NCBI GenBank assembly: GCA_018970445.1
Contig: JAGWWF010000004.1
Span: forward strand, 1 to 64,000
Direction: 5' to 3'
From: Alphaproteobacteria bacterium
Lineage (GTDB): Bacteria > Pseudomonadota > Alphaproteobacteria > Sphingomonadales > Sphingomonadaceae
DNA length: 64,000 bases
Positions 1 through 64,000 of this stretch are shown here, in pieces; position 1 is the stretch's first letter, and the number at the start of each line of letters is the position of its first letter. The translations under genes and the position numbers were made by a program. The notes under the pieces were generated by a model, which was given only the letters and a program-made list of their open reading frames with translations, did no database searches and was not told where the DNA came from.

Positions 1-213
1 CACCACAGCAAGGCCGGCAGGTTCACCCACCAGCACGAAATAGGCCCCGGCCGGCGTGGCGGCATTGGGGATCAGATCGCCGAACGCCACCGCGCTGTTC
101 CAGGCCGGCGTGGCCGTGGCGGCAGACAGGGTGAAATCCGGGGTGCCGGCAGGGGCGGGGCGAAAAGCGCCAAACCGCCCCACCCGCCCCACCGCGCCGA
201 TCAGGCCGATCAT
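1..213 (-). CDS. Hypothetical protein in phage/GTA-like cluster (C-terminus beyond window)
   Basis: I do not recognise this product. The frame is open from an ATG at 213 to the window edge (71 codons seen), and its ATG overlaps the TGA of the preceding gene (ATGA), as elsewhere in this cluster. The visible part begins MIGLIGAVGRVGRFGAFRP and continues with Ala/Pro/Thr-rich sequence. There is no clear signal peptide or membrane segment. Its place directly after the capsid gene and a second structural-type gene suggests a virion protein; that rests on position only. The C-terminus lies outside the window. Confidence 0.55.
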   Translation of the reverse strand, partial: MIGLIGAVGRVGRFGAFRPAPAGTPDFTLSAATATPAWNSAVAFGDLIPNAATPAGAYFVLVGEPAGLAVV

Positions 214-788
214 TGCAGCACCGGCATGATCGTCAGGCTGCCATCGGCCGCGCCGTCGCGCACAAAGCTGATGAACTGGCCGCTGGTGATGCGCAGATGG
301 AATTTTTCATCGGCCGCCAGCGGGATGCTGCCAGCGCCCACGCTGGCCGCCACGCTGGCATCGCCCACCCGGAAAAAGCCGCGCACCGATGCGTGCAGCA
401 GCACTTCGCTGGCCGCCACTGCGGCTGATCGCACCTGGCCGCTGCCGGCGGTGGTGATGCGCTGCCCGGCGGCAAACTCATAGGCGCGGGTGGTGGTGGC
501 CAGCGCCTGCACCGCCACCGGCACGGCAGCGCTGCGCAGTTGCGCATCGGTCAACGGCCCGGCCACGGCCAGGGTGGGGGCCGTGCCGATGTTGAAGGTG
601 GGGGTGGCGGCAAAGCCCGGCAGGCTGCCGCCCAGGCTCACCGGCAGGCGAAAGCCATCGGCATCGGCAACCCGCAGCGCGGCATCGGCGGCGCCAAAGG
701 CCAGCTTGGCAAAGGGCCAGTGCACGCCGGCGATCTCGTCGGTGGCAAAGGCCACGCCCACGGCGGGCGCAGTCACATTGTCGGGCAT
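210..788 (-). CDS. Probable virion structural protein, unknown role
   Basis: A protein of 192 residues. The start at 788 is preferred because GGAG lies 7 bases upstream; an in-frame ATG at 821 lacks a ribosome site. The N-terminal half has a 'GVAFATDEIAGVHWPFAKL' stretch like those in phage surface or tail-fibre proteins, where a Val-Ala-Thr-Asp-x-Ile/Val segment precedes a receptor- or assembly-related beta domain. The rest is Ala/Thr/Val-rich and looks beta-rich. It follows the major capsid gene after a strong hairpin and overlaps the next gene by ATGA. In the Rhodobacter capsulatus GTA a head-tail connector follows the capsid, and I see no similarity to one. Structural role is inferred; exact function unknown. 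Confidence 0.6.
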   Translation of the reverse strand: MPDNVTAPAVGVAFATDEIAGVHWPFAKLAFGAADAALRVADADGFRLPVSLGGSLPGFAATPTFNIGTAPTLAVAGPLTDAQLRSAAVPVAVQALATTTRAYEFAAGQRITTAGSGQVRSAAVAASEVLLHASVRGFFRVGDASVAASVGAGSIPLAADEKFHLRITSGQFISFVRDGAADGSLTIMPVLQ

Positions 789-823
789 GAAATTCTCCAC
801 GGCCACAGGATTGGGAAACATGT

Positions 824-855
824 GGGGCCGGCGGCGGGGGGAAACCGCCGGCCCC
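824..855 (-). terminator. Strong hairpin after the capsid gene (attenuator or partial terminator)
   Basis: A perfect 11-bp inverted repeat (824-834 with 845-855, GGGGCCGGCGG / CCGCCGGCCCC) with a 10-base loop sits just past the capsid stop. On the transcribed minus strand it would form a very stable stem but has no following U-tract, so partial termination or mRNA end protection is likelier than full termination. It could set capsid output apart from the downstream genes. Confidence 0.5.
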
Positions 856-865
856 GGCACACGCA

Positions 866-1855
866 TCAGGCCGAAAAACGCATCAGCTTGATGGCGCGGC
901 TGTCCAGCACCGCCCCGCCCACGCGGCGGGTGGCATAGAAGTGGACATAGGGCTTGTTGCTGTAGGGATCCTTCAGCACCTGCGTCTCGCGGCGCTGGGC
1001 GATCAGATAGCCGGCCTGGAAATTGCCAAAGGCAATGCTCAGGCTGTCGGTGCCCACATCGGGCATCGCATCGGCTTCCACCACGCGATAGCCCAGCAGC
1101 GTCTGCGGCTGATCCGGCCCCAGGCCCGGCTGCCAGATGAAGGCGCCATCGCTGGTCTTGAACTTGCGGATGCGCGCCAGCGTGGCGCTGTTCATCACCC
1201 ACACCGCGCCCTGGCGATAGGGGCTGGCCAGCGCATGCACCAGATCGATCAGGCGATCCTGCGGATTGGTCGCGGCAAAGGCTCCGGCCGCGCCGGACGT
1301 GACAAACTGCAACGTGCCGAACGGCCGGGTGGCATCCGCCGTTGCCGCCACCGGGGCGGAAAGAAACCCGCGCGGCTTGTTCACGCCATCGCCGGTCACG
1401 AACGCCACGCCCTCGGCGCGGGCAAATTCGCGGCCGATCTCCTCGCCCAGCCAGGTTTCGACATTGAAGCCGGCATCATCCAGCATGGCCTGCGAAGCGG
1501 CCGGATTGGCATAAAGCTCGCCCATCGGCGGGGCGATCTCGGCAAAATCCGGCGTGTCCGTTTCGGGGCGGCCTTGCGTTTCGGACACCCAGCCCGAAAC
1601 CACGCCGGTGGTGGTGATCAGCCGGCGATAATTGGCCGAACCCACCTCCACCACCTGCGCGATGCTGCGGATCGGCGATGCGGCGCGCAGCACGCGGTTG
1701 ATCGTGTCGTCAATCTCCAGCGGCACGCCCAGGCCGCCCTTGGCCGGCGGCGTCATCGTCACCGCCTTGGCTTCCAGCGCCGGTCGGCCCGGAATTTCCA
1801 CGCCGGCATCGAACACGCCGGCCAGATTGTCAGATTTCAGTTCCAGCATCATCAT
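866..1855 (-). CDS. HK97-family phage major capsid protein (GTA g5-like)
   Basis: Forms the icosahedral head shell of a phage or gene transfer agent. The 329-residue protein has the HK97 layout: a short N-terminal part, then 'RAASPIRSIAQVVEVGS', 'GEEIGREFARAEGVAFVTGDG' split around the spine helix, and a C-terminal 'VLKDPYSNKPYVHFYATRRVGG' region typical of the A-domain and P-domain end. It is shorter than full HK97 gp5 because no long N-terminal scaffolding (delta) domain is present; GTA capsids keep more of this region. GGAGGAG precedes the start at 1855, which overlaps the protease gene. Order terminase-portal-DUF6127-protease-capsid matches RcGTA-like clusters. Confident on family; whether particles are made is unknown. 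Confidence 0.92.
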   Translation of the reverse strand: MMMLELKSDNLAGVFDAGVEIPGRPALEAKAVTMTPPAKGGLGVPLEIDDTINRVLRAASPIRSIAQVVEVGSANYRRLITTTGVVSGWVSETQGRPETDTPDFAEIAPPMGELYANPAASQAMLDDAGFNVETWLGEEIGREFARAEGVAFVTGDGVNKPRGFLSAPVAATADATRPFGTLQFVTSGAAGAFAATNPQDRLIDLVHALASPYRQGAVWVMNSATLARIRKFKTSDGAFIWQPGLGPDQPQTLLGYRVVEADAMPDVGTDSLSIAFGNFQAGYLIAQRRETQVLKDPYSNKPYVHFYATRRVGGAVLDSRAIKLMRFSA

Positions 1856-2247
1856 TGCTCCTCCTGCCAGCCCAGCACCCGCGCCTCGCCCTGCATGGGA
1901 AAGGTCACAAGCGAGACTTCCACCAGCTCCAGCCGCTCCAGCCGGCGGCCATTCCGGGTCGGGCTGGCGGCCTTCACCCGGTATCCAAAGCTCAAGCCAT
2001 CGATGGCGCCGGCCTTCACCAGCGCGGCGGCCGCCTGCCCCCGCCCCTCGCCCACGATGCGGGCGGTGATGCGCAGGCCGCGGCCATCCTCGGTCAGGCT
2101 GTCAACGAACCCGATCGGTTCGTCCTGCTTGTGCTGCCACAGCAGGGGCAGCGGCGCGGCGGCCCCGGCAAAGGCGCCCTTCACCACCACGTCGCCGCCC
2201 TTGTCGGGCTGGTCAAACACGCTGGCATATCCCGCGATCCGCATCAT
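1852..2247 (-). CDS. HK97-family prohead protease (GTA g4-like)
   Basis: Predicted serine protease that matures the capsid shell during head assembly. At 131 residues it is compact. It opens with the usual 'GYASVFDQPDKGGDVVVKG' motif, has the 'LLWQHKQDEPIG' segment holding the catalytic histidine, and a 'GAIDGLSFGYRV' segment holding the nucleophilic serine, ending 'EVSLVTFPMQGEARV'. All three blocks are family hallmarks. The double ATG at 2247/2244 overlaps the stop of the DUF6127 gene, and its own stop overlaps the capsid start, so translation is probably coupled. Specific to the adjacent capsid by position. Confidence 0.88.
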   Translation of the reverse strand: MMRIAGYASVFDQPDKGGDVVVKGAFAGAAAPLPLLWQHKQDEPIGFVDSLTEDGRGLRITARIVGEGRGQAAAALVKAGAIDGLSFGYRVKAASPTRNGRRLERLELVEVSLVTFPMQGEARVLGWQEEQ

Positions 2248-2549
2248 GCCCGGCCGCCTTCCACCAGCCCCAGCTTGAAGGCGATGCCCACCAGCAGCAG
2301 CGCCACCAGACTGCGCACCGCCCAGCCGATCAGGCTTTTGAGCGCCGATGACTTCACGTCCCGCCAGCCCTGCACCAGCTGGCGCAGCTCGCCGATATCG
2401 GCCCCGGCCTTGTCGTCGATCAGGCCCAGCCGGGCCAGGGCGCGCGCCGCGCCGGCCTCGGCGGCCTCCTCGATCATGGCCTGCAACGTCACCCGCGCCG
2501 CGCCCTGCGCCTCGGCCTGGGCCAGCAGCCCTTCCAATATCGTGCTCAT
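2244..2549 (-). CDS. DUF6127-family GTA-associated small membrane protein
   Basis: A protein of 101 residues that I place in DUF6127, a family found between portal and protease genes of RcGTA-like clusters (the g3.5 position). An N-terminal amphipathic region contains 'EEAAEAGAARALARLGL' and 'DIGELRQLVQGWRD', typical of the family, followed by a single hydrophobic helix near residues 76-95. No enzymatic motif is seen. The start overlaps the portal stop (ATGA) and its stop overlaps the protease start. Its role is not established; the membrane helix suggests a scaffold or membrane-linked assembly role, which is inference. Confidence 0.75.
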   Translation of the reverse strand: MSTILEGLLAQAEAQGAARVTLQAMIEEAAEAGAARALARLGLIDDKAGADIGELRQLVQGWRDVKSSALKSLIGWAVRSLVALLLVGIAFKLGLVEGGRA

Positions 2550-3673
2550 TGGCCATCCCCTTGGTAAAGGCCCAAAATCCGCCGCTTTTCATCGGGTTCC
2601 AGAAAATCGGCGCCGCGCACCTGTTCCCACAGGCGGGCGCGATCCTCGGCCAGGGCGGGCACATCATCCTTGTCCACCACCAGGCCCAGCCCCGGCCACC
2701 ACCAGCCCAGCCAGGCCGAAAGCCCGCCCAGGATGCGGGCCAGCAGCGGCAGCAGGGTCAGCCGCCACAGCGCCACATTGGCCTCGCGATAATTGGCATA
2801 GGTGTTGTCGCCCTTCAGCCCGATCAGCAGCGGCGGCACCCCCAGCGCCAGCGCGATGTCGCGCGCCGCGGCCTCGCGCATCCCGGCAAAATCCATCTCC
2901 GCCGGCGACAGGCTCAGCGCCTGCCAGCTCAGGCCGCCTTCAAGCAGCATCGGCCGCCCGGCGTTGGCGGCCCCGGCAAAGGCGGCCTCCATCTCGGCCT
3001 TCAGGCGGGCATATTGGTCGGGGCTCAACACCGATCCCTCACCAGGCTGGTACACCAGTGCCCCGCTGGGCCGGGCCGCATTGTCCAGCAGCGCCCGGTT
3101 CCAGCGCGCCGCGGCATTGTGGATCGCCACCGCGCCCGCCGCCGCGGCAAGACAGCCCGCGCCCAGATGATCGTCCAGCGGGTGAAAGCTGCGCAGATGC
3201 AGCAGGCAGCCATCGCCCTCCACCGGATAGCGGCGTTCCTGGCCGCCAGCGCGATAGACATGCGCCACCGGCCAGCCCTGGGCATCCGTTTCCACCCGCA
3301 CCCGTTCGGGCCGCAGCGCAAACAGGGCGCGCGGCAGGCCATCGCCGCCACAGCCGGCCAGAACATAGGCATTGCCGTGCAGCAGCAGATGCCCCGCCAG
3401 CGTTTCGATCAGGCCCGGCCCCGAAGGCCCGCTGCCGCTGCTGCCCAGCAGGGCCAGCGCGGGGTGATCGGCCGGCCGGCTGAGCACCGGTGCGCCGCCG
3501 GCGCCTTCGGTGATCATGCGGATGGCGCGCGCCGCCACCGGATTGGCCAGAAAGGCCTGCCGCACCTGGCCGCCATAATCACTGGCCTCATCCTGCAGCG
3601 GGCTGGCCCAGGCCGGGATGCCGCGGGGCAGCGGCGGGGTGGCGGACTTGGTCCGCAGGAACGGCAATCGCAT
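2546..3673 (-). CDS. HK97-family phage portal protein (GTA g3-like)
   Basis: Forms the dodecameric DNA-entry ring at one capsid vertex and docks the terminase. The 375-residue protein has characteristic portal segments: 'GNAYVLAGCGGDG' after the helical N-terminus, 'SFHPLDDHLGAGCLAAAAGA', 'LLEGGLSWQALSLSP' and 'ALGVPPLLIGLKGDNTYANY', the last being the most diagnostic phrase of HK97-type portals. Length fits GTA portals (about 390). It lies 53 bases after the large terminase and overlaps the DUF6127 start. No frameshift seen. Confidence 0.92.
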   Translation of the reverse strand: MRLPFLRTKSATPPLPRGIPAWASPLQDEASDYGGQVRQAFLANPVAARAIRMITEGAGGAPVLSRPADHPALALLGSSGSGPSGPGLIETLAGHLLLHGNAYVLAGCGGDGLPRALFALRPERVRVETDAQGWPVAHVYRAGGQERRYPVEGDGCLLHLRSFHPLDDHLGAGCLAAAAGAVAIHNAAARWNRALLDNAARPSGALVYQPGEGSVLSPDQYARLKAEMEAAFAGAANAGRPMLLEGGLSWQALSLSPAEMDFAGMREAAARDIALALGVPPLLIGLKGDNTYANYREANVALWRLTLLPLLARILGGLSAWLGWWWPGLGLVVDKDDVPALAEDRARLWEQVRGADFLEPDEKRRILGLYQGDGQ

Positions 3674-3726
3674 GGATCAACCCCTTCATGTGCAATGGTT
3701 TCAGATCCGCCCCGGCGGTGGGAGGA

Positions 3727-5037
3727 TCACAATTCCCTGATGCCCGGCAGGCTCAGGCGATCACCCAGCAACAGCGCGGAAAGCGCCCACACCGCCGCAT
3801 CGGCGCGGTCGGGCGATGCGCCCGGCCCGGCATAGCGGCCATCCACCAGCAGGCCGCACAACTGGTCTTCCAGCGCCGGAAACACGCCGGCATGAAACAC
3901 CCGGCCTTCGGCATAGAGCGCCGCCACCGGTTCCGCCCTTGCAACCTTGCCGCGCGCGGCGCGCACCGCTGCCACCGGCAGGCCGGAATCCACCGATTTC
4001 AGCATCGCCGTCACCATCGCGCCGCCCTGGTTCACTTCGGCCACCACGCGATCGACCTGCCAATGATCGGCCGCGGCCACCACGGCGCGCGCCCATTGTT
4101 CCGGGCGCACCGCCACCTGGCTCACATCGTCCAGCACATGGGCACAGCCGTCCGGCCCCAGGCCCACCACGATGATGCCGCAGGTGCCGCCGCCGGCCGG
4201 CGGATCCACCCCCACCACCACCCGCACCAGCGTGGCCGGCCGCGGCCGGCGCTGGCGATCGATCAGGGCGCGGGTCCACAGGGCGCCGTCCAGATCCTCG
4301 ACAATCTCGCCCTCCAGCTCCTGCCGGCCGGTGATGCTGCCGCCAAAGCGGCGTTCCAGCCGGCCAACGAACCCTTTTGGCAAATTCTGCTCATTGTCCC
4401 GCGTCCGCCCGCGCGTGGTCACCACGCCGGGTTCGGCCAGCAGTGCCTTGAGCCAGTTCAGCGGCAGCGGCGTTGTGGTCAGCACGATGCGGGGGCTGCG
4501 GCCCAGCCGGGTCGCCATGCGCAGGTTCATCACCGTGTCCTCGCCATGGGCCCAATGGGCAAATTCGTCGCCCCAGGCATAATCGAACTGGCCGCCGCGC
4601 AGGCCATCGGGTTCGGCCCCGGAAAACAGCCGGGCCTCGCTGCCATTGCCCCAGATCAGCCGTTTGGCCGCTGGCTGCCAGGTCAGCCGCTGTTCGGGCG
4701 GCAACAGCGCCAGCAGGCCGGATTCGCCTTCCACCATCACGGCGCGGGCGGCATCCAACGTGGGGGCCACCAGCGCAAAACGCCGACGGCCGGCGCAGGC
4801 CAGATCATGCACCCATTGCGCCCCGGCGCGCGTCTTGCCGAACCCGCGCCCGGCCAGGATCACCCAGATTCCCCAATCACCGGCCGGGGCCAGTTGCGGC
4901 GGGCGCAGCGCGCCGGCCCCGGCCAGCGTCGCCAGCACTGTATTCTCACCATATTGGTTCAACAGGCGCTGCTGAACGGCACGCGGCAACGCGCGAAAAT
5001 TCTCCAGCAGCGATGCTGCCGGCTTTGCATTGGCCAT
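3727..5037 (-). CDS. Terminase large subunit / GTA DNA-packaging protein (g2-like)
   Basis: Packaging motor: an N-terminal ATPase pumps DNA into the head and a C-terminal RNaseH-like nuclease cuts it. Visible are the Walker A 'ILAGRGFGKTRAGAQWV', Walker B-like 'FDYAWGDEFAHW', and nuclease acidic motifs 'VGVDPPAGGG' and 'VVAEVNQGGAMV'. Start at 5037 is chosen because GGGAG lies 10 bases upstream; an in-frame ATG at 5100 would add 21 residues that do not look family-like. Length 436 residues matches GTA terminases, which typically package headful-sized random DNA. All catalytic motifs look intact. Confidence 0.9.
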   Translation of the reverse strand: MANAKPAASLLENFRALPRAVQQRLLNQYGENTVLATLAGAGALRPPQLAPAGDWGIWVILAGRGFGKTRAGAQWVHDLACAGRRRFALVAPTLDAARAVMVEGESGLLALLPPEQRLTWQPAAKRLIWGNGSEARLFSGAEPDGLRGGQFDYAWGDEFAHWAHGEDTVMNLRMATRLGRSPRIVLTTTPLPLNWLKALLAEPGVVTTRGRTRDNEQNLPKGFVGRLERRFGGSITGRQELEGEIVEDLDGALWTRALIDRQRRPRPATLVRVVVGVDPPAGGGTCGIIVVGLGPDGCAHVLDDVSQVAVRPEQWARAVVAAADHWQVDRVVAEVNQGGAMVTAMLKSVDSGLPVAAVRAARGKVARAEPVAALYAEGRVFHAGVFPALEDQLCGLLVDGRYAGPGASPDRADAAVWALSALLLGDRLSLPGIREL

Positions 5038-5143
5038 GGGCGGCTGCTCCCGCGCGCGGGCCGGCTCCACGGCCGCCCGGTCCCTTGCCTTGGGCCGCAC
5101 GCGGCCGCATCACCCCCCCGGTGCACCTGCTTGTTCGGGCGGT

Positions 5144-5626
5144 TCAGCCCGGATCGGCCAGCGCCCGCAATTCGGCGCGCAGCCGCGCGACATGGGCGCC
5201 ATCCACCGGCCGCCCGGCGCTGCCGCCGGCGCGGGTTGTGCCGGCATCGCGCCGGGCCAATATGGCCAGCGCCAGCTTGCTGTCGCGCAAATTGCTGGTC
5301 TTGCCCTCGCCGGCGTCGGCCTCGCTCAGCAGTTCCGACAACAGGCGGTTTTCCACCCGTTCCCAGGCGATGGTGATGGCATCCTGCCACTGCGCGGCGA
5401 ATTCGGCATCGGCATCGCGCACGCGATAGGCATCAAACACCGAAATCCCCAGCCCCCTGGCCGCCACCGCCGGATCGCCGCTGCGCGCCAGCGCATCCAG
5501 AAACACCAGCCGCTTGGCCCGTGTGCCAAACACCCGCCGCCCCAGCCGCGTGCGCGGCCGCGCGCCATTGGCGCGCACGCGCACCGGCGCCGCTGGCTGT
5601 CCAGCCAGCATCAGTTCATCCATCAT
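5144..5626 (-). CDS. Terminase small subunit-like DNA-binding protein (GTA g1-like)
   Basis: Probable DNA-recognition subunit of the packaging motor. The 160-residue protein has an N-terminal basic tail, then a helix-turn-helix: 'RLVFLDALARSGDPAVAARGL' split over two helices followed by 'GISVFDAYRVRDADAEFAAQW', a Trp-containing segment common in small terminases. The C-terminal part has helical 'LALAILARR' and 'HVARLRAELRALADPG'. It is the first gene of the minus-strand cluster, 54 bases from the predicted transcription start. Identification relies on the HTH and position; the family is very divergent. Confidence 0.7.
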   Translation of the reverse strand: MMDELMLAGQPAAPVRVRANGARPRTRLGRRVFGTRAKRLVFLDALARSGDPAVAARGLGISVFDAYRVRDADAEFAAQWQDAITIAWERVENRLLSELLSEADAGEGKTSNLRDSKLALAILARRDAGTTRAGGSAGRPVDGAHVARLRAELRALADPG

Positions 5627-5686
5627 CGCCAGAAGGCCCTTTCGCTTGACCGGACCCGTTCAGGCCGATTCCGCAGGCATGACGAA

Positions 5687-5715
5687 TATATAACCAACAC
5701 CGTCACGCATGTCAA
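5687..5715 (-). promoter_or_regulatory. Near-consensus sigma-70 promoter for the GTA-like cluster
   Basis: On the minus strand a perfect -35 TTGACA (5710-5715) is separated by exactly 17 bases from TATATA (5687-5692). Transcription would begin near 5680 and run into the terminase small-subunit gene at 5626. The surrounding 60 bases are markedly AT-richer than the rest of the window. This is the best -35/-10 pair I found in the window. Confidence 0.75.
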
Positions 5716-5749
5716 TATAAAATGTGCCTATATGGTTCGTTTCGCGGCG

Positions 5750-6568
5750 TCAGACGATCCTCACCCCGTCCGGCAGCTCGCCCTTGTCCCAAAAGGCCAG
5801 CGCGGCCTGGCGTTCGAACAGATCGGGCGGCAGGATGGTGGGCCGGGGCCGCAGCCCCACCCGGCTGCCCACGCTGTGCAGCCCCGGCGCGCCCAGCCGC
5901 GCATCGAACATCAGCGCATCATAATCCTGTTCGACATGATCGGGATCATAAGCAAACATCGGCTGGCCGATGAAGCTGTGGATCGCCGACAGCGTGGCCA
6001 GCGGTTCGGCCGCCAGCGTATCATAACGCACCAGCATGATGCGGTCGCGATGGGCGCCAAACACGGCTTCACGCACGGCGGCCAGGGCAAAGCCGATCAT
6101 GCCACTGGCCGACATCAGGCCATCGGCGCGGCTGTACACCGTGCCGCCGGGATCGAATTTGAACAGGCCCGATGGCTCCAGCGGGTTGCGCTGGGTCAGG
6201 CTTTCGATTGAATCCAGCACCCAGGCCGGATTGCGCACGCAGGCGATGATCCGCGCATCCGGATATAATCGGGCCAGCAGCGACAGGCGGGTGGGCCACA
6301 GGCGGTTGGTATCAAACACGCACTGGTGCGGATGGATATCGCAATAATAGGCGGCAACCGCGGCGGTGAGGATGCGGGCGCGCTGATCATCATCGATGAA
6401 CACCGCGCCCTCATTTTCCTGGCTCATCAACCGGGCCAGCCCCTGCACCAGGCTGGCCACCGGGCTGCTCATGGCGGCGTGGAAATGCGGATTTTGCCGC
6501 AGCAGCGCGGCCAGCAGGGTGGAACCGGCGCGCGGCAATCCGGCAACGAAATGCAGGCCATTGTTCAT
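5750..6568 (-). CDS. PAPS-dependent sulfotransferase family protein
   Basis: Predicted to transfer sulfate from PAPS to an unknown acceptor. The 272-residue protein opens with the 5'-phosphosulfate loop 'FVAGLPRAGSTLLAALL', and 'RIIACVRNPAWVLDSIES' is the 3'-phosphate-binding segment with its conserved Arg and Ser. The central 'FDTNRLWP' and later 'LVRYDTLAAEPLATLSAI' also fit the family. There is no signal peptide, so it should be cytosolic. It ends 34 bases before the cluster promoter and is transcribed towards the phage-like genes; no functional link to them is evident. Substrate unknown. Confidence 0.85.
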   Translation of the reverse strand: MNNGLHFVAGLPRAGSTLLAALLRQNPHFHAAMSSPVASLVQGLARLMSQENEGAVFIDDDQRARILTAAVAAYYCDIHPHQCVFDTNRLWPTRLSLLARLYPDARIIACVRNPAWVLDSIESLTQRNPLEPSGLFKFDPGGTVYSRADGLMSASGMIGFALAAVREAVFGAHRDRIMLVRYDTLAAEPLATLSAIHSFIGQPMFAYDPDHVEQDYDALMFDARLGAPGLHSVGSRVGLRPRPTILPPDLFERQAALAFWDKGELPDGVRIV

Positions 6569-6600
6569 GCGCGGTCAGCTGGCACGGCCGGGGCGACCGT

Positions 6601-7434
6601 TCAGGCCGGCTGTGCCACCGCGCGCAGCCGCCGGCGCAGGGCAAAGCCGATCAGGCCAAAGCCCGACAACAGCATCGACCACACCGATGGTTCCGGCACC
6701 GCGGCAATGCTCACGCTGCCATGGCCGGTGTTGAAGCCCAATATCTGCTGATGGCTGCCCCCGTTGAACGAACCGCCGCCGCCGCCGGGCACAAGTTCGT
6801 GGGTGGCGCCGCCGCTGTAGCCGCCGCCGCCGCCGCCGCCAAAAAAGCCGCCGCCGCCGCCGCCGCCAAAGCCACCGGCGGCAAAGCCGGTGCCGCCCGC
6901 CAGCCCTGGAAAGCCGCCGCCGCCCGTGCCATTGCCGCCATCGCCGCCGGCCGAACGGAAACCGCCGCCGGCGCCGGCGTTGACGGCTTCCCCGCCCAGG
7001 CCACCGGTGCCGCCGCTGGCGGGGCCGGCATTGCCGCCATCGGGGCCGCTGCTGGCATTGCCGCCGTTGCCATAGGCCATGGCCCCGCCGCCGCCGCCAG
7101 CGATCAGCAGCGCCGCACCTTCGCTGGCAACAAAGCTGCCGCCACCACCGCCGCCGCCGAAATAGGCGCTGCTGCCATAGCCACCGGCACCGCCAACGGC
7201 GATATCAAGCTGCTGGCCGGCAAACAGCGTGAACCGGCCGCTGAGCGCGATGCCGAGGCCACCCGAATGGGTAAAGACCTGACCGCCCTGGGCACCGCTG
7301 GCGGTGATCACAAACACGCCCGCGCGCGGTGCGGTCCACTGGGTGATGTTGCCGGTAAAGCCGAAGGAGGCGGCCTGGGCCGCCGTGGCCAGCAGCGTGG
7401 CGGCCGAAACACCGGCCAGCAGGAAAAATTTCAT
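6601..7434 (-). CDS. Glycine-rich PEP-CTERM exported protein
   Basis: Exported protein predicted to be processed by an exosortase. The 277 residues comprise a signal peptide (residues 1-22, ending TAAQA), a beta-type N-terminal part, a glycine-rich central domain (about residues 90-235, many runs of four to seven Gly), and a PEP-CTERM tail: 'VPEPSVWSMLLSGFGLIGF' followed by an Arg cluster. The middle resembles glycine-rich domains that precede PEP-CTERM or autotransporter tails. Such proteins are usually surface or extracellular-matrix components. No exosortase gene is visible here. The GC-rich Gly codon runs may be prone to slippage. Confidence 0.88.
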   Translation of the reverse strand: MKFFLLAGVSAATLLATAAQAASFGFTGNITQWTAPRAGVFVITASGAQGGQVFTHSGGLGIALSGRFTLFAGQQLDIAVGGAGGYGSSAYFGGGGGGGSFVASEGAALLIAGGGGGAMAYGNGGNASSGPDGGNAGPASGGTGGLGGEAVNAGAGGGFRSAGGDGGNGTGGGGFPGLAGGTGFAAGGFGGGGGGGFFGGGGGGGYSGGATHELVPGGGGGSFNGGSHQQILGFNTGHGSVSIAAVPEPSVWSMLLSGFGLIGFALRRRLRAVAQPA

Positions 7435-7536
7435 CGCCCCATCCCCTCTTCATGCCTCAACCCATGCAATCACACCATTGTTGTAAATGCTTTGTCAACC
7501 ATTTTTCAATTTACACTCGATTGCGCTTTGACTGAA

Positions 7537-7606
7537 CCGCTCATGCCGAGCGTGTCGAGGCACGCACGCCGCTTGGAGCATGCCTCGACACGCTCGGCAT
7601 GAGCGG
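7537..7606. repeat. Perfect 26-bp palindromic intergenic repeat
   Basis: The arms 7537-7562 and 7581-7606 are perfect reverse complements (26 of 26), separated by an 18-base loop. The arm core CATGCCGAGCGTGTCGAGGCA resembles the short dispersed palindromes common in sphingomonad genomes; that is recollection of the pattern, not a search. An outer, imperfect pairing (gattgcg near 7519 with cgcaatc near 7626) extends the structure. It lies between two minus-strand genes and could terminate transcription of the serine hydrolase region in either direction. The rest of 7435-7749 holds no gene that I can support. Confidence 0.85.
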
Positions 7607-7749
7607 ATTTCGATTCAACCCAAACGCAATCAAGTCCAGCTTTACAGTCCAGTCACGCCGCCGTGGCGGACGCCGGCATCCGGCGGGGCGGCCAGATGAT
7701 CAGAAGGCGATCCTGTTCTCAACGGCGCAGACAGGCAGCGCCGCCAGGC

Positions 7750-8886
7750 TTATGACAGCAGTGCGCCCCACACGCCGGCCAGCAACATGCCGGCGCGCAT
7801 GTCGCCCATGGTGGTGGCGGCCATCTTGTTCATCACGAAACTCATGCACAATTTCAGATCCATGTCGCACACCACCAGGCTGCCGCCATAACCGCCCCAG
7901 AACACGCTGTTCGGGCTGGGGAACGGCCGCAACGGGCCGGGCAGGCCATAGCCCAGGCCATAACGCACCGGCATGCCCAGCACGAGATCGGCGGGCGTGT
8001 CGATCTGCAATTCCAGCGCGCGGCGCACCCCGGCTTCGGAAAGCAGCCGCTTGCCGCCAGCGACGCCGCCATTGGCCACCAGCGTCTGCACCGCCACCAC
8101 GCTGCGGGCGTTGCCATGGCCATTGGCCGCCGGCAGTTCGGCGGCCCGCCAGGCCCGCGTGCGGGTTTCCAGCGGATCGATCGGCGGGTTGCCGCCCATG
8201 TTCTTCGCCAGATCGGATTGCGGCCCGGCGGTGATCGATGCGCCGCCCGGCGGCGGCACCAGATCGGCAACACGGGCATCATGTTCGGCGGCCAGCCCGA
8301 TGTGGAAATCCGCCCCCAGCGGCCCGGCCAGTTCCTCGGCAAACAGCGTGCCCAGCGATTTGCCGCTGATGCGCCGCACCACCTCGCCCACCAGAAACCC
8401 TTGGGTGAGGCCGTGATAGCCGGCCGCCGTGCCCGGTTCCCAGTAAGGCGCCTGCGCCGCCAGGGTGCTGCACGCCAGGTCCCAATCATAAATCTCGTGG
8501 CGCTGCATCGGCCGCACAAAGCCGGACAGGCCGGCGCTATGGCTCATCAGCTGCGCCACCGTCACATCGGCCTTGCCGGCCTGGGCAAATTCCGGCCAGT
8601 AATGCGCCACCTTCTCCTCGAATTTCAGCGCGCCCTGATCGGCCAGCCACAGCGCGGTGAGCGCACACATGGTCTTGGTGGTGGAATAGACATTCACGAT
8701 GGTGTCGCGTTGCCAGGGCCGTGTCTGTTCGGCATCGGCCCAGCCGCCCCAGATATCGATGATCGGCTCGCCGTTCAGCGTGGCGGCAAAACTGGCACCG
8801 ATGTCATCGCCGCGCGCCAGCGAGGCCGCCAGAGTGGCGCGCACCCCTTCAAAGCGCGGATCAACCAGGCCGTGCACGTCGCTCAT
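7750..8886 (-). CDS. Serine hydrolase, beta-lactamase/EstB family
   Basis: Beta-lactamase-fold serine hydrolase, most likely an esterase (EstB-like) rather than a drug-hydrolysing enzyme. The nucleophile motif S-x-x-K is 'VYSTTKTMCALTALWLAD', and the Tyr motif is 'TAAGYHGLTQGFLVGEVV' (Y-H-G where class C has Y-A-N). The 378-residue length fits family VIII esterases, and there is no signal peptide. Its ATG overlaps the dGTPase stop, so CaiB-like CoA-transferase, dGTPase and this gene form one overlapping minus-strand operon. Physiological substrate unknown. Confidence 0.85.
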   Translation of the reverse strand: MSDVHGLVDPRFEGVRATLAASLARGDDIGASFAATLNGEPIIDIWGGWADAEQTRPWQRDTIVNVYSTTKTMCALTALWLADQGALKFEEKVAHYWPEFAQAGKADVTVAQLMSHSAGLSGFVRPMQRHEIYDWDLACSTLAAQAPYWEPGTAAGYHGLTQGFLVGEVVRRISGKSLGTLFAEELAGPLGADFHIGLAAEHDARVADLVPPPGGASITAGPQSDLAKNMGGNPPIDPLETRTRAWRAAELPAANGHGNARSVVAVQTLVANGGVAGGKRLLSEAGVRRALELQIDTPADLVLGMPVRYGLGYGLPGPLRPFPSPNSVFWGGYGGSLVVCDMDLKLCMSFVMNKMAATTMGDMRAGMLLAGVWGALLS

Positions 8887-10049
8887 GATAGCATCTCCTC
8901 GGGCAGGGGCGATGGCCCCACCAATTGCCTGTACAGTTTCAGCGCATAACGATCGGTCATGCCAGCCACGAAATCACACACGTGGCGGGCCCGCGCCGGT
9001 TCGTCGGCCGGGCAGGTGGCGGCCCAGTCGCCGGGCAGACGCGCCGGATCGGCATGCAGGGCGGCGAACAGGCCTTCCACCACCTGTTCGGATGGATCGC
9101 GCAGCCGCGCCACCGCCGGGGCGCGATACATGCGGGCGCGCAGGAACTGCTTGAGGCCGTGCACCTGCGCGGCCAGCCCGTCTGACAGGCCGGCCAGGGT
9201 GCGGCCGGCGGCGCGGACATCGGCAACCGAACGGGCATCGGCCGCGGCGATTCGGGCGCGGGTGGTGGCCAGCAGATCGTCCACCATGCGGCCGATCTGT
9301 TCGCGCACCAGTTCGGGCACCAGCCGCCGCCGCGCCGTCACGCCCGGCCAGCGCGCTGTCACGGCGGCCCAGCAATCGGCCACGAACGGCACCTCTGCCG
9401 CCACCTCTTCCACCGAAAACAGCCCGGCCCTGATGCCATCATCCAGATCATGATTGTCATAGGCAATATCATCGGCAATCGCTGCCAGCTGCGCCTCCAG
9501 CCCGGCATGGCTGGCCAGATCCAGCGGCCAGGCCGCATCCACCCCGGCCAGCGCCCAGCCGGGTTCATGGATGGGGCCATTGTGCTTGGCCAGCCCTTCC
9601 AGCGTTTCCCAACACAGGTTCAGGCCATCGAAACCGGGGTAGCGGCTTTCCAGTTTCGTCACGATTCGAAGGGCATGGCCGTTGTGATCAAAGCCGCCCC
9701 ACGGCGCCATCACCCGTTCCAGCGCGTCCTCACCGCTATGGCCGAAGGGCGGGTGGCCCAGATCATGCGCCAGCGCCAGCGCCTCGGTCAGATCCTCGTC
9801 CACCGTCAGCGCCCGGGCCAGGCTGCGGGCGATCTGCGCCACCTCCAGGCTGTGGGTGAGGCGCACGCGGAAATGATCGCCATCGGGTGCCACAAATACC
9901 TGAGTTTTATAGCGCAATCGCCGGAAGGCCCCCGAATGGATGATGCGATCCCGATCGCGCGCGAACGGGCTGCGGGTGGCCGACGGGGCCTGTGCATGCA
10001 GCCGCCCGCGGGAGGCTTCCCACCGGCACGCATAGGGGGCCCGCGTCAA
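8883..10049 (-). CDS. dgt: Deoxyguanosinetriphosphate triphosphohydrolase-like protein
   Basis: Hydrolyses dNTPs (classically dGTP) to nucleoside and tripolyphosphate. The 388-residue HD-domain protein has '[15 protein letters not shown]', '[19 protein letters not shown]' and the metal-binding '[19 protein letters not shown]', plus the later '[13 protein letters not shown]' with conserved Asp residues. The best start is TTG at 10049, which overlaps the TGA of the upstream CoA-transferase and gives the usual N-terminus beginning APYA. The C-terminal part is shorter than E. coli Dgt, fitting the type-2 subfamily common in alphaproteobacteria. Confidence 0.9.
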
Positions 10050-11170
10050 CGCACCGTCCCGGCTGCCTTCAACGCCGCCACCCGGCCATCATCATAGCCC
10101 AGTTCGGCCAGAATCGCATCGCTTTCCAAGGCCTTGGTCATGCGCGGGCCAGCGTTTTGCGTGGCGGAATAGCGCGGCGCCGGGGCCGGTTGCATCACGC
10201 CATCGGCCTCCACGAAGGTGCCGCGCGCCGCATTGTGCGGATGGTGCGGCGCTTCGGCCATCGACAGCACCGGGGCAAAGCAGATGTCGGTCATCTCCAT
10301 GATCGCGCACCAGTCATCGCGCGACTTGGTCTTGAACAGCACAGTCAAGCGATCCTTCAACATCGGCCAGTTGGCGGCGTTCATCTGGGCGGCGAAATCG
10401 GGATCATCCTTCAACCCGGTCTTTTCCAGCAACAGCGCATAGAACTGCGGTTCCAGACTGCCGATGCTGATGAACTTGCCATCTGAACATTCATATGTGT
10501 CATACATGTGCGCGCCGGTATCCAGCAGATTGACGCCGCGTTCATCCTTCCAGATGCCGTTGGCGCGGAACCCCCAGATCATCGCCATCAGCGCGGCGGC
10601 GCCATCGGTCATCGCGCAATCGATCACCTGGCCCTGGCCGGTGGTTTTCGCATGCAGCAGGGCGGCCACCATGCCAAAGGCCAGCATCATGCCGCCGCCG
10701 CCAAAATCGCCGACCATGTTGATCGGCGGTGTCGGCTTGTCCCCGGCCCGGCCATAGCCATGCAGGGCGCCGGCCAGCGCGATATAGTTGATGTCGTGCC
10801 CGGCGGCGTGGGCATAGGGGCCAAACTGGCCCCAGCCGGTCATCCGGCCATAGACGAGGCGACTGTTCACCGCATGGCAATCGGCCGGGCCCAGGCCCAG
10901 CCGCTCGGTCACGCCGGGGCGGAAGCCTTCGAACAGGGCATCGGCCGATTTCACCAGATCCAGCACCAGCGCACGGCCGTCGGCGCTTTTCAGATCCACC
11001 CCGATCACCCGGCGCCCGCGCAGCAGGGGATCGCGGGCATCGATGCGGGCGCCCGGCCGATCGATGCGGATCACCTCTGCGCCATGATCGGCCAGCATCA
11101 TGCCGGCAAACGGCCCCGGCCCGATCCCGGCCAGTTCGATGATCCTGATCCCCTTCAGCGGCCCGGCCAT
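10046..11170 (-). CDS. CaiB/BaiF CoA-transferase family protein, alpha-methylacyl-CoA racemase-like
   Basis: Family III CoA-transferase fold; the closest subgroup is alpha-methylacyl-CoA racemase, which epimerises 2-methyl-branched acyl-CoAs. The 374 residues carry the N-terminal Rossmann phrase '[17 protein letters not shown]', '[13 protein letters not shown]', '[20 protein letters not shown]' (racemase-type His and Asp), and '[18 protein letters not shown]'. The last His/Asp arrangement favours racemase over transferase. Start at 11170 follows the usual family N-terminus (MAGPLKGI). First gene of a three-gene overlapping operon with dgt and a serine hydrolase; divergent from the oxidoreductase at 11299. 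Confidence 0.85.
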
Positions 11171-11298
11171 GCGCGTCTCCCAATCCGGTGTTTGCCCCCT
11201 GCCCTGCCACGTGCGGCCCAAAGGTCAAGCTGTCGCGGCTGGGAGGGCGCATGATTGCGCCAAGCCGGCTATGGCATAGGCGAAGGAGCCCCCCTGCC

Positions 11299-12300
11299 AT
11301 GACCATCTCGCGCGAAATCCGCCTTGCCAGCCGCCCGGTGGGCGTACCCGCGGCCGCCAATTTCGAACTGGCCAGCCGCACGCTTGCCGCCCCCGGCCCC
11401 GGCGAGGTGCTGGTTGAAAACAGGTTCATGTCCGTCGATCCCTACATGCGCGGCCGCATGTATGATCGCCCCTCTTATGTGCCGCCCTTTGCCATTGGCG
11501 AAGCGCTGCAGGGCGGCGCCATCGGCGTGGTGGTGGAAAGCCACAGCGACGCGCTGAAGGTGGGCGATGTCGTTTCGTCCATGTTCGGCTGGCGCGAGGC
11601 GTTCGTGGCCCCGGCCGCCGCGCTGCAGAAACTGGATGTGCCGGCCGGCGTGCCGTTGCAGGCGTTTCTGGGCGTGCTGGGCATGCCCGGCCTCACCGCC
11701 TGGGCCGGCCTGACACAGATCGGCAAGCCCAAGCCCGGCGACACGGTGTTCGTGTCGGGTGCCGCCGGCGCGGTCGGCAGCATCGTGGCGCAGGTGGCCA
11801 GGCTGAAGGGCTGCACCGTGGTGGCCAGCGCCGGCAGCGACGAAAAATGTGACTGGCTGCGCGGCCTCGGCATCGATCATGTCATCAACTATCGCACCTG
11901 CGGCGATCTGCTGGCCGCGGTGCAGGCCGCTGCCCCGCGCGGCATCGACATTTATTTCGACAATGTGGGCGGCGAGCATCTGGAAGTCGCCATCGAATGC
12001 GCCCGGCCCTTTGCCCGGCTGATCGAATGCGGCATGATTTCCGCCTACAACGACACCGAACCCACGCCCGGCCCGCGCAACATCATCCAGGTGGTGGGCA
12101 AATCGCTGACGATGCGTGGTTTCATCGTGATCGAATTCCAGGGCCTGCAGGCCGAATTCGCCGCCGAAGTGGGCGACTGGATCGCATCAGGCCAGCTGCA
12201 ATGGCAGGACACGGTGATGGAGGGGATCGAATCCGCCCCCGCCGCCTTCATCGGCCTGTTCGAAGGCAAGAACACCGGCAAGATGGTGGTGAAGCTTTAA
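11299..12300 (+). CDS. NADP-dependent medium-chain oxidoreductase (alkenal/prostaglandin reductase-like)
   Basis: Zinc-independent MDR enzyme of the leukotriene B4 dehydrogenase / curcumin reductase group, which reduces activated double bonds with NADPH. The 333 residues include 'MSVDPYMRGRM', the hinge 'LGMPGLTAWAGL', the nucleotide loop 'VFVSGAAGAVGSIVAQVARL' and 'DIYFDNVGGEHLE', all typical. GAAGGAG precedes the ATG at 11299. It is transcribed away from the racemase-like gene with 128 bases between starts. Physiological substrate unknown. Confidence 0.88.
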   Translation: MTISREIRLASRPVGVPAAANFELASRTLAAPGPGEVLVENRFMSVDPYMRGRMYDRPSYVPPFAIGEALQGGAIGVVVESHSDALKVGDVVSSMFGWREAFVAPAAALQKLDVPAGVPLQAFLGVLGMPGLTAWAGLTQIGKPKPGDTVFVSGAAGAVGSIVAQVARLKGCTVVASAGSDEKCDWLRGLGIDHVINYRTCGDLLAAVQAAAPRGIDIYFDNVGGEHLEVAIECARPFARLIECGMISAYNDTEPTPGPRNIIQVVGKSLTMRGFIVIEFQGLQAEFAAEVGDWIASGQLQWQDTVMEGIESAPAAFIGLFEGKNTGKMVVKL

Positions 12301-12309
12301 GTCAACGTC

Positions 12310-12333
12310 CCCCTCCCTGCGTGCAGGGAGGGG
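12310..12333. terminator. Convergent-gene palindromic terminator
   Basis: An 11-bp perfect stem (12310-12320 with 12323-12333, CCCCTCCCTGC / GCAGGGAGGGG) with a two-base loop lies in the 37-base gap between the ends of the oxidoreductase and recR. No long T run follows on either strand, so termination strength is uncertain, but the position suits a bidirectional terminator. Confidence 0.6.
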
Positions 12334-12337
12334 CGAA

Positions 12338-12934
12338 TTACCCCACCGGGCGGCGGGCGTTCAGCGCCAGCGCCAGCGTGCCTTCGTCCAGATAATCCAG
12401 TTCGCCGCCCATCGGCAGGCCCTGGGCCAGCTGGCTCACCTTGACGCCGGTGGGCCGCAGCGCGTCGGCCACATAATGCATGGTCGCCTGCCCCTCCATC
12501 GTCGCCGACAGCGCCAGCACCACTTCGCGCAGCTGCGGCTCGCTGGCGCGGGCCACCAGCGCGGGGATGGCCAGATCATCCGGGCCTATGCCATCCAGCG
12601 CCGAAAGCCGCCCGCCCAGCACATGATAGCGGCCGGAAAACAGATGCTTGCCATCAAGTGCCCACAGATCGGCCACATCGGCCACCACGCACAACAGCCC
12701 GGCATCGCGGCGCGGATCGCGACAGATGGCGCACGGGTCGCTGGTTTCGACATTGCCGCAGCGGCCGCACACCACCAGATTGGCCGCCACGGCGCGCAAG
12801 GCATCCAGCAGCGGCACCAGCGCCAGTTCGCGCCGCTTGATCAGATGCAGCACCGCCCGCCGCGCCGAACGCGGGCCAAGCCCCGGCAGCCGGGCCAGCG
12901 CCTGGGTGAGCGCTTCGATTTCGGGTGACGCCAT
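12338..12934 (-). CDS. recR: Recombination mediator protein RecR
   Basis: Works with RecF and RecO to load RecA on gapped DNA. The 198-residue protein has the N-terminal helix-hairpin-helix '[20 protein letters not shown]', a four-cysteine zinc finger ([18 protein letters not shown]), and the Toprim domain beginning '[16 protein letters not shown]' with '[19 protein letters not shown]'. The C-terminal Walker-like segment is '[19 protein letters not shown]'. Length matches E. coli RecR (201). It starts at 12934, 159 bases from the divergently transcribed aconitase. dnaX and ybaB, frequent neighbours elsewhere, are not adjacent here. Confidence 0.95.
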
Positions 12935-13093
12935 GGCCCCCTTATCGGTGAAGCCTTTTACCCGCGCAAGCTGTGCGGGCTTTGACACGAATTGCCGGCC
13001 AAACGGGCTTTTCGCGCTGCACCATCTGGGCTAGACCTGCGACATATTGTCAAAAAAGCCGCACAAGGCGCCAAGCATGATTGGAGACCGCAG

Positions 13094-15774
<2,681 letters not shown>

Positions 15775-15775
<1 letters not shown>

Positions 15776-16020
15776 TGTCGGCCCAGACCATCGCCGTCGA
15801 GGCGGCGGGCTGGATCGGGGCGGTTCTGGTGCTGGCCGGCTATGCGCTGGCCAGCGCCGGCCGGCTGGATGGCCGCTCGCCGCTGTTCCAGTGGCTCAAT
15901 CTGATCGGGGCCGCCGGTTTCGTGGTCAACACGGCCTGGCACGGCGCGATGCCGTCGATGGTGCTCAACATCATCTGGTGCGGGATCGCGATTGCCACCC
16001 TGCTGCGGCGGCCGCGCTGA
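15775..16020 (+). CDS. CBU_0592-like small membrane protein
   Basis: An 81-residue membrane protein with three predicted hydrophobic segments (about residues 9-27, 38-56 and 60-76). The phrases 'GWIGAVLVLAGYAL' and 'PLFQWLNLIGAAGFVVNTAWHG' resemble the CBU_0592 family of small membrane proteins, whose function is not known. The ATG overlaps the aconitase stop by one base, so it is probably translated from the same transcript. It ends seven bases before the end of convergent argJ. Confidence 0.65.
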
Positions 16021-16027
16021 CCGGCGT

Positions 16028-17251
16028 TCAGCTGCGGTAATCGGCGTTGATGCTGATATAGCCATGGGTCAGATCGCAGGTCCACACCTGCGCGCGGCCC
16101 GGCCCCAGGCCCAGATCCACCGCAATGCGCACCTCTGGCCCGGCCAGATGCGCCGCCACCGGCGCTTCGTCATAGCCCGGCACCACCGCCCCGGCGCTGG
16201 CCACCAGCGTGTCGCCAAAGCGGATGGCGATGCTGTCGCGCTCGGCCGGTTCGCCGGCCTTGCCCACCGCCATCACCACCCGGCCCCAGTTGGCATCACC
16301 GCCGGCAATGGCGGTCTTCACCAGCGGCGAATTGGCGATGCTCATCGCCACGCGGCGGGCACTGCCATCGTCCACCGCGCCTGTCACCGTCACCGTGATC
16401 AGTTTCTGCGCGCCTTCGCCGTCGCGCACCACCGCGATGGCCAGTTGCCGGCACAGATCGGCCAGCGCGGCGGCCAGCGCATCGGCGCCGGGCGAATCCA
16501 TGCTGGCCAGCTCGGCATGGCCGGCGGCCCCGGTGGCAAAGGCCAGCACGGTATCGGATGTGCTGGTGTCGCTGTCCACGGTGATGCAGTTGAAGCTGCC
16601 GGCCACCGCCGCGTTCAGCATCTGCTGCCACAGCGCCGGCGCGATCACCGCGTCGCTGAAGATGAAGCCCAGCATGGTCGCCATGTCGGGCGCGATCATG
16701 CCGCTGCCCTTCACGATGCCCACCAGCTTCACCCGCACCCCGCCCACAATGGCGCTGGTGGTTGCGGCCTTGGGGAAGGTGTCGGTGGTGCCGATGGCGT
16801 GGGTGGCGGCCAGCCAGTCGGCCTGGCCCAGCCGGGCATGGGCCTTGTCCACCCCGGCCAGCGCCAGATCCACCGGCAGCGGCACGCCGATCACCCCGGT
16901 GGAGGCGCTGAACACCGCATCGGCACTGCACCCCAGCACCTCGGCCACCCGCGCCGCCTGGGCGTGCGCCGCGGCGCGGCCGGCGGCACCGGTGAAGGCA
17001 TTGCTGTTGCCGGCATTGACGATCAGGCCGCGCGCCCGGCCACCGGGCAGCCTGGCACGGCACAATTCCACTTCCGGCGACGGGCATTGCGATCGCGTCG
17101 TCACCCCGGCCACCGCCGTGTCCGCTGCCAGTTCCACCAGCGTCACGCAATCGCGCGTCCACGGCTTGTACGGCACGCTGGCGGTGCCGATGCGCACGCC
17201 GGCAATGGCGGGCAGATCGGGAAAGGGCAGGGCGAGCGGCGAGCGTTGCAT
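16028..17251 (-). CDS. argJ: Bifunctional glutamate N-acetyltransferase / amino-acid acetyltransferase
   Basis: Recycles the acetyl group in arginine biosynthesis by moving it from N-acetylornithine to glutamate. The proenzyme (407 residues) self-cleaves into alpha and beta chains at the Thr of 'GMIAPDMATMLGFIFSDA'. Other family blocks: 'GLIVNAGNSNAFTGAAG', 'VFSASTGVIGVPLP', 'NCITVDSDTSTSDTVL' and the C-terminal 'CDLTHGYISINADYRS'. Start at 17251 gives the usual N-terminus MQRSPLALPF. It is divergent from rpmH. Whether it also uses acetyl-CoA (bifunctional) cannot be read from sequence. Confidence 0.95.
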   Translation of the reverse strand: MQRSPLALPFPDLPAIAGVRIGTASVPYKPWTRDCVTLVELAADTAVAGVTTRSQCPSPEVELCRARLPGGRARGLIVNAGNSNAFTGAAGRAAAHAQAARVAEVLGCSADAVFSASTGVIGVPLPVDLALAGVDKAHARLGQADWLAATHAIGTTDTFPKAATTSAIVGGVRVKLVGIVKGSGMIAPDMATMLGFIFSDAVIAPALWQQMLNAAVAGSFNCITVDSDTSTSDTVLAFATGAAGHAELASMDSPGADALAAALADLCRQLAIAVVRDGEGAQKLITVTVTGAVDDGSARRVAMSIANSPLVKTAIAGGDANWGRVVMAVGKAGEPAERDSIAIRFGDTLVASAGAVVPGYDEAPVAAHLAGPEVRIAVDLGLGPGRAQVWTCDLTHGYISINADYRS

Positions 17252-17298
17252 GGCTGTGCCTTTGCCAGCAGAATCCGGCTTGTCCAGCCACAAGTGCG

Positions 17299-17327
17299 TT
17301 GACTCTGGCCAGCGCCCACATTATCGG
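17299..17327 (+). promoter_or_regulatory. Possible rpmH operon promoter
   Basis: TTGACT at 17299-17304 and TATCGG at 17322-17327 are separated by exactly 17 bases, 66 bases before the rpmH ATG. The -35 is good (5 of 6) but the -10 is weak (3 to 4 of 6). Position in the argJ-rpmH divergent gap supports it. Confidence 0.4.
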
Positions 17328-17392
17328 CACGCTTCTTCTGGCGCGTGGGCAACCGCGGCCAGCCTGTATCTGCATTTTCGGGACTGCCTGCC

Positions 17393-17527
17393 ATGAAGCG
17401 CACCTATCAACCGTCCAAGCTTGTCCGCGCCCGCCGCCACGGTTTCCGCGCCCGCATGGCCACCGTTGGCGGCCGCAAGGTGATCCAGGCCCGCCGCGCC
17501 CGCGGCCGCAAGAAGCTTTCGGCCTGA
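17393..17527 (+). CDS. rpmH: 50S ribosomal protein L34
   Basis: Small structural protein of the large ribosomal subunit. All 44 residues match the family: it starts '[20 protein letters not shown]' and ends in a basic tail [10 protein letters not shown]. It is the first gene of the conserved rpmH-rnpA-yidD-yidC block and is followed four bases later by rnpA. Confidence 0.98.
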
Positions 17528-17531
17528 TCAT

Positions 17532-17897
17532 ATGCGCGCGCCGGAGACCATCCGGCAGCGGCGGGATTTCCTGGCTGCAAATCAGGGCCGGCGGGTGCCA
17601 TCCGCCGGCTTTGTGCTGCTCGTTCGTCAGCGCGACGATGGCAATCCGGCCATGCGCGCCGGCTACACCGTCACCAAGAAGATCGGCAACAGCGTCACCC
17701 GCAACCGGCTCAAGCGCCGGCTGCGCGCCATCGTGCGGTGCACCCTGGCCGATCATGGCCATGCCGGCGCCGATCATGTGCTGATCGGGCGCGACGGCGG
17801 CCTCACCCGCGATTTCGCCCAGTTGCAGGCCGATCTGGAAAAGGCGCTGGCCAAGGCCCATCTTCCGCCCAGACCCAGGGGAGAGGGCGGCCGATGA
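17532..17897 (+). CDS. rnpA: Ribonuclease P protein component
   Basis: Protein cofactor of RNase P, which trims the 5' leader of tRNA precursors. The 121-residue protein shows the RNR box '[16 protein letters not shown]', preceded by '[10 protein letters not shown]', with the N-terminal '[20 protein letters not shown]' forming the central cleft strands. The stop overlaps the yidD start (ATGA), giving translational coupling. Confidence 0.96.
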
Positions 17898-18115
17898 CAC
17901 GCCTGCTGACACAGTTGCTGATCGCGCCGATCCGGCTGTGGCAGATCACGTTTTCCGCCGTGCTGCCGCCCAGTTGCCGCTTTTCGCCCAGCTGTTCGGC
18001 CTATGCCATCACCGCGATTCTGCGCCATGGCCCGGCCCGCGGCGGCTGGCTGGCGCTGCGCCGCATCACCCGCTGCCACCCCTGGGGGGGTTCGGGCTAT
18101 GACCCGGTGCCCTGA
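17894..18115 (+). CDS. yidD: Membrane protein insertion efficiency factor YidD
   Basis: Small amphipathic protein that assists YidC-dependent membrane insertion. The 73 residues contain the invariant core '[19 protein letters not shown]' and '[17 protein letters not shown]' with three cysteines. Length and motifs are typical. It overlaps rnpA by four bases and sits 50 bases before yidC. Confidence 0.95.
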
Positions 18116-18165
18116 CCAGCTATAGCAGCGCCCATATTCGCGAATCCCAACGGACGGACCATCCT

Positions 18166-19956
18166 TTGCCTCAGGACAATCAAACCCCCGACACGAAGAA
18201 CATCGTGCTTGCGGTGGTGCTTTCATCGCTGGTGCTGATCGGCTGGACCTTCCTGTCGGATCGCTTCCTGCCGCCGCCACCCGCCCCGGCGGCGACCACC
18301 GCGGCGGCCACCGCCGCGCCGGCCCAGCCCGGCACTTCGCCCGGCGTTGTCGGGGCCGGGGCGATCATCGCGCGCCCGGCCGCGCTGGCTGCCAGCCCGC
18401 GGGTTGCCATCGATACGCCCCGCCTGAAAGGCTCGATCAATCTGGCCGGCGGCCGTTTTGATGATCTGGTGCTGCCCGATTATCATCAGACGCAGGACAA
18501 GGCCTCGCCGCCGGTGCGGCTGTTCTCGCCCAGTCGCACCGCCGATGCGCAGTTCGCCCAGTTCGGCTGGACCGGCGCGCTCGCCCCGCCGGCCGGTGCG
18601 GTGTGGACGGCCGATCGCGCCACGCTCACGCCAACAACCCCGGTCACGCTCAGCTACACCAGCCCGCAGGGTCTCATCTTCCGCCAGAGGATCAGCGTTG
18701 ACCGCGATTTTCTGTTCAGCATCGAACAGAGCGTCGAGAACCGCAGCGCGCAGCCGGTCAGCCTGGCCGCCTTTGGCCTGGTGTCGCGTCGGGGGGAGGC
18801 GGCGGCGGCCGAGACCAATGTCCACGTCGGCCCTGTCGCCGTGCTCGACAACATGCTCAAGGACAGCGATCTGGAATATGCCAAGCTGAAGGATGATGGC
18901 CCGCAGCGGTTCAATTCCACCGGCGGCTGGCTGGGCCTGACCGAAAAATACTGGCTGGCCGCCAGCGTGCCCGATCAGAAGGCGCGCATTGCCGCCAGCT
19001 TCCAGCATGCCGCTGGCCAGTTCCAGGCCGATTGGCTGGCCGGGGCCGTCAGCGTGCCGGCCGGCGGCCGCATCGCCACCACCAACCGCCTGTTCGCCGG
19101 CGCCAAGGAGGTCGACCTGCTCGACCGTTACAGCGAGGCCGGCATCCCCCGGCTGGATCGCGCCGTGTCCTGGGGCTGGTTCGAAATCATCGCCAAGCCG
19201 ATCTTCTATCTGCTGGATTATCTGTTCAGGCTGACCAGCAATTTCGGCGTTGCCATCATCGGCCTCACGCTGGTGGTGCGCGCGATCATGTTCCCGATCG
19301 CCAACAAGCAATATGAATCCATGGCGAAAATGCGCCTGATCGGCCCGCGCATGAAGGCGATCCAGGAAAAATATGGCGACGACAAGCTGCGCGCCCAGCA
19401 GGAAATCATGGCGATCTACAAGACCGAAAAGGTCAATCCGCTCGCCGGCTGCCTGCCGATCCTGCTGCAGATCCCGATCTTCTATGCGCTCTACAAGACG
19501 CTGCTGATCTCCATCGAAATGCGCCACCAGCCGTTCATCCTGTGGCTCACCGATCTGTCCGCGCCCGATCCGCTCACCCCCTTGAACCTGTTCGGCCTGA
19601 TCGCCTGGCAGCCGCCGGCCTTCATCGCGCTGGGCGTGCTGCCGATCCTGCTGGGCGTCACCATGTGGCTGCAACAGAAACTCTCTCCGGCCCAGATGGA
19701 CCCGGTGCAGCAGCAGGTATTCGCCCTGATGCCGTGGCTGTTCATGTTCTTCATGGCGCCCTTTGCCGCCGGGTTGCAGCTGTACTGGACGATCAACAAC
19801 CTCGTCTCCATCGCCCAGCAGCTGTACATGAACCGCAAATATCCGGCCCCGGCCACGCCGCCGGCCGCAGCGGTGATCGATGTGAAGCCCAACCCGGCGC
19901 CCAAGCCCGCCAATCCCCGCCCCAACCCGCCCGCCAGCCGGCGGCGCAAGAAGTGA
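18166..19956 (+). CDS. yidC: Membrane protein insertase YidC
   Basis: Inserts and folds inner-membrane proteins with or without SecYEG. The 596-residue protein has the Gram-negative form: TM1 at about residues 12-30 ('[17 protein letters not shown]'), a Pro/Ala linker, a large periplasmic beta domain, then the conserved five-helix core from about residue 330, including '[19 protein letters not shown]' and '[19 protein letters not shown]'. The C-terminal tail is Pro/Lys-rich. The start appears to be TTG at 18166, since no ATG gives TM1. The stop overlaps the engB GTG start. Confidence 0.95.
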
Positions 19957-20603
19957 ACACCGCCCTGGAACCCGATGATCTGATCGAGCTGGCCCGGCGG
20001 CGCTTTGCCGGGCCGGTGGCCTTCCAGTTGTCGGCCCCCGAACTGAAATATCTGCCGCCTGCCGATGTGCCGGAAATCGCCTTTGCCGGCCGATCGAACG
20101 TGGGCAAATCTTCTTTGTTGAACGCCATCACCGGCCGCCACGGCCTGGCGCGCGCATCGGTCACGCCGGGGCGCACGCAGGAACTGAACGTGTTCAACGT
20201 GGGCGATCCCACATTGTTCCGGCTGATCGACATGCCCGGCTATGGCTTTGCCGATGCGCCCAAGGATGTGGTGCGGCAGTGGAAGCATCTGGTGTATGAT
20301 TATCTGCGCGGCCGCGCCGTGCTGAAACGCGTGCTGGTGCTGATCGACAGCCGCCACGGCATCAAGCCGGTGGATCGCGAGATCATGTCCCTGCTCGACA
20401 AGGCCGCCGTCAGCTTCCAGGTGGTGCTGACCAAGGCCGACAAGATCAAGCCCAGCGCGCTGGAGACGCTCACCGAAGCGACGCTGGGCGCCAGCCGCAT
20501 CCACCCCGCCGCCTATCCGCAGGTGATCGCCAGCAGCGCGGAAAAAGGCCTTGGCATCCCCGAACTGCGCGCCGCCGTGCTGGCCGCCGCCACCGACCAG
20601 TGA
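19953..20603 (+). CDS. engB: Ribosome biogenesis GTP-binding protein YihA/YsxC
   Basis: Essential GTPase for assembly of the 50S subunit. G motifs are clear in the 216 residues: G1 '[19 protein letters not shown]', G2 region '[15 protein letters not shown]', G3 '[14 protein letters not shown]', G4 '[12 protein letters not shown]' and G5 '[10 protein letters not shown]'. A GTG start at 19953 overlaps the yidC stop (GTGA), and the stop in turn overlaps the thiSG GTG start, so three genes in a row are coupled by overlapping codons. Confidence 0.95.
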
Positions 20604-21586
20604 CGATGATGATGATCAGCCTCACCCTCAACGGCGAACCCCACCGCATCGCCGCCGGCAGCCGCATCAGCGATCTGCTCGGCCGCCTCGATCTGCCGGC
20701 CGACAAGGTGGCGGTGGAACGCAACCGCGCCATCGTGCCGCGCTCCACATTCGCCGATGTGCTGCTGGCCGAAGGCGACGAACTGGAACTCGTGCATTTC
20801 GTTGGCGGCGGCCAGGATGATGATGGCTGGGAAGTCGCCGGCCGCCGCTTCACCAGCCGGCTGATCGTCGGCACCGGCAAATACCGGGATTATGCCCAGA
20901 ACGCCGCTGCGGCCGAAGCCAGCGGGGCACAGATCGTGACAGTGGCGGTGCGGCGGGTGAACGTGACCGATCGCAGCCAGCCGATGCTCACCGATTTTCT
21001 CGATCCCAAACGCTTCACCTATCTGCCCAACACCGCCGGCTGCTTCACCGCCGATGATGCCATCCGCACCCTGCGCCTGGCGCGCGAGGCGGGGGGGTGG
21101 AATCTGGTCAAACTCGAAGTGCTCGGCGAGGCCCGCACCCTCTATCCCGACATGGCCGAAACCCTGCGGGCGACCGAAATACTGGTGAAGGATGGCTTCG
21201 ACGTGATGGTCTATTGCGCCGATGATCCCATCGCCGCCAAGAAGCTGGAAGACCTGGGCGCCGCCGCCATCATGCCGCTGGGCAGCCTGATCGGCTCCGG
21301 CCTGGGCATCCAGAACCCGGTGACGCTGCGCCTGATCATCGAGAATGCCCGCGTGCCCGTGCTGGTCGATGCCGGGGTGGGCACCGCGTCGGACGCGGCG
21401 GTGGCCATGGAACTGGGCTGCGCCGGCGTGCTGATGAACACCGCCATCGCCGAAGCCAAGGACCCGATCCTGATGGCCCGCGCCATGAAACTGGCGGTGG
21501 AAAGTGGCCGCCTCGCCTATCGTGCGGGCCGCATGAACAAGCGCCGCTACGCCGACCCATCAAGCCCGTTGGCCGGGTTGATCTGA
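20600..21586 (+). CDS. thiSG: Fused sulfur carrier protein ThiS / thiazole synthase ThiG
   Basis: Makes the thiazole half of thiamine. Residues 1-70 are ThiS (beta-grasp, starting '[20 protein letters not shown]') and end 'LVHFVGGG'; residues from about 78 are ThiG, with '[20 protein letters not shown]', the Schiff-base lysine in '[18 protein letters not shown]' (near residue 170) and '[20 protein letters not shown]'. Fused forms are known (bifunctional sulfur carrier/thiazole synthase). In free ThiS the C-terminal Gly-Gly is adenylated and thiocarboxylated; here that end is buried inside a longer chain, so release or another chemistry is needed. Starts at GTG 20600 or ATG 20606. Confidence 0.93.
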
Positions 21587-21676
21587 ATACTCCTCCCCCT
21601 CTGGGGGAGGTGCCCGAAGGGCGGAGGGGGCTGTCGCGTTGGGGCACCCCGTCCGCCTCCCCCAGACGGGGAGTAT
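21587..21676. repeat. GGAGG-type palindromic repeat, probable bidirectional terminator
   Basis: The sequence starting ATACTCCTCCCCCTCTGGGG immediately after thiSG is mirrored by CCTCCCCCAGACGGGGAGTAT ending at 21676, with small mismatches; an inner part is rich in GGGGC/GCCCC. It occupies the gap between convergent thiSG and rppH. The CCTCCCC core recurs at 28391-28411 and in the 12310 hairpin. Confidence 0.7.
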
Positions 21677-21696
21677 CATCAGGATCAGGCGCGCGT

Positions 21697-22197
21697 TTAC
21701 AGAAGCGGCCCCAGCACCCCGATCACATCGGCATACAACTCCCGCTTGAACGGGGCGGCCATGTCCACCAGCGTGTCAACCGGGCTCCAGCGCCAGGCGC
21801 GGAATTCCGGATGTTCGGTGGCGATGTTCACATCCGCATCGGTGCCGTGGAACCTCAGGGCAAACCATTTCTGGCGCTGGCCGGCATAACGGCCCTTCCA
21901 GATGCGGCCGATCAGTTCGTCGGGCAGATCATAATAATGCCAGTCCGGCGTTTCGCCGAGCAAGGACGTCAGCGCCGGATCGACGCCGGTTTCCTCCCAC
22001 AATTCGCGCAGGGCCGTCTGATACGGGTCTTCGCCGGGGTCGATCCCGCCTTGCGGCATCTGCCAGGCTTCGACCATCTGATCCAGGCGCTGGCCGGTGA
22101 AGACGAGGCCAGCGGGATTCACCAGCATCACGCCCACACAGGGGCGATAGGGCAGGCCAGAGGGGTGTTCGCGCGGGATGGCAGACGGGGGCGTCAT
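21697..22197 (-). CDS. rppH: RNA pyrophosphohydrolase (Nudix)
   Basis: Removes pyrophosphate from 5'-triphosphate RNA to trigger RNase E decay; some relatives act on dinucleoside polyphosphates. The 166 residues include '[20 protein letters not shown]', '[15 protein letters not shown]' and the complete Nudix box [22 protein letters not shown] split as '[17 protein letters not shown]' plus 'WEETG', followed by 'WYDLP'-like 'HYYDLPDEL'. Starts by ATGA overlap with the stop of the alpha/beta hydrolase. Confidence 0.92.
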
Positions 22198-23120
22198 GCC
22201 AGCAGCCGTTTCAGATCGGCGATGCAGCCCAGCAGATCATCCTGCGCGCTCGGGATGCCCTGCCGCATCGTGAAGCAGCCGTGGATCTGTCCGGCGGCTT
22301 CGCGGAACACCACGCGCACGCCGCTTTCGATCAGCCGCGCCGCATAGGCACGGCCCTGATCGCGCAGCGGATCCAGCCCGCAGGTGAGCAGCATCGCCGG
22401 CGGCAGGCCGTCCAGCGATTCGGCGTGCAGCGGGCTGGCCCAGGGGTGGAGCAACGTGTCGGTCGCCCCGCCCATATAGGCGGCGATGAACCAGTCCATC
22501 GTGGCCCTGGTCAGCACATAGCCTTCGGCCAGCTCCACCATCGAGCCTTCGGCCGCCGTCATGTCGGTCACCGGATAGATCAGCCATTGCGCCACGATTG
22601 CCACCGGCAACTGGCCATGCAGTTCGCGGGTGACAAGCGCCGCCATGTGCCCACCGGCGCTGTCGCCGGCCGGGATGATGCCGGTGACGGGGGCACCCAG
22701 TTCGGCGGGCGAGCCGGCCAGCCAGCGCGTGGCGGCGATGCAATCCTCGGCCGCCGCCGGGAAGCGATGTTCCGGGGCCAGGCGATAATCCACCGCCAGC
22801 ACGCGGCGGCCAAGGTTCCGGGCAATTTCGGCGCACAGCGGATCATGGGTTTCCAGATCGCCGATCACCCAGCCGCCGCCGTGATAAAAGGCCACCACCG
22901 TGCCATCCTCCAGCGCTGCCGGTGTATAAAGCCGGGCCTTGATGCCGCCGGGCAGCGTCAACTCCGTGCTGCCGATCTCGCCGCGCGGCATCTCCAGCAT
23001 CTGCCCCATGCCCTGATACATGGCGCGCCCATCGGCTGGGCTGAGATCGGCGATTTGCGGGCCGGGGTTGGCCGCCATCATGGCAAGCAGATTGGCAACA
23101 TCGGGGCGAACATATGGCAT
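22194..23120 (-). CDS. Alpha/beta hydrolase, HSL (GDXG) family esterase
   Basis: Predicted carboxylesterase of the hormone-sensitive-lipase family. In 308 residues: oxyanion motif '[17 protein letters not shown]', nucleophile elbow '[16 protein letters not shown]', the catalytic Asp in '[15 protein letters not shown]' and His in '[10 protein letters not shown]'. No signal peptide, so intracellular. Overlaps rppH by four bases, so the two may be co-transcribed though unrelated in function. Physiological substrate unknown. Confidence 0.88.
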
Positions 23121-23190
23121 GGTGAAACTCCACAGGATTTGGCCTGTTCTACTGCGGCGGCAGGGCGGGGCAACCGCGCAATTTGGCGGG

Positions 23191-23790
23191 TCAGCCCTTC
23201 ACCCAGGCCGCCACCTCCGCCGCCAGCCGGTTGGCGGCGCGGCCCAGCGCGGCCGCCACCGCTTCGGGCTGCTGGCTGGCCACCGGTTCTTCGGCCACAA
23301 AGCGGCGCAGCGCCACGGTGCCGCCGCCGCGCGGGCCGGCCAGTTGCGCATCATAACGCACCCGCACCACTGCTGCCCCGCGCACATCCAGCCCGAATTC
23401 GCGCAAGTGGCCGGTGAGCGCCCGCGCCGGCGACACGGTGCCGGCGCGCATATCGAGCACCGCCACCCCGGCCCCGGCCAGCGTATCGGCCAGCAGCCGC
23501 TGGAACTGGCGGCCGGGCTGTTCGGCCCAGCTGGCGCCGGCCAGATATTGCACCCCGGCCGGCCCCACCTGCACGGCCAGGCGCAGGGTTTGCAGTTCGG
23601 CCGGCACATCGGGCACCGCCACGGCCAGGGTTTCGCCCAGCGGGGTGGGGCCGCGCCATTCCGGCGGCGGCGCGGCGGCGCGCAGCACCAGCAGCGTGGC
23701 CGGGGCCGGGCTGTTGCCGCCCAGCTGCACCAGCGGGCCACAACCGGCCAGGGCCAGGCTCAGGCCCAGCGCTGCACATGCTCGCATCAT
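23191..23790 (-). CDS. ABC-type transport auxiliary lipoprotein (PqiC-like)
   Basis: Predicted outer-membrane-directed lipoprotein of an Mla/MCE-type lipid transporter. The 199 residues begin with a lipobox 'LGLSLALAGCGPLVQLGG' (Cys near residue 17). The rest has the alternating strands of the ABC-type auxiliary (DUF330) family, including 'WAEQPGRQFQRLLADTL'. It is the last of four overlapping genes mlaE-mlaF-mlaD-this, each joined by four-base or shorter overlaps. It probably links the MCE ring to the outer membrane. Confidence 0.85.
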   Translation of the reverse strand: MMRACAALGLSLALAGCGPLVQLGGNSPAPATLLVLRAAAPPPEWRGPTPLGETLAVAVPDVPAELQTLRLAVQVGPAGVQYLAGASWAEQPGRQFQRLLADTLAGAGVAVLDMRAGTVSPARALTGHLREFGLDVRGAAVVRVRYDAQLAGPRGGGTVALRRFVAEEPVASQQPEAVAAALGRAANRLAAEVAAWVKG

Positions 23791-24746
23791 CGGCGCGGCT
23801 CCTTTGGCGGCTGATATTCGGGCAGGCGGCGGCCACCGATCAGGGCGCCGGCCGGGTCTTCATCCAGCTTGGCGGCAATCGCCCCCAGCCGGCTGGTGGT
23901 TTCGCGCAGTTCGCGGATCAGCTGGGTGGTTTCCGGCACCGTCTGGCTGGCCAGCATCTCCACGCCGGGCTGGGCGGCACCGGCCAGCGCCTCCACCCGG
24001 GCCAGTGTGGCATCGGTGCGGGCCAGCGTGCGGCGCAGATCGCCCGCCAGCGGCCGCATCTCGCCGTCCACCAGGCTCTGGCCCGATGCGGTGAGCGCCT
24101 CGATGCGTTGCAGGGTGGCGGTGGCCTGCACCATGGTGCTGCGCGCTTCGGACAGTGCAGCGGCCAGATCGGGCGCCCCCTTGGCCAGCGCGGCGGTGGC
24201 GACATCGGTGTTCTTCAATATGCCGGCCAGCGCGGCGCGATTTTCATCCTTCAGCACATCGTTCAACCGCTCCGTCAGCCGCGACACGTTCGACAGCACC
24301 ATCGGCGCGGTGGCCAGCAGATCGTTCAGGCCGCCGCCGCGCGGCGGAATCAGCGGCACGCCCCACGGGCCGGGCGCGGTCAACGGCGCGGTGCCGTGCA
24401 TCGCCCCCTGCAACTGGATCTGCGACACGCCGGTAAAGCCCACGCCCTCGATGCCGGCGGTGGTGTCCTTCAACACCGGCACATCATCATTGATGGCAAT
24501 GCGCACCCGCACATTTTCGGGACGATCCGGCAACAGCCTGATGGCGTTGATCTTGCCCACCGTCACGCCGTTGAACTGCACCGGCGATCCCACCGCCAGG
24601 CCGGTCACGGATGTGGCGAACAATATGTCATATTCCTTGCGCTCCCCGCCCGAATAGCGGGCCAGCCACAGGATCATCACGATGATGCCGGCCATCATGG
24701 CCAGGGCCACGCTGCCAACGATCATCTGGTTGCTGCGGTTTTCCAT
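23787..24746 (-). CDS. MCE-domain substrate-binding protein, MlaD family
   Basis: Forms a membrane-anchored ring that channels phospholipid or other lipids across the periplasm. The 319 residues have one TM helix (about residues 9-28), the MCE domain with 'VTGLAVGSPVQFNGVTVGKI' and 'GIEGVGFTGVSQIQLQGA', then a long helical region (about 150-300) with heptad-like 'ALSEARSTMVQATATLQRIE'. The long helical tail makes it PqiB/Mce-like rather than minimal E. coli MlaD. Start at 24746 overlaps the MlaF stop. Confidence 0.9.
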   Translation of the reverse strand: MENRSNQMIVGSVALAMMAGIIVMILWLARYSGGERKEYDILFATSVTGLAVGSPVQFNGVTVGKINAIRLLPDRPENVRVRIAINDDVPVLKDTTAGIEGVGFTGVSQIQLQGAMHGTAPLTAPGPWGVPLIPPRGGGLNDLLATAPMVLSNVSRLTERLNDVLKDENRAALAGILKNTDVATAALAKGAPDLAAALSEARSTMVQATATLQRIEALTASGQSLVDGEMRPLAGDLRRTLARTDATLARVEALAGAAQPGVEMLASQTVPETTQLIRELRETTSRLGAIAAKLDEDPAGALIGGRRLPEYQPPKEPRR

Positions 24747-25537
24747 CAGCCCCGTGTCTCCAACGCCGCCCGGCCGCGCGGGCCGCCGAAATAGTGCTGC
24801 ACCCACGGATGCGCGAAACCGCGCAATTCGTCCACCGTGCCGCAGGCCAGCACCCGGCCATCGCCCAGCACCGCCACCCGGTCACAGATGGCGATCAGCG
24901 TATCCAGATCATGGGTGATCAGGAACAGGGTGAGGCCCAGCGTCTCGGCCAGCAGGCGGATCAGCGCATCAAAGGCCGCCGCCGAAATCGGGTCCAGCCC
25001 GGCGGTGGGTTCATCCAGAAACAGCAACGGCGGATCCAGCGCCAACGCGCGGGCCAGCCCGGCGCGCTTGCGCATCCCGCCCGACAGTTCGGATGGATAT
25101 TTGGCCCCGGCCTCTGGCGGCAGGCCCACCTGGCGCAGCCGGGTGGCAGCCAAGGCTGCCATCACATCTTCGGGCAGCGCCAGAAATTCGCGCATCGGCA
25201 CCTGGATATTCTCGGCTACCGTCAGCCCGGAAAACAGCGCGCCATCCTGGAACATCACGCCCCATTGCCGGCGCAAGTGCCGCTGGGCCGCGCCATCGCC
25301 GTTCAGCCCATCCTGGCCCATGATCTGCACCGTGCCGGCGCGCACCGGCTGCAGGCCGATGATGGCGCGCATCAGCACCGATTTGCCGCTGCCCGAACCG
25401 CCCACCAGCCCCAGCACCTCGCCGCGCCGCACATCCAGATCAAGGCCGCGGTGCAGCGTTTCGCTGCCAAAGCCCGTCACCAGCCCGCGCACCCGCAGCG
25501 CCACATCGGCATCATCCGGCAGGGTGGGGGCCAGCAT
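24746..25537 (-). CDS. ABC transporter ATP-binding protein, MlaF family
   Basis: Powers the lipid transporter. The 263-residue protein has Walker A 'LGLVGGSGSGKSVLMRAI', Q-loop 'WGVMFQDGALFSGLTVAENI', signature 'YPSELSGGMRKRAGLARALA', Walker B 'LLFLDEPTAGLDPISAAAF' and H-loop 'LFLITHDLDTLIAICDRVAV'. The GMRKR after the signature is typical of MlaF. All catalytic residues are intact. Overlaps both neighbours. Confidence 0.93.
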   Translation of the reverse strand: MLAPTLPDDADVALRVRGLVTGFGSETLHRGLDLDVRRGEVLGLVGGSGSGKSVLMRAIIGLQPVRAGTVQIMGQDGLNGDGAAQRHLRRQWGVMFQDGALFSGLTVAENIQVPMREFLALPEDVMAALAATRLRQVGLPPEAGAKYPSELSGGMRKRAGLARALALDPPLLFLDEPTAGLDPISAAAFDALIRLLAETLGLTLFLITHDLDTLIAICDRVAVLGDGRVLACGTVDELRGFAHPWVQHYFGGPRGRAALETRG

Positions 25538-26664
25538 CAGTTGTAACCCAGCGCGCTGAAGAACACCGCGAAGAACGCATCGAACACGATCACCACGAAG
25601 ATCGCCTCCACCACCGCCTGGGTGGTGCGCCGGCCCACCGATTCGGCATTGCCCGTCACCTGGAAACCATGGAAACAGCCCATGATGGCGATGATGAAGC
25701 CGAACACCGGCGCCTTCACCATGCCCACCACGAAATCCGACATCATGATCACTTCCTGCAGGCGCGCCAGATAGGCCGCCGGCGGCATCGCCAGTTCCGC
25801 CCAAACGAACAGCCCGCCACCCACCAGCGCCCACAGCCCGCCATAAAAAGCCAGGCCCAGCAGCATCAGCGAACAGGCAATCACCCGCGGCACCACCAGC
25901 ACCTCGATCGGATCAAGGCCGATGGTCTTCAGCGCATCCACCTCCTGATTCAGCTTCATCGCGCCGATCTGCGCGGCAAACGCCGATCCCGATCGACCCG
26001 CCACCATGATCGCGGTGAGCAATATGCCCAGTTCGCGCGTGGTCGCCCGCCCGATCAGGTTGACCGTGAACACTTCGGCACCGAATTGCCGCAACTGCAC
26101 CGCGCCCTGCTGCGCCACCACCAGCCCCACCAGAAACAGCAGCAGCGCGATGATGCCCAGCGCGTTCACGCCAATGGCTTCGGCCTGATGCACCACGCCG
26201 TGCCAGCGCAGCCGCCGCCGGCCAACCAGGCTGGCCCCCAGCACCAGCAGCGTCTGCCCCAGAAAGGCCAGGAACGCGCCGATATTGTCGATCTGGGCCA
26301 GCACGGCAGCGCCGATGCGGGCCACGCGGGCGGCCAGCGGGTTGCCGGTATCGGGCCGGGTGGGCGCGGGCGGCGGCGGCGTGCACAGCGCCTGCACCAG
26401 CCGATCGATGGCCGGTGCCGCCCCGGTGATGCAGGCCGCGTGCCCGGCCGCCTGCCAGCGCGTCACCGCGCTGTTCACCGCCCAGGCGCCGGCGGTATCA
26501 ATCGCCGTCACCCCGGCCAGATCGATCACCAGCCCCGGCGCGGCCGGCGGCACCGCGGCCAGTGCAGCGGCCAGTTCGGCAACATCATCGATGGTCAGCC
26601 GGCCGGCCAGCCGCGCGCGCGCGCTGCCGTCTTCTGCCTGATCCCAGCCGATGCTGCTGCCCAT
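25537..26664 (-). CDS. MlaE-family ABC permease with N-terminal STAS domain
   Basis: Membrane subunit of the lipid transporter. The 375 residues combine a STAS domain (about 10-95, 'LVIDLAGVTAIDTAGAWAV'), which in E. coli is the separate protein MlaB, with an MlaE permease (from about 150) carrying five hydrophobic segments, 'QQGAVQLRQFGAEVFTVNLI' and 'ELGILLTAIMVAGRSGSAFA', the most conserved family block. ATG 26664 is used; a TTG three codons earlier is possible. First gene of the four-gene unit. No MlaC-like periplasmic carrier or mlaA is in the window. Confidence 0.92.
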   Translation of the reverse strand: MGSSIGWDQAEDGSARARLAGRLTIDDVAELAAALAAVPPAAPGLVIDLAGVTAIDTAGAWAVNSAVTRWQAAGHAACITGAAPAIDRLVQALCTPPPPAPTRPDTGNPLAARVARIGAAVLAQIDNIGAFLAFLGQTLLVLGASLVGRRRLRWHGVVHQAEAIGVNALGIIALLLFLVGLVVAQQGAVQLRQFGAEVFTVNLIGRATTRELGILLTAIMVAGRSGSAFAAQIGAMKLNQEVDALKTIGLDPIEVLVVPRVIACSLMLLGLAFYGGLWALVGGGLFVWAELAMPPAAYLARLQEVIMMSDFVVGMVKAPVFGFIIAIMGCFHGFQVTGNAESVGRRTTQAVVEAIFVVIVFDAFFAVFFSALGYN

Positions 26665-26708
26665 GGCGGCCAAACTGGGCTATGGCCGCGCAAAAGCCAA
26701 GGGGAACA

Positions 26709-27425
26709 ATGGCCGCCACCTGCACCCATATCGCGATCCATGATCTGGATCGCACGCTCACCGATACCGGCAGCTGGGTGCATTTCCTGGCCCACTGGCT
26801 GCGCCATGCCGCGCCGTGGCGGATCATCTTCCTGCCGCTGGTGGCGCTGGGCGGGCTGGCCCATGGCGCCGGCCTGATGTCGCGCGGGCAGATCAAGGCC
26901 TGGTCGCACCGCTGGCTGATCGGCCGGCGGGTGGCGGCCGACCGGATGGCCGCCCATGCCGAAGCCTTTGCGACCCGCTTTGTCGCTGCCCACGCGCTGG
27001 CCCCGGCGCGCGCCGCGCTGGCCGCCGATGCCGCCGCCGGCCGCCGCCTGCTGATCGCATCGGCCAGCCATGGCTTTTATGTGCGGGCGATCGCGGCGCG
27101 GCTGGGCGTGGCCGATGTGGTGGCAACCGAGGCCGTGCGTGACGGCACCTGGCTGCTCAGCCGGCTGGAGGGCGACAATTGCTATGGCCCGGCCAAGCGG
27201 CAGGCGGTGGAACGCTGGCTGGCGGCCAACGGCCTGGCCGATGCCGTGCTGCATTTCACCAGCGACCATCACAGCGATCTGCCCTGTTTCGAACTGGCGC
27301 TGGCCAGCGGCGGCAGCGTGCGCTGCGCCAATCCGTCGGCCGAACTGGCCGCCATCGCGGCGGCACGCGGCTGGCCGGTGGTGCAGTGGGGCCGCATCCG
27401 CACCAGCCTGCTGGAACGGGCCTGA
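26709..27425 (+). CDS. HAD-IB family hydrolase (phosphoserine-phosphatase-like)
   Basis: Predicted phosphomonoesterase. The 238 residues show HAD motif I 'IAIHDLDRTLTDTGSWVHFL', with nucleophile DLD, motif II 'LLIASASHGFYVRAIA', motif III lysine near 'YGPAKRQAVERWL' and motif IV 'LHFTSDHHSDLPCFELA'. This is the HAD-IB layout of SerB- or CicA-like enzymes, with a hydrophobic cap segment near residues 30-50. Note the motif IV 'SDHHSD' in place of the usual GDSxxD. Divergent from mlaE (44-base gap). Confidence 0.82.
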   Translation: MAATCTHIAIHDLDRTLTDTGSWVHFLAHWLRHAAPWRIIFLPLVALGGLAHGAGLMSRGQIKAWSHRWLIGRRVAADRMAAHAEAFATRFVAAHALAPARAALAADAAAGRRLLIASASHGFYVRAIAARLGVADVVATEAVRDGTWLLSRLEGDNCYGPAKRQAVERWLAANGLADAVLHFTSDHHSDLPCFELALASGGSVRCANPSAELAAIAAARGWPVVQWGRIRTSLLERA

Positions 27426-27472
27426 CGATTGCGCCAATTGCCGGAGGCGGCCGATGCGCGCCATGCCGGGCC

Positions 27473-28381
27473 ATGATCCCGATCCTGTATCATTATCCCG
27501 CCTCCCCCTTTGCCGAACTGGTGCGCACAGGCTTCGGGCTGAAGCGCCTGGCCTGGGGCAGCCTGGCCGTGCCCAACATCCTGCCCAAACCGGATCAGAC
27601 CCGGCTGACCGGCGGCTATGGCCGCACCCCGGTGGTGCAGCTGGGGGCCGACATCCATTGCGACACCGGGGCGATCCTGCCGGCGCTCGACGCGCTGCCG
27701 GGGCCCAGCCTCTATCCCGCCCCGCTGGGGCCGCTGCACCGGCTGGTGGCCAGCTGGGCCAATGGCCCGCAGTTTCTTGCGCATGTCGGCGCGGCGATGG
27801 GCGGCCTGACGCCGGCGATGATGGGCGACGCCTTCATCCAGGATCGGCAGGCGCGCTTTGGCATGGATCTGGCCGCCCTGGGCAAGGCCGCGCCGCATCT
27901 TTCGGCCCAGGCGCTGGTGGCGGCGCACTGGCTGTCACTCACGCTGGCCGATGGCCGTGCCTTCATCGGCGGCGATGCGGCCGGGGCCGGCGATCTGGCG
28001 CTGTACAGCAACATCTGGTTCGTCAATGCGGTGCCCACCGCGGCGGCCAATGCGGCAGCGATACTGGCGCTGCCGCACGTGGCCGATTGGTTTGGGCGCA
28101 TGGCCGGGTTCGGCCATGGCAACCGGCAGGAGGTGACGGGCGAGGATGCGCTGGCCGCCGCCCGCGCCGCGCCGCCTGCCGCCATCCACGGCGGGGTGGA
28201 CGCGCCCTTTCAAGCGGGCATGATGGTGGCCGTCACGCAGGAGGGCAGCCGGGACACGCCCAGCACGGGCCGGCTGCTACGCTGCGATTCAACCGGCATC
28301 AGCATCGCGCGGGAGGCGGCACCGGGCCTCACCGTCCATGTCCACTTTCCGCGCCTGGGGCAGGTGGTCGTGCCGGTTTGA
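27473..28381 (+). CDS. Glutathione S-transferase-like protein
   Basis: A 302-residue protein with a GST N-terminal thioredoxin-like domain: 'MIPILYHYPASPFAELVRTG' then 'GGYGRTPVVQLGADIHCDTG', where RTPVVQLG holds the cis-Pro that contacts glutathione. A helical C-terminal GST domain follows ('SAQALVAAHWLSLTLADG', 'FIGGDAAGAGDLALYSNIW'), and the last 80 residues form an extra beta-like domain. The putative catalytic Ser/Tyr is not obvious. Start at 27473 is the first ATG before the domain; a GGAGG at about 27442 is too far for a normal ribosome site. Confidence 0.75.
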   Translation: MIPILYHYPASPFAELVRTGFGLKRLAWGSLAVPNILPKPDQTRLTGGYGRTPVVQLGADIHCDTGAILPALDALPGPSLYPAPLGPLHRLVASWANGPQFLAHVGAAMGGLTPAMMGDAFIQDRQARFGMDLAALGKAAPHLSAQALVAAHWLSLTLADGRAFIGGDAAGAGDLALYSNIWFVNAVPTAAANAAAILALPHVADWFGRMAGFGHGNRQEVTGEDALAAARAAPPAAIHGGVDAPFQAGMMVAVTQEGSRDTPSTGRLLRCDSTGISIAREAAPGLTVHVHFPRLGQVVVPV

Positions 28382-28390
28382 TGCGCCAGT

Positions 28391-28411
28391 TCCTCCCCCA
28401 ATGGGGGAGGA
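28391..28411. terminator. Palindromic terminator between convergent genes
   Basis: Ten-base arms TCCTCCCCCA (28391-28400) and TGGGGGAGGA (28402-28411) are perfectly complementary around one base. It fills the 37-base gap between the GST-like gene and trxA. It shares the CCTCCCC core of the element at 21587. Confidence 0.55.
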
Positions 28412-28418
28412 TCGCAAC

Positions 28419-28736
28419 TCAACCCAGCGCGCCCTCCAGCCACGCCTTCAGCTCGCCCTTGGGCCGGGCGCCCACGTGCGTCGCCACCGGCTTGCCGCCC
28501 TTGAACAGGATCATGGTGGGGATGGACATCACGCCATAGCGGCCGGGCGCATCGGGATTGTCATCGATGTTCACCTTCACGATGTCCACCGTGTCCAGCT
28601 CGGCATCCAGCTCGTCCAGCGCCGGGGCGATCATCCGGCACGGGCCGCACCATTCCGCCCAGAAATCCACCAGCACCGGCTTGTCGGCGTTGATCACATC
28701 GGCTTCGAAACTGGCATCGGTCACCTGCTTGGTCAT
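28419..28736 (-). CDS. trxA: Thioredoxin
   Basis: General cytosolic disulfide reductase. The 105-residue protein has '[20 protein letters not shown]' with the CGPC active site, the buried Asp, and '[18 protein letters not shown]' with the cis-Pro. GGAG eight bases upstream supports the start at 28736. It follows addA by 20 bases, and addB-addA-trxA is a recurring order in alphaproteobacteria. Confidence 0.97.
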
Positions 28737-28756
28737 TCTCGTCACTCCAATCGCTG

Positions 28757-31700
28757 TCACGCCGGATAGATAGTGACTGGATCGCCCGGCGGCAATGCGG
28801 CGCTTGGCTGCCATGTTGTCAGCGCATCGCCATCCAGTTCGATCAGGCGCGGGCCGGCCGTATACAGCAGCGCCGCGCGCACGCGCCGGCCGGGAAACAC
28901 CGCGGCCAGCGCCGCGGCATAGGCCGCCATCTGCGCCACATGCGCCGGCGGCACCGCCGCCAGATCGGCCGGCACCCGCGCGCCGGTCTTGAAATCCACC
29001 GCCAGCACGTCGGCATCGGTCACCAGCAACCGGTCGATGCTGCCGGCGATCACCGCGTCGCCCACCACGGCGGCCACCGGGGCCTCGGTCAGGGCGCCGG
29101 GGGCGAACACGGCGGCAAAGGCCGGATCGTCCAGCACGCCCACCACCGTGGCCAGCAGATCATCGGCATCCAGATCGGGCACGTTCAGCGCGCACCACGC
29201 CCGCGCCACCGCATCGCGCCGCGCCACATCCAGGCCGGGCAGGGTTTCGAACAGGCGGTGCAGCGCGGTGCCGCGCCGGGCGGCGGCCCTGCGGCCGGCA
29301 TCGGGCGGCGGCGCGGCCACCGGATCGGGGCCCAGCGCCGATGGGCTCAAGGGGCGCGGCGGCCGCGCTTCGGCCGGGGCCGGGCGCTGCCACCAGCCAT
29401 CAATGGCCAGGCGGGCCGCATCGGGCGCAATCGCCGCCGGCTGCACCACCACCGGCGGCCCGGCGTGCAGGCGCAGCACCGGCGCAGCCCAGCGCGGATC
29501 GTCCACCGCCTGCAACCCGGCATCGGCCAGCGCGCCGGCCACCATGCGATACCAGCATTCGGGCGGCAGCTCGCCTTCCTTCGTCGGCCGGGCGATGCCG
29601 GTGATGCACAGCATCTCCTCGGCCCGGGTCAACGCCACATACAGCAGCCGGCGATGCTCCAGCCGGGCGCGGGCCGCGCGCCCGGCCTCGGCCTCGGCCA
29701 GCCAGTCGGGCGGGGCGACCAGCCCGCCCGGCGGCCACAGCGGCAGATCGGGGCCATTGCCCAGCGGCACCGAAACCGGCCCGCGTTCCGGCCCCAGCGT
29801 GCTGCCGGCATCGGCCATGATGACGATGGGGGCCTGCAGGCCCTTGGCGCCGTGCACCGTCATCAGCCGCACCGCGGCGATCGCGGCTTCCGGATCGCGC
29901 TTCACCTCAAGATTGTCGGCCGCCATCCAGGCCAGAAAGGCCTGCAGGCTGGCCGCACCGGCGGCTTCACAGGCCAGCGCCTGATCCAGCACCGTGTCGA
30001 TGGCATCGCGCGCCTCTTCGCCCAGCCGGGCCAGCAGCCGGCGACGGCCGGCCAGCGGCCCCGACAGCACGGCTTCGAAAAAGCGATAGGGCGATGCTTC
30101 GCCGGCCAGCGCCTGCACCGCCCGCAGCCAGTCGCGCGCCGCCGCCACCGCTGCATCATCGCTGGCCAGCACGGCGGCCCACAGGCTGGCCGGCCGCCCG
30201 GCGGCCAGCGCGGTCAGCCGGTCATGATCCAGCCCGCAGAAGGGGGAGACCAGCAGCGCCGCCACGGTCAGATCATCGCCCGGCTGCAAGGCAAACTGCA
30301 CCAGCGCCAGCAGATCGGCCACCGCCAGCGGTTCGGCCAGATTGAGCCGGTCCACCCCGGCCACCGGCACGCCGGCTTCGTGCAGCGCGCCCACCAGCGC
30401 GTTCATCAGCCCGCCGCGCTTGCGCAGCAGCACCAATATGTCCTGCGGCTGCGCCCGCCGGCCGCTGCCGGGCAGGATCAGCGGATCCGCATCGCCCAGC
30501 CAGCCGGCAATGCTGGCGGCGATGCGCTGGGCCAGATCGATGTCCAGCGCCAGCGGCGCGTCGTCCGCCTCCGCATCGGCGGCCGCCGTCTCGCGCAGCA
30601 GCGGCGGCCACAGCAGCACGGTGCCGGCGCCCGCCTTGTGGGCGATGTGCGGCGGCACCCCGCGCGCATCGAAATCATCCGCGCCGACATGGGCAATCAC
30701 CCGGTCCACCACATCCAGGATGATCGGCACCGATCGGAAATTGACGCTCAGCGCCAGCTCCTTCCAGCGCTCCGGCTCCGCCTCGCACAGCTGGACGAAA
30801 TCATCCTTCCTGTCGGCATAGATCTGCGGATCGGCGCCCTGAAAGCCAAAGATGGATTGCTTGAAATCGCCCACCACGAACAGGCTGCGGAACGCATCGC
30901 GCGCGCCCTGCCCGGCAAAAAACTCCTCCACCAGGGCGCGGATCACCTCCCATTGCTGCAGGTTGGTGTCCTGCGCCTCGTCCACCAGCACATGATCGAT
31001 GCGGCCATCCAGCTTGAACCGCACCCAGTCGGCCGCGCCATCGCCGCCCAGCAGCCGGGCGGCCGCGGCGATCATGTCGTCATAATCGATCACCCCGGCG
31101 CGGGCCTTGGCGGCGGCCATGTCCTGGCCCAGCCGCACCGCCACGCGCAGGTGGCGGCCGGCATGGTCAAGCAGCTGCCAGCGCTCCTGTTCGGCGCGGA
31201 TGGCCAGCAGCCGCGTCTGCACATGTTCGCAAAAGCCGCGCAATTCCGGTTCGGCCGCGTCGAGCGCCTTGGGGATGAGGCCGCTGGTCTGGCGCCGCTC
31301 GTTGTCGGCGCGGAAGAACAGGCTCCACAGGCGCGGCCATGCCGCGGCGCGATCGGCCTGCAGGGCCTGGGCCAGGCCATCGGCCAGTTTCAGGGCGTTG
31401 GCGCCGGTCTGTTGCCCCAGCGCGCGCGCCATTTCGGCCAGGGCATCCCAGGGCAGGCCGGCCATGCCGCGCGCCAGCGCCGCGGCCGCGCTGTCATCTT
31501 CGGCCAGGGCCAGCGACCGGCGCAGCAGGGGCGTCACCCCTTCCACCCGCAGCGCCGCCAGCGCCGCGCCGTGGCGGCCCAGCGTGGCCATGATCTCGTC
31601 CAGCCGGCCTTCGCCGCCATCGATGGCGATTTCGGCAACATCGGCCAGAAAATCCGGATCAGCGCTGGTCAATGCATCGGCCAGCACGCGGCGGCGCAAC

Positions 31701-32158
31701 TGTGCAGCGGCGCGATCATCCAGCGTCTGGAACCCCGGCGTGATGCCGGCCTCCACCGGGAAACTGGCGATCAGCCCTTGCGCAAAGCTGTGGATGGTCT
31801 GGATCGCCAGCCCGGCCGGCGTTTCCAGCACGGCCGCAAACAGCCCGCGCGCGCGCGCCTGCGTGGCGGCATCCGGTTCGGCCCCGATGGCGGCCAGATC
31901 GGCGGCCAGATCAGCATCGGGGCAGCCGGCCCAGTGCGCCAGCCGCGCCATCACCCGGCCCTGCATTTCGGCCGCCGCCAGCTTGGTGAAGGTCAGGCAC
32001 AATATCGCCTGCGGCCGCGCCCCGGCCAGCAGCAGGCGCAGCACCCGCGCGCTGAGCACCTGGGTCTTGCCGGTGCCGGCCGCTGCCGCCACCCAGGCAT
32101 GCACCTGCGGATCGGCGGCAGCGGCCTGTTCGGGCTGCAGGGGATCAAGCCGCTTCAT
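28757..32158 (-). CDS. addA: Double-strand break repair helicase AddA
   Basis: UvrD-like helicase plus nuclease subunit of the AddAB complex that resects DNA ends for RecA. The 1133 residues include Walker A '[20 protein letters not shown]', '[20 protein letters not shown]', Walker B-type '[20 protein letters not shown]', '[19 protein letters not shown]', '[19 protein letters not shown]' and '[18 protein letters not shown]', plus a C-terminal nuclease with '[12 protein letters not shown]'. Start at 32158 overlaps the addB stop (ATGA); an upstream in-frame start at 32185 is less likely. All helicase motifs appear intact. Confidence 0.95.
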
Positions 32159-35142
32159 GGCCTGGCCTGCGGCCGGTTGATCCACTCGCCCACGCGGGCC
32201 AGATGGTCAAAATCATCCCAGGCCCAGGCTGGCCGCAGCTTGGGCCGGAACGGCTGTTCGGCCAGCAGATAATGGCCGGCCAGATCGGCGGCATGGGCCA
32301 GCACGGCGGCCACATGCGCCGGGGCATCGCCATCCTTGCCCAGCGGGTTGCTCACCGTGCCGGCCTCCTTGCGGGCGCCCTTCAACTGCCAATATTCGAT
32401 TGCCGCCGCCGTGCCGCCGGGCAGCGGCTGGCCCTGGTGGCGCAGGCCGCCGGCGGCGGCCATGGCCAGGCCCAGCGCCAGCTGGTTGGCGTCCAGCGCC
32501 CGCACGCGCACGCCCGATGGCGGCGGGCCGGTCTTGTAATCCACCACGCGCAGCCGGCCATCGTCATGGCGGTCCACCCGGTCGATCTTGCCGTGCAGCA
32601 CCACGCCGCCGCCCAGTGGCAGTTCGCCCTTCACTTCGGCCCGCATGCGCCAGCCGGCGGCCTCCTCGGCCAGGATACGCTCGCCGGCCCACAGCAGCGC
32701 GCGGCGCATGCGCGGCACCCAGGCGGCGGCCAGCCTGGGGAAATGCCGCGCTTCCCCTTCCAGCGCCGCCACCGCGATCTGGTCCAGCTGGGCCAGCGTG
32801 CCATGGCCCTGGCCGATCCAGCGTTCCAGCACCGCATGCACCAGCGTGCCGCGCATCGCCGGGGTCGGGTCCTGATCCAGCGGGTCCAGCGGTTTCAGGT
32901 TCAGGATGCGGCGGGCATGAAAGGCAAAGGGATCGGCCACCAACGTGTCCATTTCGGTGATGGTCACGCGGCGGGGGCGCAGGTGCAGCGCCGGGTTGGG
33001 CAATGGCGCGGCCGCTGGCTGCGGGCTGCCCGTCGCGCCATCCAGGGCGCGCGCCAGCGCCACCAGATCATCGCGGCGCGGCAGCGCCGGCTGGCCGGCC
33101 CGTTCATACTGGGCGATCAGGCGCAGCCACAGCCGCGATGGCACCTGCGGCCCGCCGGCATCGCGCCGTGCCCGGGTGATCAGCACCGTTGGCGCGCACA
33201 CCGCCCGCAGGAAATCCTGCGCCGCCAGCCCCTGCGCCAGCGCCGTGCCGGGCAGGCCCAGCCGGGCGCGGATGGCGGGCGCCAGCCAGGGATCGGGCGA
33301 TGGCCGGCCCGGCCAGGTCGCCTCGTTCAGGCCGGCCAGGATCAGCAGATCGGCGCGGGCCAGCTGCGCCTCCACCGGGCCCAATATGGCCAGGCGCGGA
33401 TGGCCCTGCCCCGGCACCCGCACTGCCACCCCGCCGATCAGCACGGCCAGCACCGCCGGCGCGTCACCCGCCTCCAGCGAGCCAAAGCGTTCGCCATCGG
33501 CCTCCAGCGCGGCGATCAGCGCGGCCAGCTGCCGGCCATCCGGCCCGGCCCAGCCGGCATCGCCGGCCAGCGCCGTGATCGCCCGGCGCAGCGCCGCGGC
33601 CAGCGCCGACAGGCCAAATTGCCGTGCCTCGCGCAGCGCCTCCAGCGGTTCCAGCGCGCTGGCCACAGCCTGCCACCAGGCCGCCATGGCAACCGCGCGA
33701 TCCCGCCGCTGATCCTCCACCCAGTCGCTGATGCGCTCGCCGGCTGCGTCCAGCCCGGCCGGCGGGCGCACCCCGCGCAAGGCCAGATCGGCCAGCGCCA
33801 CGCCGGCGGCAAATTCGGCATCGCCCACGCGCACCAGCCGGTTCTTCAGCACGGCCAGCAGCCGCGCCGGGGCAAAATCCTCGGCCAGCGCATCGGCCAG
33901 GCCCAGCGCCAGCGCGCCCGGCGGCATCAGCGCCAGCGGCGTGCCGGCCGAACTGTCGATGGCGATGCCCCAGCGCCGGCAATGCGCCGCCACCCGGCGG
34001 GCCAGCACCGGATCGGGCGTGATCAGCGCCGCGCGGCGGCCGGGCGATTCCAGCGCCTCGCGCAGCGCCAGCGCCACCACTTGCGCTTCCTCGGCCGCCG
34101 TCGCGCATTCGGCCAGCGCCAGCCCGGCGCGCGCCGCCGGCCCCGGCACCATGGTCGAGGCAGCCACCGCCGGGGCCAGCGCCGCCAGCATGGCCGCGGC
34201 ACGTTCGGGCGGGCCATCCAGCCGGCCGGCCCCGTTCGGCCAGGGCCGCACATCGGCGCGTTGCAGGCCCAGCCCGGCCAACAGGCGCTTGTGGCCCCAT
34301 TGCGGATGGCCGGCGGCATCGCGGCTGGCCGGATCATCGGGATCGGCCAGCGCCAGCGCCTGCCAGCGGGCGTCGCCGGCGGCGCTGCTGTCGTCATCCA
34401 GGCCGGGCAGCACCACCATCCCATCGGGCAGGCGCAGCACCGCGGCCAGCAACCGCACCAGCGCCGGGGTGGGGTTGGCGATGCCGGCCGCCACCACCAG
34501 CCCGGCCGGCGGCGCCGCCTGCCAGCGGGCAATCATCGCATCGATCAGAGCGGCCAGCCGGGTCAACCCGTCATCCTGGCCCATCTGGCCGCGCGCTTCG
34601 GGCCAGATGGCGATGATCAGTTCCAGATAGGCCAGGGTTTTCTGCCAATGATCGGCCAGATCCTGGCCATCGGCCGCAGCGCGCAAGGCTTCGGGCGGGA
34701 TTTCGGCGGCCAGCAGCGCATCGAGCACCGCGCCCAGCGCATCGCCCAGCCGCAGCCGCTCCACCGCGGTGCGTGCGCCCCCCGGCAGCCGATCCGACAG
34801 GCGGGCCAGTTCAAACCGCCGCACCAGCGCCGGCACCGCCGGCGGCAGCGGTTCTGCGCCTTCGACCAGCCGGGCAAAGCCACCATCATCAAGATCGCCC
34901 ACCGGCACCAGCCGCGGCAGCAGCAGGCCGCCGCTGCCGCCCGGCAACTGCCGCACGAACGCTTCGGTGAGCGCCGTCACCGCCCGGCGGTTGGGCAGCA
35001 GCACCAGGGCACCGGCCAGCCGCAGCGGATCGCCGTCACAGCGGGCCAGCAGGCCAGCGGCCAGCGCATCGGCAAAGCCGACGTGCAGGGGGATGTTGAA
35101 CAGGGCGGGCGCGCGGGCCAGGCCCGGCTGAAGAAGGGTCAC
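32155..35142 (-). CDS. addB: Double-strand break repair protein AddB
   Basis: Partner subunit of AddA with an inactivated helicase-like N-terminus and a C-terminal RecB-type nuclease. In 995 residues: 'GALVLLPNRRAVTALTEAF' near the N-terminus, 'ADLLILAGLNEATWPGRPSP', 'FLRAVCAPTVLITRARRDAG' and the nuclease 'RLRVVDYKTGPPPSGVRVRA' with D-Y-K. Alphaproteobacterial AddB proteins are about this long and lack the iron-sulfur cysteines of Bacillus AddB. Upstream is a 55-base gap from the winged-helix gene; addB-addA overlap by four bases. Confidence 0.93.
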   Translation of the reverse strand: MTLLQPGLARAPALFNIPLHVGFADALAAGLLARCDGDPLRLAGALVLLPNRRAVTALTEAFVRQLPGGSGGLLLPRLVPVGDLDDGGFARLVEGAEPLPPAVPALVRRFELARLSDRLPGGARTAVERLRLGDALGAVLDALLAAEIPPEALRAAADGQDLADHWQKTLAYLELIIAIWPEARGQMGQDDGLTRLAALIDAMIARWQAAPPAGLVVAAGIANPTPALVRLLAAVLRLPDGMVVLPGLDDDSSAAGDARWQALALADPDDPASRDAAGHPQWGHKRLLAGLGLQRADVRPWPNGAGRLDGPPERAAAMLAALAPAVAASTMVPGPAARAGLALAECATAAEEAQVVALALREALESPGRRAALITPDPVLARRVAAHCRRWGIAIDSSAGTPLALMPPGALALGLADALAEDFAPARLLAVLKNRLVRVGDAEFAAGVALADLALRGVRPPAGLDAAGERISDWVEDQRRDRAVAMAAWWQAVASALEPLEALREARQFGLSALAAALRRAITALAGDAGWAGPDGRQLAALIAALEADGERFGSLEAGDAPAVLAVLIGGVAVRVPGQGHPRLAILGPVEAQLARADLLILAGLNEATWPGRPSPDPWLAPAIRARLGLPGTALAQGLAAQDFLRAVCAPTVLITRARRDAGGPQVPSRLWLRLIAQYERAGQPALPRRDDLVALARALDGATGSPQPAAAPLPNPALHLRPRRVTITEMDTLVADPFAFHARRILNLKPLDPLDQDPTPAMRGTLVHAVLERWIGQGHGTLAQLDQIAVAALEGEARHFPRLAAAWVPRMRRALLWAGERILAEEAAGWRMRAEVKGELPLGGGVVLHGKIDRVDRHDDGRLRVVDYKTGPPPSGVRVRALDANQLALGLAMAAAGGLRHQGQPLPGGTAAAIEYWQLKGARKEAGTVSNPLGKDGDAPAHVAAVLAHAADLAGHYLLAEQPFRPKLRPAWAWDDFDHLARVGEWINRPQARP

Positions 35143-35197
35143 CGCCGCATCTTACCCCGGATGCCGGGCGGTTCAAGCCTGTCAGGCGGCGTTTCTG

Positions 35198-35983
35198 TCA
35201 GGCGGCGTTGCGGCGCTGATAGCGGCTGCGCACGCGCGTTTCGGTGCGCAGGGCATCGGCGGCCAGTGCCAGCATGGCGGCATAGCTGTCGGGCGAGATC
35301 GCCAGAAAGCTGCGGCGGCCGTCGCGCTGGCAGGGGCGGCGCACGATCAGGCCGGCCTTTGTCATGCTGTTGATCCAGCGCAGCGCGGTGGTGCTGGGCA
35401 CATCGGCGGCGATGCACAGGCTGGTGACGGAGGTTTCGCGCCGCCAATATTGCGCCACCGCCAGATCCAGCAGCATGTCCCACGCCGGTTCGCCCAGCGC
35501 CAGGCCGGGCAGATGGCGGCCACGCAGCCGGCGGATGCGGAACTGGGTTTCCAGAAAGGCGATGCAATCGCCTTCGGCGACGCCCGGATCGGCCGGCACC
35601 GCCGCCTGGCCCACCAGACGATCGGCCAGCGCGGCCAGGCCCTGCGCCATGTCCGCCACCTGGCGGGCGATCGTCACGGCCGGATCGCCGGCAGGGCCGG
35701 GGCCGGCCGGCAGCGACCGGCCATCCGCGCGGCCGATCGGCAGATCCAGCGCGCCAAAATCGGCCGCAATGGCCGAAAGCGCCTGTTCGATAAGGGCATG
35801 ATCGGCGCGCGCGGCCGCAGTGGCAGGTTCGGCCCGCAGATCAGGGCGTTGGGTGGGATCGGTGCCGGCACCATCAGGCACCCCCACGCCAGCGGCCCGG
35901 CGCGATCGCGGCAACGGGCCCGCCGTGCGCCCGCCATTCCTGCCCGTCACCCTGGAATGCATCATCGGCCACGCCCCCGCCAC
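35198..35983 (-). CDS. Winged-helix DNA-binding protein (MarR-like), probable regulator
   Basis: A 261-residue protein whose C-terminal 100 residues form a winged helix: 'GEPAWDMLLDLAVAQYWRRE', 'TSVTSLCIAADVPSTTALRW' (recognition helix) and 'INSMTKAGLIVRRPCQRDGR' (wing). The N-terminal region is Ala/Gly/Pro-rich and probably disordered. The start is uncertain: ATG 35983 overlaps the preceding gene by 110 bases, ATG 35965/35962 by about 90, and a GTG near 35884 would fit the stop of that gene. Likely regulates transcription in response to an unknown signal. The same strand and close packing suggest co-transcription with the two small genes upstream. Confidence 0.75.
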   Translation of the reverse strand: MAGAWPMMHSRVTGRNGGRTAGPLPRSRRAAGVGVPDGAGTDPTQRPDLRAEPATAAARADHALIEQALSAIAADFGALDLPIGRADGRSLPAGPGPAGDPAVTIARQVADMAQGLAALADRLVGQAAVPADPGVAEGDCIAFLETQFRIRRLRGRHLPGLALGEPAWDMLLDLAVAQYWRRETSVTSLCIAADVPSTTALRWINSMTKAGLIVRRPCQRDGRRSFLAISPDSYAAMLALAADALRTETRVRSRYQRRNAA

Positions 35984-36332
35984 TTGCCTGAGAGGAAGCC
36001 AGCCCTAGCAGCAGTTCCAGCCCAGACAGGCAGGGAGGATGATCCATTATGGACAGTCCGGCCGCGGAAATATGTTCATTCAGCTTTGCATCGGGCGACC
36101 AGGCCGCCAGCGGGGCAAAATCGCCGGCCGGCCCCGGCAGCATGGCCAGGCACAGCCGGGCCGCCGGCCGCATCACCGGGCCGGCCGGCAGGCGGATCAC
36201 CTGCCAGCCCATGATCTCGGCCAGCATCGCCACCGGTTCGGCCAGCGCCGCCGGCACGCCGATCAGCGCCAGTCGCAGCGGCGGGCAGGCATCGCCCATA
36301 TGGGGCAGGCAAGGCACGGGAGGCAACGGCAT
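35874..36332 (-). CDS. Hypothetical protein with GWQV motif, possibly related to the next upstream gene
   Basis: I do not recognise this product. From ATG 36332 it has 152 residues; 36299 is another possible start, and neither has a clear ribosome site. A segment 'MLAEIMGWQVIRLPAG' matches the spacing of 'LMFQILGWQVTDGPDAG' in the neighbouring small gene, and the two share an overall helix-GWQV-strand pattern followed by a Leu-rich end. The last 50 residues overlap the winged-helix gene in another frame, so true coding end or start could differ. Its reality is moderate. Confidence 0.45.
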   Translation of the reverse strand: MPLPPVPCLPHMGDACPPLRLALIGVPAALAEPVAMLAEIMGWQVIRLPAGPVMRPAARLCLAMLPGPAGDFAPLAAWSPDAKLNEHISAAGLSIMDHPPCLSGLELLLGLASSQASGGGVADDAFQGDGQEWRAHGGPVAAIAPGRWRGGA

Positions 36333-36381
36333 CGTGCCAGCCACAACGGCCGGGCCGCCGCCGCCTTGCCCGCCAAGATGG

Positions 36382-36687
36382 TTAGCCGGCAACAACCATC
36401 AGCTGTTCCAGCGCCGGCAGCGCCACCGGCAACGGCATCCGGTCCAGCCCGTTGCGGGCCAGCGCGGCGGCCAGCCCGGCATCACCGGTGGCCACATGCA
36501 GCAGGCCATCACGGCAATGCACCTGCAGGCGCGCGCCGGCATCCGGTCCGTCCGTCACCTGCCAGCCCAGTATCTGGAACATCAGGCGCACCGATTCGGC
36601 GTCGTCGCCCGCCGGCATGTCGATCGCAATGCGGCGCGCGGTTTCGGCGCTGGCGTGCCGGCATGGCACGTCGTTGATGATGAACAT
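36382..36687 (-). CDS. Hypothetical small protein with GWQV motif
   Basis: A protein of 101 residues that I do not recognise. AGGAGG lies nine bases before ATG 36687, one of the best ribosome sites in the window, so translation is likely. It starts MFIINDVPCRHASAETARRI, has a central 'RLMFQILGWQVTDG' and a strand-rich 'RLQVHCRDGLLHVATGD', and ends LEQLMVVAG. No signal peptide or membrane segment. It precedes a possible relative and a winged-helix regulator on the same strand, so the three may form one unit. Confidence 0.65.
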   Translation of the reverse strand: MFIINDVPCRHASAETARRIAIDMPAGDDAESVRLMFQILGWQVTDGPDAGARLQVHCRDGLLHVATGDAGLAAALARNGLDRMPLPVALPALEQLMVVAG

Positions 36688-36877
36688 GATTGATTCCCTC
36701 CTGTGACCCGGCACAATGGTTAACACCTGCCTAACGCTGCCACTAAGCCGAACTGCCTCCATTCTGGACATACCCCAGGCTGGCCCGATCGGCCGGCAGC
36801 GCGGCGGTCCGGTCTCGACAATGGCATCCGGCCATGCTTCCATCGCCGCCATCGAGTCCCGGGGAGACGCCACAGAC

Positions 36878-37261
36878 ATGTTCAGCCACATCATGGTCGG
36901 TGCCAACGACACCGCTGTTTCCAAGGCCTTTTATGATGCCACCTTTGCCGCCATGGGCATCGCGCCCGGCTTTGCCGACGACAAGGGCCGGGTGTTCTGG
37001 ATGACACCCACCGGCATCTTTGCCATCACCCCGCCGATCGATGGCCAGCCCGCCACCTGCGGCAATGGCAGCACCATCGGCTTTGCCGTGGCCGGCCCCG
37101 CCATGGCAGATGCCTGGCACGCCGCCGGCCTCGCCAATGGCGGCACCGCGTGCGAGGATCCGCCCGGCGTGCGCGCCGGCGGCATGGGCCCGCTCTATCT
37201 GGCCTATTTGCGCGATCCGGCCGGCAACAAGCTGTGCGCGCTGCACCGGATGCCGGCGTGA
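36878..37261 (+). CDS. VOC-family (glyoxalase-like) protein
   Basis: A single-domain protein of 127 residues with the vicinal-oxygen-chelate fold: 'MFSHIMVGANDTAVSKAFYD' at the start with the metal His, 'GIFAITPPIDG', and 'GMGPLYLAYLRDPAGNKLCA' at the end. Members are often dioxygenases, isomerases or resistance proteins, so no reaction is assigned. GGGGAG precedes ATG 36878. The stop overlaps the next gene by one base (TGATG). Confidence 0.85.
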   Translation: MFSHIMVGANDTAVSKAFYDATFAAMGIAPGFADDKGRVFWMTPTGIFAITPPIDGQPATCGNGSTIGFAVAGPAMADAWHAAGLANGGTACEDPPGVRAGGMGPLYLAYLRDPAGNKLCALHRMPA

Positions 37262-37740
37262 TGCGCGCCCTGTTCGCGCTGGCGGCGCTGCTGGCCGCCC
37301 CCGTGGCGGCCCAGCTGGTGCACGACAAGCCGTCGCTCACCCTGGCCGCAGCGCGCATCATCACCGATGCCGCCCAGGCCGAAGCGGAAAAGCGCGGCCT
37401 CAAGGTGACGATCGTCGTTGTCGATCCGGCCGGCGTGCCGGTTGCCCTGCGCCGCATGGACGATGCGCCCCAGCCCGGCCCCGACATCGCCACCGGCAAG
37501 GCGCAGACCGCCGCGCGCTTCGGCAGCCCCACCGCCCTGTATGAGCAAAGGCTGCAGAAGGAAGGCCAGCTGCGCTATCTCAGCTTTCCCATGGTGCCGT
37601 CCGAAGGCGGCGTGCCGGTGAAGCTGAATGGCCGCACCATCGGCGCGGTGGGCGTGTCGGGCGGCACCTCCCAGGAGGACGGGCTGATCGCCGGCGCCGG
37701 GGTGGCCGCGCTGGAGGCGGCGCTGGCAGCGCGCAAATAG
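37261..37740 (+). CDS. Exported HbpS/GlcG-family heme-binding-like protein
   Basis: A 159-residue protein with a short signal peptide (residues 1-18, ending PVAAQ) and a GlcG/HbpS domain: 'LTLAAARIITDAAQAEAEKR', 'IVVVDPAGVPVALRRMDDA', 'KAQTAARFGSPTALYE' and 'TIGAVGVSGGTSQEDGLIA', the most typical block. Some relatives bind heme or cobalamin or act with glycolate/diol operons; the role here is unknown. Coupled to the VOC gene by overlap. Its stop codon abuts the large inverted-repeat element. Confidence 0.85.
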   Translation: MRALFALAALLAAPVAAQLVHDKPSLTLAAARIITDAAQAEAEKRGLKVTIVVVDPAGVPVALRRMDDAPQPGPDIATGKAQTAARFGSPTALYEQRLQKEGQLRYLSFPMVPSEGGVPVKLNGRTIGAVGVSGGTSQEDGLIAGAGVAALEAALAARK

Positions 37741-38004
37741 GGTCCAAACTCAATCGGGACAGGGGTCGTCACGCTGTCAGGAAGGCCGATGGAAGTGAGT
37801 GAGTGCAGCCAGATAGCAGCACTATCCGGCAATCGAACGAGCGCGCTGTCGGCCTTCCTGACAGCGCCCGCAGGGTGGGCCGGAGCGGCGATATGGCGTC
37901 GTTGCAGTCGCTCGCCGGGGGGCAAAGCCCCGCCAGCGCTCCCGCGCCTCGCCATATCGCCGCTCCGGCCCATGCCGACCCCTGTCCCGATTGAGTTTGG
38001 ACCC
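37740..38004. repeat. 265-bp nested inverted-repeat element (possible three-way junction)
   Basis: The outer arms 37740-37768 and 37976-38004 are perfect 29-bp reverse complements. Inside are two further perfect inverted repeats: 37772-37789 with 37849-37866 (18 bp) and 37877-37898 with 37950-37971 (22 bp). The layout forces a closed stem with two side hairpins. The two side-hairpin loops are 59 and 51 bases. No open frame looks real. It abuts the stop of the HbpS-like gene and ends about 100 bases before infC. No target-site duplication or transposase is seen. Either a miniature mobile element or a structured RNA. Confidence 0.9.
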
Positions 38005-38090
38005 CAGGGCGGGCGCCCCGGCGCACCGCCGTGCCGGGGCCTCTTGCCGCTGCCCCCACCGCCGCGCTATGAGGCGCGCGCAACCATTTC

Positions 38091-38106
38091 AGGAGAGACT
38101 GCCATA
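38091..38106 (+). promoter_or_regulatory. Ribosome binding site and AUA start of infC
   Basis: AGGAG at 38091-38095 lies 8 bases before an in-frame ATA at 38104-38106. The first in-frame ATG is at 38128, 32 bases past the Shine-Dalgarno and with none of its own. This fixes the likely infC start as the non-canonical AUA. Confidence 0.65.
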
Positions 38107-38649
38107 CCACCGCCCCCGCGCCGCTTCATGAGCACCCCGGCACCGATTTCCGGCCCGCTCTATGACGAGTTCATCAAATCCCCCAAGGTTCGCGTGATCG
38201 ACCAGGATGGGGAAAATCTGGGCGTGCTCTACACCCGCGAAGCCATTGCAATGGCGCAGGAAGCCGGGCTCAATCTGGTGGAAGTCTCTCCCGGCGCCGA
38301 TCCGCCGGTGTGCAAGATCCTCGATGTCGGCAAGTTCAAGTACGAGGCGCAGAAAAAGGCCGCTGCCGCCCGCAAGAATCAGAAGACGCAGGAGATCAAG
38401 GAGATCAAGATGCGTCCCAACATCGACGAGCATGATTACAACACCAAGATGAAGGCCATCCACCGCTTTCTGGAAGAAGGCGACAAGGTCAAGCTCACCC
38501 TGCGCTTTCGCGGCCGCGAACTCAGCCATGGCGAACTGGGCCTGAAGCTGCTGGAACGCGTGCGCGACGAAACCGCCGAACTGGCCAAGGTGGAACAATT
38601 GCCCCGGCTGGAAGGCCGCCAGATGCTGATGGTGATCGCGCCGAAATAG
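38104..38649 (+). CDS. infC: Translation initiation factor IF-3 (apparent AUA start)
   Basis: IF-3 prevents subunit joining and checks the start codon and initiator tRNA. With the AUA start the protein has 181 residues (E. coli: 180); from ATG 38128 it would have 173. Both domains are complete: N-domain 'VRVIDQDGENLGVLYTREA', the lysine-rich linker 'FKYEAQKKAAAARKNQKTQE', and C-domain 'IKMRPNIDEHDYNTKMKAI' and 'VKLTLRFRGRELSHGELGL'. E. coli infC starts with AUU and is autoregulated because IF-3 rejects non-AUG starts; AUA here suggests the same control. infC is isolated from rpmI/rplT in this window. Confidence 0.95.
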   Translation: MPPPPRRFMSTPAPISGPLYDEFIKSPKVRVIDQDGENLGVLYTREAIAMAQEAGLNLVEVSPGADPPVCKILDVGKFKYEAQKKAAAARKNQKTQEIKEIKMRPNIDEHDYNTKMKAIHRFLEEGDKVKLTLRFRGRELSHGELGLKLLERVRDETAELAKVEQLPRLEGRQMLMVIAPK

Positions 38650-38679
38650 GCGCAGGCCACCACCGGCCATCAGCAAGTC

Positions 38680-38779
38680 GTCATGCTGAACCTGTTTCAG
38701 CATCCATGGGGCCAAAGCCCGGCCGGGCACACAGCCAATGCGTGGCAGGCCATGGATGCTGAAACAGGTTCGGCATGAC
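38680..38779. repeat. Palindromic intergenic repeat, 30-bp arms
   Basis: Arms 38680-38709 and 38750-38779 are reverse complements with a single mismatch (29 of 30), around a 40-base centre. The core CATGCTGAACCTGTTTCAGC resembles palindromes dispersed in sphingomonad genomes (recalled, not searched). It lies 30 bases after infC and could end its transcript. Together with 37740-38004 it brackets infC with two large palindromes. Confidence 0.85.
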
Positions 38780-38841
38780 CCATGGCCTGGGCAACAGCCA
38801 CCCCATTTGCCTTCCAGCCGTCACGGCGCTAACGGGCAGCC

Positions 38842-39333
38842 ATGTCATTCCTTGCCCCGCCGCTCGAAGGCTCCCGGCCCGACCAATATGCGCAGCTGCA
38901 CCAGCAGCTGGCCCTGCTGATCGGCGATGAACGCGACTTTGTCGCCAACATGGCGAACATGGCCGCGCTGATCTTCCACCAGCTGCCCGATCTCAACTGG
39001 GCCGGATTCTATCTGCTGAAGGATGGCGAGCTGGTGCTGGGGCCGTTCCAGGGCAAGCCGGCCTGCATCCGCATCGCGCTGGGCCGCGGCGTGTGCGGCA
39101 CGGCGGCGGCCACGCGGATCACCCAGCTGGTGCCCGATGTCCACGCCTTTCCCGGCCACATCGCCTGCGATGCCGACAGCCGGTCCGAAATCGTCGTGCC
39201 GCTGATCGCGGCTGGCCGGCTGATCGGCGTGCTCGATCTCGACAGCCCGAAACCCGGCCGCTTCGATGAAGACGACCGGGCCGGGCTGGAAGCGGCAGCG
39301 GGGCTCTTGCTGGACGCCAGCCTGCTGAACTGA
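38842..39333 (+). CDS. msrC: Free methionine-(R)-sulfoxide reductase (GAF-type)
   Basis: Reduces free methionine-R-sulfoxide via thioredoxin. The 163 residues are one GAF domain with the three family cysteines: 'GKPACIRIALGRGVCGTAAA' (two Cys nine residues apart) and 'FPGHIACDADSRSEIVVPLI'. The start 'LNWAGFYLL' strand also fits. E. coli MsrC has Cys at 84, 94 and 118; the spacing here is the same. Confidence 0.92.
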   Translation: MSFLAPPLEGSRPDQYAQLHQQLALLIGDERDFVANMANMAALIFHQLPDLNWAGFYLLKDGELVLGPFQGKPACIRIALGRGVCGTAAATRITQLVPDVHAFPGHIACDADSRSEIVVPLIAAGRLIGVLDLDSPKPGRFDEDDRAGLEAAAGLLLDASLLN

Positions 39334-39356
39334 TCGCGGCGGGCGCCGCGCTCAGC

Positions 39357-40982
39357 TCATTTCTCGATCTTCAGCACGAATTCGCGGCTCATGTTGGCCA
39401 TGGCGGCGTCGATGCCCTTCAGCGCCTGGGCGCGCTGTTCGGCCGAAAGCCCCTTTGCTTGCGCGATGGCGGCGCGGGCCGAGGCCATGGCCTCGCGCTG
39501 CTTCTTCTGCATGTCCATGCCGCAGGTGGCCAGCTGGGGCAGATCGGCATCGGCCGACAGCTTGATGCCTTCCTTGTCGCAGCGGGCGCGCATGTCGGCC
39601 TTCATGGCAGCAATATGGGCCTGGGCCTCCTTGCCGGCCATCGCGGCCATGGCGGCATCGGGGCCACCGGGGCCACCCGGCCCGGCAAAGCGGCGCACCA
39701 TCACCATCTGGCGGCCATCGTCGGTCCTCATCACCTGCACATCGCCATCCTTGGGCATGGCACCATCCCTCGCCATGCCATCGGGGCCGCCGTGCAGCAT
39801 CATCATGTGCGGGCCGGGGCCTTCGCTGGTTTCGCTGATGATCTTGCCATCCTTCATGATCATGGTGCGCACCACGGTCTTCACCGTCTTCTCGCCCTTG
39901 GCGTCCTTCTCGCCCTTGGCGTCCTTGTCCTCCACCTTGTGGGTGAAGATCATCACGCGCGGCGCGGCGGGGGCGGCCGGCGGAGCCGGCGGGGCCGGCG
40001 CGGCGGCACCGGCGGGCGGGGCGGGCGCAACCGGGGCGGCGGGCGGCGCCGGCTGCGCCCCCGATGCGGTGGCGATCAGGCCAGCGGCGGCCAGGCTGGC
40101 CACGGCCAATCCGCCCAGCATGCGGGCGGCGCGGCCCAGCTTGCGATCCTTCATCATGGCAATACGTTCCTTCAGTTGATGCTTGTGGTTCATGGCACAG
40201 GCCGCCACCGGGGTGGTGACGCAGGCCGATTTCAACAGGGCCCCGGCATAGGCGGCGCGGGTTTCGCCATCGCTGCCGGCCAGCACGCTGGCATCGCAGG
40301 CCAGTTCCTGATCGGACCGGAACGCGGCCCAGGCGGCGTGGGCAATCGGGTTCCACCAGTGCGCGGCCAGCACCACCAGCCCGGCCAGATTGGCCAGCAG
40401 ATCCAGCCGATCATGGTGGGCGGCTTCGTGCAGCAGGGCCAGCCGGCGTTCGGCCGGGGAATAACGCGCCAGGAAATCCGCCGGCAACAGCACGCGCCGC
40501 CGCCAGATGCCGGCCGCCATCGGGCCGGGCACATGGGCGGACATGATCACTTCCACCCCGCCCGGCCGGCTGAGCAGTTCGCCATCGCGCACCGCCCGGC
40601 CGATGAAGCGGGCATGGCGTGTCCACTGCACCGCCAGAAAGGCCAGCGCCCCCACCAGCCACACAGCCAGCAGCAACGCCGGCCAATCGGCCACCAGCCC
40701 CGGTTCGGGCATGGGGGCCAGCGGCTGGCTGTACAGCGCGGCTTCGGCCGGCAGCGGCACCGGCGTCACCACCGGCGGCGGCGCATCGGCGGCATAGAGC
40801 GATTGCCAGCCCGGCAGCGCCGGCAGGCACATGCGCACCGCCGGCAGCGCCCACAGCGCATAGGCCAGATGCGCGCCCCACAGCCGCGCCACGGTGCGCC
40901 GCACCGCCAGCACCAGCAGCATCAACAGGCTGGCGCCGATCAGCGCTTCTGCCAGCCAGGCGGTATCGATCCATGCGGTCAT
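39357..40982 (-). CDS. M56-family (BlaR1-type) membrane metallopeptidase with Met-rich tail
   Basis: Predicted membrane-bound zinc peptidase that senses an envelope signal and inactivates the adjacent BlaI repressor. In 541 residues: hydrophobic segments near 13-30, 35-55 and 105-125; zinc motif 'RLALLHEAAHHDRLDLLANL' (HEAAH); 'FRSDQELACDASVLAGSDGE', holding the third ligand; a fourth TM near residue 300. The periplasmic tail has a Pro/Ala linker, a tandem DAKGEKDAKGEK and a Met/Asp-rich region ('MMMLHGGPDGMARDGAMPKD') ending in a helix. No penicillin-binding domain is present, so a different signal is sensed. Confidence 0.87.
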   Translation of the reverse strand: MTAWIDTAWLAEALIGASLLMLLVLAVRRTVARLWGAHLAYALWALPAVRMCLPALPGWQSLYAADAPPPVVTPVPLPAEAALYSQPLAPMPEPGLVADWPALLLAVWLVGALAFLAVQWTRHARFIGRAVRDGELLSRPGGVEVIMSAHVPGPMAAGIWRRRVLLPADFLARYSPAERRLALLHEAAHHDRLDLLANLAGLVVLAAHWWNPIAHAAWAAFRSDQELACDASVLAGSDGETRAAYAGALLKSACVTTPVAACAMNHKHQLKERIAMMKDRKLGRAARMLGGLAVASLAAAGLIATASGAQPAPPAAPVAPAPPAGAAAPAPPAPPAAPAAPRVMIFTHKVEDKDAKGEKDAKGEKTVKTVVRTMIMKDGKIISETSEGPGPHMMMLHGGPDGMARDGAMPKDGDVQVMRTDDGRQMVMVRRFAGPGGPGGPDAAMAAMAGKEAQAHIAAMKADMRARCDKEGIKLSADADLPQLATCGMDMQKKQREAMASARAAIAQAKGLSAEQRAQALKGIDAAMANMSREFVLKIEK

Positions 40983-41344
40983 GGCTTCAGCTCCCGGATC
41001 AGGGCTTCCAGTTCGGCGATATCGGCGGCCGACAATTCGCCGCGTTCGGCCAGATGCGCCACCAGCGGCGCCGGCCGGCCGCCAAACAGCCGATCGACCA
41101 GCCGGCGCGATTCACCCGCCGCCACCGCCGCCCGATCCACCGCCGGGGCATAAAGATAGCGGCGGCCATCCTCGGTGGTGGCCAGCGCGCCCTTGGCCGC
41201 CAGGCGTGACAACAGGGTTTTCACCGTCGCCAGGCTCCAGCCGCTGTCATCCAGCCGCGCCGCCACATCCTGCGCCGTCAGCGGGCTGGTGTGCCACAAC
41301 ACCTCCATCACCTGCCATTCGGCCTCGCTGATCCGCTCGCTCAT
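40979..41344 (-). CDS. BlaI/MecI/CopY-family transcriptional repressor
   Basis: Homodimeric winged-helix repressor inactivated by cleavage. The 121 residues show the family core: 'ISEAEWQVMEVLWHTSPLTA', 'VKTLLSRLAAKGALATTED' (recognition helix and wing) and 'RRYLYAPAVDR'. A C-terminal dimer and cleavage region follows. It precedes the M56 peptidase with a four-base overlap, the usual two-gene layout. TACA-type operators are visible just upstream of its start. Confidence 0.95.
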   Translation of the reverse strand: MSERISEAEWQVMEVLWHTSPLTAQDVAARLDDSGWSLATVKTLLSRLAAKGALATTEDGRRYLYAPAVDRAAVAAGESRRLVDRLFGGRPAPLVAHLAERGELSAADIAELEALIRELKP

Positions 41345-41362
41345 CCCGTCACCCGATTCGCC

Positions 41363-41404
41363 TACATTTGTAATCGTTCTATCGACTACGTATGTAATCG
41401 TCAA
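41363..41404 (-). promoter_or_regulatory. Promoter with two BlaI-type operators before the blaI-M56 pair
   Basis: On the minus strand TTGACG (41399-41404), 17 bases, TAGAAC (41376-41381) form a promoter. Two TACA/TGTA-type dyads overlap it: 41363-41372 (TACATTTGTA) and 41387-41396 (TACGTATGTA), with centres 24 bases apart. BlaI/MecI proteins bind TACA-n-TGTA sites, so autorepression by the adjacent gene is expected. Confidence 0.7.
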
Positions 41405-41432
41405 GCGGCGTATTGATGGCCTGATACAGCAG

Positions 41433-42128
41433 CTACAACCAGACGCGCACCCCGGTGCGCAGCGACCAGCCACCGGGATTTTCGCCGGCGGCGCGGGCCA
41501 GGCGGCTGGATTCGCCCAGGCGGCGTTCAAACATCAGCGCGACATAGGGCGCAACCCGGCGGGTGATCTCATAGCGGGTGAGGATGCCGGCCTCGACAAT
41601 GGCCGGGCCGGGCGCGATCAGCCGTTCGGGCACACGGGTGGCATAGATGTCGGTTTCGAACAGGGGCTGCACCACCAGCCGGTTGGTCAGCCGCAGATCA
41701 AAGCTCTGGCGCAGGCGGAACAGCACATCGCCCTTCAGGCCGAAGAACAGATGCGCTTCGGTTTCAAAGAACAGCGGCGCCAGCCCCTGCACCCCCACCA
41801 CGGCATAGCTGCGGGCATCGGGCCGGATATCGTGGCGCACGCCGGCCTGTAGATCAAAGAACATGGCGATGTTGCGGCTGTACAGCGCCTGGAATTCGCT
41901 CTGTTCCAGGCGCGGCCCCTTGGTTTCGCCTTCGGTGCGCCACCAGAATTTGTTGATGTCGCCGCCGATCCACCCTTGCGCTTCCCAATTGGCGACCAGC
42001 CGGCCATCGAACCGCGTGATGTCGGCCTCTTCCACCAGGGTGAAATTGTTGATGGCATCGCCGTGGCCATGGCCGGTCTGCCCCAGCGCCGGCGCGGCGA
42101 TCAGGGCCGCCAGCAGCAGCGCCCGCAT
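41433..42128 (-). CDS. copB: Copper resistance protein B
   Basis: Outer-membrane beta-barrel partner of CopA. The 231 residues have a signal peptide (residues 1-16, ending APALGQ), a short 'TGHGHGDA' His stretch, and the CopB core 'WIGGDINKFWWRTEGETKG' and 'SRNIAMFFDLQAGVRHDIRP'. It is shorter than typical CopB, which have a longer Met/His-rich N-terminal part, so metal binding may be reduced. Start overlaps the copA stop. Confidence 0.92.
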   Translation of the reverse strand: MRALLLAALIAAPALGQTGHGHGDAINNFTLVEEADITRFDGRLVANWEAQGWIGGDINKFWWRTEGETKGPRLEQSEFQALYSRNIAMFFDLQAGVRHDIRPDARSYAVVGVQGLAPLFFETEAHLFFGLKGDVLFRLRQSFDLRLTNRLVVQPLFETDIYATRVPERLIAPGPAIVEAGILTRYEITRRVAPYVALMFERRLGESSRLARAAGENPGGWSLRTGVRVWL

Positions 42129-43969
42129 CAATGCACGTGCCCGGCAGGCAGGCGGCCATCGGCGCTGGCCACCACCAGTTTCGCCATCATGCCGCTGTTC
42201 ATGTGATAGAGCAGGTGGCAGTGCAGCGGCCATTCGCCGGCTTCGTTGGCGGTGAACACGATGGACTGGGTGCGCCCCGGTGCCACCGCGATCACGTTCT
42301 TTTCGGGCATCAGGCCGGGCGGCTGGCCGTTTTCCACGGTGAAGAACATGCCGTGCAGGTGCATCGGATGCGCCATCATGGTTTCGTTGATGAAGGTGAT
42401 GCGCACCCGTTCGCCGAATTTCACCATGATCGGCGGGCCTTCACCGAACTTCTGGCCATTGAGCGTCCAGATATAGCGTTCCATGTTGCCCTGAAGGCGC
42501 AGCACGATCTCGCGGCCGGGCGGCGGCTGATCCAGGGGTTGCGCCGCGGCCAGATCGCGGATCGACAGCACCCGCGCACCATAGGGCGCACCGGTGGCCC
42601 AGCCGAACACCCGGCCGCTGCCATCGGTATCGCCTTCGCGGCCCAGCAGCGGCATGCCCTTCATCGGCCCCATGCCGGCCATCGGATCGCGGCCATAGCC
42701 ATAATCCACCACCGGAAACGGCGTGCCGCCATCGGGCCGGCTGGCCAGCGCCACCGCGCTGCCCACGCGCGGGCTGCCGGGCGCGGGCGCCTTGGGCGTG
42801 CAATGGCCCATCGCCGCGTGTTCGGGCGGGCAATCGGGATCGGTGGCCGCCGGCGTGGCCCCGGCCGGCGTGCAATGGCCCATGGCGGCATGCGCGGCCG
42901 TGCACGCTTCCCCCGGTGCGGGCATGGCATGGCCCATTTCGGCCAGCAGCAGCACCTGTTTCGGCCGCGGCGGCGGGGCGGCCACGCGCAACGCCGGGTC
43001 GCTGGCAAGCACTGTCAGCACGCTGGCCCGCCGATCCAGCGTTTCGGCCCACAGCGCGTGCGCCCCGGCCGGCGGTTCCACGATCACATCGAAGGTTTCG
43101 GCCACGCCGATGCGCAGTTCATCGACCAGCACCGGCTGAACTGGCCGCCCATCGGCGGCCACCACTGTCATGGCAACGCCGGGAATGCGCACGTCGATGA
43201 AGCTCATGGCGCTGCCGTTGATCAGGCGCAGGCGCAGGCGCTGGCCGGGCACGAACGCCACCGCCGGCCGCGCCGCCGTGGGCCGGCCATTGGCCAGCAG
43301 GGCATAGCCCGACACATCGGCAATGTCGGTCGCGTCCATGCGCATCTGGCCCCAGGCCCGGCGTTCGGCCAGCGTCGCCTTCATGCCGAACTTGCCGGCA
43401 TCGCGCAGCAGATCGGGCAGCGTGCGCTTGTTCCAGTTGTAATAGCCGCTGTCGGCCTTCAGATTCTTCATCACCCGGCCGGGGTCTTCGCGCGTGTGGT
43501 CGGAAAACAGGATGATCTGTTCGGCATCGGCCCGCAACGGATCGTCGCCGGCCGGATCGATCACCAGCGCGCCATATTGGCCGGCCTGTTCCTGGCCCTC
43601 GCTATGGGCGTGATACCAATAGCTGCCGCTCTGCCGCACCCGGATGCGGTAGCTGTAGGTTTCGCCCGGTGCGATGCCCTTGAACCCGTTGAAGCCCGGC
43701 GCGCCATCGAACGGGCCATCCACCAGCAGGCCGTGCCAGTGGATCGATGTCGGCCGGTCCAGCCGGTTGGTCACCCGCACCACCGCCGTCTCGCCTTCGC
43801 GGAAACGCAACACCGGGCCGGGCACGCTGCCGTTGATGGCGATCACCCGGTCGGTGCGGCCGGGCACAATTTGCATCTGGCGCGCTTCCACCACCAGATC
43901 GTGGGTGGCCGCCCGCACCATCACGGGCAGCAGCAGCATCACAAGGGCAAGGCAGGCACGCAGCATCAT
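42128..43969 (-). CDS. copA: Copper resistance system multicopper oxidase CopA
   Basis: Oxidises Cu(I) in the periplasm. The 613-residue protein has all copper-binding blocks: 'PTSIHWHGLLVDGPFDG', 'SYWYHAHSEGQEQAG', 'MMAHPMHLHGMFFTVENG' and 'EWPLHCHLLYHMNSGMM'. Residues 360-410 contain a duplicated Met/His/Cys unit, 'HAAMGHCTP', as a probable copper-handling insert. The signal peptide ('MMLRACLALVMLLLPVMVRA') lacks a twin-arginine pair, so Sec rather than Tat export is suggested, unlike classical CopA/PcoA. First of the copA-copB pair. Confidence 0.95.
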   Translation of the reverse strand: MMLRACLALVMLLLPVMVRAATHDLVVEARQMQIVPGRTDRVIAINGSVPGPVLRFREGETAVVRVTNRLDRPTSIHWHGLLVDGPFDGAPGFNGFKGIAPGETYSYRIRVRQSGSYWYHAHSEGQEQAGQYGALVIDPAGDDPLRADAEQIILFSDHTREDPGRVMKNLKADSGYYNWNKRTLPDLLRDAGKFGMKATLAERRAWGQMRMDATDIADVSGYALLANGRPTAARPAVAFVPGQRLRLRLINGSAMSFIDVRIPGVAMTVVAADGRPVQPVLVDELRIGVAETFDVIVEPPAGAHALWAETLDRRASVLTVLASDPALRVAAPPPRPKQVLLLAEMGHAMPAPGEACTAAHAAMGHCTPAGATPAATDPDCPPEHAAMGHCTPKAPAPGSPRVGSAVALASRPDGGTPFPVVDYGYGRDPMAGMGPMKGMPLLGREGDTDGSGRVFGWATGAPYGARVLSIRDLAAAQPLDQPPPGREIVLRLQGNMERYIWTLNGQKFGEGPPIMVKFGERVRITFINETMMAHPMHLHGMFFTVENGQPPGLMPEKNVIAVAPGRTQSIVFTANEAGEWPLHCHLLYHMNSGMMAKLVVASADGRLPAGHVH

Positions 43970-44025
43970 CGCCGCTGTCCATCACCGATCAGGCGGCCGC
44001 GTCAAGCCGGCAGCGACAGCCTGTC

Positions 44026-46764
44026 TCAACCATGGGCACCGAAATGATTGGCAATGGCAATGCTGGTCAACGGGATCAGCCGCGCCGCATCGGCAATCGG
44101 CGCAATGAAGCGGCGCTGGATGCCGGCATAGGCGGCCGGATCGCCATCGGGCCAGTCGCTGGGCTCGGCCATGGCATAATCGCCCAGATCGGGGGCCGCC
44201 ACCGGGAAGGCGCGGGTCAACTGCGCCAGCGCCTCGTCCACCCGCAGGCTCAGCACCATTTCGATCACGTCATCGCGGCTGATGTCGTTGCGGGCCGAAA
44301 AGGCCGGCACCTCCACCACGCGCAGGAACATGTGCTGCATCAACGCCAGCCGCACCGCGTGCAGCACGCCCAGCGTGCGCCGCGTCGCCTCGGCCGCCGG
44401 GGCGGCCACCGCGTCGACCGGCACATGCGCCAGCAGCTGGCGCAGCTTGATATTGTCCACCCGCAGCATCGACGCCAGGCGGCGGAACTGGCCCGACCGG
44501 TCATCCTCCACCAGCCGTTCCGCCAGCGCCAGGCAGGGCCGGGCCAGCGCGGTTTCGGTGCCGCGATAGGGGCGGGTCGCCCAATAGGCGCTGTTGAACA
44601 GCTCGCCATAGGCGGCCAGCGTCTTGATGCTGGCAATGGCATTGGCCGCGCCCACCAGGCCCAATATCTGCCGGCCGCGCCCCGATTGGCCCAGCAGCGC
44701 GCCCAGCCCTTCGGCCGCGCCCACAGCGGCGGTGCCCACCCCGGCCAGCACATTCACCGGATAGCCCAGCTGCTGCAGAATGGCGTTGTGCGGAATGGCG
44801 CGGATCGATCGCAGGCTGGCATCCCGATCGCGGCCCAGATCGGATTGCCGCTTCAACCGGCGCGAACCGGTGGTGGGAATCAGGCCCAGGCCAAAGGCGG
44901 TGATGGCGCGGGCATAGGGCCGCGCTTCGAACAGGCCGCGCTGGTGGCGGCGGATCATGCGGTAATAATCGAGGGACAGATCGGTGCGGGCATAGAAGGG
45001 ATCATCGCCGCCGCCGCCCGCCAGCCCCGGCGTGATATCGGCAATGCGGGCCAGCGTGGCCAGCGCCAGCGGGTCGGCCCCGAAAAACAGAAAACCATCG
45101 CCGCCCTGGAAGCTGGCTTCGGCCTCCACACGGATGCCGGCCTGCGCAAACTGCGCCCGCGCCCAGCGGCTGAGCGGCCAGGCCAGCCGATCGGCAAAGC
45201 GGCCCGGATGCGCGCCGCGCCCCATCGATTCGCCGTGGGTGTTGAAGATCAGCGCCGCCACATCAGCAAGGCCATTGGCCAGCATGGCGCGCGCCAGCCG
45301 CCCCTGCAGCCGTTCGATGGCGAGCGCCGCCGGAATCTGCCCCACAAAGCGCCCGGCATCGGAAAAGCCGGTCTGGATCGCCACCCGGCCGCGCGCGCGG
45401 GCATGGTCGCGATAGGCCGGTTCGGCCAGCAGCGCATCCAGAAACCGCCCGCCATGTTCCAGCGCCGTCTCCGTCTCGAACAGCGGCGACACGTCCACCC
45501 GATCGGCAATGCCGAACAGCCGGGCGAAATACAGCGCGGCCAGCACCGTCTGCGGCTGTTCGCATTCGGCGATCAGCAGGCGGATCGGCGCATCGGCATC
45601 GATATGCTTGATCATCGCCGCCATCGCCAGGAACTGGCGCACCGCGGTGGTGCTTTCCACCGCCAGCGCGGCAAAATTGCTGCGCAGCGGCTGCACCCCG
45701 GCCAGCAGGGCGCGCAGCTGGGCCAGTGCCTGCGCGCTGCCCATGTCCAGCGTGCCATCGCCATCGATGCGGCGGCGGATGGCGTTGTGCAGCTGCGCCG
45801 CGTTCACCCGGAAATGCACATGGCCCATGCCCAGGCCATCGGCCGCCATCGCGGCGGCCAGCCGCACATGGCCGCGCGCGCGCAACTGCGCGATGATCGG
45901 CTCCAGGCTGGTCAGCGCATCGGCATCGCCGGCCGTCACCCGGTTGGCGATGGCCGACAGCGCCGCCGGATCATCGGTGTCGCCGGCCAGCAGCGCCGCC
46001 ACCCCGGCGGCCTGGGTCGCGGCCCGCGCCAGCCGCGCGGCCAGCGCATCTTCGCCCAGCGCCGCGGCGGCATCGGCATAGTGGCCCAGCCGCACCGCCT
46101 TTTCGCGCGCGCGAAAGCGCAGGGATGTCGCCCAGCCGATATCGGTGCGCCCATCCATGTCATACCCCACCCAGGTCGCCAGCCGGAACAGGCAGGGCGT
46201 CAGGCCCCGCCAGTCATCGGGAAAGGCCGCGGCCGCCACATCCAGCACCACGCCGTGCAGCCGATCGCGCGCGGCTGCGGCGCGGGTGATCGCCGCCAGC
46301 ACCGCGTCATGCTCATCCTCAAGCGCGGGCGATGGCCGTTCCACCGCCGGGGCCAGCGCCACCGGCACCCCCGTCACCGCGCCGTGCGCCACCGCATCAT
46401 ATTCGGCCCCGGTCAACAAAAAGGTCGGGTGCGCGGTGAACACGATGTGCAGCAGCGGTGCCTCCCACCGCGCCCGGAATGCGGCAAGGCCATCGGCGGC
46501 GCTGGTTTCCACCTGGGCCCGGAACGCCGCCAGATTGGCGGCATCGTCGATCGGCGCCAGCAACCCGGCCAGCCGATCGGCGCGGGCCTGCAACCCGTCG
46601 CGGCCCAGTTCGGCAATCACGCCCGCCAGCCCGGCCAGCGTCACCGCGCCCGCCTCCAGCGCACGGGAAATCTCCAGCCCCAGCTGGAACACCGGGTTGA
46701 ACAACGGCGTTTGTGCCGTCTGCTCGTGCAATTCCCCCAGCCGCTGGCGATAGGCGTCGATCAT
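44026..46764 (-). CDS. ppc: Divergent phosphoenolpyruvate carboxylase
   Basis: Predicted to make oxaloacetate from PEP and bicarbonate, refilling the TCA cycle. The 912 residues have the PEP-site 'IVFTAHPTFLLTGAEYD', 'ETALEHGGRFLDALL', 'SLRSIRAIPHNAILQQLGYP' and a LxxA-type helical core. Several canonical blocks are altered: E. coli has 'GYSDSAKDAG', here 'GFSDAGRFVG'; 'FHGRGGSIGRGGAP' is replaced by 'FNTHGESMGRGAHPGRF'; and the C-terminal 'RNTG' by 'FGAHG'. It is a recognisable but distant PEPC. It could be a PEPC with altered regulation, or a related enzyme of unknown specificity. Confidence 0.75.
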   Translation of the reverse strand: MIDAYRQRLGELHEQTAQTPLFNPVFQLGLEISRALEAGAVTLAGLAGVIAELGRDGLQARADRLAGLLAPIDDAANLAAFRAQVETSAADGLAAFRARWEAPLLHIVFTAHPTFLLTGAEYDAVAHGAVTGVPVALAPAVERPSPALEDEHDAVLAAITRAAAARDRLHGVVLDVAAAAFPDDWRGLTPCLFRLATWVGYDMDGRTDIGWATSLRFRAREKAVRLGHYADAAAALGEDALAARLARAATQAAGVAALLAGDTDDPAALSAIANRVTAGDADALTSLEPIIAQLRARGHVRLAAAMAADGLGMGHVHFRVNAAQLHNAIRRRIDGDGTLDMGSAQALAQLRALLAGVQPLRSNFAALAVESTTAVRQFLAMAAMIKHIDADAPIRLLIAECEQPQTVLAALYFARLFGIADRVDVSPLFETETALEHGGRFLDALLAEPAYRDHARARGRVAIQTGFSDAGRFVGQIPAALAIERLQGRLARAMLANGLADVAALIFNTHGESMGRGAHPGRFADRLAWPLSRWARAQFAQAGIRVEAEASFQGGDGFLFFGADPLALATLARIADITPGLAGGGGDDPFYARTDLSLDYYRMIRRHQRGLFEARPYARAITAFGLGLIPTTGSRRLKRQSDLGRDRDASLRSIRAIPHNAILQQLGYPVNVLAGVGTAAVGAAEGLGALLGQSGRGRQILGLVGAANAIASIKTLAAYGELFNSAYWATRPYRGTETALARPCLALAERLVEDDRSGQFRRLASMLRVDNIKLRQLLAHVPVDAVAAPAAEATRRTLGVLHAVRLALMQHMFLRVVEVPAFSARNDISRDDVIEMVLSLRVDEALAQLTRAFPVAAPDLGDYAMAEPSDWPDGDPAAYAGIQRRFIAPIADAARLIPLTSIAIANHFGAHG

Positions 46765-46847
46765 GGCCGCATGTTTGCCTGTTCACCGCCACCGGGCAAG
46801 GGCCGAACACCCGCCCTCAACGGCGCAGCCCGACGCCCAAACGCAAC

Positions 46848-46991
46848 CGGCCCCTCGCAAGCATTGGTGGCGGGGGCCGCAAGCGGCCCCTCGCAAGCAT
46901 TGGTGGCGGGGGCCGCAAGCGGCCCCTCGCGAGCCTTTGTGGCGAGGGCCAAACGGCCCCTCGCTCCTGGGTGGGGGTGGAGCGAGGGGCC
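46848..46991. repeat. Tandem 36-bp units, each a hairpin, ending in a perfect 13-bp palindrome
   Basis: Two identical 36-base units (46848-46883, 46884-46919), a diverged 34-base third (46920-46953) and a final hairpin (46955-46967 with 46979-46991, perfect 13-bp arms). Each unit begins GGCCCCTCGC and ends GCGGGGGCC, so each folds on itself. They sit between the ppc start and the end of the TonB receptor gene, both on the minus strand. No protein is supported here. A serial terminator or slippage-expanded palindrome is likely. Confidence 0.8.
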
Positions 46992-47050
46992 GGGCGGGCC
47001 CTCCCCGCCAGAGCGGCTGCCCCGGGGGGAGGCAGCACGCTGGACCAATA

Positions 47051-49606
47051 TCAGAATTTGAAGCCGATTTCAGCCCCGATCACCCGGCGCTGGCCGGGCG
47101 AAATGAAGCTGCCGCCAAATTCGATCGCCGGGATCACTTCGTTCAGCCACTGCCGGTCCAGCAGATTGTTGGCAAACACGGTGGCCGTCCAGTTCCTGGC
47201 TTCGATGCCGGCGCGCAGGTTGACGATGCCGAACGCATCGCGGCGCGTCACGTCATACCGGGCGTTGCCCACCACGGCGGGCAGCGCCAGCGCCGAAATC
47301 GGCAGCAGGCCGCTGAACAATGTGGGCTTTTCCTGATTCTGCACGCTGTGGAACCAGGTTGGCCCGGTCAACCGGTAATCGGCGCGCAGATTGGCCTTCA
47401 GCCCGTCGCTGATCGGCAGGCTCAATTGCGTGCCCAGGTTCAGCGTGTAATCGGCGGTATAGGGGCTGTTGTTGCCCACCGTGTCGGGCCGGCTGCTGTT
47501 CTTCTTGATCTCGCTGCCGTTCACATTGCCCGATGCAAACACCGTCCAGCCATCCAGCAGCTTGGCGTTCACATTGGCTTCGGCGCCCCACACATCCACG
47601 CGATCGATGTTGGACACCACGCGCAGCAGGCCAAAGCCGCCCACGAAGAATTCAAAGAACTGCATGTCGCGCACCTGGGTGTAGAAGGCGGCCAGATCAT
47701 AGCTGACACGACCATCGAACAGGCTGCCCTTCACCCCGGCTTCGAACGCGGAGCTGCGTTCCAGACGATATTGATCATTGATGCGCACGCCGGCGTTGAT
47801 GGTGCCGGGCACCGTGCCATTGTTGAAATTCTGCGCCACGATCGCGGCCGAACCCTGGTTGTTGAACCCGCCCGATTTGAAGCCCACACCCCAGTTGGCA
47901 AAGAGGTTGGTATCGTCGTTCAGCTTGTATCCCAGGCTGATCTTGGGTTGCAGCTGGCGGAACGTATTTGCCACTGGCGCGATGGTCGCGCCATTCTGGC
48001 CGGGGTTGATCGGCCCGCCGGTGATCGGATCGTTCACCAGCGGCACCAGATTGGTGGCGCTGCGCCGTTCGATGTCATAGCGCATGGCCAGGCCGGCGGT
48101 GAACGCCTCGCTGGGCTTCCAGTCCAGCGTGCCGAAGGCGGCATAGACATTGGTATCGAACCGGTCGTTGAACAACTGGCTGGTCGGGTTGGTCGAACCC
48201 GGCGCGTTGTAAAGCGTGGGGGACACGCCCTGGCCCAGATCGGCGCCCAGGCTGACGCCGGTTTCGCGATCGATGTTGAGATAATAAAGCCCGGCCGACC
48301 AGTTGATCGGCCCGTCGCCGGTGCTGGCATAGCGGATTTCGGCCGAAACATCCTTCTGCCGGCGCGTCTGCAACTGGGTGCCGTCGCAGGTGGTCGGGCT
48401 GTAGGCGCCAAAGGTGGAGCCATTGGCCGGGGCAAAGATGAACGGCACCGGGATCTGGCCGATGAAGGTGGGCTGGGCCAGCGGGAACCCGCGCAGCTGG
48501 GCCGTGGTGGCAAAGCAGCGGTTGTTCACCGCCTGGCTGGTGGGGTTGTTGATGTTGCTGATGTAACGGGCAAAATCGGCCGAGGTGCCATCGGCGGTGA
48601 GCGCCTGGTCAACATCGGAAAACAGCGTCCACGCCGTCAGCCGGCCCTTGTCGAATTCATGTTCGATGCGGGCGCTGGCTTCCCAGGTCGTCTGTTCGTT
48701 GGTCGGGCGGATGTTGCCATAATAACGGAACTGACGATCGTTGACATTTTCATAGAAGGCCGGGTTCACCGCGGCGAAATTGGGCAGGTGAAAACTGGCG
48801 TTGAAATTGATCGACGCGCCCTGGAGGTGGGCGTGACGGGCCTTCACGTCCAGCGTGGTGGCATCGCCCAGTTTCGCCACGATGCGGCCATCCAGGCCAT
48901 AATTTTCCTGATCGTCCACCACCTTGGCATTGCCCAGGAACTCGTTGCGCCAGAAGCCATCGGTCGTCTGGTAATTGGCGGACAGCACGAAGCCGACGCC
49001 ATCGGCAATCGGCCCGGCGACATGGCCAAAGGCCTGGCCGGTGGCCAGCTCGCCATAATTGGCGCGGAAACTGCCCGACAGCACATCGCCCGGCTTCACC
49101 GTGCTCATCACGATCGCGCCGGCGGCGGCATTGCGGCCATAGATGGCGCCCTGCGGGCCCTTGAGCACTTCCACCTGGGTCAGCGTGCCCTGCACCTGGT
49201 TCAGCTGGGCGGTGTTGGTCTTCAAGATGCCGTCCACCACCAGCGCCACGCTCGATTCGGCGTCGCGCGCGCCGTTCAGGCCACGGATGTTGATCTGGGT
49301 GTCCCCCGCCTCGGCCGTGCCCGACACGATGGTGACGCCGGGGGTGAGCTGCAACATTTCCTGCGACCGGAAGGTGCCGGTGGCGGCCAGGGTTTCAGCG
49401 GTGATCACCGACACGGTGGCCGGCACATCCTGCAACTTCTCGCTGTTGCGGCGGGCGGTGACGATGATCTCCTCGGCGGCATCCTCGCTTGCGGCCTGCT
49501 GCGCGGCCACCGGGGCGGCAAGAGCGGCCACCGATGCCAGCAGCGCCGTCACCAGCGCGCCTCGCGCCGTCACCGGGACCCGAAAACCTGCCACCACATC
49601 GCGCAT
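47051..49606 (-). CDS. TonB-dependent receptor, putative substrate importer for the adjacent catabolic cluster
   Basis: Outer-membrane active transporter. The 851-residue protein has a signal peptide (ending APVAAQQ), a TonB-box region 'EEIIVTARRNSEKLQDVPAT', the plug domain with 'GVTIVSGTAEAGDTQINIRG' and 'VEVLKGPQGAIYGRNAAAGA', and a 22-strand barrel ending 'ISPGQRRVIGAEIGFKF' with a terminal Phe. GGGAG supports the start at 49606. It lies divergent from the GntR regulator with an operator-like palindrome between them, so it probably carries the substrate of that regulon. Not a siderophore-type receptor by context. Confidence 0.92.
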   Translation of the reverse strand: MRDVVAGFRVPVTARGALVTALLASVAALAAPVAAQQAASEDAAEEIIVTARRNSEKLQDVPATVSVITAETLAATGTFRSQEMLQLTPGVTIVSGTAEAGDTQINIRGLNGARDAESSVALVVDGILKTNTAQLNQVQGTLTQVEVLKGPQGAIYGRNAAAGAIVMSTVKPGDVLSGSFRANYGELATGQAFGHVAGPIADGVGFVLSANYQTTDGFWRNEFLGNAKVVDDQENYGLDGRIVAKLGDATTLDVKARHAHLQGASINFNASFHLPNFAAVNPAFYENVNDRQFRYYGNIRPTNEQTTWEASARIEHEFDKGRLTAWTLFSDVDQALTADGTSADFARYISNINNPTSQAVNNRCFATTAQLRGFPLAQPTFIGQIPVPFIFAPANGSTFGAYSPTTCDGTQLQTRRQKDVSAEIRYASTGDGPINWSAGLYYLNIDRETGVSLGADLGQGVSPTLYNAPGSTNPTSQLFNDRFDTNVYAAFGTLDWKPSEAFTAGLAMRYDIERRSATNLVPLVNDPITGGPINPGQNGATIAPVANTFRQLQPKISLGYKLNDDTNLFANWGVGFKSGGFNNQGSAAIVAQNFNNGTVPGTINAGVRINDQYRLERSSAFEAGVKGSLFDGRVSYDLAAFYTQVRDMQFFEFFVGGFGLLRVVSNIDRVDVWGAEANVNAKLLDGWTVFASGNVNGSEIKKNSSRPDTVGNNSPYTADYTLNLGTQLSLPISDGLKANLRADYRLTGPTWFHSVQNQEKPTLFSGLLPISALALPAVVGNARYDVTRRDAFGIVNLRAGIEARNWTATVFANNLLDRQWLNEVIPAIEFGGSFISPGQRRVIGAEIGFKF

Positions 49607-49661
49607 CTTGCCCACTCCCGGTTGCTCTGCGGCCGCTCCCTGCCGCGTTGACGTGCAGCTC

Positions 49662-49671
49662 TTGTATACAA
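49662..49671. promoter_or_regulatory. Putative GntR operator, site 1
   Basis: Perfect 10-bp palindrome TTGTATACAA in the gap between the TonB receptor start (49606) and gntR start (49773), followed by AACCC. The identical 15-base TTGTATACAAAACCC recurs at 51070. Its TATACA could serve as a -10 element on either strand. The palindrome sits about 100 bases before gntR. Confidence 0.7.
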
Positions 49672-49772
49672 AACCCCGTGCTGGCAAGGTGCCAATGCGC
49701 CACACGGGTGCAAACGCGGGCGAGCGTCACCGCTTTGCAACAGTATCGCGCCCACTTCGGATCGTTCCCCTG

Positions 49773-50417
49773 ATGACCACCGCATCGGACAAAGCCTATG
49801 CCGAAATCCGCGGCCTGATCCTGGCCGGCGATGCCAGCCCCGGCACACCGCTGCGCGAAGAGGCGCTGGCCGATATCGTGGGCGTGTCGCGCACCCCGGT
49901 GCGCGAGGCGCTGAAACGGCTGGAGGCCGAACATTATGCCATCCGCACCTCCGGCGGCCGGCTGGTGGTGGCGGCCTGGGATGGCGATGACGTGGCGGAA
50001 ATCTTTGCCCTGCGCGCCATGCTGGAAGGCCATGCCGCCGCCCGCGCCGCCCGCCGCATCACGCCCGATGCGCTGCTGGCGCTGAAGGCGTGTAACCAGG
50101 CCCTGCAGGCCGCCGTGGCCGGCGACGCGCCCGATGTGGCGCGGTTTCTGGCCGAAAACCGGCGCTTCCACGATCTGGTGATCGGCGCATCGGCATCGGC
50201 GCGGCTGGCCACCATGCTGGCCAGCCTGGTGGAACAGCCGATCGTGCGGCGCACCGCCACCCGCTATGCCCGCGATGATCTGATGCGATCAGCCCATGAA
50301 CATGATCAATTGATTCAAGCCTTTGCAGCGCGCGATGCGGAATGGGCCAAGGCGGTGATGGCCGCCCACATCCACCGCGCGCTTCACGCCTTCCGCACCG
50401 CAAGTCCTTCGAAATAG
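49773..50417 (+). CDS. GntR-family transcriptional regulator (FadR/FCD subfamily)
   Basis: Likely repressor of the surrounding catabolic genes. In 214 residues: N-terminal winged helix 'AYAEIRGLILAGDASPGTPL', 'LADIVGVSRTPVREALKRLE' and wing 'YAIRTSGGRLVVAAW', then an FCD effector domain from about residue 75 ('VAEIFALRAMLEGHAAARAA', 'ENRRFHDLVIGASASARL', 'HEHDQLIQAFAARDAEW AK' region) with metal/ligand His residues. Its last 34 bases overlap the 3' end of the convergent hydrolase gene. Two TTGTATACAA sites flank it. Confidence 0.93.
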   Translation: MTTASDKAYAEIRGLILAGDASPGTPLREEALADIVGVSRTPVREALKRLEAEHYAIRTSGGRLVVAAWDGDDVAEIFALRAMLEGHAAARAARRITPDALLALKACNQALQAAVAGDAPDVARFLAENRRFHDLVIGASASARLATMLASLVEQPIVRRTATRYARDDLMRSAHEHDQLIQAFAARDAEWAKAVMAAHIHRALHAFRTASPSK

Positions 50418-51022
50418 GCGATTATTTTTGCAGCGGGCCGGATTTCCGCCGTCTTGGCCGCCAGATCGAACAGATTGGCCCGGTGCACGCTGTCCAGCCG
50501 GTCGCCCACGCCGTCTTCCACCACCAGCGGCACATAGCCGCAACAGATGGCATCCACCGCGCTGGCCCGCACGCAGCCCGATGTCGAAAGCCCGCAGATC
50601 ACCAGCGTGTCGATGCCGGCAGCCTTGAGCCGCGCATCCAGATCGGTGCCGAAAAAGGCCGAGGGATATTGCTTGGTGATCACCGCCTCGCCGGGCGCCG
50701 GCAGCAGCGGCGGTTCGAAATCGCCCAGCAGGCTGCCCCGGTCAAACACCTGCAACGCCGCGATCTTGCGATAGAAAACCCCGCCATTGGCACCGCCCGG
50801 TTCATATTCCACCCGCGTGTGCAGCACCGGCACGCCGCGCGCGCGCGCCGCTGCCAGCACGCCCGCCGCCACATCGCGCACCGCCTCCACCGCGGCATAG
50901 AGCGGCGATCCGGCCGCAAAATAGGCCCGGGCAAAATCGATCATCAGCAGCGCCGGCGCCTTGCCCGGCGCCAGCCCCTGGCCGAACCCCGCGCCCCGAT
51001 AATCCGCCGCCGCGTCAACCAT
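50384..51022 (-). CDS. Isochorismatase-family cysteine hydrolase (N-carbamoylsarcosine amidohydrolase-like)
   Basis: Predicted C-N hydrolase. The 212 residues contain the catalytic triad: Asp in 'ALLMIDFARAYFAAGS', Lys in 'EAVITKQYPSAFFGTDLDA', and Cys in 'ICGLSTSGCVRASAVDAICC'. The 'STSGCVRASAVDA' form resembles N-carbamoylsarcosine amidohydrolase, which yields CO2, ammonia and sarcosine, more than nicotinamidases. Together with neighbouring HyuA/HyuB it recalls the N-methylhydantoin route of creatinine breakdown, but the HMGL and CoA-transferase genes do not belong to that pathway, so the substrate is open. Confidence 0.85.
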   Translation of the reverse strand: MVDAAADYRGAGFGQGLAPGKAPALLMIDFARAYFAAGSPLYAAVEAVRDVAAGVLAAARARGVPVLHTRVEYEPGGANGGVFYRKIAALQVFDRGSLLGDFEPPLLPAPGEAVITKQYPSAFFGTDLDARLKAAGIDTLVICGLSTSGCVRASAVDAICCGYVPLVVEDGVGDRLDSVHRANLFDLAAKTAEIRPAAKIIAYFEGLAVRKA

Positions 51023-51069
51023 CCGCAACCCTTTCGCCGTGATGCCGTCTATACAGCGGCCTGTCAGCT

Positions 51070-51079
51070 TTGTATACAA
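51070..51079. promoter_or_regulatory. Putative GntR operator, site 2
   Basis: A second TTGTATACAA, with AACCC following, only five bases before the HMGL-like ATG at 51085 and 48 bases before the divergent hydrolase start (51022). If TATACA (51073-51078) is the -10, transcription starts at or near the A of the ATG, implying a leaderless mRNA; no Shine-Dalgarno is present. Binding here would block both divergent genes. Confidence 0.65.
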
Positions 51080-51084
51080 AACCC

Positions 51085-52029
51085 ATGTCTCCCCTGCCCC
51101 CCATCCAGATCGTCGAGGTCTCCCCCCGCGACGGCCTCCAGAACGAGGCGCAACTGGTTGAAACGGCCAGCAAGATCGCACTTGTAGAGCATCTGGTCGC
51201 CTGCGGCGCGCGCCGGATCGAGGTGGCCAGCTTCGTCAATCCGCGCCGGGTGCCGCAGATGGCCGATGGCGAGGCGGTGATCGCCGGGCTGCCCGCGGCA
51301 CCCGGCGTGCGCTTCATCGGCCTGTGCCTGAACGAACGCGGTGTCGATCGTGCCATCGCCACGCTGGCCGGCCGCCGTCCGCTGGACGAAGCCGGCTGCG
51401 TGCTGGTGGCCAGCGACAGTTTCGGCATCGTCAACCAGGGCCAGAGCATCAGCGACGGCATCGCCGCCAACAGCGCCATGCTGGCCAAGGCGAAGGCTGC
51501 CGGCCTGTTCGCGCAGGTGACGATCAGCGCCGCCTTCGGCTGCCCCTATGAAGGCCCGGTGCCGGCCGAGCGCATCGTCGATCTGGCCCGGCGCATGGCC
51601 GACGCCGGCGCGCAGGAAATCGCGCTGGCCGATACGATCGGCGTGGGCGTGCCGGGTCAGGTGGGCGAGCTGACGCAGCGGGTGATCGAGGCCATCGCCC
51701 CCATCCCCATCCGCCTGCACCTGCACGACACGCGCGGGCTGGCGCCGGCCAATGCCTGGGCCGCCTATCAGGCCGGCTGCCGCACCTTTGATTCGGCGCT
51801 GGGCGGCCTGGGTGGCTGCCCGTTCGCGCCGGGGGCGGCCGGCAATGTCGGCACCGAGGAACTTCTGTATCTGTTCGGCCGGTCGGGCGTTGCCCATGGC
51901 CTTGATCTGGAAACCACCCTGGCGGCCAACGCCTGGTTTGCCACCATCATGGGCCGCGCCCTGCCCAGCCGGGCCGGCAAGGCCGGTGACTTTGTCGCGC
52001 GCCCCCTTCCCACCGGAGCAAGCCTGTGA
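51085..52029 (+). CDS. Hydroxymethylglutaryl-CoA lyase-like protein (HMGL/DRE-TIM)
   Basis: TIM-barrel enzyme that cleaves or joins acyl-CoA carbon bonds, using a divalent metal. The 314 residues show 'IVEVSPRDGLQNEAQLVETA' (catalytic Arg-Asp), 'IEVASFVNPRRVPQMAD', 'SAAFGCPYEGPVPAERIVD', the metal His pair 'IRLHLHDTRGLAPANAW', and 'LGGLGGCPFAPGAAGNVGTE' with the loop Cys, so all active-site elements are present. Relatives act on HMG-CoA and other branched beta-hydroxyacyl-CoAs. It overlaps the hyuA start (GTGA) and is first in a transcript with HyuA, SRPBCC, HyuB and CoA-transferase. Confidence 0.9.
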   Translation: MSPLPPIQIVEVSPRDGLQNEAQLVETASKIALVEHLVACGARRIEVASFVNPRRVPQMADGEAVIAGLPAAPGVRFIGLCLNERGVDRAIATLAGRRPLDEAGCVLVASDSFGIVNQGQSISDGIAANSAMLAKAKAAGLFAQVTISAAFGCPYEGPVPAERIVDLARRMADAGAQEIALADTIGVGVPGQVGELTQRVIEAIAPIPIRLHLHDTRGLAPANAWAAYQAGCRTFDSALGGLGGCPFAPGAAGNVGTEELLYLFGRSGVAHGLDLETTLAANAWFATIMGRALPSRAGKAGDFVARPLPTGASL

Positions 52030-54077
52030 GCTATCGTCCGCAAAGTTACAGATTGGGCGTCGATGTCGGCGGCACCTTCACCGATCTGATCGTCATCGAC
52101 GAAGCAACCGGCCGCGCGGTGCGCGACAAGGTGCCATCCACCCCGCATGATCCATCCGAAGCGGTGATCGCCGGGGCACAGGCGCTGGCGGCCAGGGCCG
52201 GAATTTCCGCCGCCGATCTCTCGCTGTTCCTGCACGGCACCACGGTCGCCACCAATGCCGTGCTGGAACAGAAGATCGCGCGGGTCGGCCTGATCGTCAC
52301 CACCGGCTATCGCCACATATTGCAGATCGCCCGCAGCCTGGTGCCCGGCGGCCTGGCGGCCTGGATCGTGTGGCCCAAGCCCACCCCGATGGCCCCGCTG
52401 GAAGCCACGATCGAGGCCGATGAACGCATCGGTGCCGATGGTGCCATCGTCCGCCCGCTGGATGAAGCCGCCCTGCGCCAGAGCCTCAAGCGGCTGGCCG
52501 AGGAGAAGGTGGAGGCGATCACCGTCTGCCTGATCAACAGTTACATGAACGATGCCCATGAACGCCGCATCGCGCAGATCTGTGCCGAGGAACTGCCCGG
52601 CCTGCCGGTGTCGCTGTCGGCCGATATCCTGCCCGAAATGCAGGAATATGAGCGGGCGCTGACCACCGTGGCCAACAGCGCGGTGCGCCCCACCGTCAGC
52701 CGTTATGTCGGCAATCTGGAACGCGCCCTGGCCGATTGGGGCACGCCGGCCAAGCTCAACCTGCTGCGGTCCGACGGCGGCCTGATGTCGGCCGAAAAAA
52801 GCCGCACGGCACCGGTGAACCTGCTGATGTCCGGCCCGGCCGGCGGCGTGGCCGGCGCGGTGTGGATCGCCAAGAACGCGCAGCTGCCCAACGTCCTCAC
52901 GCTTGACATGGGCGGCACCTCCACCGATGTCGCCCTGATCGAGGATTATCAGCCGCGCCTGCGCCGCGAAACCAGCGTTGGCCATCTCACCGTGCGCGCC
53001 TCCAGCCTGGACGTGAAGACGGTGGGCGCCGGCGGCGGCTCCATCGCCACCGTGCCGGAATTGACGAAGGCGCTGCGCGTCGGCCCGCAATCGGCCGGCG
53101 CGGTGCCCGGCCCGGCCGCCTATGGCCGCGGCGGCGAACTGCCCACCGTCACCGATGCCAATGTCGTCTTGGGCTATCTGCCCGAAAATCTGCTCGGCGG
53201 CGCCTTCAGGCTTGATCGCGAAGCCTCCCGGCGCGCGGTGCAGACGGTGGCCGACGCGCTGGGCCTGCCGCTGCTGGATGCCGCCGCGGGCATCATCGCC
53301 ATCGTCAACGAAACCATGTTCGGCGCCCTGCGGCTGGTGTCCGTGCAGCAAGGTTATGATCCGCGCGATTTTGCCCTGATGGCCTTTGGCGGCGCCGGCC
53401 CGCTGCACGGCAACGCCATGGGCATGCTGATGGGATCATGGCCGGTCATCATCCCGCCCTCGCCCGGGGTGCTGTGCGCCTATGGCGATGCCACCACCCG
53501 GCTGCGCGTCGATGCGCAGCGCAGCTTCAACCGCCTTGTCACCCACACCAGCGATGGCGAAGTGGGCGCGGTGATCGATGAACTGATCGCCCAGACCAGC
53601 GCCGAACTGGTCGCCGAAGGCGTGGCCGCCAGCGACGTGGACATCCGCACCGAAATCGACATCCGCTATGCCGGGCAGGCCTTTGAAGTTCCGCTGCACG
53701 CGCCCGCCGGCACCAGCATCGCCAGCCTGGCCGCCCGCTTCGATGCCGAACACAAGCGCCTGTTCACCTTCAATCTTTCGGTGCCGCAGGAACTTGTCAA
53801 CATCCGCGTCGTGGCGCTGGGCAAGGCCGCCAATGTCTCGGCCACCCGCATCGCCAGAGGGGACGGCAACCCCACGGCCGCCCGCCTGCGCGACCATGAA
53901 CTGTGGATGGACGGCCAGGCCCGCGCCGCCGCCATCTATGACCGGGCGCTGCTGCGCGCCGGCGACATCGTGCCCGGCCCGGCGGTGATCACCGAGATGG
54001 ATTCGACCACGCTGGTCCACAACGGCCATATCGCCACGGTGGACGATGTCGGCAATCTGCTGATCACGCCGGCGTGA
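52026..54077 (+). CDS. Hydantoinase/oxoprolinase family protein, subunit A (HyuA-like)
   Basis: ATP-using subunit of a cyclic-amide or acetone-carboxylase-type enzyme. The 683 residues have the actin-like phosphate loops 'RLGVDVGGTFTDLIVIDEAT' and 'LTLDMGGTSTDVALIEDYQ', 'LFLHGTTVATNAVLEQKI' and 'SGPAGGVAGAVWIAKNAQ'. Family members phosphorylate and open hydantoins, oxoproline or N-methylhydantoin, or carboxylate acetone. The GTG start overlaps the HMGL stop. Its partner HyuB lies 611 bases on, with an exported-protein gene placed between them. Exact substrate unknown. Confidence 0.9.
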   Translation: MSYRPQSYRLGVDVGGTFTDLIVIDEATGRAVRDKVPSTPHDPSEAVIAGAQALAARAGISAADLSLFLHGTTVATNAVLEQKIARVGLIVTTGYRHILQIARSLVPGGLAAWIVWPKPTPMAPLEATIEADERIGADGAIVRPLDEAALRQSLKRLAEEKVEAITVCLINSYMNDAHERRIAQICAEELPGLPVSLSADILPEMQEYERALTTVANSAVRPTVSRYVGNLERALADWGTPAKLNLLRSDGGLMSAEKSRTAPVNLLMSGPAGGVAGAVWIAKNAQLPNVLTLDMGGTSTDVALIEDYQPRLRRETSVGHLTVRASSLDVKTVGAGGGSIATVPELTKALRVGPQSAGAVPGPAAYGRGGELPTVTDANVVLGYLPENLLGGAFRLDREASRRAVQTVADALGLPLLDAAAGIIAIVNETMFGALRLVSVQQGYDPRDFALMAFGGAGPLHGNAMGMLMGSWPVIIPPSPGVLCAYGDATTRLRVDAQRSFNRLVTHTSDGEVGAVIDELIAQTSAELVAEGVAASDVDIRTEIDIRYAGQAFEVPLHAPAGTSIASLAARFDAEHKRLFTFNLSVPQELVNIRVVALGKAANVSATRIARGDGNPTAARLRDHELWMDGQARAAAIYDRALLRAGDIVPGPAVITEMDSTTLVHNGHIATVDDVGNLLITPA

Positions 54078-54664
54078 TGCGCCGCCCGCGTCGCCCTGGC
54101 CCGTCGGCCGCCGTCGCCCCGCGCCGGCCATGGCCGCTGCCGTGGCTGGCCGGCTGGCTGCTGCTGGCCGCCGTGCTGATGGCGCGACCGGCCCAGGCGC
54201 GGCTGGCCAGCCAGAGCGCCGATGGCTTTGTTTCTTCCAGCACCGCGCTGCTGCCGCTGCCGCCGGCCGCCGTCTGGGCCGCGCTGACCAACTGGAGCGC
54301 CTGGTGGGACCCGGCGCACAGCTATGGCGGCACGCCGGGAACGATCACGCTGGAAGCCAGCGCCGGCGGCCGGCTGGTGGAGCGCTGGCCGGGCGGCAGC
54401 ACCATCCACGCCAGCGTGCTCACCGTGATGCCGCCGGCGCTGCTGCGCCTGTCGGGCGGCTTTGGCCCGTTGCAATCGCTGCCGGTCAATGCCGTGCTTG
54501 ATATCAGCCTGAAACCCGAAGCCGGCGGCACCCGGCTGCAACTTGTCTATCGCGTCGGCGGCACGGCGGCCGACGGGCTGGACACGCTGGCAGCGCCGGT
54601 GGACGCCGTGATGAGCGCCGGTTTCGCCCGGCTGGTGCGTTTCGCCACCACCGGCAAACCCTGA
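54077..54664 (+). CDS. Exported SRPBCC/START-like protein
   Basis: A protein of 195 residues with a long N-terminal export region: a basic, Arg/Pro-rich stretch (residues 1-20), a hydrophobic core (about 24-37, 'LAGWLLLAAVLMA') ending RPAQA, and an SRPBCC (Bet v1-like) fold: 'ALLPLPPAAVWAALTNWSAW', 'GTITLEASAGGRLVERWPGG' and 'TRLQLVYRVGG'. These domains bind hydrophobic ligands. The ATG overlaps the HyuA stop. Its insertion between hyuA and hyuB, with overlapping codons, implies a role in the same pathway, perhaps periplasmic substrate binding. Confidence 0.8.
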   Translation: MRRPRRPGPSAAVAPRRPWPLPWLAGWLLLAAVLMARPAQARLASQSADGFVSSSTALLPLPPAAVWAALTNWSAWWDPAHSYGGTPGTITLEASAGGRLVERWPGGSTIHASVLTVMPPALLRLSGGFGPLQSLPVNAVLDISLKPEAGGTRLQLVYRVGGTAADGLDTLAAPVDAVMSAGFARLVRFATTGKP

Positions 54665-54688
54665 CAGACCTGGTTGAAGGAAACGGAC

Positions 54689-56578
54689 ATGCCCGCCCGC
54701 ATCATCGAAACCAATCCGCAGCCGTTCGCGCCCCGGGCGATCGATCCCGTCAGCCTGGACATCATCGAAAATGCCCTGCGCAACGCCCGCATCGAGATGG
54801 ACGCCACCCTGGTGCGCACCGCCATGTCGCCCGGCATCCGCGAACAGGGCGATGCCTTCCCGATGATCGCCAACCCGGCGGGCAAGATGATCGTGGGCCA
54901 GTTCGGCAGCTTCATCGATGGGTTCCTGCGCGGCTGGGACGGCAGCATCGAGGAGGGTGACATGATCTTCCTCTCCGATCCCTACAGCTGCGAGGGCGCG
55001 ATCAGCCATTCCAACGACTGGCTGGTGCTGCTGCCGGTCTATCGGTCCGGCCGGCTGCTGGCGTGGACGGCGATGTTCGGCCACCAGAGCGACATTGGCG
55101 GCAAGGTTGCCGGCTCGATGCCGATCGATGCCCGCTCGATCTTCGAAGAGGGTGTGCGCATCCCGCCGGTGAAGATCTGGAGGAAGGGCGAATATAACGA
55201 GGATCTGGTCAAGCTGATCATGCACCAGACCCGCAAGCCCGACTGGTGCGCCGCCGATCTGAACGCCCTGATCGCCTCGTGCCGGGTGGCCGCCCGCCGC
55301 ATCGATGAAATGTGCGCCCGCTTTGGCGAGGATGAACTGGTGGCCGCGATGGACGCGCTGCTGGCCCGCAACCACCGCGCCATGAAGGCGCTGATCGCCG
55401 CGTCGGTCTCCACTGACAAGGTGAGCTTTGAAGATTTCGTCTGCGATGATGGCGTGGGCTATGGCCCCTACAAGATCAAATGCACGATGAGCCGGGTGGG
55501 CGACAAGGTGGTGCTGGATTTTGCCGGCACCGATCCGCAATCCGATGCCGCGATCAATTTCTATCTGAACGAAAACATGTTCAAGATGTTCTTCGGCATC
55601 TACATGATCATGGTCTTTGATCCGCAGATCATGTTCAACGATGGTTTCTATGACCTGATCGAGGTGAAGATCCCGGAAGGATCATTGCTCAAGCCGCGCT
55701 ATCCCGCCGCCCTGTCGGGCCGCACCCATGCGCTTGGCCGCATCTTCGATCTGCTGGGCGCGCTGCTCGGCCAGCGCACGCCGGAATTCCTGTGCGCCGC
55801 CGGCTTCTCCTCGTCCCCGCACCTGATGTATTCCGGGCGTGATCAGCGGCCGGGCAAGGGCGGTGAATGGTTCCAGCTGTTCCAGATCGGTTTCGGCGGC
55901 ATCCCCGGCAAGCCGTTCGGCGATGGCCCCGACGGCCATTCGCTGTGGCCCGGCTTCACCAACGTGCCCAACGAATTCCTGGAACGCTATTTCCCGCTGC
56001 GCATCGAACGTTATGAGGCGCTGGCCGATACCGGCGGTGCCGGCAGATATCGCGGCGGCAACGGCATCTTGATGTCCTACCGCTTCCTGTCGGCCGGCAC
56101 CGTCTCGATCCATGATGATCGCTGGTTCACCTATCCCTGGGGCGTGAACGGCGGCGAACCCGGTGCCCGCGCCCGCAAGATCCTCGAAAAGGCCGATGGC
56201 ACCCAGACCATCGTCGCCAACAAGCTGGACAGTCTGGACGTGGCGGCCGGCGACCAGCTGCACTTCATCACCTGGGGCGGCGGCGGCTGGGGCAACCCGC
56301 TCGATCGCGATCCGGCGCTGGTGGGCCTGGAAATCCGCCAGGGGCTGGTCAGCGCGGCGGGCGCGCGCGCCTATGGCGTGGTCGCCGATGCCGATGGTGT
56401 GGTAGACGCCGCCGCCACCGCGCGCTTGCGCGCCGAACTGGCCGCGGCCGGGCCGGCCGAACCCGCCATCTTCAACCGCGGCGGCACGGTGGAGCAGCTG
56501 CGCGCCGCCTGTGAAGCCGAAACCGGCCTGCCCGCGCCCAGGCCGCCGGTGTGGCAGCAGGCCGAGGCGGCGCAATGA
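54689..56578 (+). CDS. Hydantoinase B/oxoprolinase family protein (HyuB-like)
   Basis: Partner of HyuA. The 629 residues contain family blocks 'SLDIIENALRNARIEMDATL', 'FLSDPYSCEGAISHSNDWL', 'AMFGHQSDIGGKVAGSMP' with the metal His/Asp, and near the end 'TGGAGRYRGGNGILMSYRF' and 'NGGEPGARARKILEKADG'. AAGGA before ATG 54689 sets the start; a TTG at 54674 is not needed. The full-length chain with all blocks suggests activity. It overlaps the CoA-transferase start (ATGA). Confidence 0.9.
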   Translation: MPARIIETNPQPFAPRAIDPVSLDIIENALRNARIEMDATLVRTAMSPGIREQGDAFPMIANPAGKMIVGQFGSFIDGFLRGWDGSIEEGDMIFLSDPYSCEGAISHSNDWLVLLPVYRSGRLLAWTAMFGHQSDIGGKVAGSMPIDARSIFEEGVRIPPVKIWRKGEYNEDLVKLIMHQTRKPDWCAADLNALIASCRVAARRIDEMCARFGEDELVAAMDALLARNHRAMKALIAASVSTDKVSFEDFVCDDGVGYGPYKIKCTMSRVGDKVVLDFAGTDPQSDAAINFYLNENMFKMFFGIYMIMVFDPQIMFNDGFYDLIEVKIPEGSLLKPRYPAALSGRTHALGRIFDLLGALLGQRTPEFLCAAGFSSSPHLMYSGRDQRPGKGGEWFQLFQIGFGGIPGKPFGDGPDGHSLWPGFTNVPNEFLERYFPLRIERYEALADTGGAGRYRGGNGILMSYRFLSAGTVSIHDDRWFTYPWGVNGGEPGARARKILEKADGTQTIVANKLDSLDVAAGDQLHFITWGGGGWGNPLDRDPALVGLEIRQGLVSAAGARAYGVVADADGVVDAAATARLRAELAAAGPAEPAIFNRGGTVEQLRAACEAETGLPAPRPPVWQQAEAAQ

Positions 56579-57786
56579 CCAGCGCCGTCACCGGGCCGCT
56601 CGCCGGCATCACCGTTGTCGAAATGGGCCAGCTGATCGCCGGGCCCTTCTGCGGCCAGTTGCTGGGCGACATGGGCGCCGACGTGATCAAGCTGGAACCG
56701 CCCGGCGAAATCGGCAAGGGCGGGGGTGATCCGATGCGCGTCTGGGGCCGCGGCGATTATCCGCTGTGGTGGGAAGTGGTGGCCCGCAACAAGCGCGCGG
56801 TGTCGTGCAACCTGCGCCTGCCGCAGGGCCAGCAACTGGCGCGCGACCTGATTGCCAGGGCCGACATATTGATCGAGAATTTTCGCCCCGGCACGCTGGA
56901 AAAATGGGGGCTGGCACCCGAAACCCTGCACGCGTTGAACCCCGGCCTGATCATTGTGCGCGTGTCCGGCTATGGCCAGTCCGGTCCCTATGCGGCGCGT
57001 GCGGGCTTTGGCGGCATCGGCGAGGCGATGGGCGGCTGGCGTGCCATCGTGGGCGATCCCGATCGCCCGCCCAGCCGCATGGGCGTTTCGATCGGCGACA
57101 CGCTGGCCGCCACCTATGGCGCGCTCGGCGCGCTGGCCGCGCTCAACCACCGCCACGCCACCGGCCAGGGCCAGATCGTCGATTCCGCCCTGTATGAAGC
57201 GGTGCTGCAGGTGATGGAAAGCCAGGTGCCCGAATATGTCGCGTCGGGCTATGTCCGCGAACGGTCGGGATCGGTGCTGCCGGGCATTGCGCCCAGCAAT
57301 GTCTATCCGTGCAGCGATGGCGAATATCTGATCGGCGCCAATCAGGATACGGTGTTCAGCCGGCTGTGCACCGCCATGGGCCGCCCCGAACTGGCCAGCG
57401 ATCCGCGCTATGCCACCCATGTCGCGCGCGGCAGGCACCAGGACGAGCTGGACGCGCTGATCGGCGCATGGACGCGCACCCTGACGATTGCCGAACTGGA
57501 AGAGCGGATGATCGCCGCCGGCGTGCCGGCCGGCAAGCTGTTCCGCCCGGCCGACATGCTGGCCGATCCGCACTTCCAGGCGCGCGAGGCGATCATCGGC
57601 GTGCCCCACCCGCGCTGGGGCGAAGTGAAGATGCAGAATGTCTTCCCCAAATTGTCGGCCACCCCCGGCAGCGTGCGCCGCCGCGCGCCCGAAACCATCG
57701 GGCAGGACAATGATGCCGTCTATGGCGAGCTGCTGGGCCTGGATGCCGCCGCGCTTGCCGATTTGCGCCAACGTGGCATCATCTGA
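56575..57786 (+). CDS. CaiB/BaiF family CoA-transferase
   Basis: Family III CoA-transferase, which moves CoA between carboxylic acids without ATP. In 403 residues: 'GQLIAGPFCGQLLGDMGADV', 'RGDYPLWWEVVARNKRAVS', 'ENFRPGTLEKWGLAPETLH', 'IIVRVSGYGQSGPYAARAGF' and 'IVDSALYEAVLQVMESQVP' (catalytic Asp region). It is the last gene of the overlapping unit with hyuA/hyuB and the HMGL-like enzyme. It plausibly makes the CoA thioester that the HMGL-like lyase then cleaves. Donor and acceptor are not predictable. Confidence 0.9.
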   Translation: MTSAVTGPLAGITVVEMGQLIAGPFCGQLLGDMGADVIKLEPPGEIGKGGGDPMRVWGRGDYPLWWEVVARNKRAVSCNLRLPQGQQLARDLIARADILIENFRPGTLEKWGLAPETLHALNPGLIIVRVSGYGQSGPYAARAGFGGIGEAMGGWRAIVGDPDRPPSRMGVSIGDTLAATYGALGALAALNHRHATGQGQIVDSALYEAVLQVMESQVPEYVASGYVRERSGSVLPGIAPSNVYPCSDGEYLIGANQDTVFSRLCTAMGRPELASDPRYATHVARGRHQDELDALIGAWTRTLTIAELEERMIAAGVPAGKLFRPADMLADPHFQAREAIIGVPHPRWGEVKMQNVFPKLSATPGSVRRRAPETIGQDNDAVYGELLGLDAAALADLRQRGII

Positions 57787-57814
57787 TGCCACCACCGCTG
57801 CGGAGCCTTCCGGA

Positions 57815-58120
57815 ATGAAATCTGCCCTGCCTGTCCTTGCCCTCGCGCTTTGTCTTGCCAGCCCGGCGGCGGCGGCAGTTGGCCATGGCTTTCGCAACGA
57901 AACCACCGCCGGCCTGCGCTGCCGCCTGTCCAGCGAAGGCAAGGACACCGCGATGACCATCCAGCTGGAGCCGATGGAAACGGTGACGGTGCAGGGCCCC
58001 TATCGCGACATCCGCTGCGAAGAACCGGTGCTGCGCCAGCGCTGGCCGCTGGCCGATGGCGGAAACTATGTCTTCCGCCGCAACAAGGATGGCAACACCA
58101 TCGGCCTGGCCCCGCGCTGA
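57815..58120 (+). CDS. Small secreted protein of unknown function
   Basis: A 101-residue protein with a clear signal peptide (residues 1-21, ending SPAAAA) and a beta-rich mature part starting VGHGFRNETTAGLRCRL. Two Cys residues (positions 35 and 69) may form a disulfide. I do not recognise the family. It follows the CoA-transferase by 28 bases on the same strand, so it could be the last gene of the catabolic operon. A 7-bp hairpin (58123-58129 with 58136-58142) just past the stop may be its terminator. Confidence 0.7.
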   Translation: MKSALPVLALALCLASPAAAAVGHGFRNETTAGLRCRLSSEGKDTAMTIQLEPMETVTVQGPYRDIRCEEPVLRQRWPLADGGNYVFRRNKDGNTIGLAPR

Positions 58121-58132
58121 CCGCCGGCCGGT

Positions 58133-58332
58133 TCAGGCCGGCACGCTGCCTTCGTCATCCAGCCAGATCAACCGGCCGCCATGGTTCGCCAAAATGGCTT
58201 CAGCCACGGCGATGGGGATCGGCACCGATGGCCCCACCGCGGCGAATGGATCGGCCCCTGCTGGCGATTGTGCACGCGCACGAAACGGAATCCGGCCGGG
58301 TGTGAGATGCTGGGCACACCCGGGCGGCTCAT
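58133..58332 (-). pseudogene. Frame-broken remnant of a small ORF
   Basis: From ATG 58332, with GGAGGAG upstream, a typical-codon frame reads MSRPGVPSISHPAGFRFVRV and on to about 58255, after which high-GC3 coding switches to another frame that runs to a TGA at 58133 ('AEAILANHGGRLIWLDDEGS' near the end). One missing base in a GGGG run (near 58263) would rejoin them into about 66 residues. This is either a decayed gene or a sequencing error. I do not recognise the product. Confidence 0.45.
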
Positions 58333-58336
58333 TGCC

Positions 58337-58450
58337 TCACTCCTCCAGGCTGGTGGCCAGGCGCAGCGCACGCGCGCAATCATCGTCGCTGCCATCAGCA
58401 GATCGATCGGCCGCAGGCCATTCAGCGCATCGGATGCGCCCAGCAGCCAT
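58337..58450 (-). pseudogene. Frame-broken antitoxin-like (DUF2384-type) remnant
   Basis: A frame carrying 'ERWLLGASDALNGLRPIDLL' loses typical codon use and passes into a second frame reading 'DGSDDDCARALRLATSLEE' and stop at 58337. Adding one base would join them. The joined text resembles the C-terminal MbcA/ParS/Xre (DUF2384) antitoxin domain. The N-terminal part is missing, cut off at the end of the GDT1-like gene. Alternatively both frameshifts here are assembly errors. The 58121-58453 gap holds nothing else that I can support. Confidence 0.35.
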
Positions 58451-58453
58451 CGT

Positions 58454-59050
58454 TCAACCGCGCAGCGCCGGCAGGCTTTCAACCAGCAACCACAGGCCCA
58501 GCCCGGCAAAGATCAGCGCGGCCAGGCGGCGCACCAGCGCCAGTGGCACCAGACCCAGCGCGCGTTCGCCCAAGATCACGGCCGGCACATTGACCATCAG
58601 CATGCCGGCCGTGGTGCCGATGGTGACGGCGGCCACCGCCTGAAAGCGGGCGCCCAGCGCAATGGTGGCCACCTGGGTCTTGTCGCCGATCTCCACCAGG
58701 AAAAAGGCGATGGCCGTTGCCAGCAGGGCGGTGCCGCGGCTGGCCGGTGCCGGCGCATCCTCCAGCCGGTCGGGCACCAGCGTCCACGCCGCCATGGCCA
58801 GAAAGCCGATGGCCACCGCCAGCTGGAACCACGGCCCGGCCAGCCAGCCGGCCAGCGCCGCCCCGGCCCAGGCCGCCAGGCCATGATTGGCCAGCGTGGC
58901 CAGCGCGATGCCGGCGATCACCGCGCCGGGCTGGCGAAAGCGCGCCGCCAGCAGCACGGCCAGCAACATGGTCTTGTCGCCAATCTCGGCCAGCGCCACC
59001 ACCCCGGCCGAAGTTGCGACGATCGGAAGGCTGGCGGCGATGTCTGTCAT
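58454..59050 (-). CDS. GDT1/TMEM165-family (UPF0016) cation exporter
   Basis: Likely manganese or calcium exporter. The 198 residues have six hydrophobic segments in two repeats, each with the family E-x-G-D-K-T motif: 'VALAEIGDKTMLLAVLLAAR' and 'FFLVEIGDKTQVATIALGAR'. Both motifs are intact. Mn-riboswitch sequences are not visible in the 54-base gap to the divergent gene at 59105. Export of Mn fits MntX-type members of this family. Confidence 0.9.
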   Translation of the reverse strand: MTDIAASLPIVATSAGVVALAEIGDKTMLLAVLLAARFRQPGAVIAGIALATLANHGLAAWAGAALAGWLAGPWFQLAVAIGFLAMAAWTLVPDRLEDAPAPASRGTALLATAIAFFLVEIGDKTQVATIALGARFQAVAAVTIGTTAGMLMVNVPAVILGERALGLVPLALVRRLAALIFAGLGLWLLVESLPALRG

Positions 59051-59104
59051 GCCCGGCTGCTACACGCTCTTGCCGGAACGCGGCAATGGGCCGACAATGA
59101 CGCC

Positions 59105-60061
59105 ATGTTCATTGTTCCCCTGCTGCTGGCCGCTGCCACGGCCAGCACCGTTACCGCCCCCGCCCCGGTGCCGCTGGTCGCCCCGGCGGTGATCGACAAT
59201 AATCTGGAAATCACCGGCGATGCGCTGACCGCCGAGCAGCTGAAGAACCGCATGTTCATCGATGTGAAGGTGAACGCCAGCGGCCCGCACCGCTTTCTGG
59301 TCGATTCCGGGGCCGATCGTTCGGTGGTGAGCGACGTGCTGGCAGCGCAGCTGAAGCTGCCGGTGGGCGAAACCGTGCGGGTGCAGGGCATGGCCGGCCA
59401 GCGCGATGTCGCCACGGTGGAGGTGGCAGCGCTGACCATCGGCACATCCGAAATCGGCCCGATCACCGCCCCGGCCCTGTCGTCACGCCATCTGGGTGCC
59501 GATGGCCTGATCGGCATCGATGCGCTGGCCGATCAGCGGCTGATGCTGGATTTCGACAAGCGCACCATCACCGTGCAGGATTCGCGCACCCCCTATGTGG
59601 CCAGCGGCAATGAAATCCTGGTCACGGCACGGCGGCGCAAGGGCCAGTTGATCATCACCCAGGCGTCGGTGGATCGGCGCGACGTGGCCGCCGTGATCGA
59701 CACTGGCAGCGAAATCACCCTGGGCAACACCGCCCTGCGCCGCCGCCTGTTCGGCACATCCACGCCGCGCGGCATGCGCGAGATCGAGCTGCTGTCGGTC
59801 ACCGGGCAGGTGCTGAAGGCCGAAGCCATGGTGCTGAACAACATCCAGATCGGCAATCTGGTGCTGAACAATGTGGTGATCGCCTTTGCCGATGCGCCGC
59901 CGTTTGCGCTGTTCGGCCTGTTCGATCGGCCGGCGATGTTCCTTGGTTCGGATCTTCTGTCCAATTTCCGCCGCGTCAGCCTGGATTTCCGCAACCGCAA
60001 GGTGCGCTTCACGCTGCGGGCCAATGCCCAGCAGCGCGAATTCGTCACCCGTCAGTTCTGA
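59105..60061 (+). CDS. Retropepsin-like aspartyl protease, two-lobed
   Basis: A 318-residue protein with an N-terminal hydrophobic stretch (signal peptide, residues 1-16) and two aspartyl-protease lobes: 'FLVDSGADRSVVSDVLAAQL' and 'AAVIDTGSEITLGNTALRRR', each followed by hydrophobic-Gly strands ('LIGIDALADQRLMLDFDKRT', 'FLGSDLLSNFRRVSLDFRNR'). Most bacterial retropepsin-like proteins have one lobe and dimerise; two in one chain resemble pepsin's layout. Periplasmic location inferred. Its 3' end overlaps the convergent exported protein by ten bases. Confidence 0.85.
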   Translation: MFIVPLLLAAATASTVTAPAPVPLVAPAVIDNNLEITGDALTAEQLKNRMFIDVKVNASGPHRFLVDSGADRSVVSDVLAAQLKLPVGETVRVQGMAGQRDVATVEVAALTIGTSEIGPITAPALSSRHLGADGLIGIDALADQRLMLDFDKRTITVQDSRTPYVASGNEILVTARRRKGQLIITQASVDRRDVAAVIDTGSEITLGNTALRRRLFGTSTPRGMREIELLSVTGQVLKAEAMVLNNIQIGNLVLNNVVIAFADAPPFALFGLFDRPAMFLGSDLLSNFRRVSLDFRNRKVRFTLRANAQQREFVTRQF

Positions 60062-60750
60062 AGCGTGTTGCTGGCCAGCCGCTGAAACTGGCTCTGGCAG
60101 CCGGCCTCGATCAGGGCGGCGCCCAGCGCCTCCACATCGGCGGCGGCCGCGATCTGCTTCACGGTCAGCGTCACCGGGGTCTTGCCGCCGGCGATGGTGA
60201 GCGCACCGGCCTTGCCGGCCACGGCGGCGGGCAGGCTGGCCAGCGCCTGGCCGGGGCCGAACAGCACGCTGGCCGATGCCCCGTCATCGCGGGTCACCGT
60301 CACCGTGATCGCCGCGGTGGTATCGGCGCGCCACAGGGCGATGCTGGCCGGATCGATGGCGCACACCGTGTCGCTGGCGCGGGTATCCAGCGCCCACACG
60401 CCGGGCGGGGTGGGCGGGCCCTGATCCTGGCCACCGGCGCGCACCGCCCCGATGCGGGCGCGGCGGGCGGGCCGCTGCACCAGAAGATCACTGAACGCCA
60501 CCTCCTGCGCCGCCGCGCTGGGCGCGGCCAGGCTGAAATTGCCGGGGCCGGAAAAGCTGCGGGTGCCCTTGGCATCCAGCACCACGATCGAATCGCCGGC
60601 CTTCAGGCTGATCGGGCCATCGCCCAGCCGCTGGCCGGGCTTGAAGCTGGCCGCCGACGGGCCGGCGGCGCGCACCACCAGCGGGCCGGCCACGGCCGTG
60701 GTGGCCATCAACGCCACCGCCATCGCCACGGCTGATTTAATCGAGATCAT
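60052..60750 (-). CDS. Exported FecR-like protein next to CHASE2 cyclase
   Basis: A 232-residue protein with a signal peptide (residues 1-21, ending TAVAG) and a beta-rich part with 'ISLKAGDSIVVLDAKGTRSF' and 'FSGPGNFSLAAPSAAAQEV', resembling FecR-type domains. A C-terminal segment contains one Cys (near the end, 'GCQSQFQRLASN'). The start (60750, with GGGAGGGG upstream) lies inside the last codons of the cyclase gene (14-base overlap), so the two are probably co-translated. It may be a periplasmic partner of the cyclase sensor. The family match is weak. Confidence 0.65.
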   Translation of the reverse strand: MISIKSAVAMAVALMATTAVAGPLVVRAAGPSAASFKPGQRLGDGPISLKAGDSIVVLDAKGTRSFSGPGNFSLAAPSAAAQEVAFSDLLVQRPARRARIGAVRAGGQDQGPPTPPGVWALDTRASDTVCAIDPASIALWRADTTAAITVTVTRDDGASASVLFGPGQALASLPAAVAGKAGALTIAGGKTPVTLTVKQIAAAADVEALGAALIEAGCQSQFQRLASNTLQN

Positions 60751-62713
60751 ACACCCCTCCCGGTCCCACTTGTTCCATGCGTTGTACCAGATACGCAAGC
60801 GCCCTGTCTTGCGGTGCAGCGGCTGAACGCTGCCTGAGCGCGTCCAGCGCAGCCGCATCGCCGCGTTCGAAGGCGGCATACAGGCCGGCGAACACCTTGT
60901 CGTCCACCGCCTCGCCGGCGCCGATCGGTTCATACACCGCGATCGGTTTCTGCCGGCCGCGCACCCGCACCCGGCCCATCGGGCGGAAATTCGCCAGCCC
61001 CATCTGCTCGGCGGCCTCGCCGCTCACCAGCGCGGCGGTCTTCAGCGACTTGTTGGCGCCTTCCAGCCGGGCGGCGACATTCATCGAATCGCCCAGCGCG
61101 GTATATTGGATGCGCCCTTCGCCGCCGAAATTGCCCACCACCACATCGCCCCAGTGCAGGCCCACCCGGGTGCGGCCCATCGCCGGCCGGCCGTCCCGCT
61201 CCACCTTGAAGCGTTCGCCCACCTGCGCCATCTCCACCGCGCAGGCCAGCGCGCGATTTGCATCATCGGGCCGCGCAATCGGCGCGCCCCAGAAGGCGAC
61301 CACGGCATCGGCGACAAACTTGTCGATGGTGCCGCCATGTTTGAGCACCACATCGCTCATCGTATCCAGATATTCGTTCAGCGTGGCGGCCACCACCTCC
61401 GGCGGCTGGCTCTGGCACATGGAGGTGAAGCCTTCGATATCGGTGAACAGTGCAAAGATCGGCCGGCGCTCCCCGCTCAATTGCAGCCGTTCGGGTTCGG
61501 CCAGGATCTGCTGCGCCACGTCGCGCGGCAGATATTTGCCCAGCGCCCCTTGCGCAAACTTGCGCTGTTCGGCGCCCACGATGCGCGCCGTGGTGCTGGC
61601 CGCCATCAACGCCAGCAGCCAGCCCACGCCCAGCCCGGCGCAGGGCAGGCCGAACGTATCAAAGCCGCCCGCCTGCAGGCCATAGGGCAGCCAGCCCAGC
61701 AGCCCGATTTCGGCCAGTACGAATGGCCCCAGCAGGCGTGCGCCCAGATCAAAGCCGCCGGTGAGCGCGCCCAGCGCCACCGCCAGGATCGCCAGCCCCC
61801 AGATCACCCACGGCGGCAGCCGCATCAGGTTGGCGCCATCCAGCGCCTGGGCGATCAGCACGGCGTGCAGTTCCACCCCCGGCGTCGTCTTGCCTGAAAG
61901 CCGGGTGAAGGGGGTGATGAAGCGATCGGCTTCGGGCAGATCGGCACCGATCAGCACGATCTTGCCGGCAATCGCATCCTTCAGCGCGGCCGCGGTTTCG
62001 GCATTGCCGAACAGATCGACGGGCAAGGACGCAAACACCGGCCGATCGGCAAATTGCGCCTTGCGGAACATCGCCGATCCCTGATGCCGTTCATAGCCCG
62101 CCACGCCGGTGATGGCATTCACCAGCAATGCGGGCGGCCGCCGCGCCGGATTGGGCCATTGCCGCCAGGCATTGTCGCTGTCCACATCCAGCCGGATATT
62201 GGCGGTGCGCACCGGCGCGCTGGCAACGCTGGCAAAAAAGCCGCGCATATGGGCTTCCTGCCAGGGCATGACGAATTCGCCGTTTTCGGCGTTGCTGGAA
62301 AAGCCGAAGAATGTCGGCGTCTTCATGGCCAGCAGCGCGGCCTTCAGCACCGGGTCTTCGGGTTGTGGCTGATCGATCAGGATGTCGACACCGATGGCGC
62401 GCGGGCCCAGGGCATCGATGTTGGTCAGGGCGCGGGCCAGCATGGTGCGATCCAGCGGCGACCGTTTGCCGGTGGCGGTCAGGGTCTCCTCGGTGAACAC
62501 CACCAGCACCACGCGCGGATCCTGATCGACGCGCGGCGCGCTCAGATCCACCCGCACATCATAAAGCCCGCGTTCGGCCGACAGGGCAAAGGGCAGGTTC
62601 CAGCTGAAGCGGGCAATCACCAGCGCCAGCATCAGCACCAGCAGCGTCACCGACAGGCGCAGCGGCCCGGCCGTGGTGATCGCGCGGCGCATCCTGGCGG
62701 TTCGGCTGGCCAT
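60737..62713 (-). CDS. CHASE2-domain adenylate/guanylate cyclase
   Basis: Membrane receptor that makes a cyclic nucleotide. The 658 residues have a TM helix (near 22-40), a periplasmic CHASE2 domain ('VVLVVFTEETLTATGKRSPL', 'RAIGVDILIDQPQPEDPVLK', 'GKIVLIGADLPEADRFITPF'), two to three TM helices around 330-400, and a class III catalytic domain: 'PIFALFTDIEGFTSMCQSQP' (metal Asp), 'IDKFVADAVVAFWGAPIARP' and 'YTALGDSMNVAARLEGANKS'. Start 62713 (AAGGGGG upstream) is used; 62746 is also in frame. Confidence 0.93.
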   Translation of the reverse strand: MASRTARMRRAITTAGPLRLSVTLLVLMLALVIARFSWNLPFALSAERGLYDVRVDLSAPRVDQDPRVVLVVFTEETLTATGKRSPLDRTMLARALTNIDALGPRAIGVDILIDQPQPEDPVLKAALLAMKTPTFFGFSSNAENGEFVMPWQEAHMRGFFASVASAPVRTANIRLDVDSDNAWRQWPNPARRPPALLVNAITGVAGYERHQGSAMFRKAQFADRPVFASLPVDLFGNAETAAALKDAIAGKIVLIGADLPEADRFITPFTRLSGKTTPGVELHAVLIAQALDGANLMRLPPWVIWGLAILAVALGALTGGFDLGARLLGPFVLAEIGLLGWLPYGLQAGGFDTFGLPCAGLGVGWLLALMAASTTARIVGAEQRKFAQGALGKYLPRDVAQQILAEPERLQLSGERRPIFALFTDIEGFTSMCQSQPPEVVAATLNEYLDTMSDVVLKHGGTIDKFVADAVVAFWGAPIARPDDANRALACAVEMAQVGERFKVERDGRPAMGRTRVGLHWGDVVVGNFGGEGRIQYTALGDSMNVAARLEGANKSLKTAALVSGEAAEQMGLANFRPMGRVRVRGRQKPIAVYEPIGAGEAVDDKVFAGLYAAFERGDAAALDALRQRSAAAPQDRALAYLVQRMEQVGPGGVYDLD

Positions 62714-62782
62714 GCACCCCCTTTGCTGGCAACAGGCCAACAGCATACGCCAGCGAGGCCGGCCAGCGCCAGCCCGAAAGCA

Positions 62783-64000
62783 TCAGCGCCGGCGTTGCGG
62801 TGTCGTGTCGAACAGGCCGGCCAGCTGATCGATGATCACCCCGCCCAGTTGTTCGGCATCCATGATGGTGACGGCGCGAGCGTAGTAGCGCGTTACATCA
62901 TGGCCGATGCCGATGGCAATCAGTTCCACCGGGCTTTTCGTCTCGATCTGCCGGATCACGGCGCGCAGGTGGCGCTCCAGATAATTGCCGCTGTTCACGC
63001 TCAGCGTGCTGTCGTCCACCGGCGCGCCATCGGAAATCACCATCAATATGCGCCGGTCCTCGCGGCGGGCCAGCAGGCGGTCGTGCGCCCACAACAGCGC
63101 CTCGCCGTCGATATTCTCCTTCAACAGGCCTTCGCGCATCATCAGGCCCAGATTCTTGCGCGCCCGCCGCCAGGGCGCATCGGCCGGCTTGTAGATGATG
63201 TGCCTGAGATCGTTCAGGCGGCCCGGCTTGGCCGGGCGGCCGGCGGCCAGCCAGGCCTCGCGGCTCTGCCCGCCCTTCCAGGCGCGGGTGGTGAAACCCA
63301 GTATCTCGGTCTTCACCGCGCAGCGTTCCAGCGTGCGCGCCAATATGTCGGCACAGATGGCGGCGATGGAAATCGGCCGGCCGCGCATCGATCCCGAATT
63401 GTCGATCAGCAGCGTCACCACCGTGTCGCGAAATTCGGTGTCACGCTCCACCTTGTAGCTGAGCGCATGGGCCGGATTGGTGACGATGCGCACCAGCCTT
63501 GCTGCATCCAGCAGCCCTTCTTCCTGATCGAAATCCCAGCTGCGGTTCTGCTGCGCCATCAGCCGGCGTTGCAGCCGGTTGGCCAGCTTGGTCACGGCCG
63601 ATTGCAGCGGGATCAGCTGCTGATCCAGATAGGCGCGCAGCCGGGTCAGTTCCTCGTCGTCGCACAGGTCGGCAGCGCCCACCACCTCGTCGAACCTGGT
63701 CAGATGCGCCTTGTATTCAAAATCGGGCGGCAGGTCACTCATCGGCAGGTTGGGCCGCCACGGCATCATGCCTTCATGGCCCTCGTCGCCCATCTCGGCG
63801 TCCGACACCTGGTCGGTGTCCATCTCCACTTCGCGTTGTTCGGCATCGTCGGGCGCGTCGCTGCTCTCCTCGGCGCGCGTCTCGGTGGATTGTTCGCTGC
63901 CGCCGCCGTCGTCCTGTTGCTCGTCCTCGCTGTCCTCGCCGGGCTGCTGCTCCTCTTCGCCGGCATCCGATTCCTCGGTCTCGTCGCTGGCCTCGTCGGG
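62783..64000 (-). CDS. cobT: Cobaltochelatase subunit CobT (partial, N-terminus beyond window)
   Basis: Subunit of the aerobic cobalt chelatase (CobNST) of cobalamin synthesis. The visible C-terminal 405 residues begin in a very acidic Glu/Asp/Gln-rich linker and then a CobT/von Willebrand A region: '[20 protein letters not shown]' (MIDAS DxSxS), '[20 protein letters not shown]' and '[20 protein letters not shown]'. Some CobT-like proteins without CobN act in other chelation or are unassigned. The frame is open to 64000. Confidence 0.9.

Follow-up and report, generated by a model that had tools for sequence, protein, structure and literature searches.

What might a sphingomonad do with a TonB-dependent receptor, a GntR-family regulator, an isochorismatase-fold hydrolase, an HMG-CoA-lyase-family enzyme (HMGL), both subunits of a HyuAB-type cyclic-amide hydrolase, an SRPBCC protein and a CoA-transferase encoded side by side? 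The original prediction, made from a window of 64,000 nucleotides (the whole stretch of DNA analysed), was that these eight genes form a catabolic regulon that has not been described. All eight are where they were said to be, and every assignment exceeds its Pfam gathering cut-off (Table 1), which bears out the gene content. The literature searched holds no description of the gene set; most subscription journals lay outside that search, so a record in print may exist. In our estimation the chances are about even that the block forms a single regulon under GntR control and serves a pathway of cyclic-imide catabolism not described so far.

Table 1. Features of the block, with positions in the window.
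Feature	Position	Strand	Family evidence
TonB-dependent outer-membrane receptor	47051..49606	-	Pfam PF00593, PF07715 above cut-off
Palindrome TTGTATACAA, proposed GntR operator, tonB/gntR divergent pair	49662..49671		
GntR-family regulator with FCD ligand domain	49773..50417	+	PF00392, PF07729 above cut-off
Isochorismatase-fold amidohydrolase (proposed half-amidase)	50384..51022	-	PF00857
Second palindrome TTGTATACAA, between hydrolase and HMGL operon	51070..51079		
HMG-CoA-lyase-family enzyme (HMGL)	51085..52029	+	NCBIfam PRK05692
HyuA, ATP-binding subunit, ATP-dependent cyclic-amide hydrolase family	52026..54077	+	PF01968, PF05378, PF19278
SRPBCC (START-like) fold protein	54074..54664	+	PF10604
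HyuB, metal-site subunit	54689..56578	+	PF02538
Class III (CaiB/BaiF) CoA-transferase	56575..57786	+	PF02515
Small ORF	57815..58120	+	No family match

Two aspects of the proposed layout need revision. Gene order suggests four transcription units, arranged as two divergent pairs, rather than three. The range given for the block, 47051-58120, holds for the eight genes and not for the small ORF at its end. Neither Pfam nor NCBIfam gives a match for this ORF, none of 107 related loci has a counterpart of it within 9 kb of hyuA, and it probably lies outside the block. For the TonB receptor an ATG at 49606 was preferred as the start to an upstream GTG at 49705; the protein falls short of the cut-off of all 22 listed NCBIfam models.

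The case for a single regulon is well supported. The palindrome TTGTATACAA, the predicted GntR operator, has exactly two copies in the 3.03 Mb genome, one for each divergent promoter pair, and none of 100 shuffled windows contained two. In 83 related loci 80 copies were observed against 0.11 expected, and each of them lies near the start of a block gene, at most 60 bases inside it or 450 bases upstream. The great majority (76 of 80) sit in 50 of the 65 loci that have both HMGL and CoA-transferase; the exact palindrome is absent from the other 15. As controls, the reversed pattern had one copy in 107 loci, and two other palindromes had two and three. Because the motif is unique to both divergent pairs and enriched beside block genes, the co-regulation that had been proposed now has a plausible basis in a regulator gene and a palindrome common to its likely target promoters. 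The GntR/FCD protein would bind TTGTATACAA in both divergent promoter regions, a site suggested by the comparison. The substrate or an intermediate would then release it, if control runs in that direction.

The block was also expected to be conserved among sphingomonads, and the related loci around HyuA agree. Strains with the block include S. limnophila DSM 17366 and Blastomonas natatoria DSM 3183. The sample, 107 distinct loci, was collected by HyuA similarity and is hence not random; each locus has enough flanking sequence and a HyuA relative that is at least 50% identical. In 68 of the 107, hyuA has both HMGL and CoA-transferase no farther than 9 kb away, which argues that the block is no chance grouping. 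An isochorismatase-fold gene accompanies 59 of these 68, a receptor 56, a regulator 63 and all three 48. Counted separately, 61 of 83 loci have a TonB receptor no more than 9 kb from hyuA, and an isochorismatase-fold gene is close to 76 of the 107 HyuA loci and present in 11 of 13 plasmid clusters with readable annotation. Beyond the sphingomonads, the HyuAB-hydrolase core extends to other Proteobacteria, Geobacillus, Rubrobacter (whose cluster lacks a lyase within 8 kb) and haloarchaea.

The SRPBCC protein had been seen as a general part of the system, an idea that its distribution does not sustain. Its gene turns up in 7 of the 107 loci, a set of close relatives, and on this evidence is a lineage-specific accessory. 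The N-terminal stretch, read by eye, resembles a Sec signal. A structure model (mean pLDDT 85.3) matches AHSA1-like/START-like structures (best E 2.4e-7), and the many START-like proteins matched are mostly uncharacterised, with plant abscisic-acid receptors among them. Such matches to a model name the fold, not the ligand. A further set of neighbours, a gene of the Asp/Glu-racemase family (RACE) and two SnoaL-like genes, occurs in 26 of 83 loci; RACE has no match in this genome. All 17 copies read have Thr and Ser at the two aligned cysteine positions, which rules out a Cys-dependent racemase.

What does HyuAB do? By sequence it belongs to the ATP-dependent hydantoinase/lactamase (Hyd) branch, whose family activity is cyclic-amide hydrolysis. 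The two hyu genes stand in A-B order and there is no gamma subunit, the mark that separates this branch from the ketone carboxylases in the accessible part of PMC5214803. Solved relatives of HyuA include N-methylhydantoinase (7hk5, 443.8 bits) and caprolactamase (6yra, 363.1 bits) and, with lower scores, acetophenone carboxylase (282.9 bits) and acetone carboxylase (242.7 bits). D55, H107, D110 and H132 of HyuB align with D41, H99, D102 and H124 of CapB (6yra), so all four metal ligands are kept; the accessible part of PMC8453981 names these Asp-His-Asp-His residues as the metal site of subunit B. The CapA and CapB NCBIfam equivalogs are missed (517.2 and 214.6 bits against a curated cut-off of 1000).

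The hydrolase has its Asp-Lys-Cys triad in place, since D29, K117 and C150 align with solved relatives; we take these residues to be the catalytic triad of the maleamate/N-carbamoylsarcosine amidohydrolase group. Its best solved relatives are 3ot4 (130.7 bits), presumably the maleamate amidohydrolase NicF, and N-carbamoylsarcosine amidohydrolase (26st, 126.9 bits). The CoA-transferase scores 408 bits with Pfam PF02515 (gathering cut-off 23.3) and falls far below its nearest NCBIfam equivalogs, succinate-glutarate (266.2 bits, cut-off 750) and succinyl-CoA:mesaconate (228.2 bits, cut-off 700). HMGL scores 293.3 bits with PRK05692, the hydroxymethylglutaryl-CoA lyase subfamily (curated cut-off 246). 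Membership of this subfamily leaves its substrate unfixed. Besides HMGL, the genome yielded for this family only a weak match over a partial stretch (97 residues, E 1.8e-5). Annotated automatically, HMGL would therefore be taken as a sign of leucine breakdown, which is probably wrong. In four HMGL relatives, matches that appeared to contain a TGA proved to end at ordinary stop codons.

One clue to the substrate is that the C-C-cutting end varies among relatives. It may consist of CoA-transferase with an HMG-CoA-lyase-family enzyme, of CoA-transferase with a citramalate-synthase-family enzyme, or of a methylisocitrate-lyase-family enzyme, with LeuCD added in some copies. The HMGL, citramalate-synthase, methylisocitrate-lyase and LeuCD families have the alkylmalate skeleton in common, and it is from this variation around one skeleton that we infer a route from a cyclic imide to an alkyl-malate. 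A methylisocitrate-lyase-family gene lies near 11 of the 107 loci and LeuC near 12; each of eight such LeuC genomes checked holds at least one further LeuC. Three haloarchaeal plasmids carry CoA-transferase with a gene annotated as citramalate synthase or LeuA family (one of the three was scanned). Geobacillus has all seven: hydrolase, hyuA, hyuB, CoA-transferase, HMGL and, beyond a transposase, leuC and leuD. In four of six loci examined, a second sphingomonad operon, leuC-leuD-HMGL-CoA-transferase, has two PuuE-like genes and an isochorismatase-fold gene as neighbours (Pfam was checked at one locus, and one of the PuuE-like genes has PuuE as its best solved relative). The PuuE group is related to proven cyclic imidases, according to the accessible part of PMC9304392.

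Do the ends replace one another? Not strictly, as two loci (L053, L134) carry both. A third (L158) carries both below threshold, and L156 and L161 have a methylisocitrate-lyase-family gene and a distant HMGL/CoA-transferase pair below thresholds (HMGL 39-41% and CoA-transferase 27-31% in these sub-threshold pairs). Exchange of ends gives a Fisher p of 0.0017 when kinship is ignored, and a median p of 0.5, which is not significant, in a kinship-aware test. End type needs at least six switches among the 37 rows of the HyuA tree. Neither end is complete, as defined, in 30 of the 107 loci; among these, L052, L058 and L059 lie in oxidase, methyltransferase or amine-oxidase clusters, which may serve other rings. 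L106 has a CoA-transferase and no HMGL match.

The preferred reading, in which we infer every reaction and the class of substrate, would run as follows. A cyclic imide with an alkyl-malate or alkyl-maleate carbon skeleton would enter through the TonB receptor. HyuAB would spend ATP to open the ring to a half-amide, in keeping with its family, and the isochorismatase-fold enzyme would take off ammonia to leave a dicarboxylate, like maleamate amidohydrolase. If the ring were unsaturated, the acid would be hydrated to an alkyl-malate, for which some copies have their own LeuCD. There is no LeuCD in this block and one LeuC in the whole genome, so a hydration step would lack a dedicated gene here. 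Perhaps the single LeuCD elsewhere in the genome serves, or another enzyme, or there is no such step. The class III CoA-transferase would form a CoA ester, which the HMG-CoA-lyase-family enzyme would cut to an acyl-CoA and an oxo acid, for example pyruvate. Overall, the pathway would end in pyruvate and an acyl-CoA or acid. The original prediction had the same order, from ring opening and amide hydrolysis to CoA transfer and C-C cleavage, and the comparative data favour it.

What if the imide derives from tetrapyrroles? Hematinic acid and related maleimides are left when chlorophyll and heme are oxidised. The module might be the missing bacterial and archaeal pathway for these tetrapyrrole maleimides (hematinic acid, methylethylmaleimide and methylvinylmaleimide). 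This is a purely chemical argument, which we regard as decidedly unlikely to be correct, and none of the block's genes hints at tetrapyrroles. Hematinic acid would fit closely: opening and deamidation would yield 2-methyl-3-(2-carboxyethyl)maleate, one CH2 longer than 2-methylaconitate, and LeuCD-type hydration would turn it into a 2-methylisocitrate homologue. Pyruvate and glutarate or glutaryl-CoA would then be released, either by a methylisocitrate-lyase-family enzyme or by an HMGL-family lyase together with the CoA-transferase, whose nearest NCBIfam model, below the cut-off, is succinate-glutarate. Such a substrate would account for PrpB-, LeuCD-, LeuA- and HMGL-type enzymes beside the same HyuAB and amidohydrolase. 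In some relatives from other alphaproteobacteria sugar-type ABC importer genes adjoin, which suits a small polar substrate and not specifically a tetrapyrrole maleimide.

Other substrates for HyuAB have to be weighed against a cyclic imide. It could open an N- or 5-substituted hydantoin, with the isochorismatase-fold enzyme removing the carbamoyl group and the lyase and CoA-transferase serving some other end; we consider this possible, if on the unlikely side. Part of the likeness to creatinine and N-methylhydantoin breakdown noted in the original prediction does stand. The best solved relative of HyuA is annotated as N-methylhydantoinase, a Novosphingobium copy of the hydrolase is annotated as N-carbamoylsarcosine amidohydrolase, and the two hydrolase scores above are almost equal, so a hydantoin is compatible with the hydrolase sequence. 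However, the genome has no match to PF02633 (creatininase), which 6 of 14 control genomes do match, and the recurring partners do not fit: LeuCD and the methylisocitrate-lyase, HMGL and citramalate-synthase families have no evident role once an amino acid is released. These same partners bear on another route, distinctly unlikely in our view, in which an HMG amide such as 3-hydroxy-3-methylglutarimide supplies the ring, the CoA-transferase forms HMG-CoA, and a true HMG-CoA lyase yields acetyl-CoA and acetoacetate. The lyase does exceed the PRK05692 cut-off and aligns with the human enzyme at its R-D, E, H-x-H, C and N positions, presumably catalytic. A solved succinate-HMG CoA-transferase is among the relatives of the CoA-transferase (183.5 bits), but it is not the nearest (247.9 bits), and both the methylisocitrate-lyase/citramalate-synthase variation and the LeuCD partner point to malate-type skeletons.

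A caprolactam-like pathway seems very unlikely. In it HyuAB would turn a lactam into an amino acid, which would lose its amino group, be oxidised to a diacid and be broken down as a CoA ester. N-methylpyrrolidone is the substrate of a further lactam pathway of this kind. Caprolactamase is indeed among the closest solved relatives of both Hyu subunits, and L058 and L059 carry amine oxidase and aldehyde dehydrogenase genes. Yet of the 68 loci that have HMGL and CoA-transferase, none has an amine oxidase of that type nearby and two have an aldehyde dehydrogenase, a lactam would not need a second amidohydrolase, and HyuA is far under the caprolactamase cut-off. Least credible is a ketone carboxylase, with HyuAB adding bicarbonate to a ketone and the CoA-transferase and lyase processing the product. 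HyuA is similar to acetophenone and acetone carboxylases, but nearer to N-methylhydantoinase and caprolactamase; the gamma subunit is absent and the amidohydrolase would be left unexplained. The aerobic indoleacetate (iad) pathway, considered for its dioxindole chemistry, to which a lyase of this kind might be suited, was set aside. The accessible part of PMC12633357 gives it an acyl-CoA synthetase (or synthase) and a thiolase (ketothiolase) instead, and 'hydantoinase' does not occur in the accessible parts of PMC12633357, PMC9613470 and PMC10374108.

If the cyclic-imide module is real, piecemeal annotations (hydantoinase, HMG-CoA lyase, leucine biosynthesis, citramalate synthase) would need rereading across a core that spans Alphaproteobacteria, other Proteobacteria, Bacillota, Actinomycetota (with no lyase nearby there) and haloarchaea. 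Were the substrate a tetrapyrrole maleimide, the module would supply a missing piece of what becomes of the carbon and nitrogen of chlorophyll and heme. With its operator and its small number of enzymes, it lends itself to direct tests.

How does the block compare with known systems? It shares with N-methylhydantoinase and caprolactamase CapAB the two-subunit A-B order, the four metal ligands and glycine-rich motifs, which in HyuA we take to form the ATP site. It differs from them in falling below the listed NCBIfam equivalog cut-offs and in having CoA-transferase and lyases as partners. The (R)-citramalate CoA-transferase and (R)-citramalyl-CoA lyase pair is similar by family, with the same two families side by side; the Chloroflexus citramalate enzymes are presumably of the class III CoA-transferase and HMGL families. 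In relatives of the block, citramalate-synthase and LeuCD families are among the partners. Both steps of the pair are named enzymes in the accessible part of PMC8307300 (EC 2.8.3.20 and EC 4.1.3.46). Unlike the pair, the block is joined to HyuAB and an amidohydrolase. The anaerobic indoleacetate (iaa) pathway has a CoA-transferase step. It also includes a hydantoinase-type lactamase (PMC5214803 and PMC8453981, accessible parts), whereas the block is without aromatic-pathway genes. A further parallel is the cyclic imidase HxnM and amidase HxnN of Aspergillus nidulans. According to the accessible part of PMC9304392, HxnM has another fold than HyuAB, related to PuuE, and the later nicotinate steps differ; what the two enzymes share with the proposed route is the conversion of an imide to a half-amide and then to a diacid and ammonia.

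The open reading frames and gene families of the original prediction are present in the window, and eight of the genes pass Pfam cut-offs. The three proposed transcription units become four, judged by gene order, arranged as two divergent pairs. One pair consists of the TonB receptor gene (-) and gntR (+), the other of the isochorismatase-fold hydrolase gene (-) and the series HMGL (HMG-CoA-lyase family)-hyuA-SRPBCC-hyuB-CoA-transferase (+), whose neighbouring genes overlap or lie no more than 24 bases apart. The source assembly (3.03 Mb, 45 contigs) has eight class III CoA-transferase matches, counting the block's own. Among named relatives, the closest HyuA proteins (91-93%) include those of Sandarakinorhabdus oryzae, cyanobacteriorum, rubra and limnophila.

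Coordinates of features in the window and in related loci
Feature	Location	Coordinates	Remark
TTGTATACAA	window	49662-49671	one per divergent region
TTGTATACAA	window	51070-51079	one per divergent region
Further class III CoA-transferase match	window	10295-11170	35% to the block's copy
Small ORF	window	ends at 58120	no family match; no counterpart near hyuA in relatives
DUF885 gene	L039	4820-6649	within block, between gntR and hydrolase gene; one relative
RACE and two SnoaL-like genes	L046	6526-8107	example from receptor operon

The palindrome TTGTATACAA has two exact copies in the genome, both in the divergent regions of the block, and the reversed pattern has one. It was then counted in 83 related loci (flanks around hyuA reaching 6 kb or more in one direction and 5 kb or more in the opposite one; a single strain counts twice), where 80 copies were observed versus 0.11 expected under a first-order model. 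Of these, 76 fall in 50 of the 65 loci with HMGL and CoA-transferase, the exact palindrome being absent from the other 15, and four fall in L106, L108 and L112. All 80 lie close to a block-gene start (receptor, gntR, the Asp/Glu-racemase-family gene RACE, hydrolase, HMGL or CoA-transferase); in L106, L108 and L112 the hyuA start also has copies nearby. Among 107 distinct loci, a site occurs in 49 of 55 with HMGL, CoA-transferase, receptor and gntR, and in 4 of the 52 others. The plain reading of these patterns is that the block would form one regulon, with a putative GntR operator at both divergent regions.

How well is the block conserved? Neighbourhoods were taken as tblastn matches within 9 kb of hyuA, at identity thresholds of our own setting, in loci sampled via HyuA similarity. 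In 83 loci (HyuA at least 56%), these were hyuB 83, CoA-transferase 68, HMGL 65, hydrolase 65, gntR 63, receptor 61, RACE 26 and SRPBCC 8. In the wider set (HyuA at least 50%; 107 distinct loci, 109 before removal of two duplicates), they were hyuB 107, hydrolase 76, CoA-transferase 71, HMGL 68 (always accompanied by CoA-transferase, 68/68), gntR 66, receptor 61 and SRPBCC 7. A family-wide search at 1e-80 found a HyuA match in 158 of 397 genomes, distant paralogues included. In 26 of 83 loci the receptor operon includes RACE and two SnoaL-like genes, and all 17 RACE copies read are without both cysteines at the aligned positions. In L129 (genome G038) the position between hyuA and hyuB that the SRPBCC gene takes in other relatives is filled by two short predicted ORFs of 151 and 111 residues.

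The carbon-carbon-cutting end varies among the loci. A methylisocitrate-lyase-family gene (PEPM) lies near hyuA in 11 of 107 loci, two of which (L053, L134) also have HMGL and CoA-transferase. The closest NCBIfam model to the L134 copy is methylisocitrate lyase, with a score under the cut-off; among its solved relatives are methylisocitrate lyase and 2,3-dimethylmalate lyase, and the top one is annotated as carboxyphosphonate phosphorylmutase. The two ends avoid each other when kinship is ignored (Fisher p = 0.0017 for 107 loci, 0.018 for a smaller set), but a kinship-aware test on the HyuA tree was not significant. That tree has at least six switches of end type among 37 rows. Two PEPM loci (L156, L161) also have a distant HMGL/CoA-transferase pair under our thresholds, and L158 has both ends, each under them. 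LeuC lies beside hyuA in 12 of 107 loci, with at least one additional LeuC in each of eight such genomes checked; the window's genome has a single LeuC, outside the block.

Plasmids carry similar clusters. Among 20 records with a HyuB relative, 14 were opened (H3 and H6-H10 were left out) and 13 of these are annotated. An isochorismatase-fold gene adjoins hyuAB in 11 of the 13; six have CoA-transferase with HMGL or a citramalate-synthase/LeuA-family gene, four have an isocitrate-lyase/PEP-mutase-family gene, three (H4, H5, H20) have neither complete end, and none has both within the stretch read. Geobacillus pGYMC5201 reads hydrolase-hyuA-hyuB-CoA-transferase-HMGL, then a transposase, then leuC-leuD, with protein identities to the window of 48% (HyuA), 52% (CoA-transferase) and 39% (HMGL); for Haladaptatus they are 47% (HyuA) and 38% (CoA-transferase). 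The Geobacillus module (L179, on a 45 kb plasmid) sits amid IS701, IS982 and IS1634 transposase genes.

What might the substrate be? Alkyl-maleates are substrates of the hydratase LeuCD, lyases for methylisocitrate and dimethylmalate cleave 2-methylmalate-type acids, and citramalate synthase and HMG-CoA lyase form one superfamily acting on tertiary-alcohol acids. An alkyl-malate skeleton is common to the LeuCD, methylisocitrate-lyase, citramalate-synthase and HMGL-type partners. PMC8307300 names an (R)-citramalate CoA-transferase and an (R)-citramalyl-CoA lyase. That an amidohydrolase adjoins a ring-opening enzyme hints at a ring-opened product with an amide or carbamoyl group, as would arise from an imide or a hydantoin. 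A hydantoin would yield an amino acid, for which no recurring partner has an evident use, so the imide is preferred. HyuAB would then open the imide ring and leave an amide for the isochorismatase-fold amidohydrolase. Judged from the genes, there is about an even chance that the substrate is a cyclic imide of an alkyl-malate or alkyl-maleate.

Uptake genes vary between loci. Sphingomonads have the TonB receptor, L156 and L165 a sugar-type periplasmic binding protein, ATPase and permease, L151 a sugar-type binding protein (its neighbours lie outside the scan), and L161 a different ABC binding protein and permease. Chlorophyll and heme break down to maleimides and hematinic acid; according to PMC7318184 such products have been reported from leaves and lake sediments, and in its own leaves that study found hematinic acid and no maleimides. 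A literature search found no bacterial pathway for either. By chemical reasoning hematinic acid would fit a PrpB/LeuCD/HMGL-type end, although it is an improbable candidate.

HyuAB is not the only possible companion of these enzymes. A second full-length HMGL (39-42%) occurs in six of 23 genomes, and in four (sphingomonad loci L137, L138, L140, L141) it lies within an operon leuC-leuD-HMGL-CoA-transferase, without hyuAB, adjoining an isochorismatase-fold gene and two PuuE-like genes (families Pfam-checked in L137 only). L139 has leuC, leuD, HMGL and CoA-transferase nearby in a different order, without isochorismatase-fold or PuuE-like genes, and L142 has only CoA-transferase beside the second HMGL. 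For one PuuE-like protein the best solved relative is PuuE allantoinase, and the PuuE group is related to a proven cyclic imidase, according to the available text of PMC9304392. A PuuE-like imidase may replace HyuAB beside this operon, which is perhaps a second imide pathway. HyuAB relatives also occur in differently composed clusters (L052, L058, L062, L105, L177 on pJE1, L176 on pTomTYG65b), whose partners vary: FAD oxidases/monooxygenases, aldehyde dehydrogenases, IclR, or a methyltransferase together with a roughly 115-residue protein that matches no Pfam family. Possibly these serve a larger ring.

HyuAB of the block shows the gene and sequence features published as marking the hydrolase branch. 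The known systems for comparison include the N-methylpyrrolidone pathway and the Chloroflexus citramalate enzymes, which belong to the class III CoA-transferase and HMGL families. Catalytic residues in the amidohydrolase, the lyase and the ATP site are named as is usual for their families. The solved hydrolase relative 3ot4 is presumably NicF.
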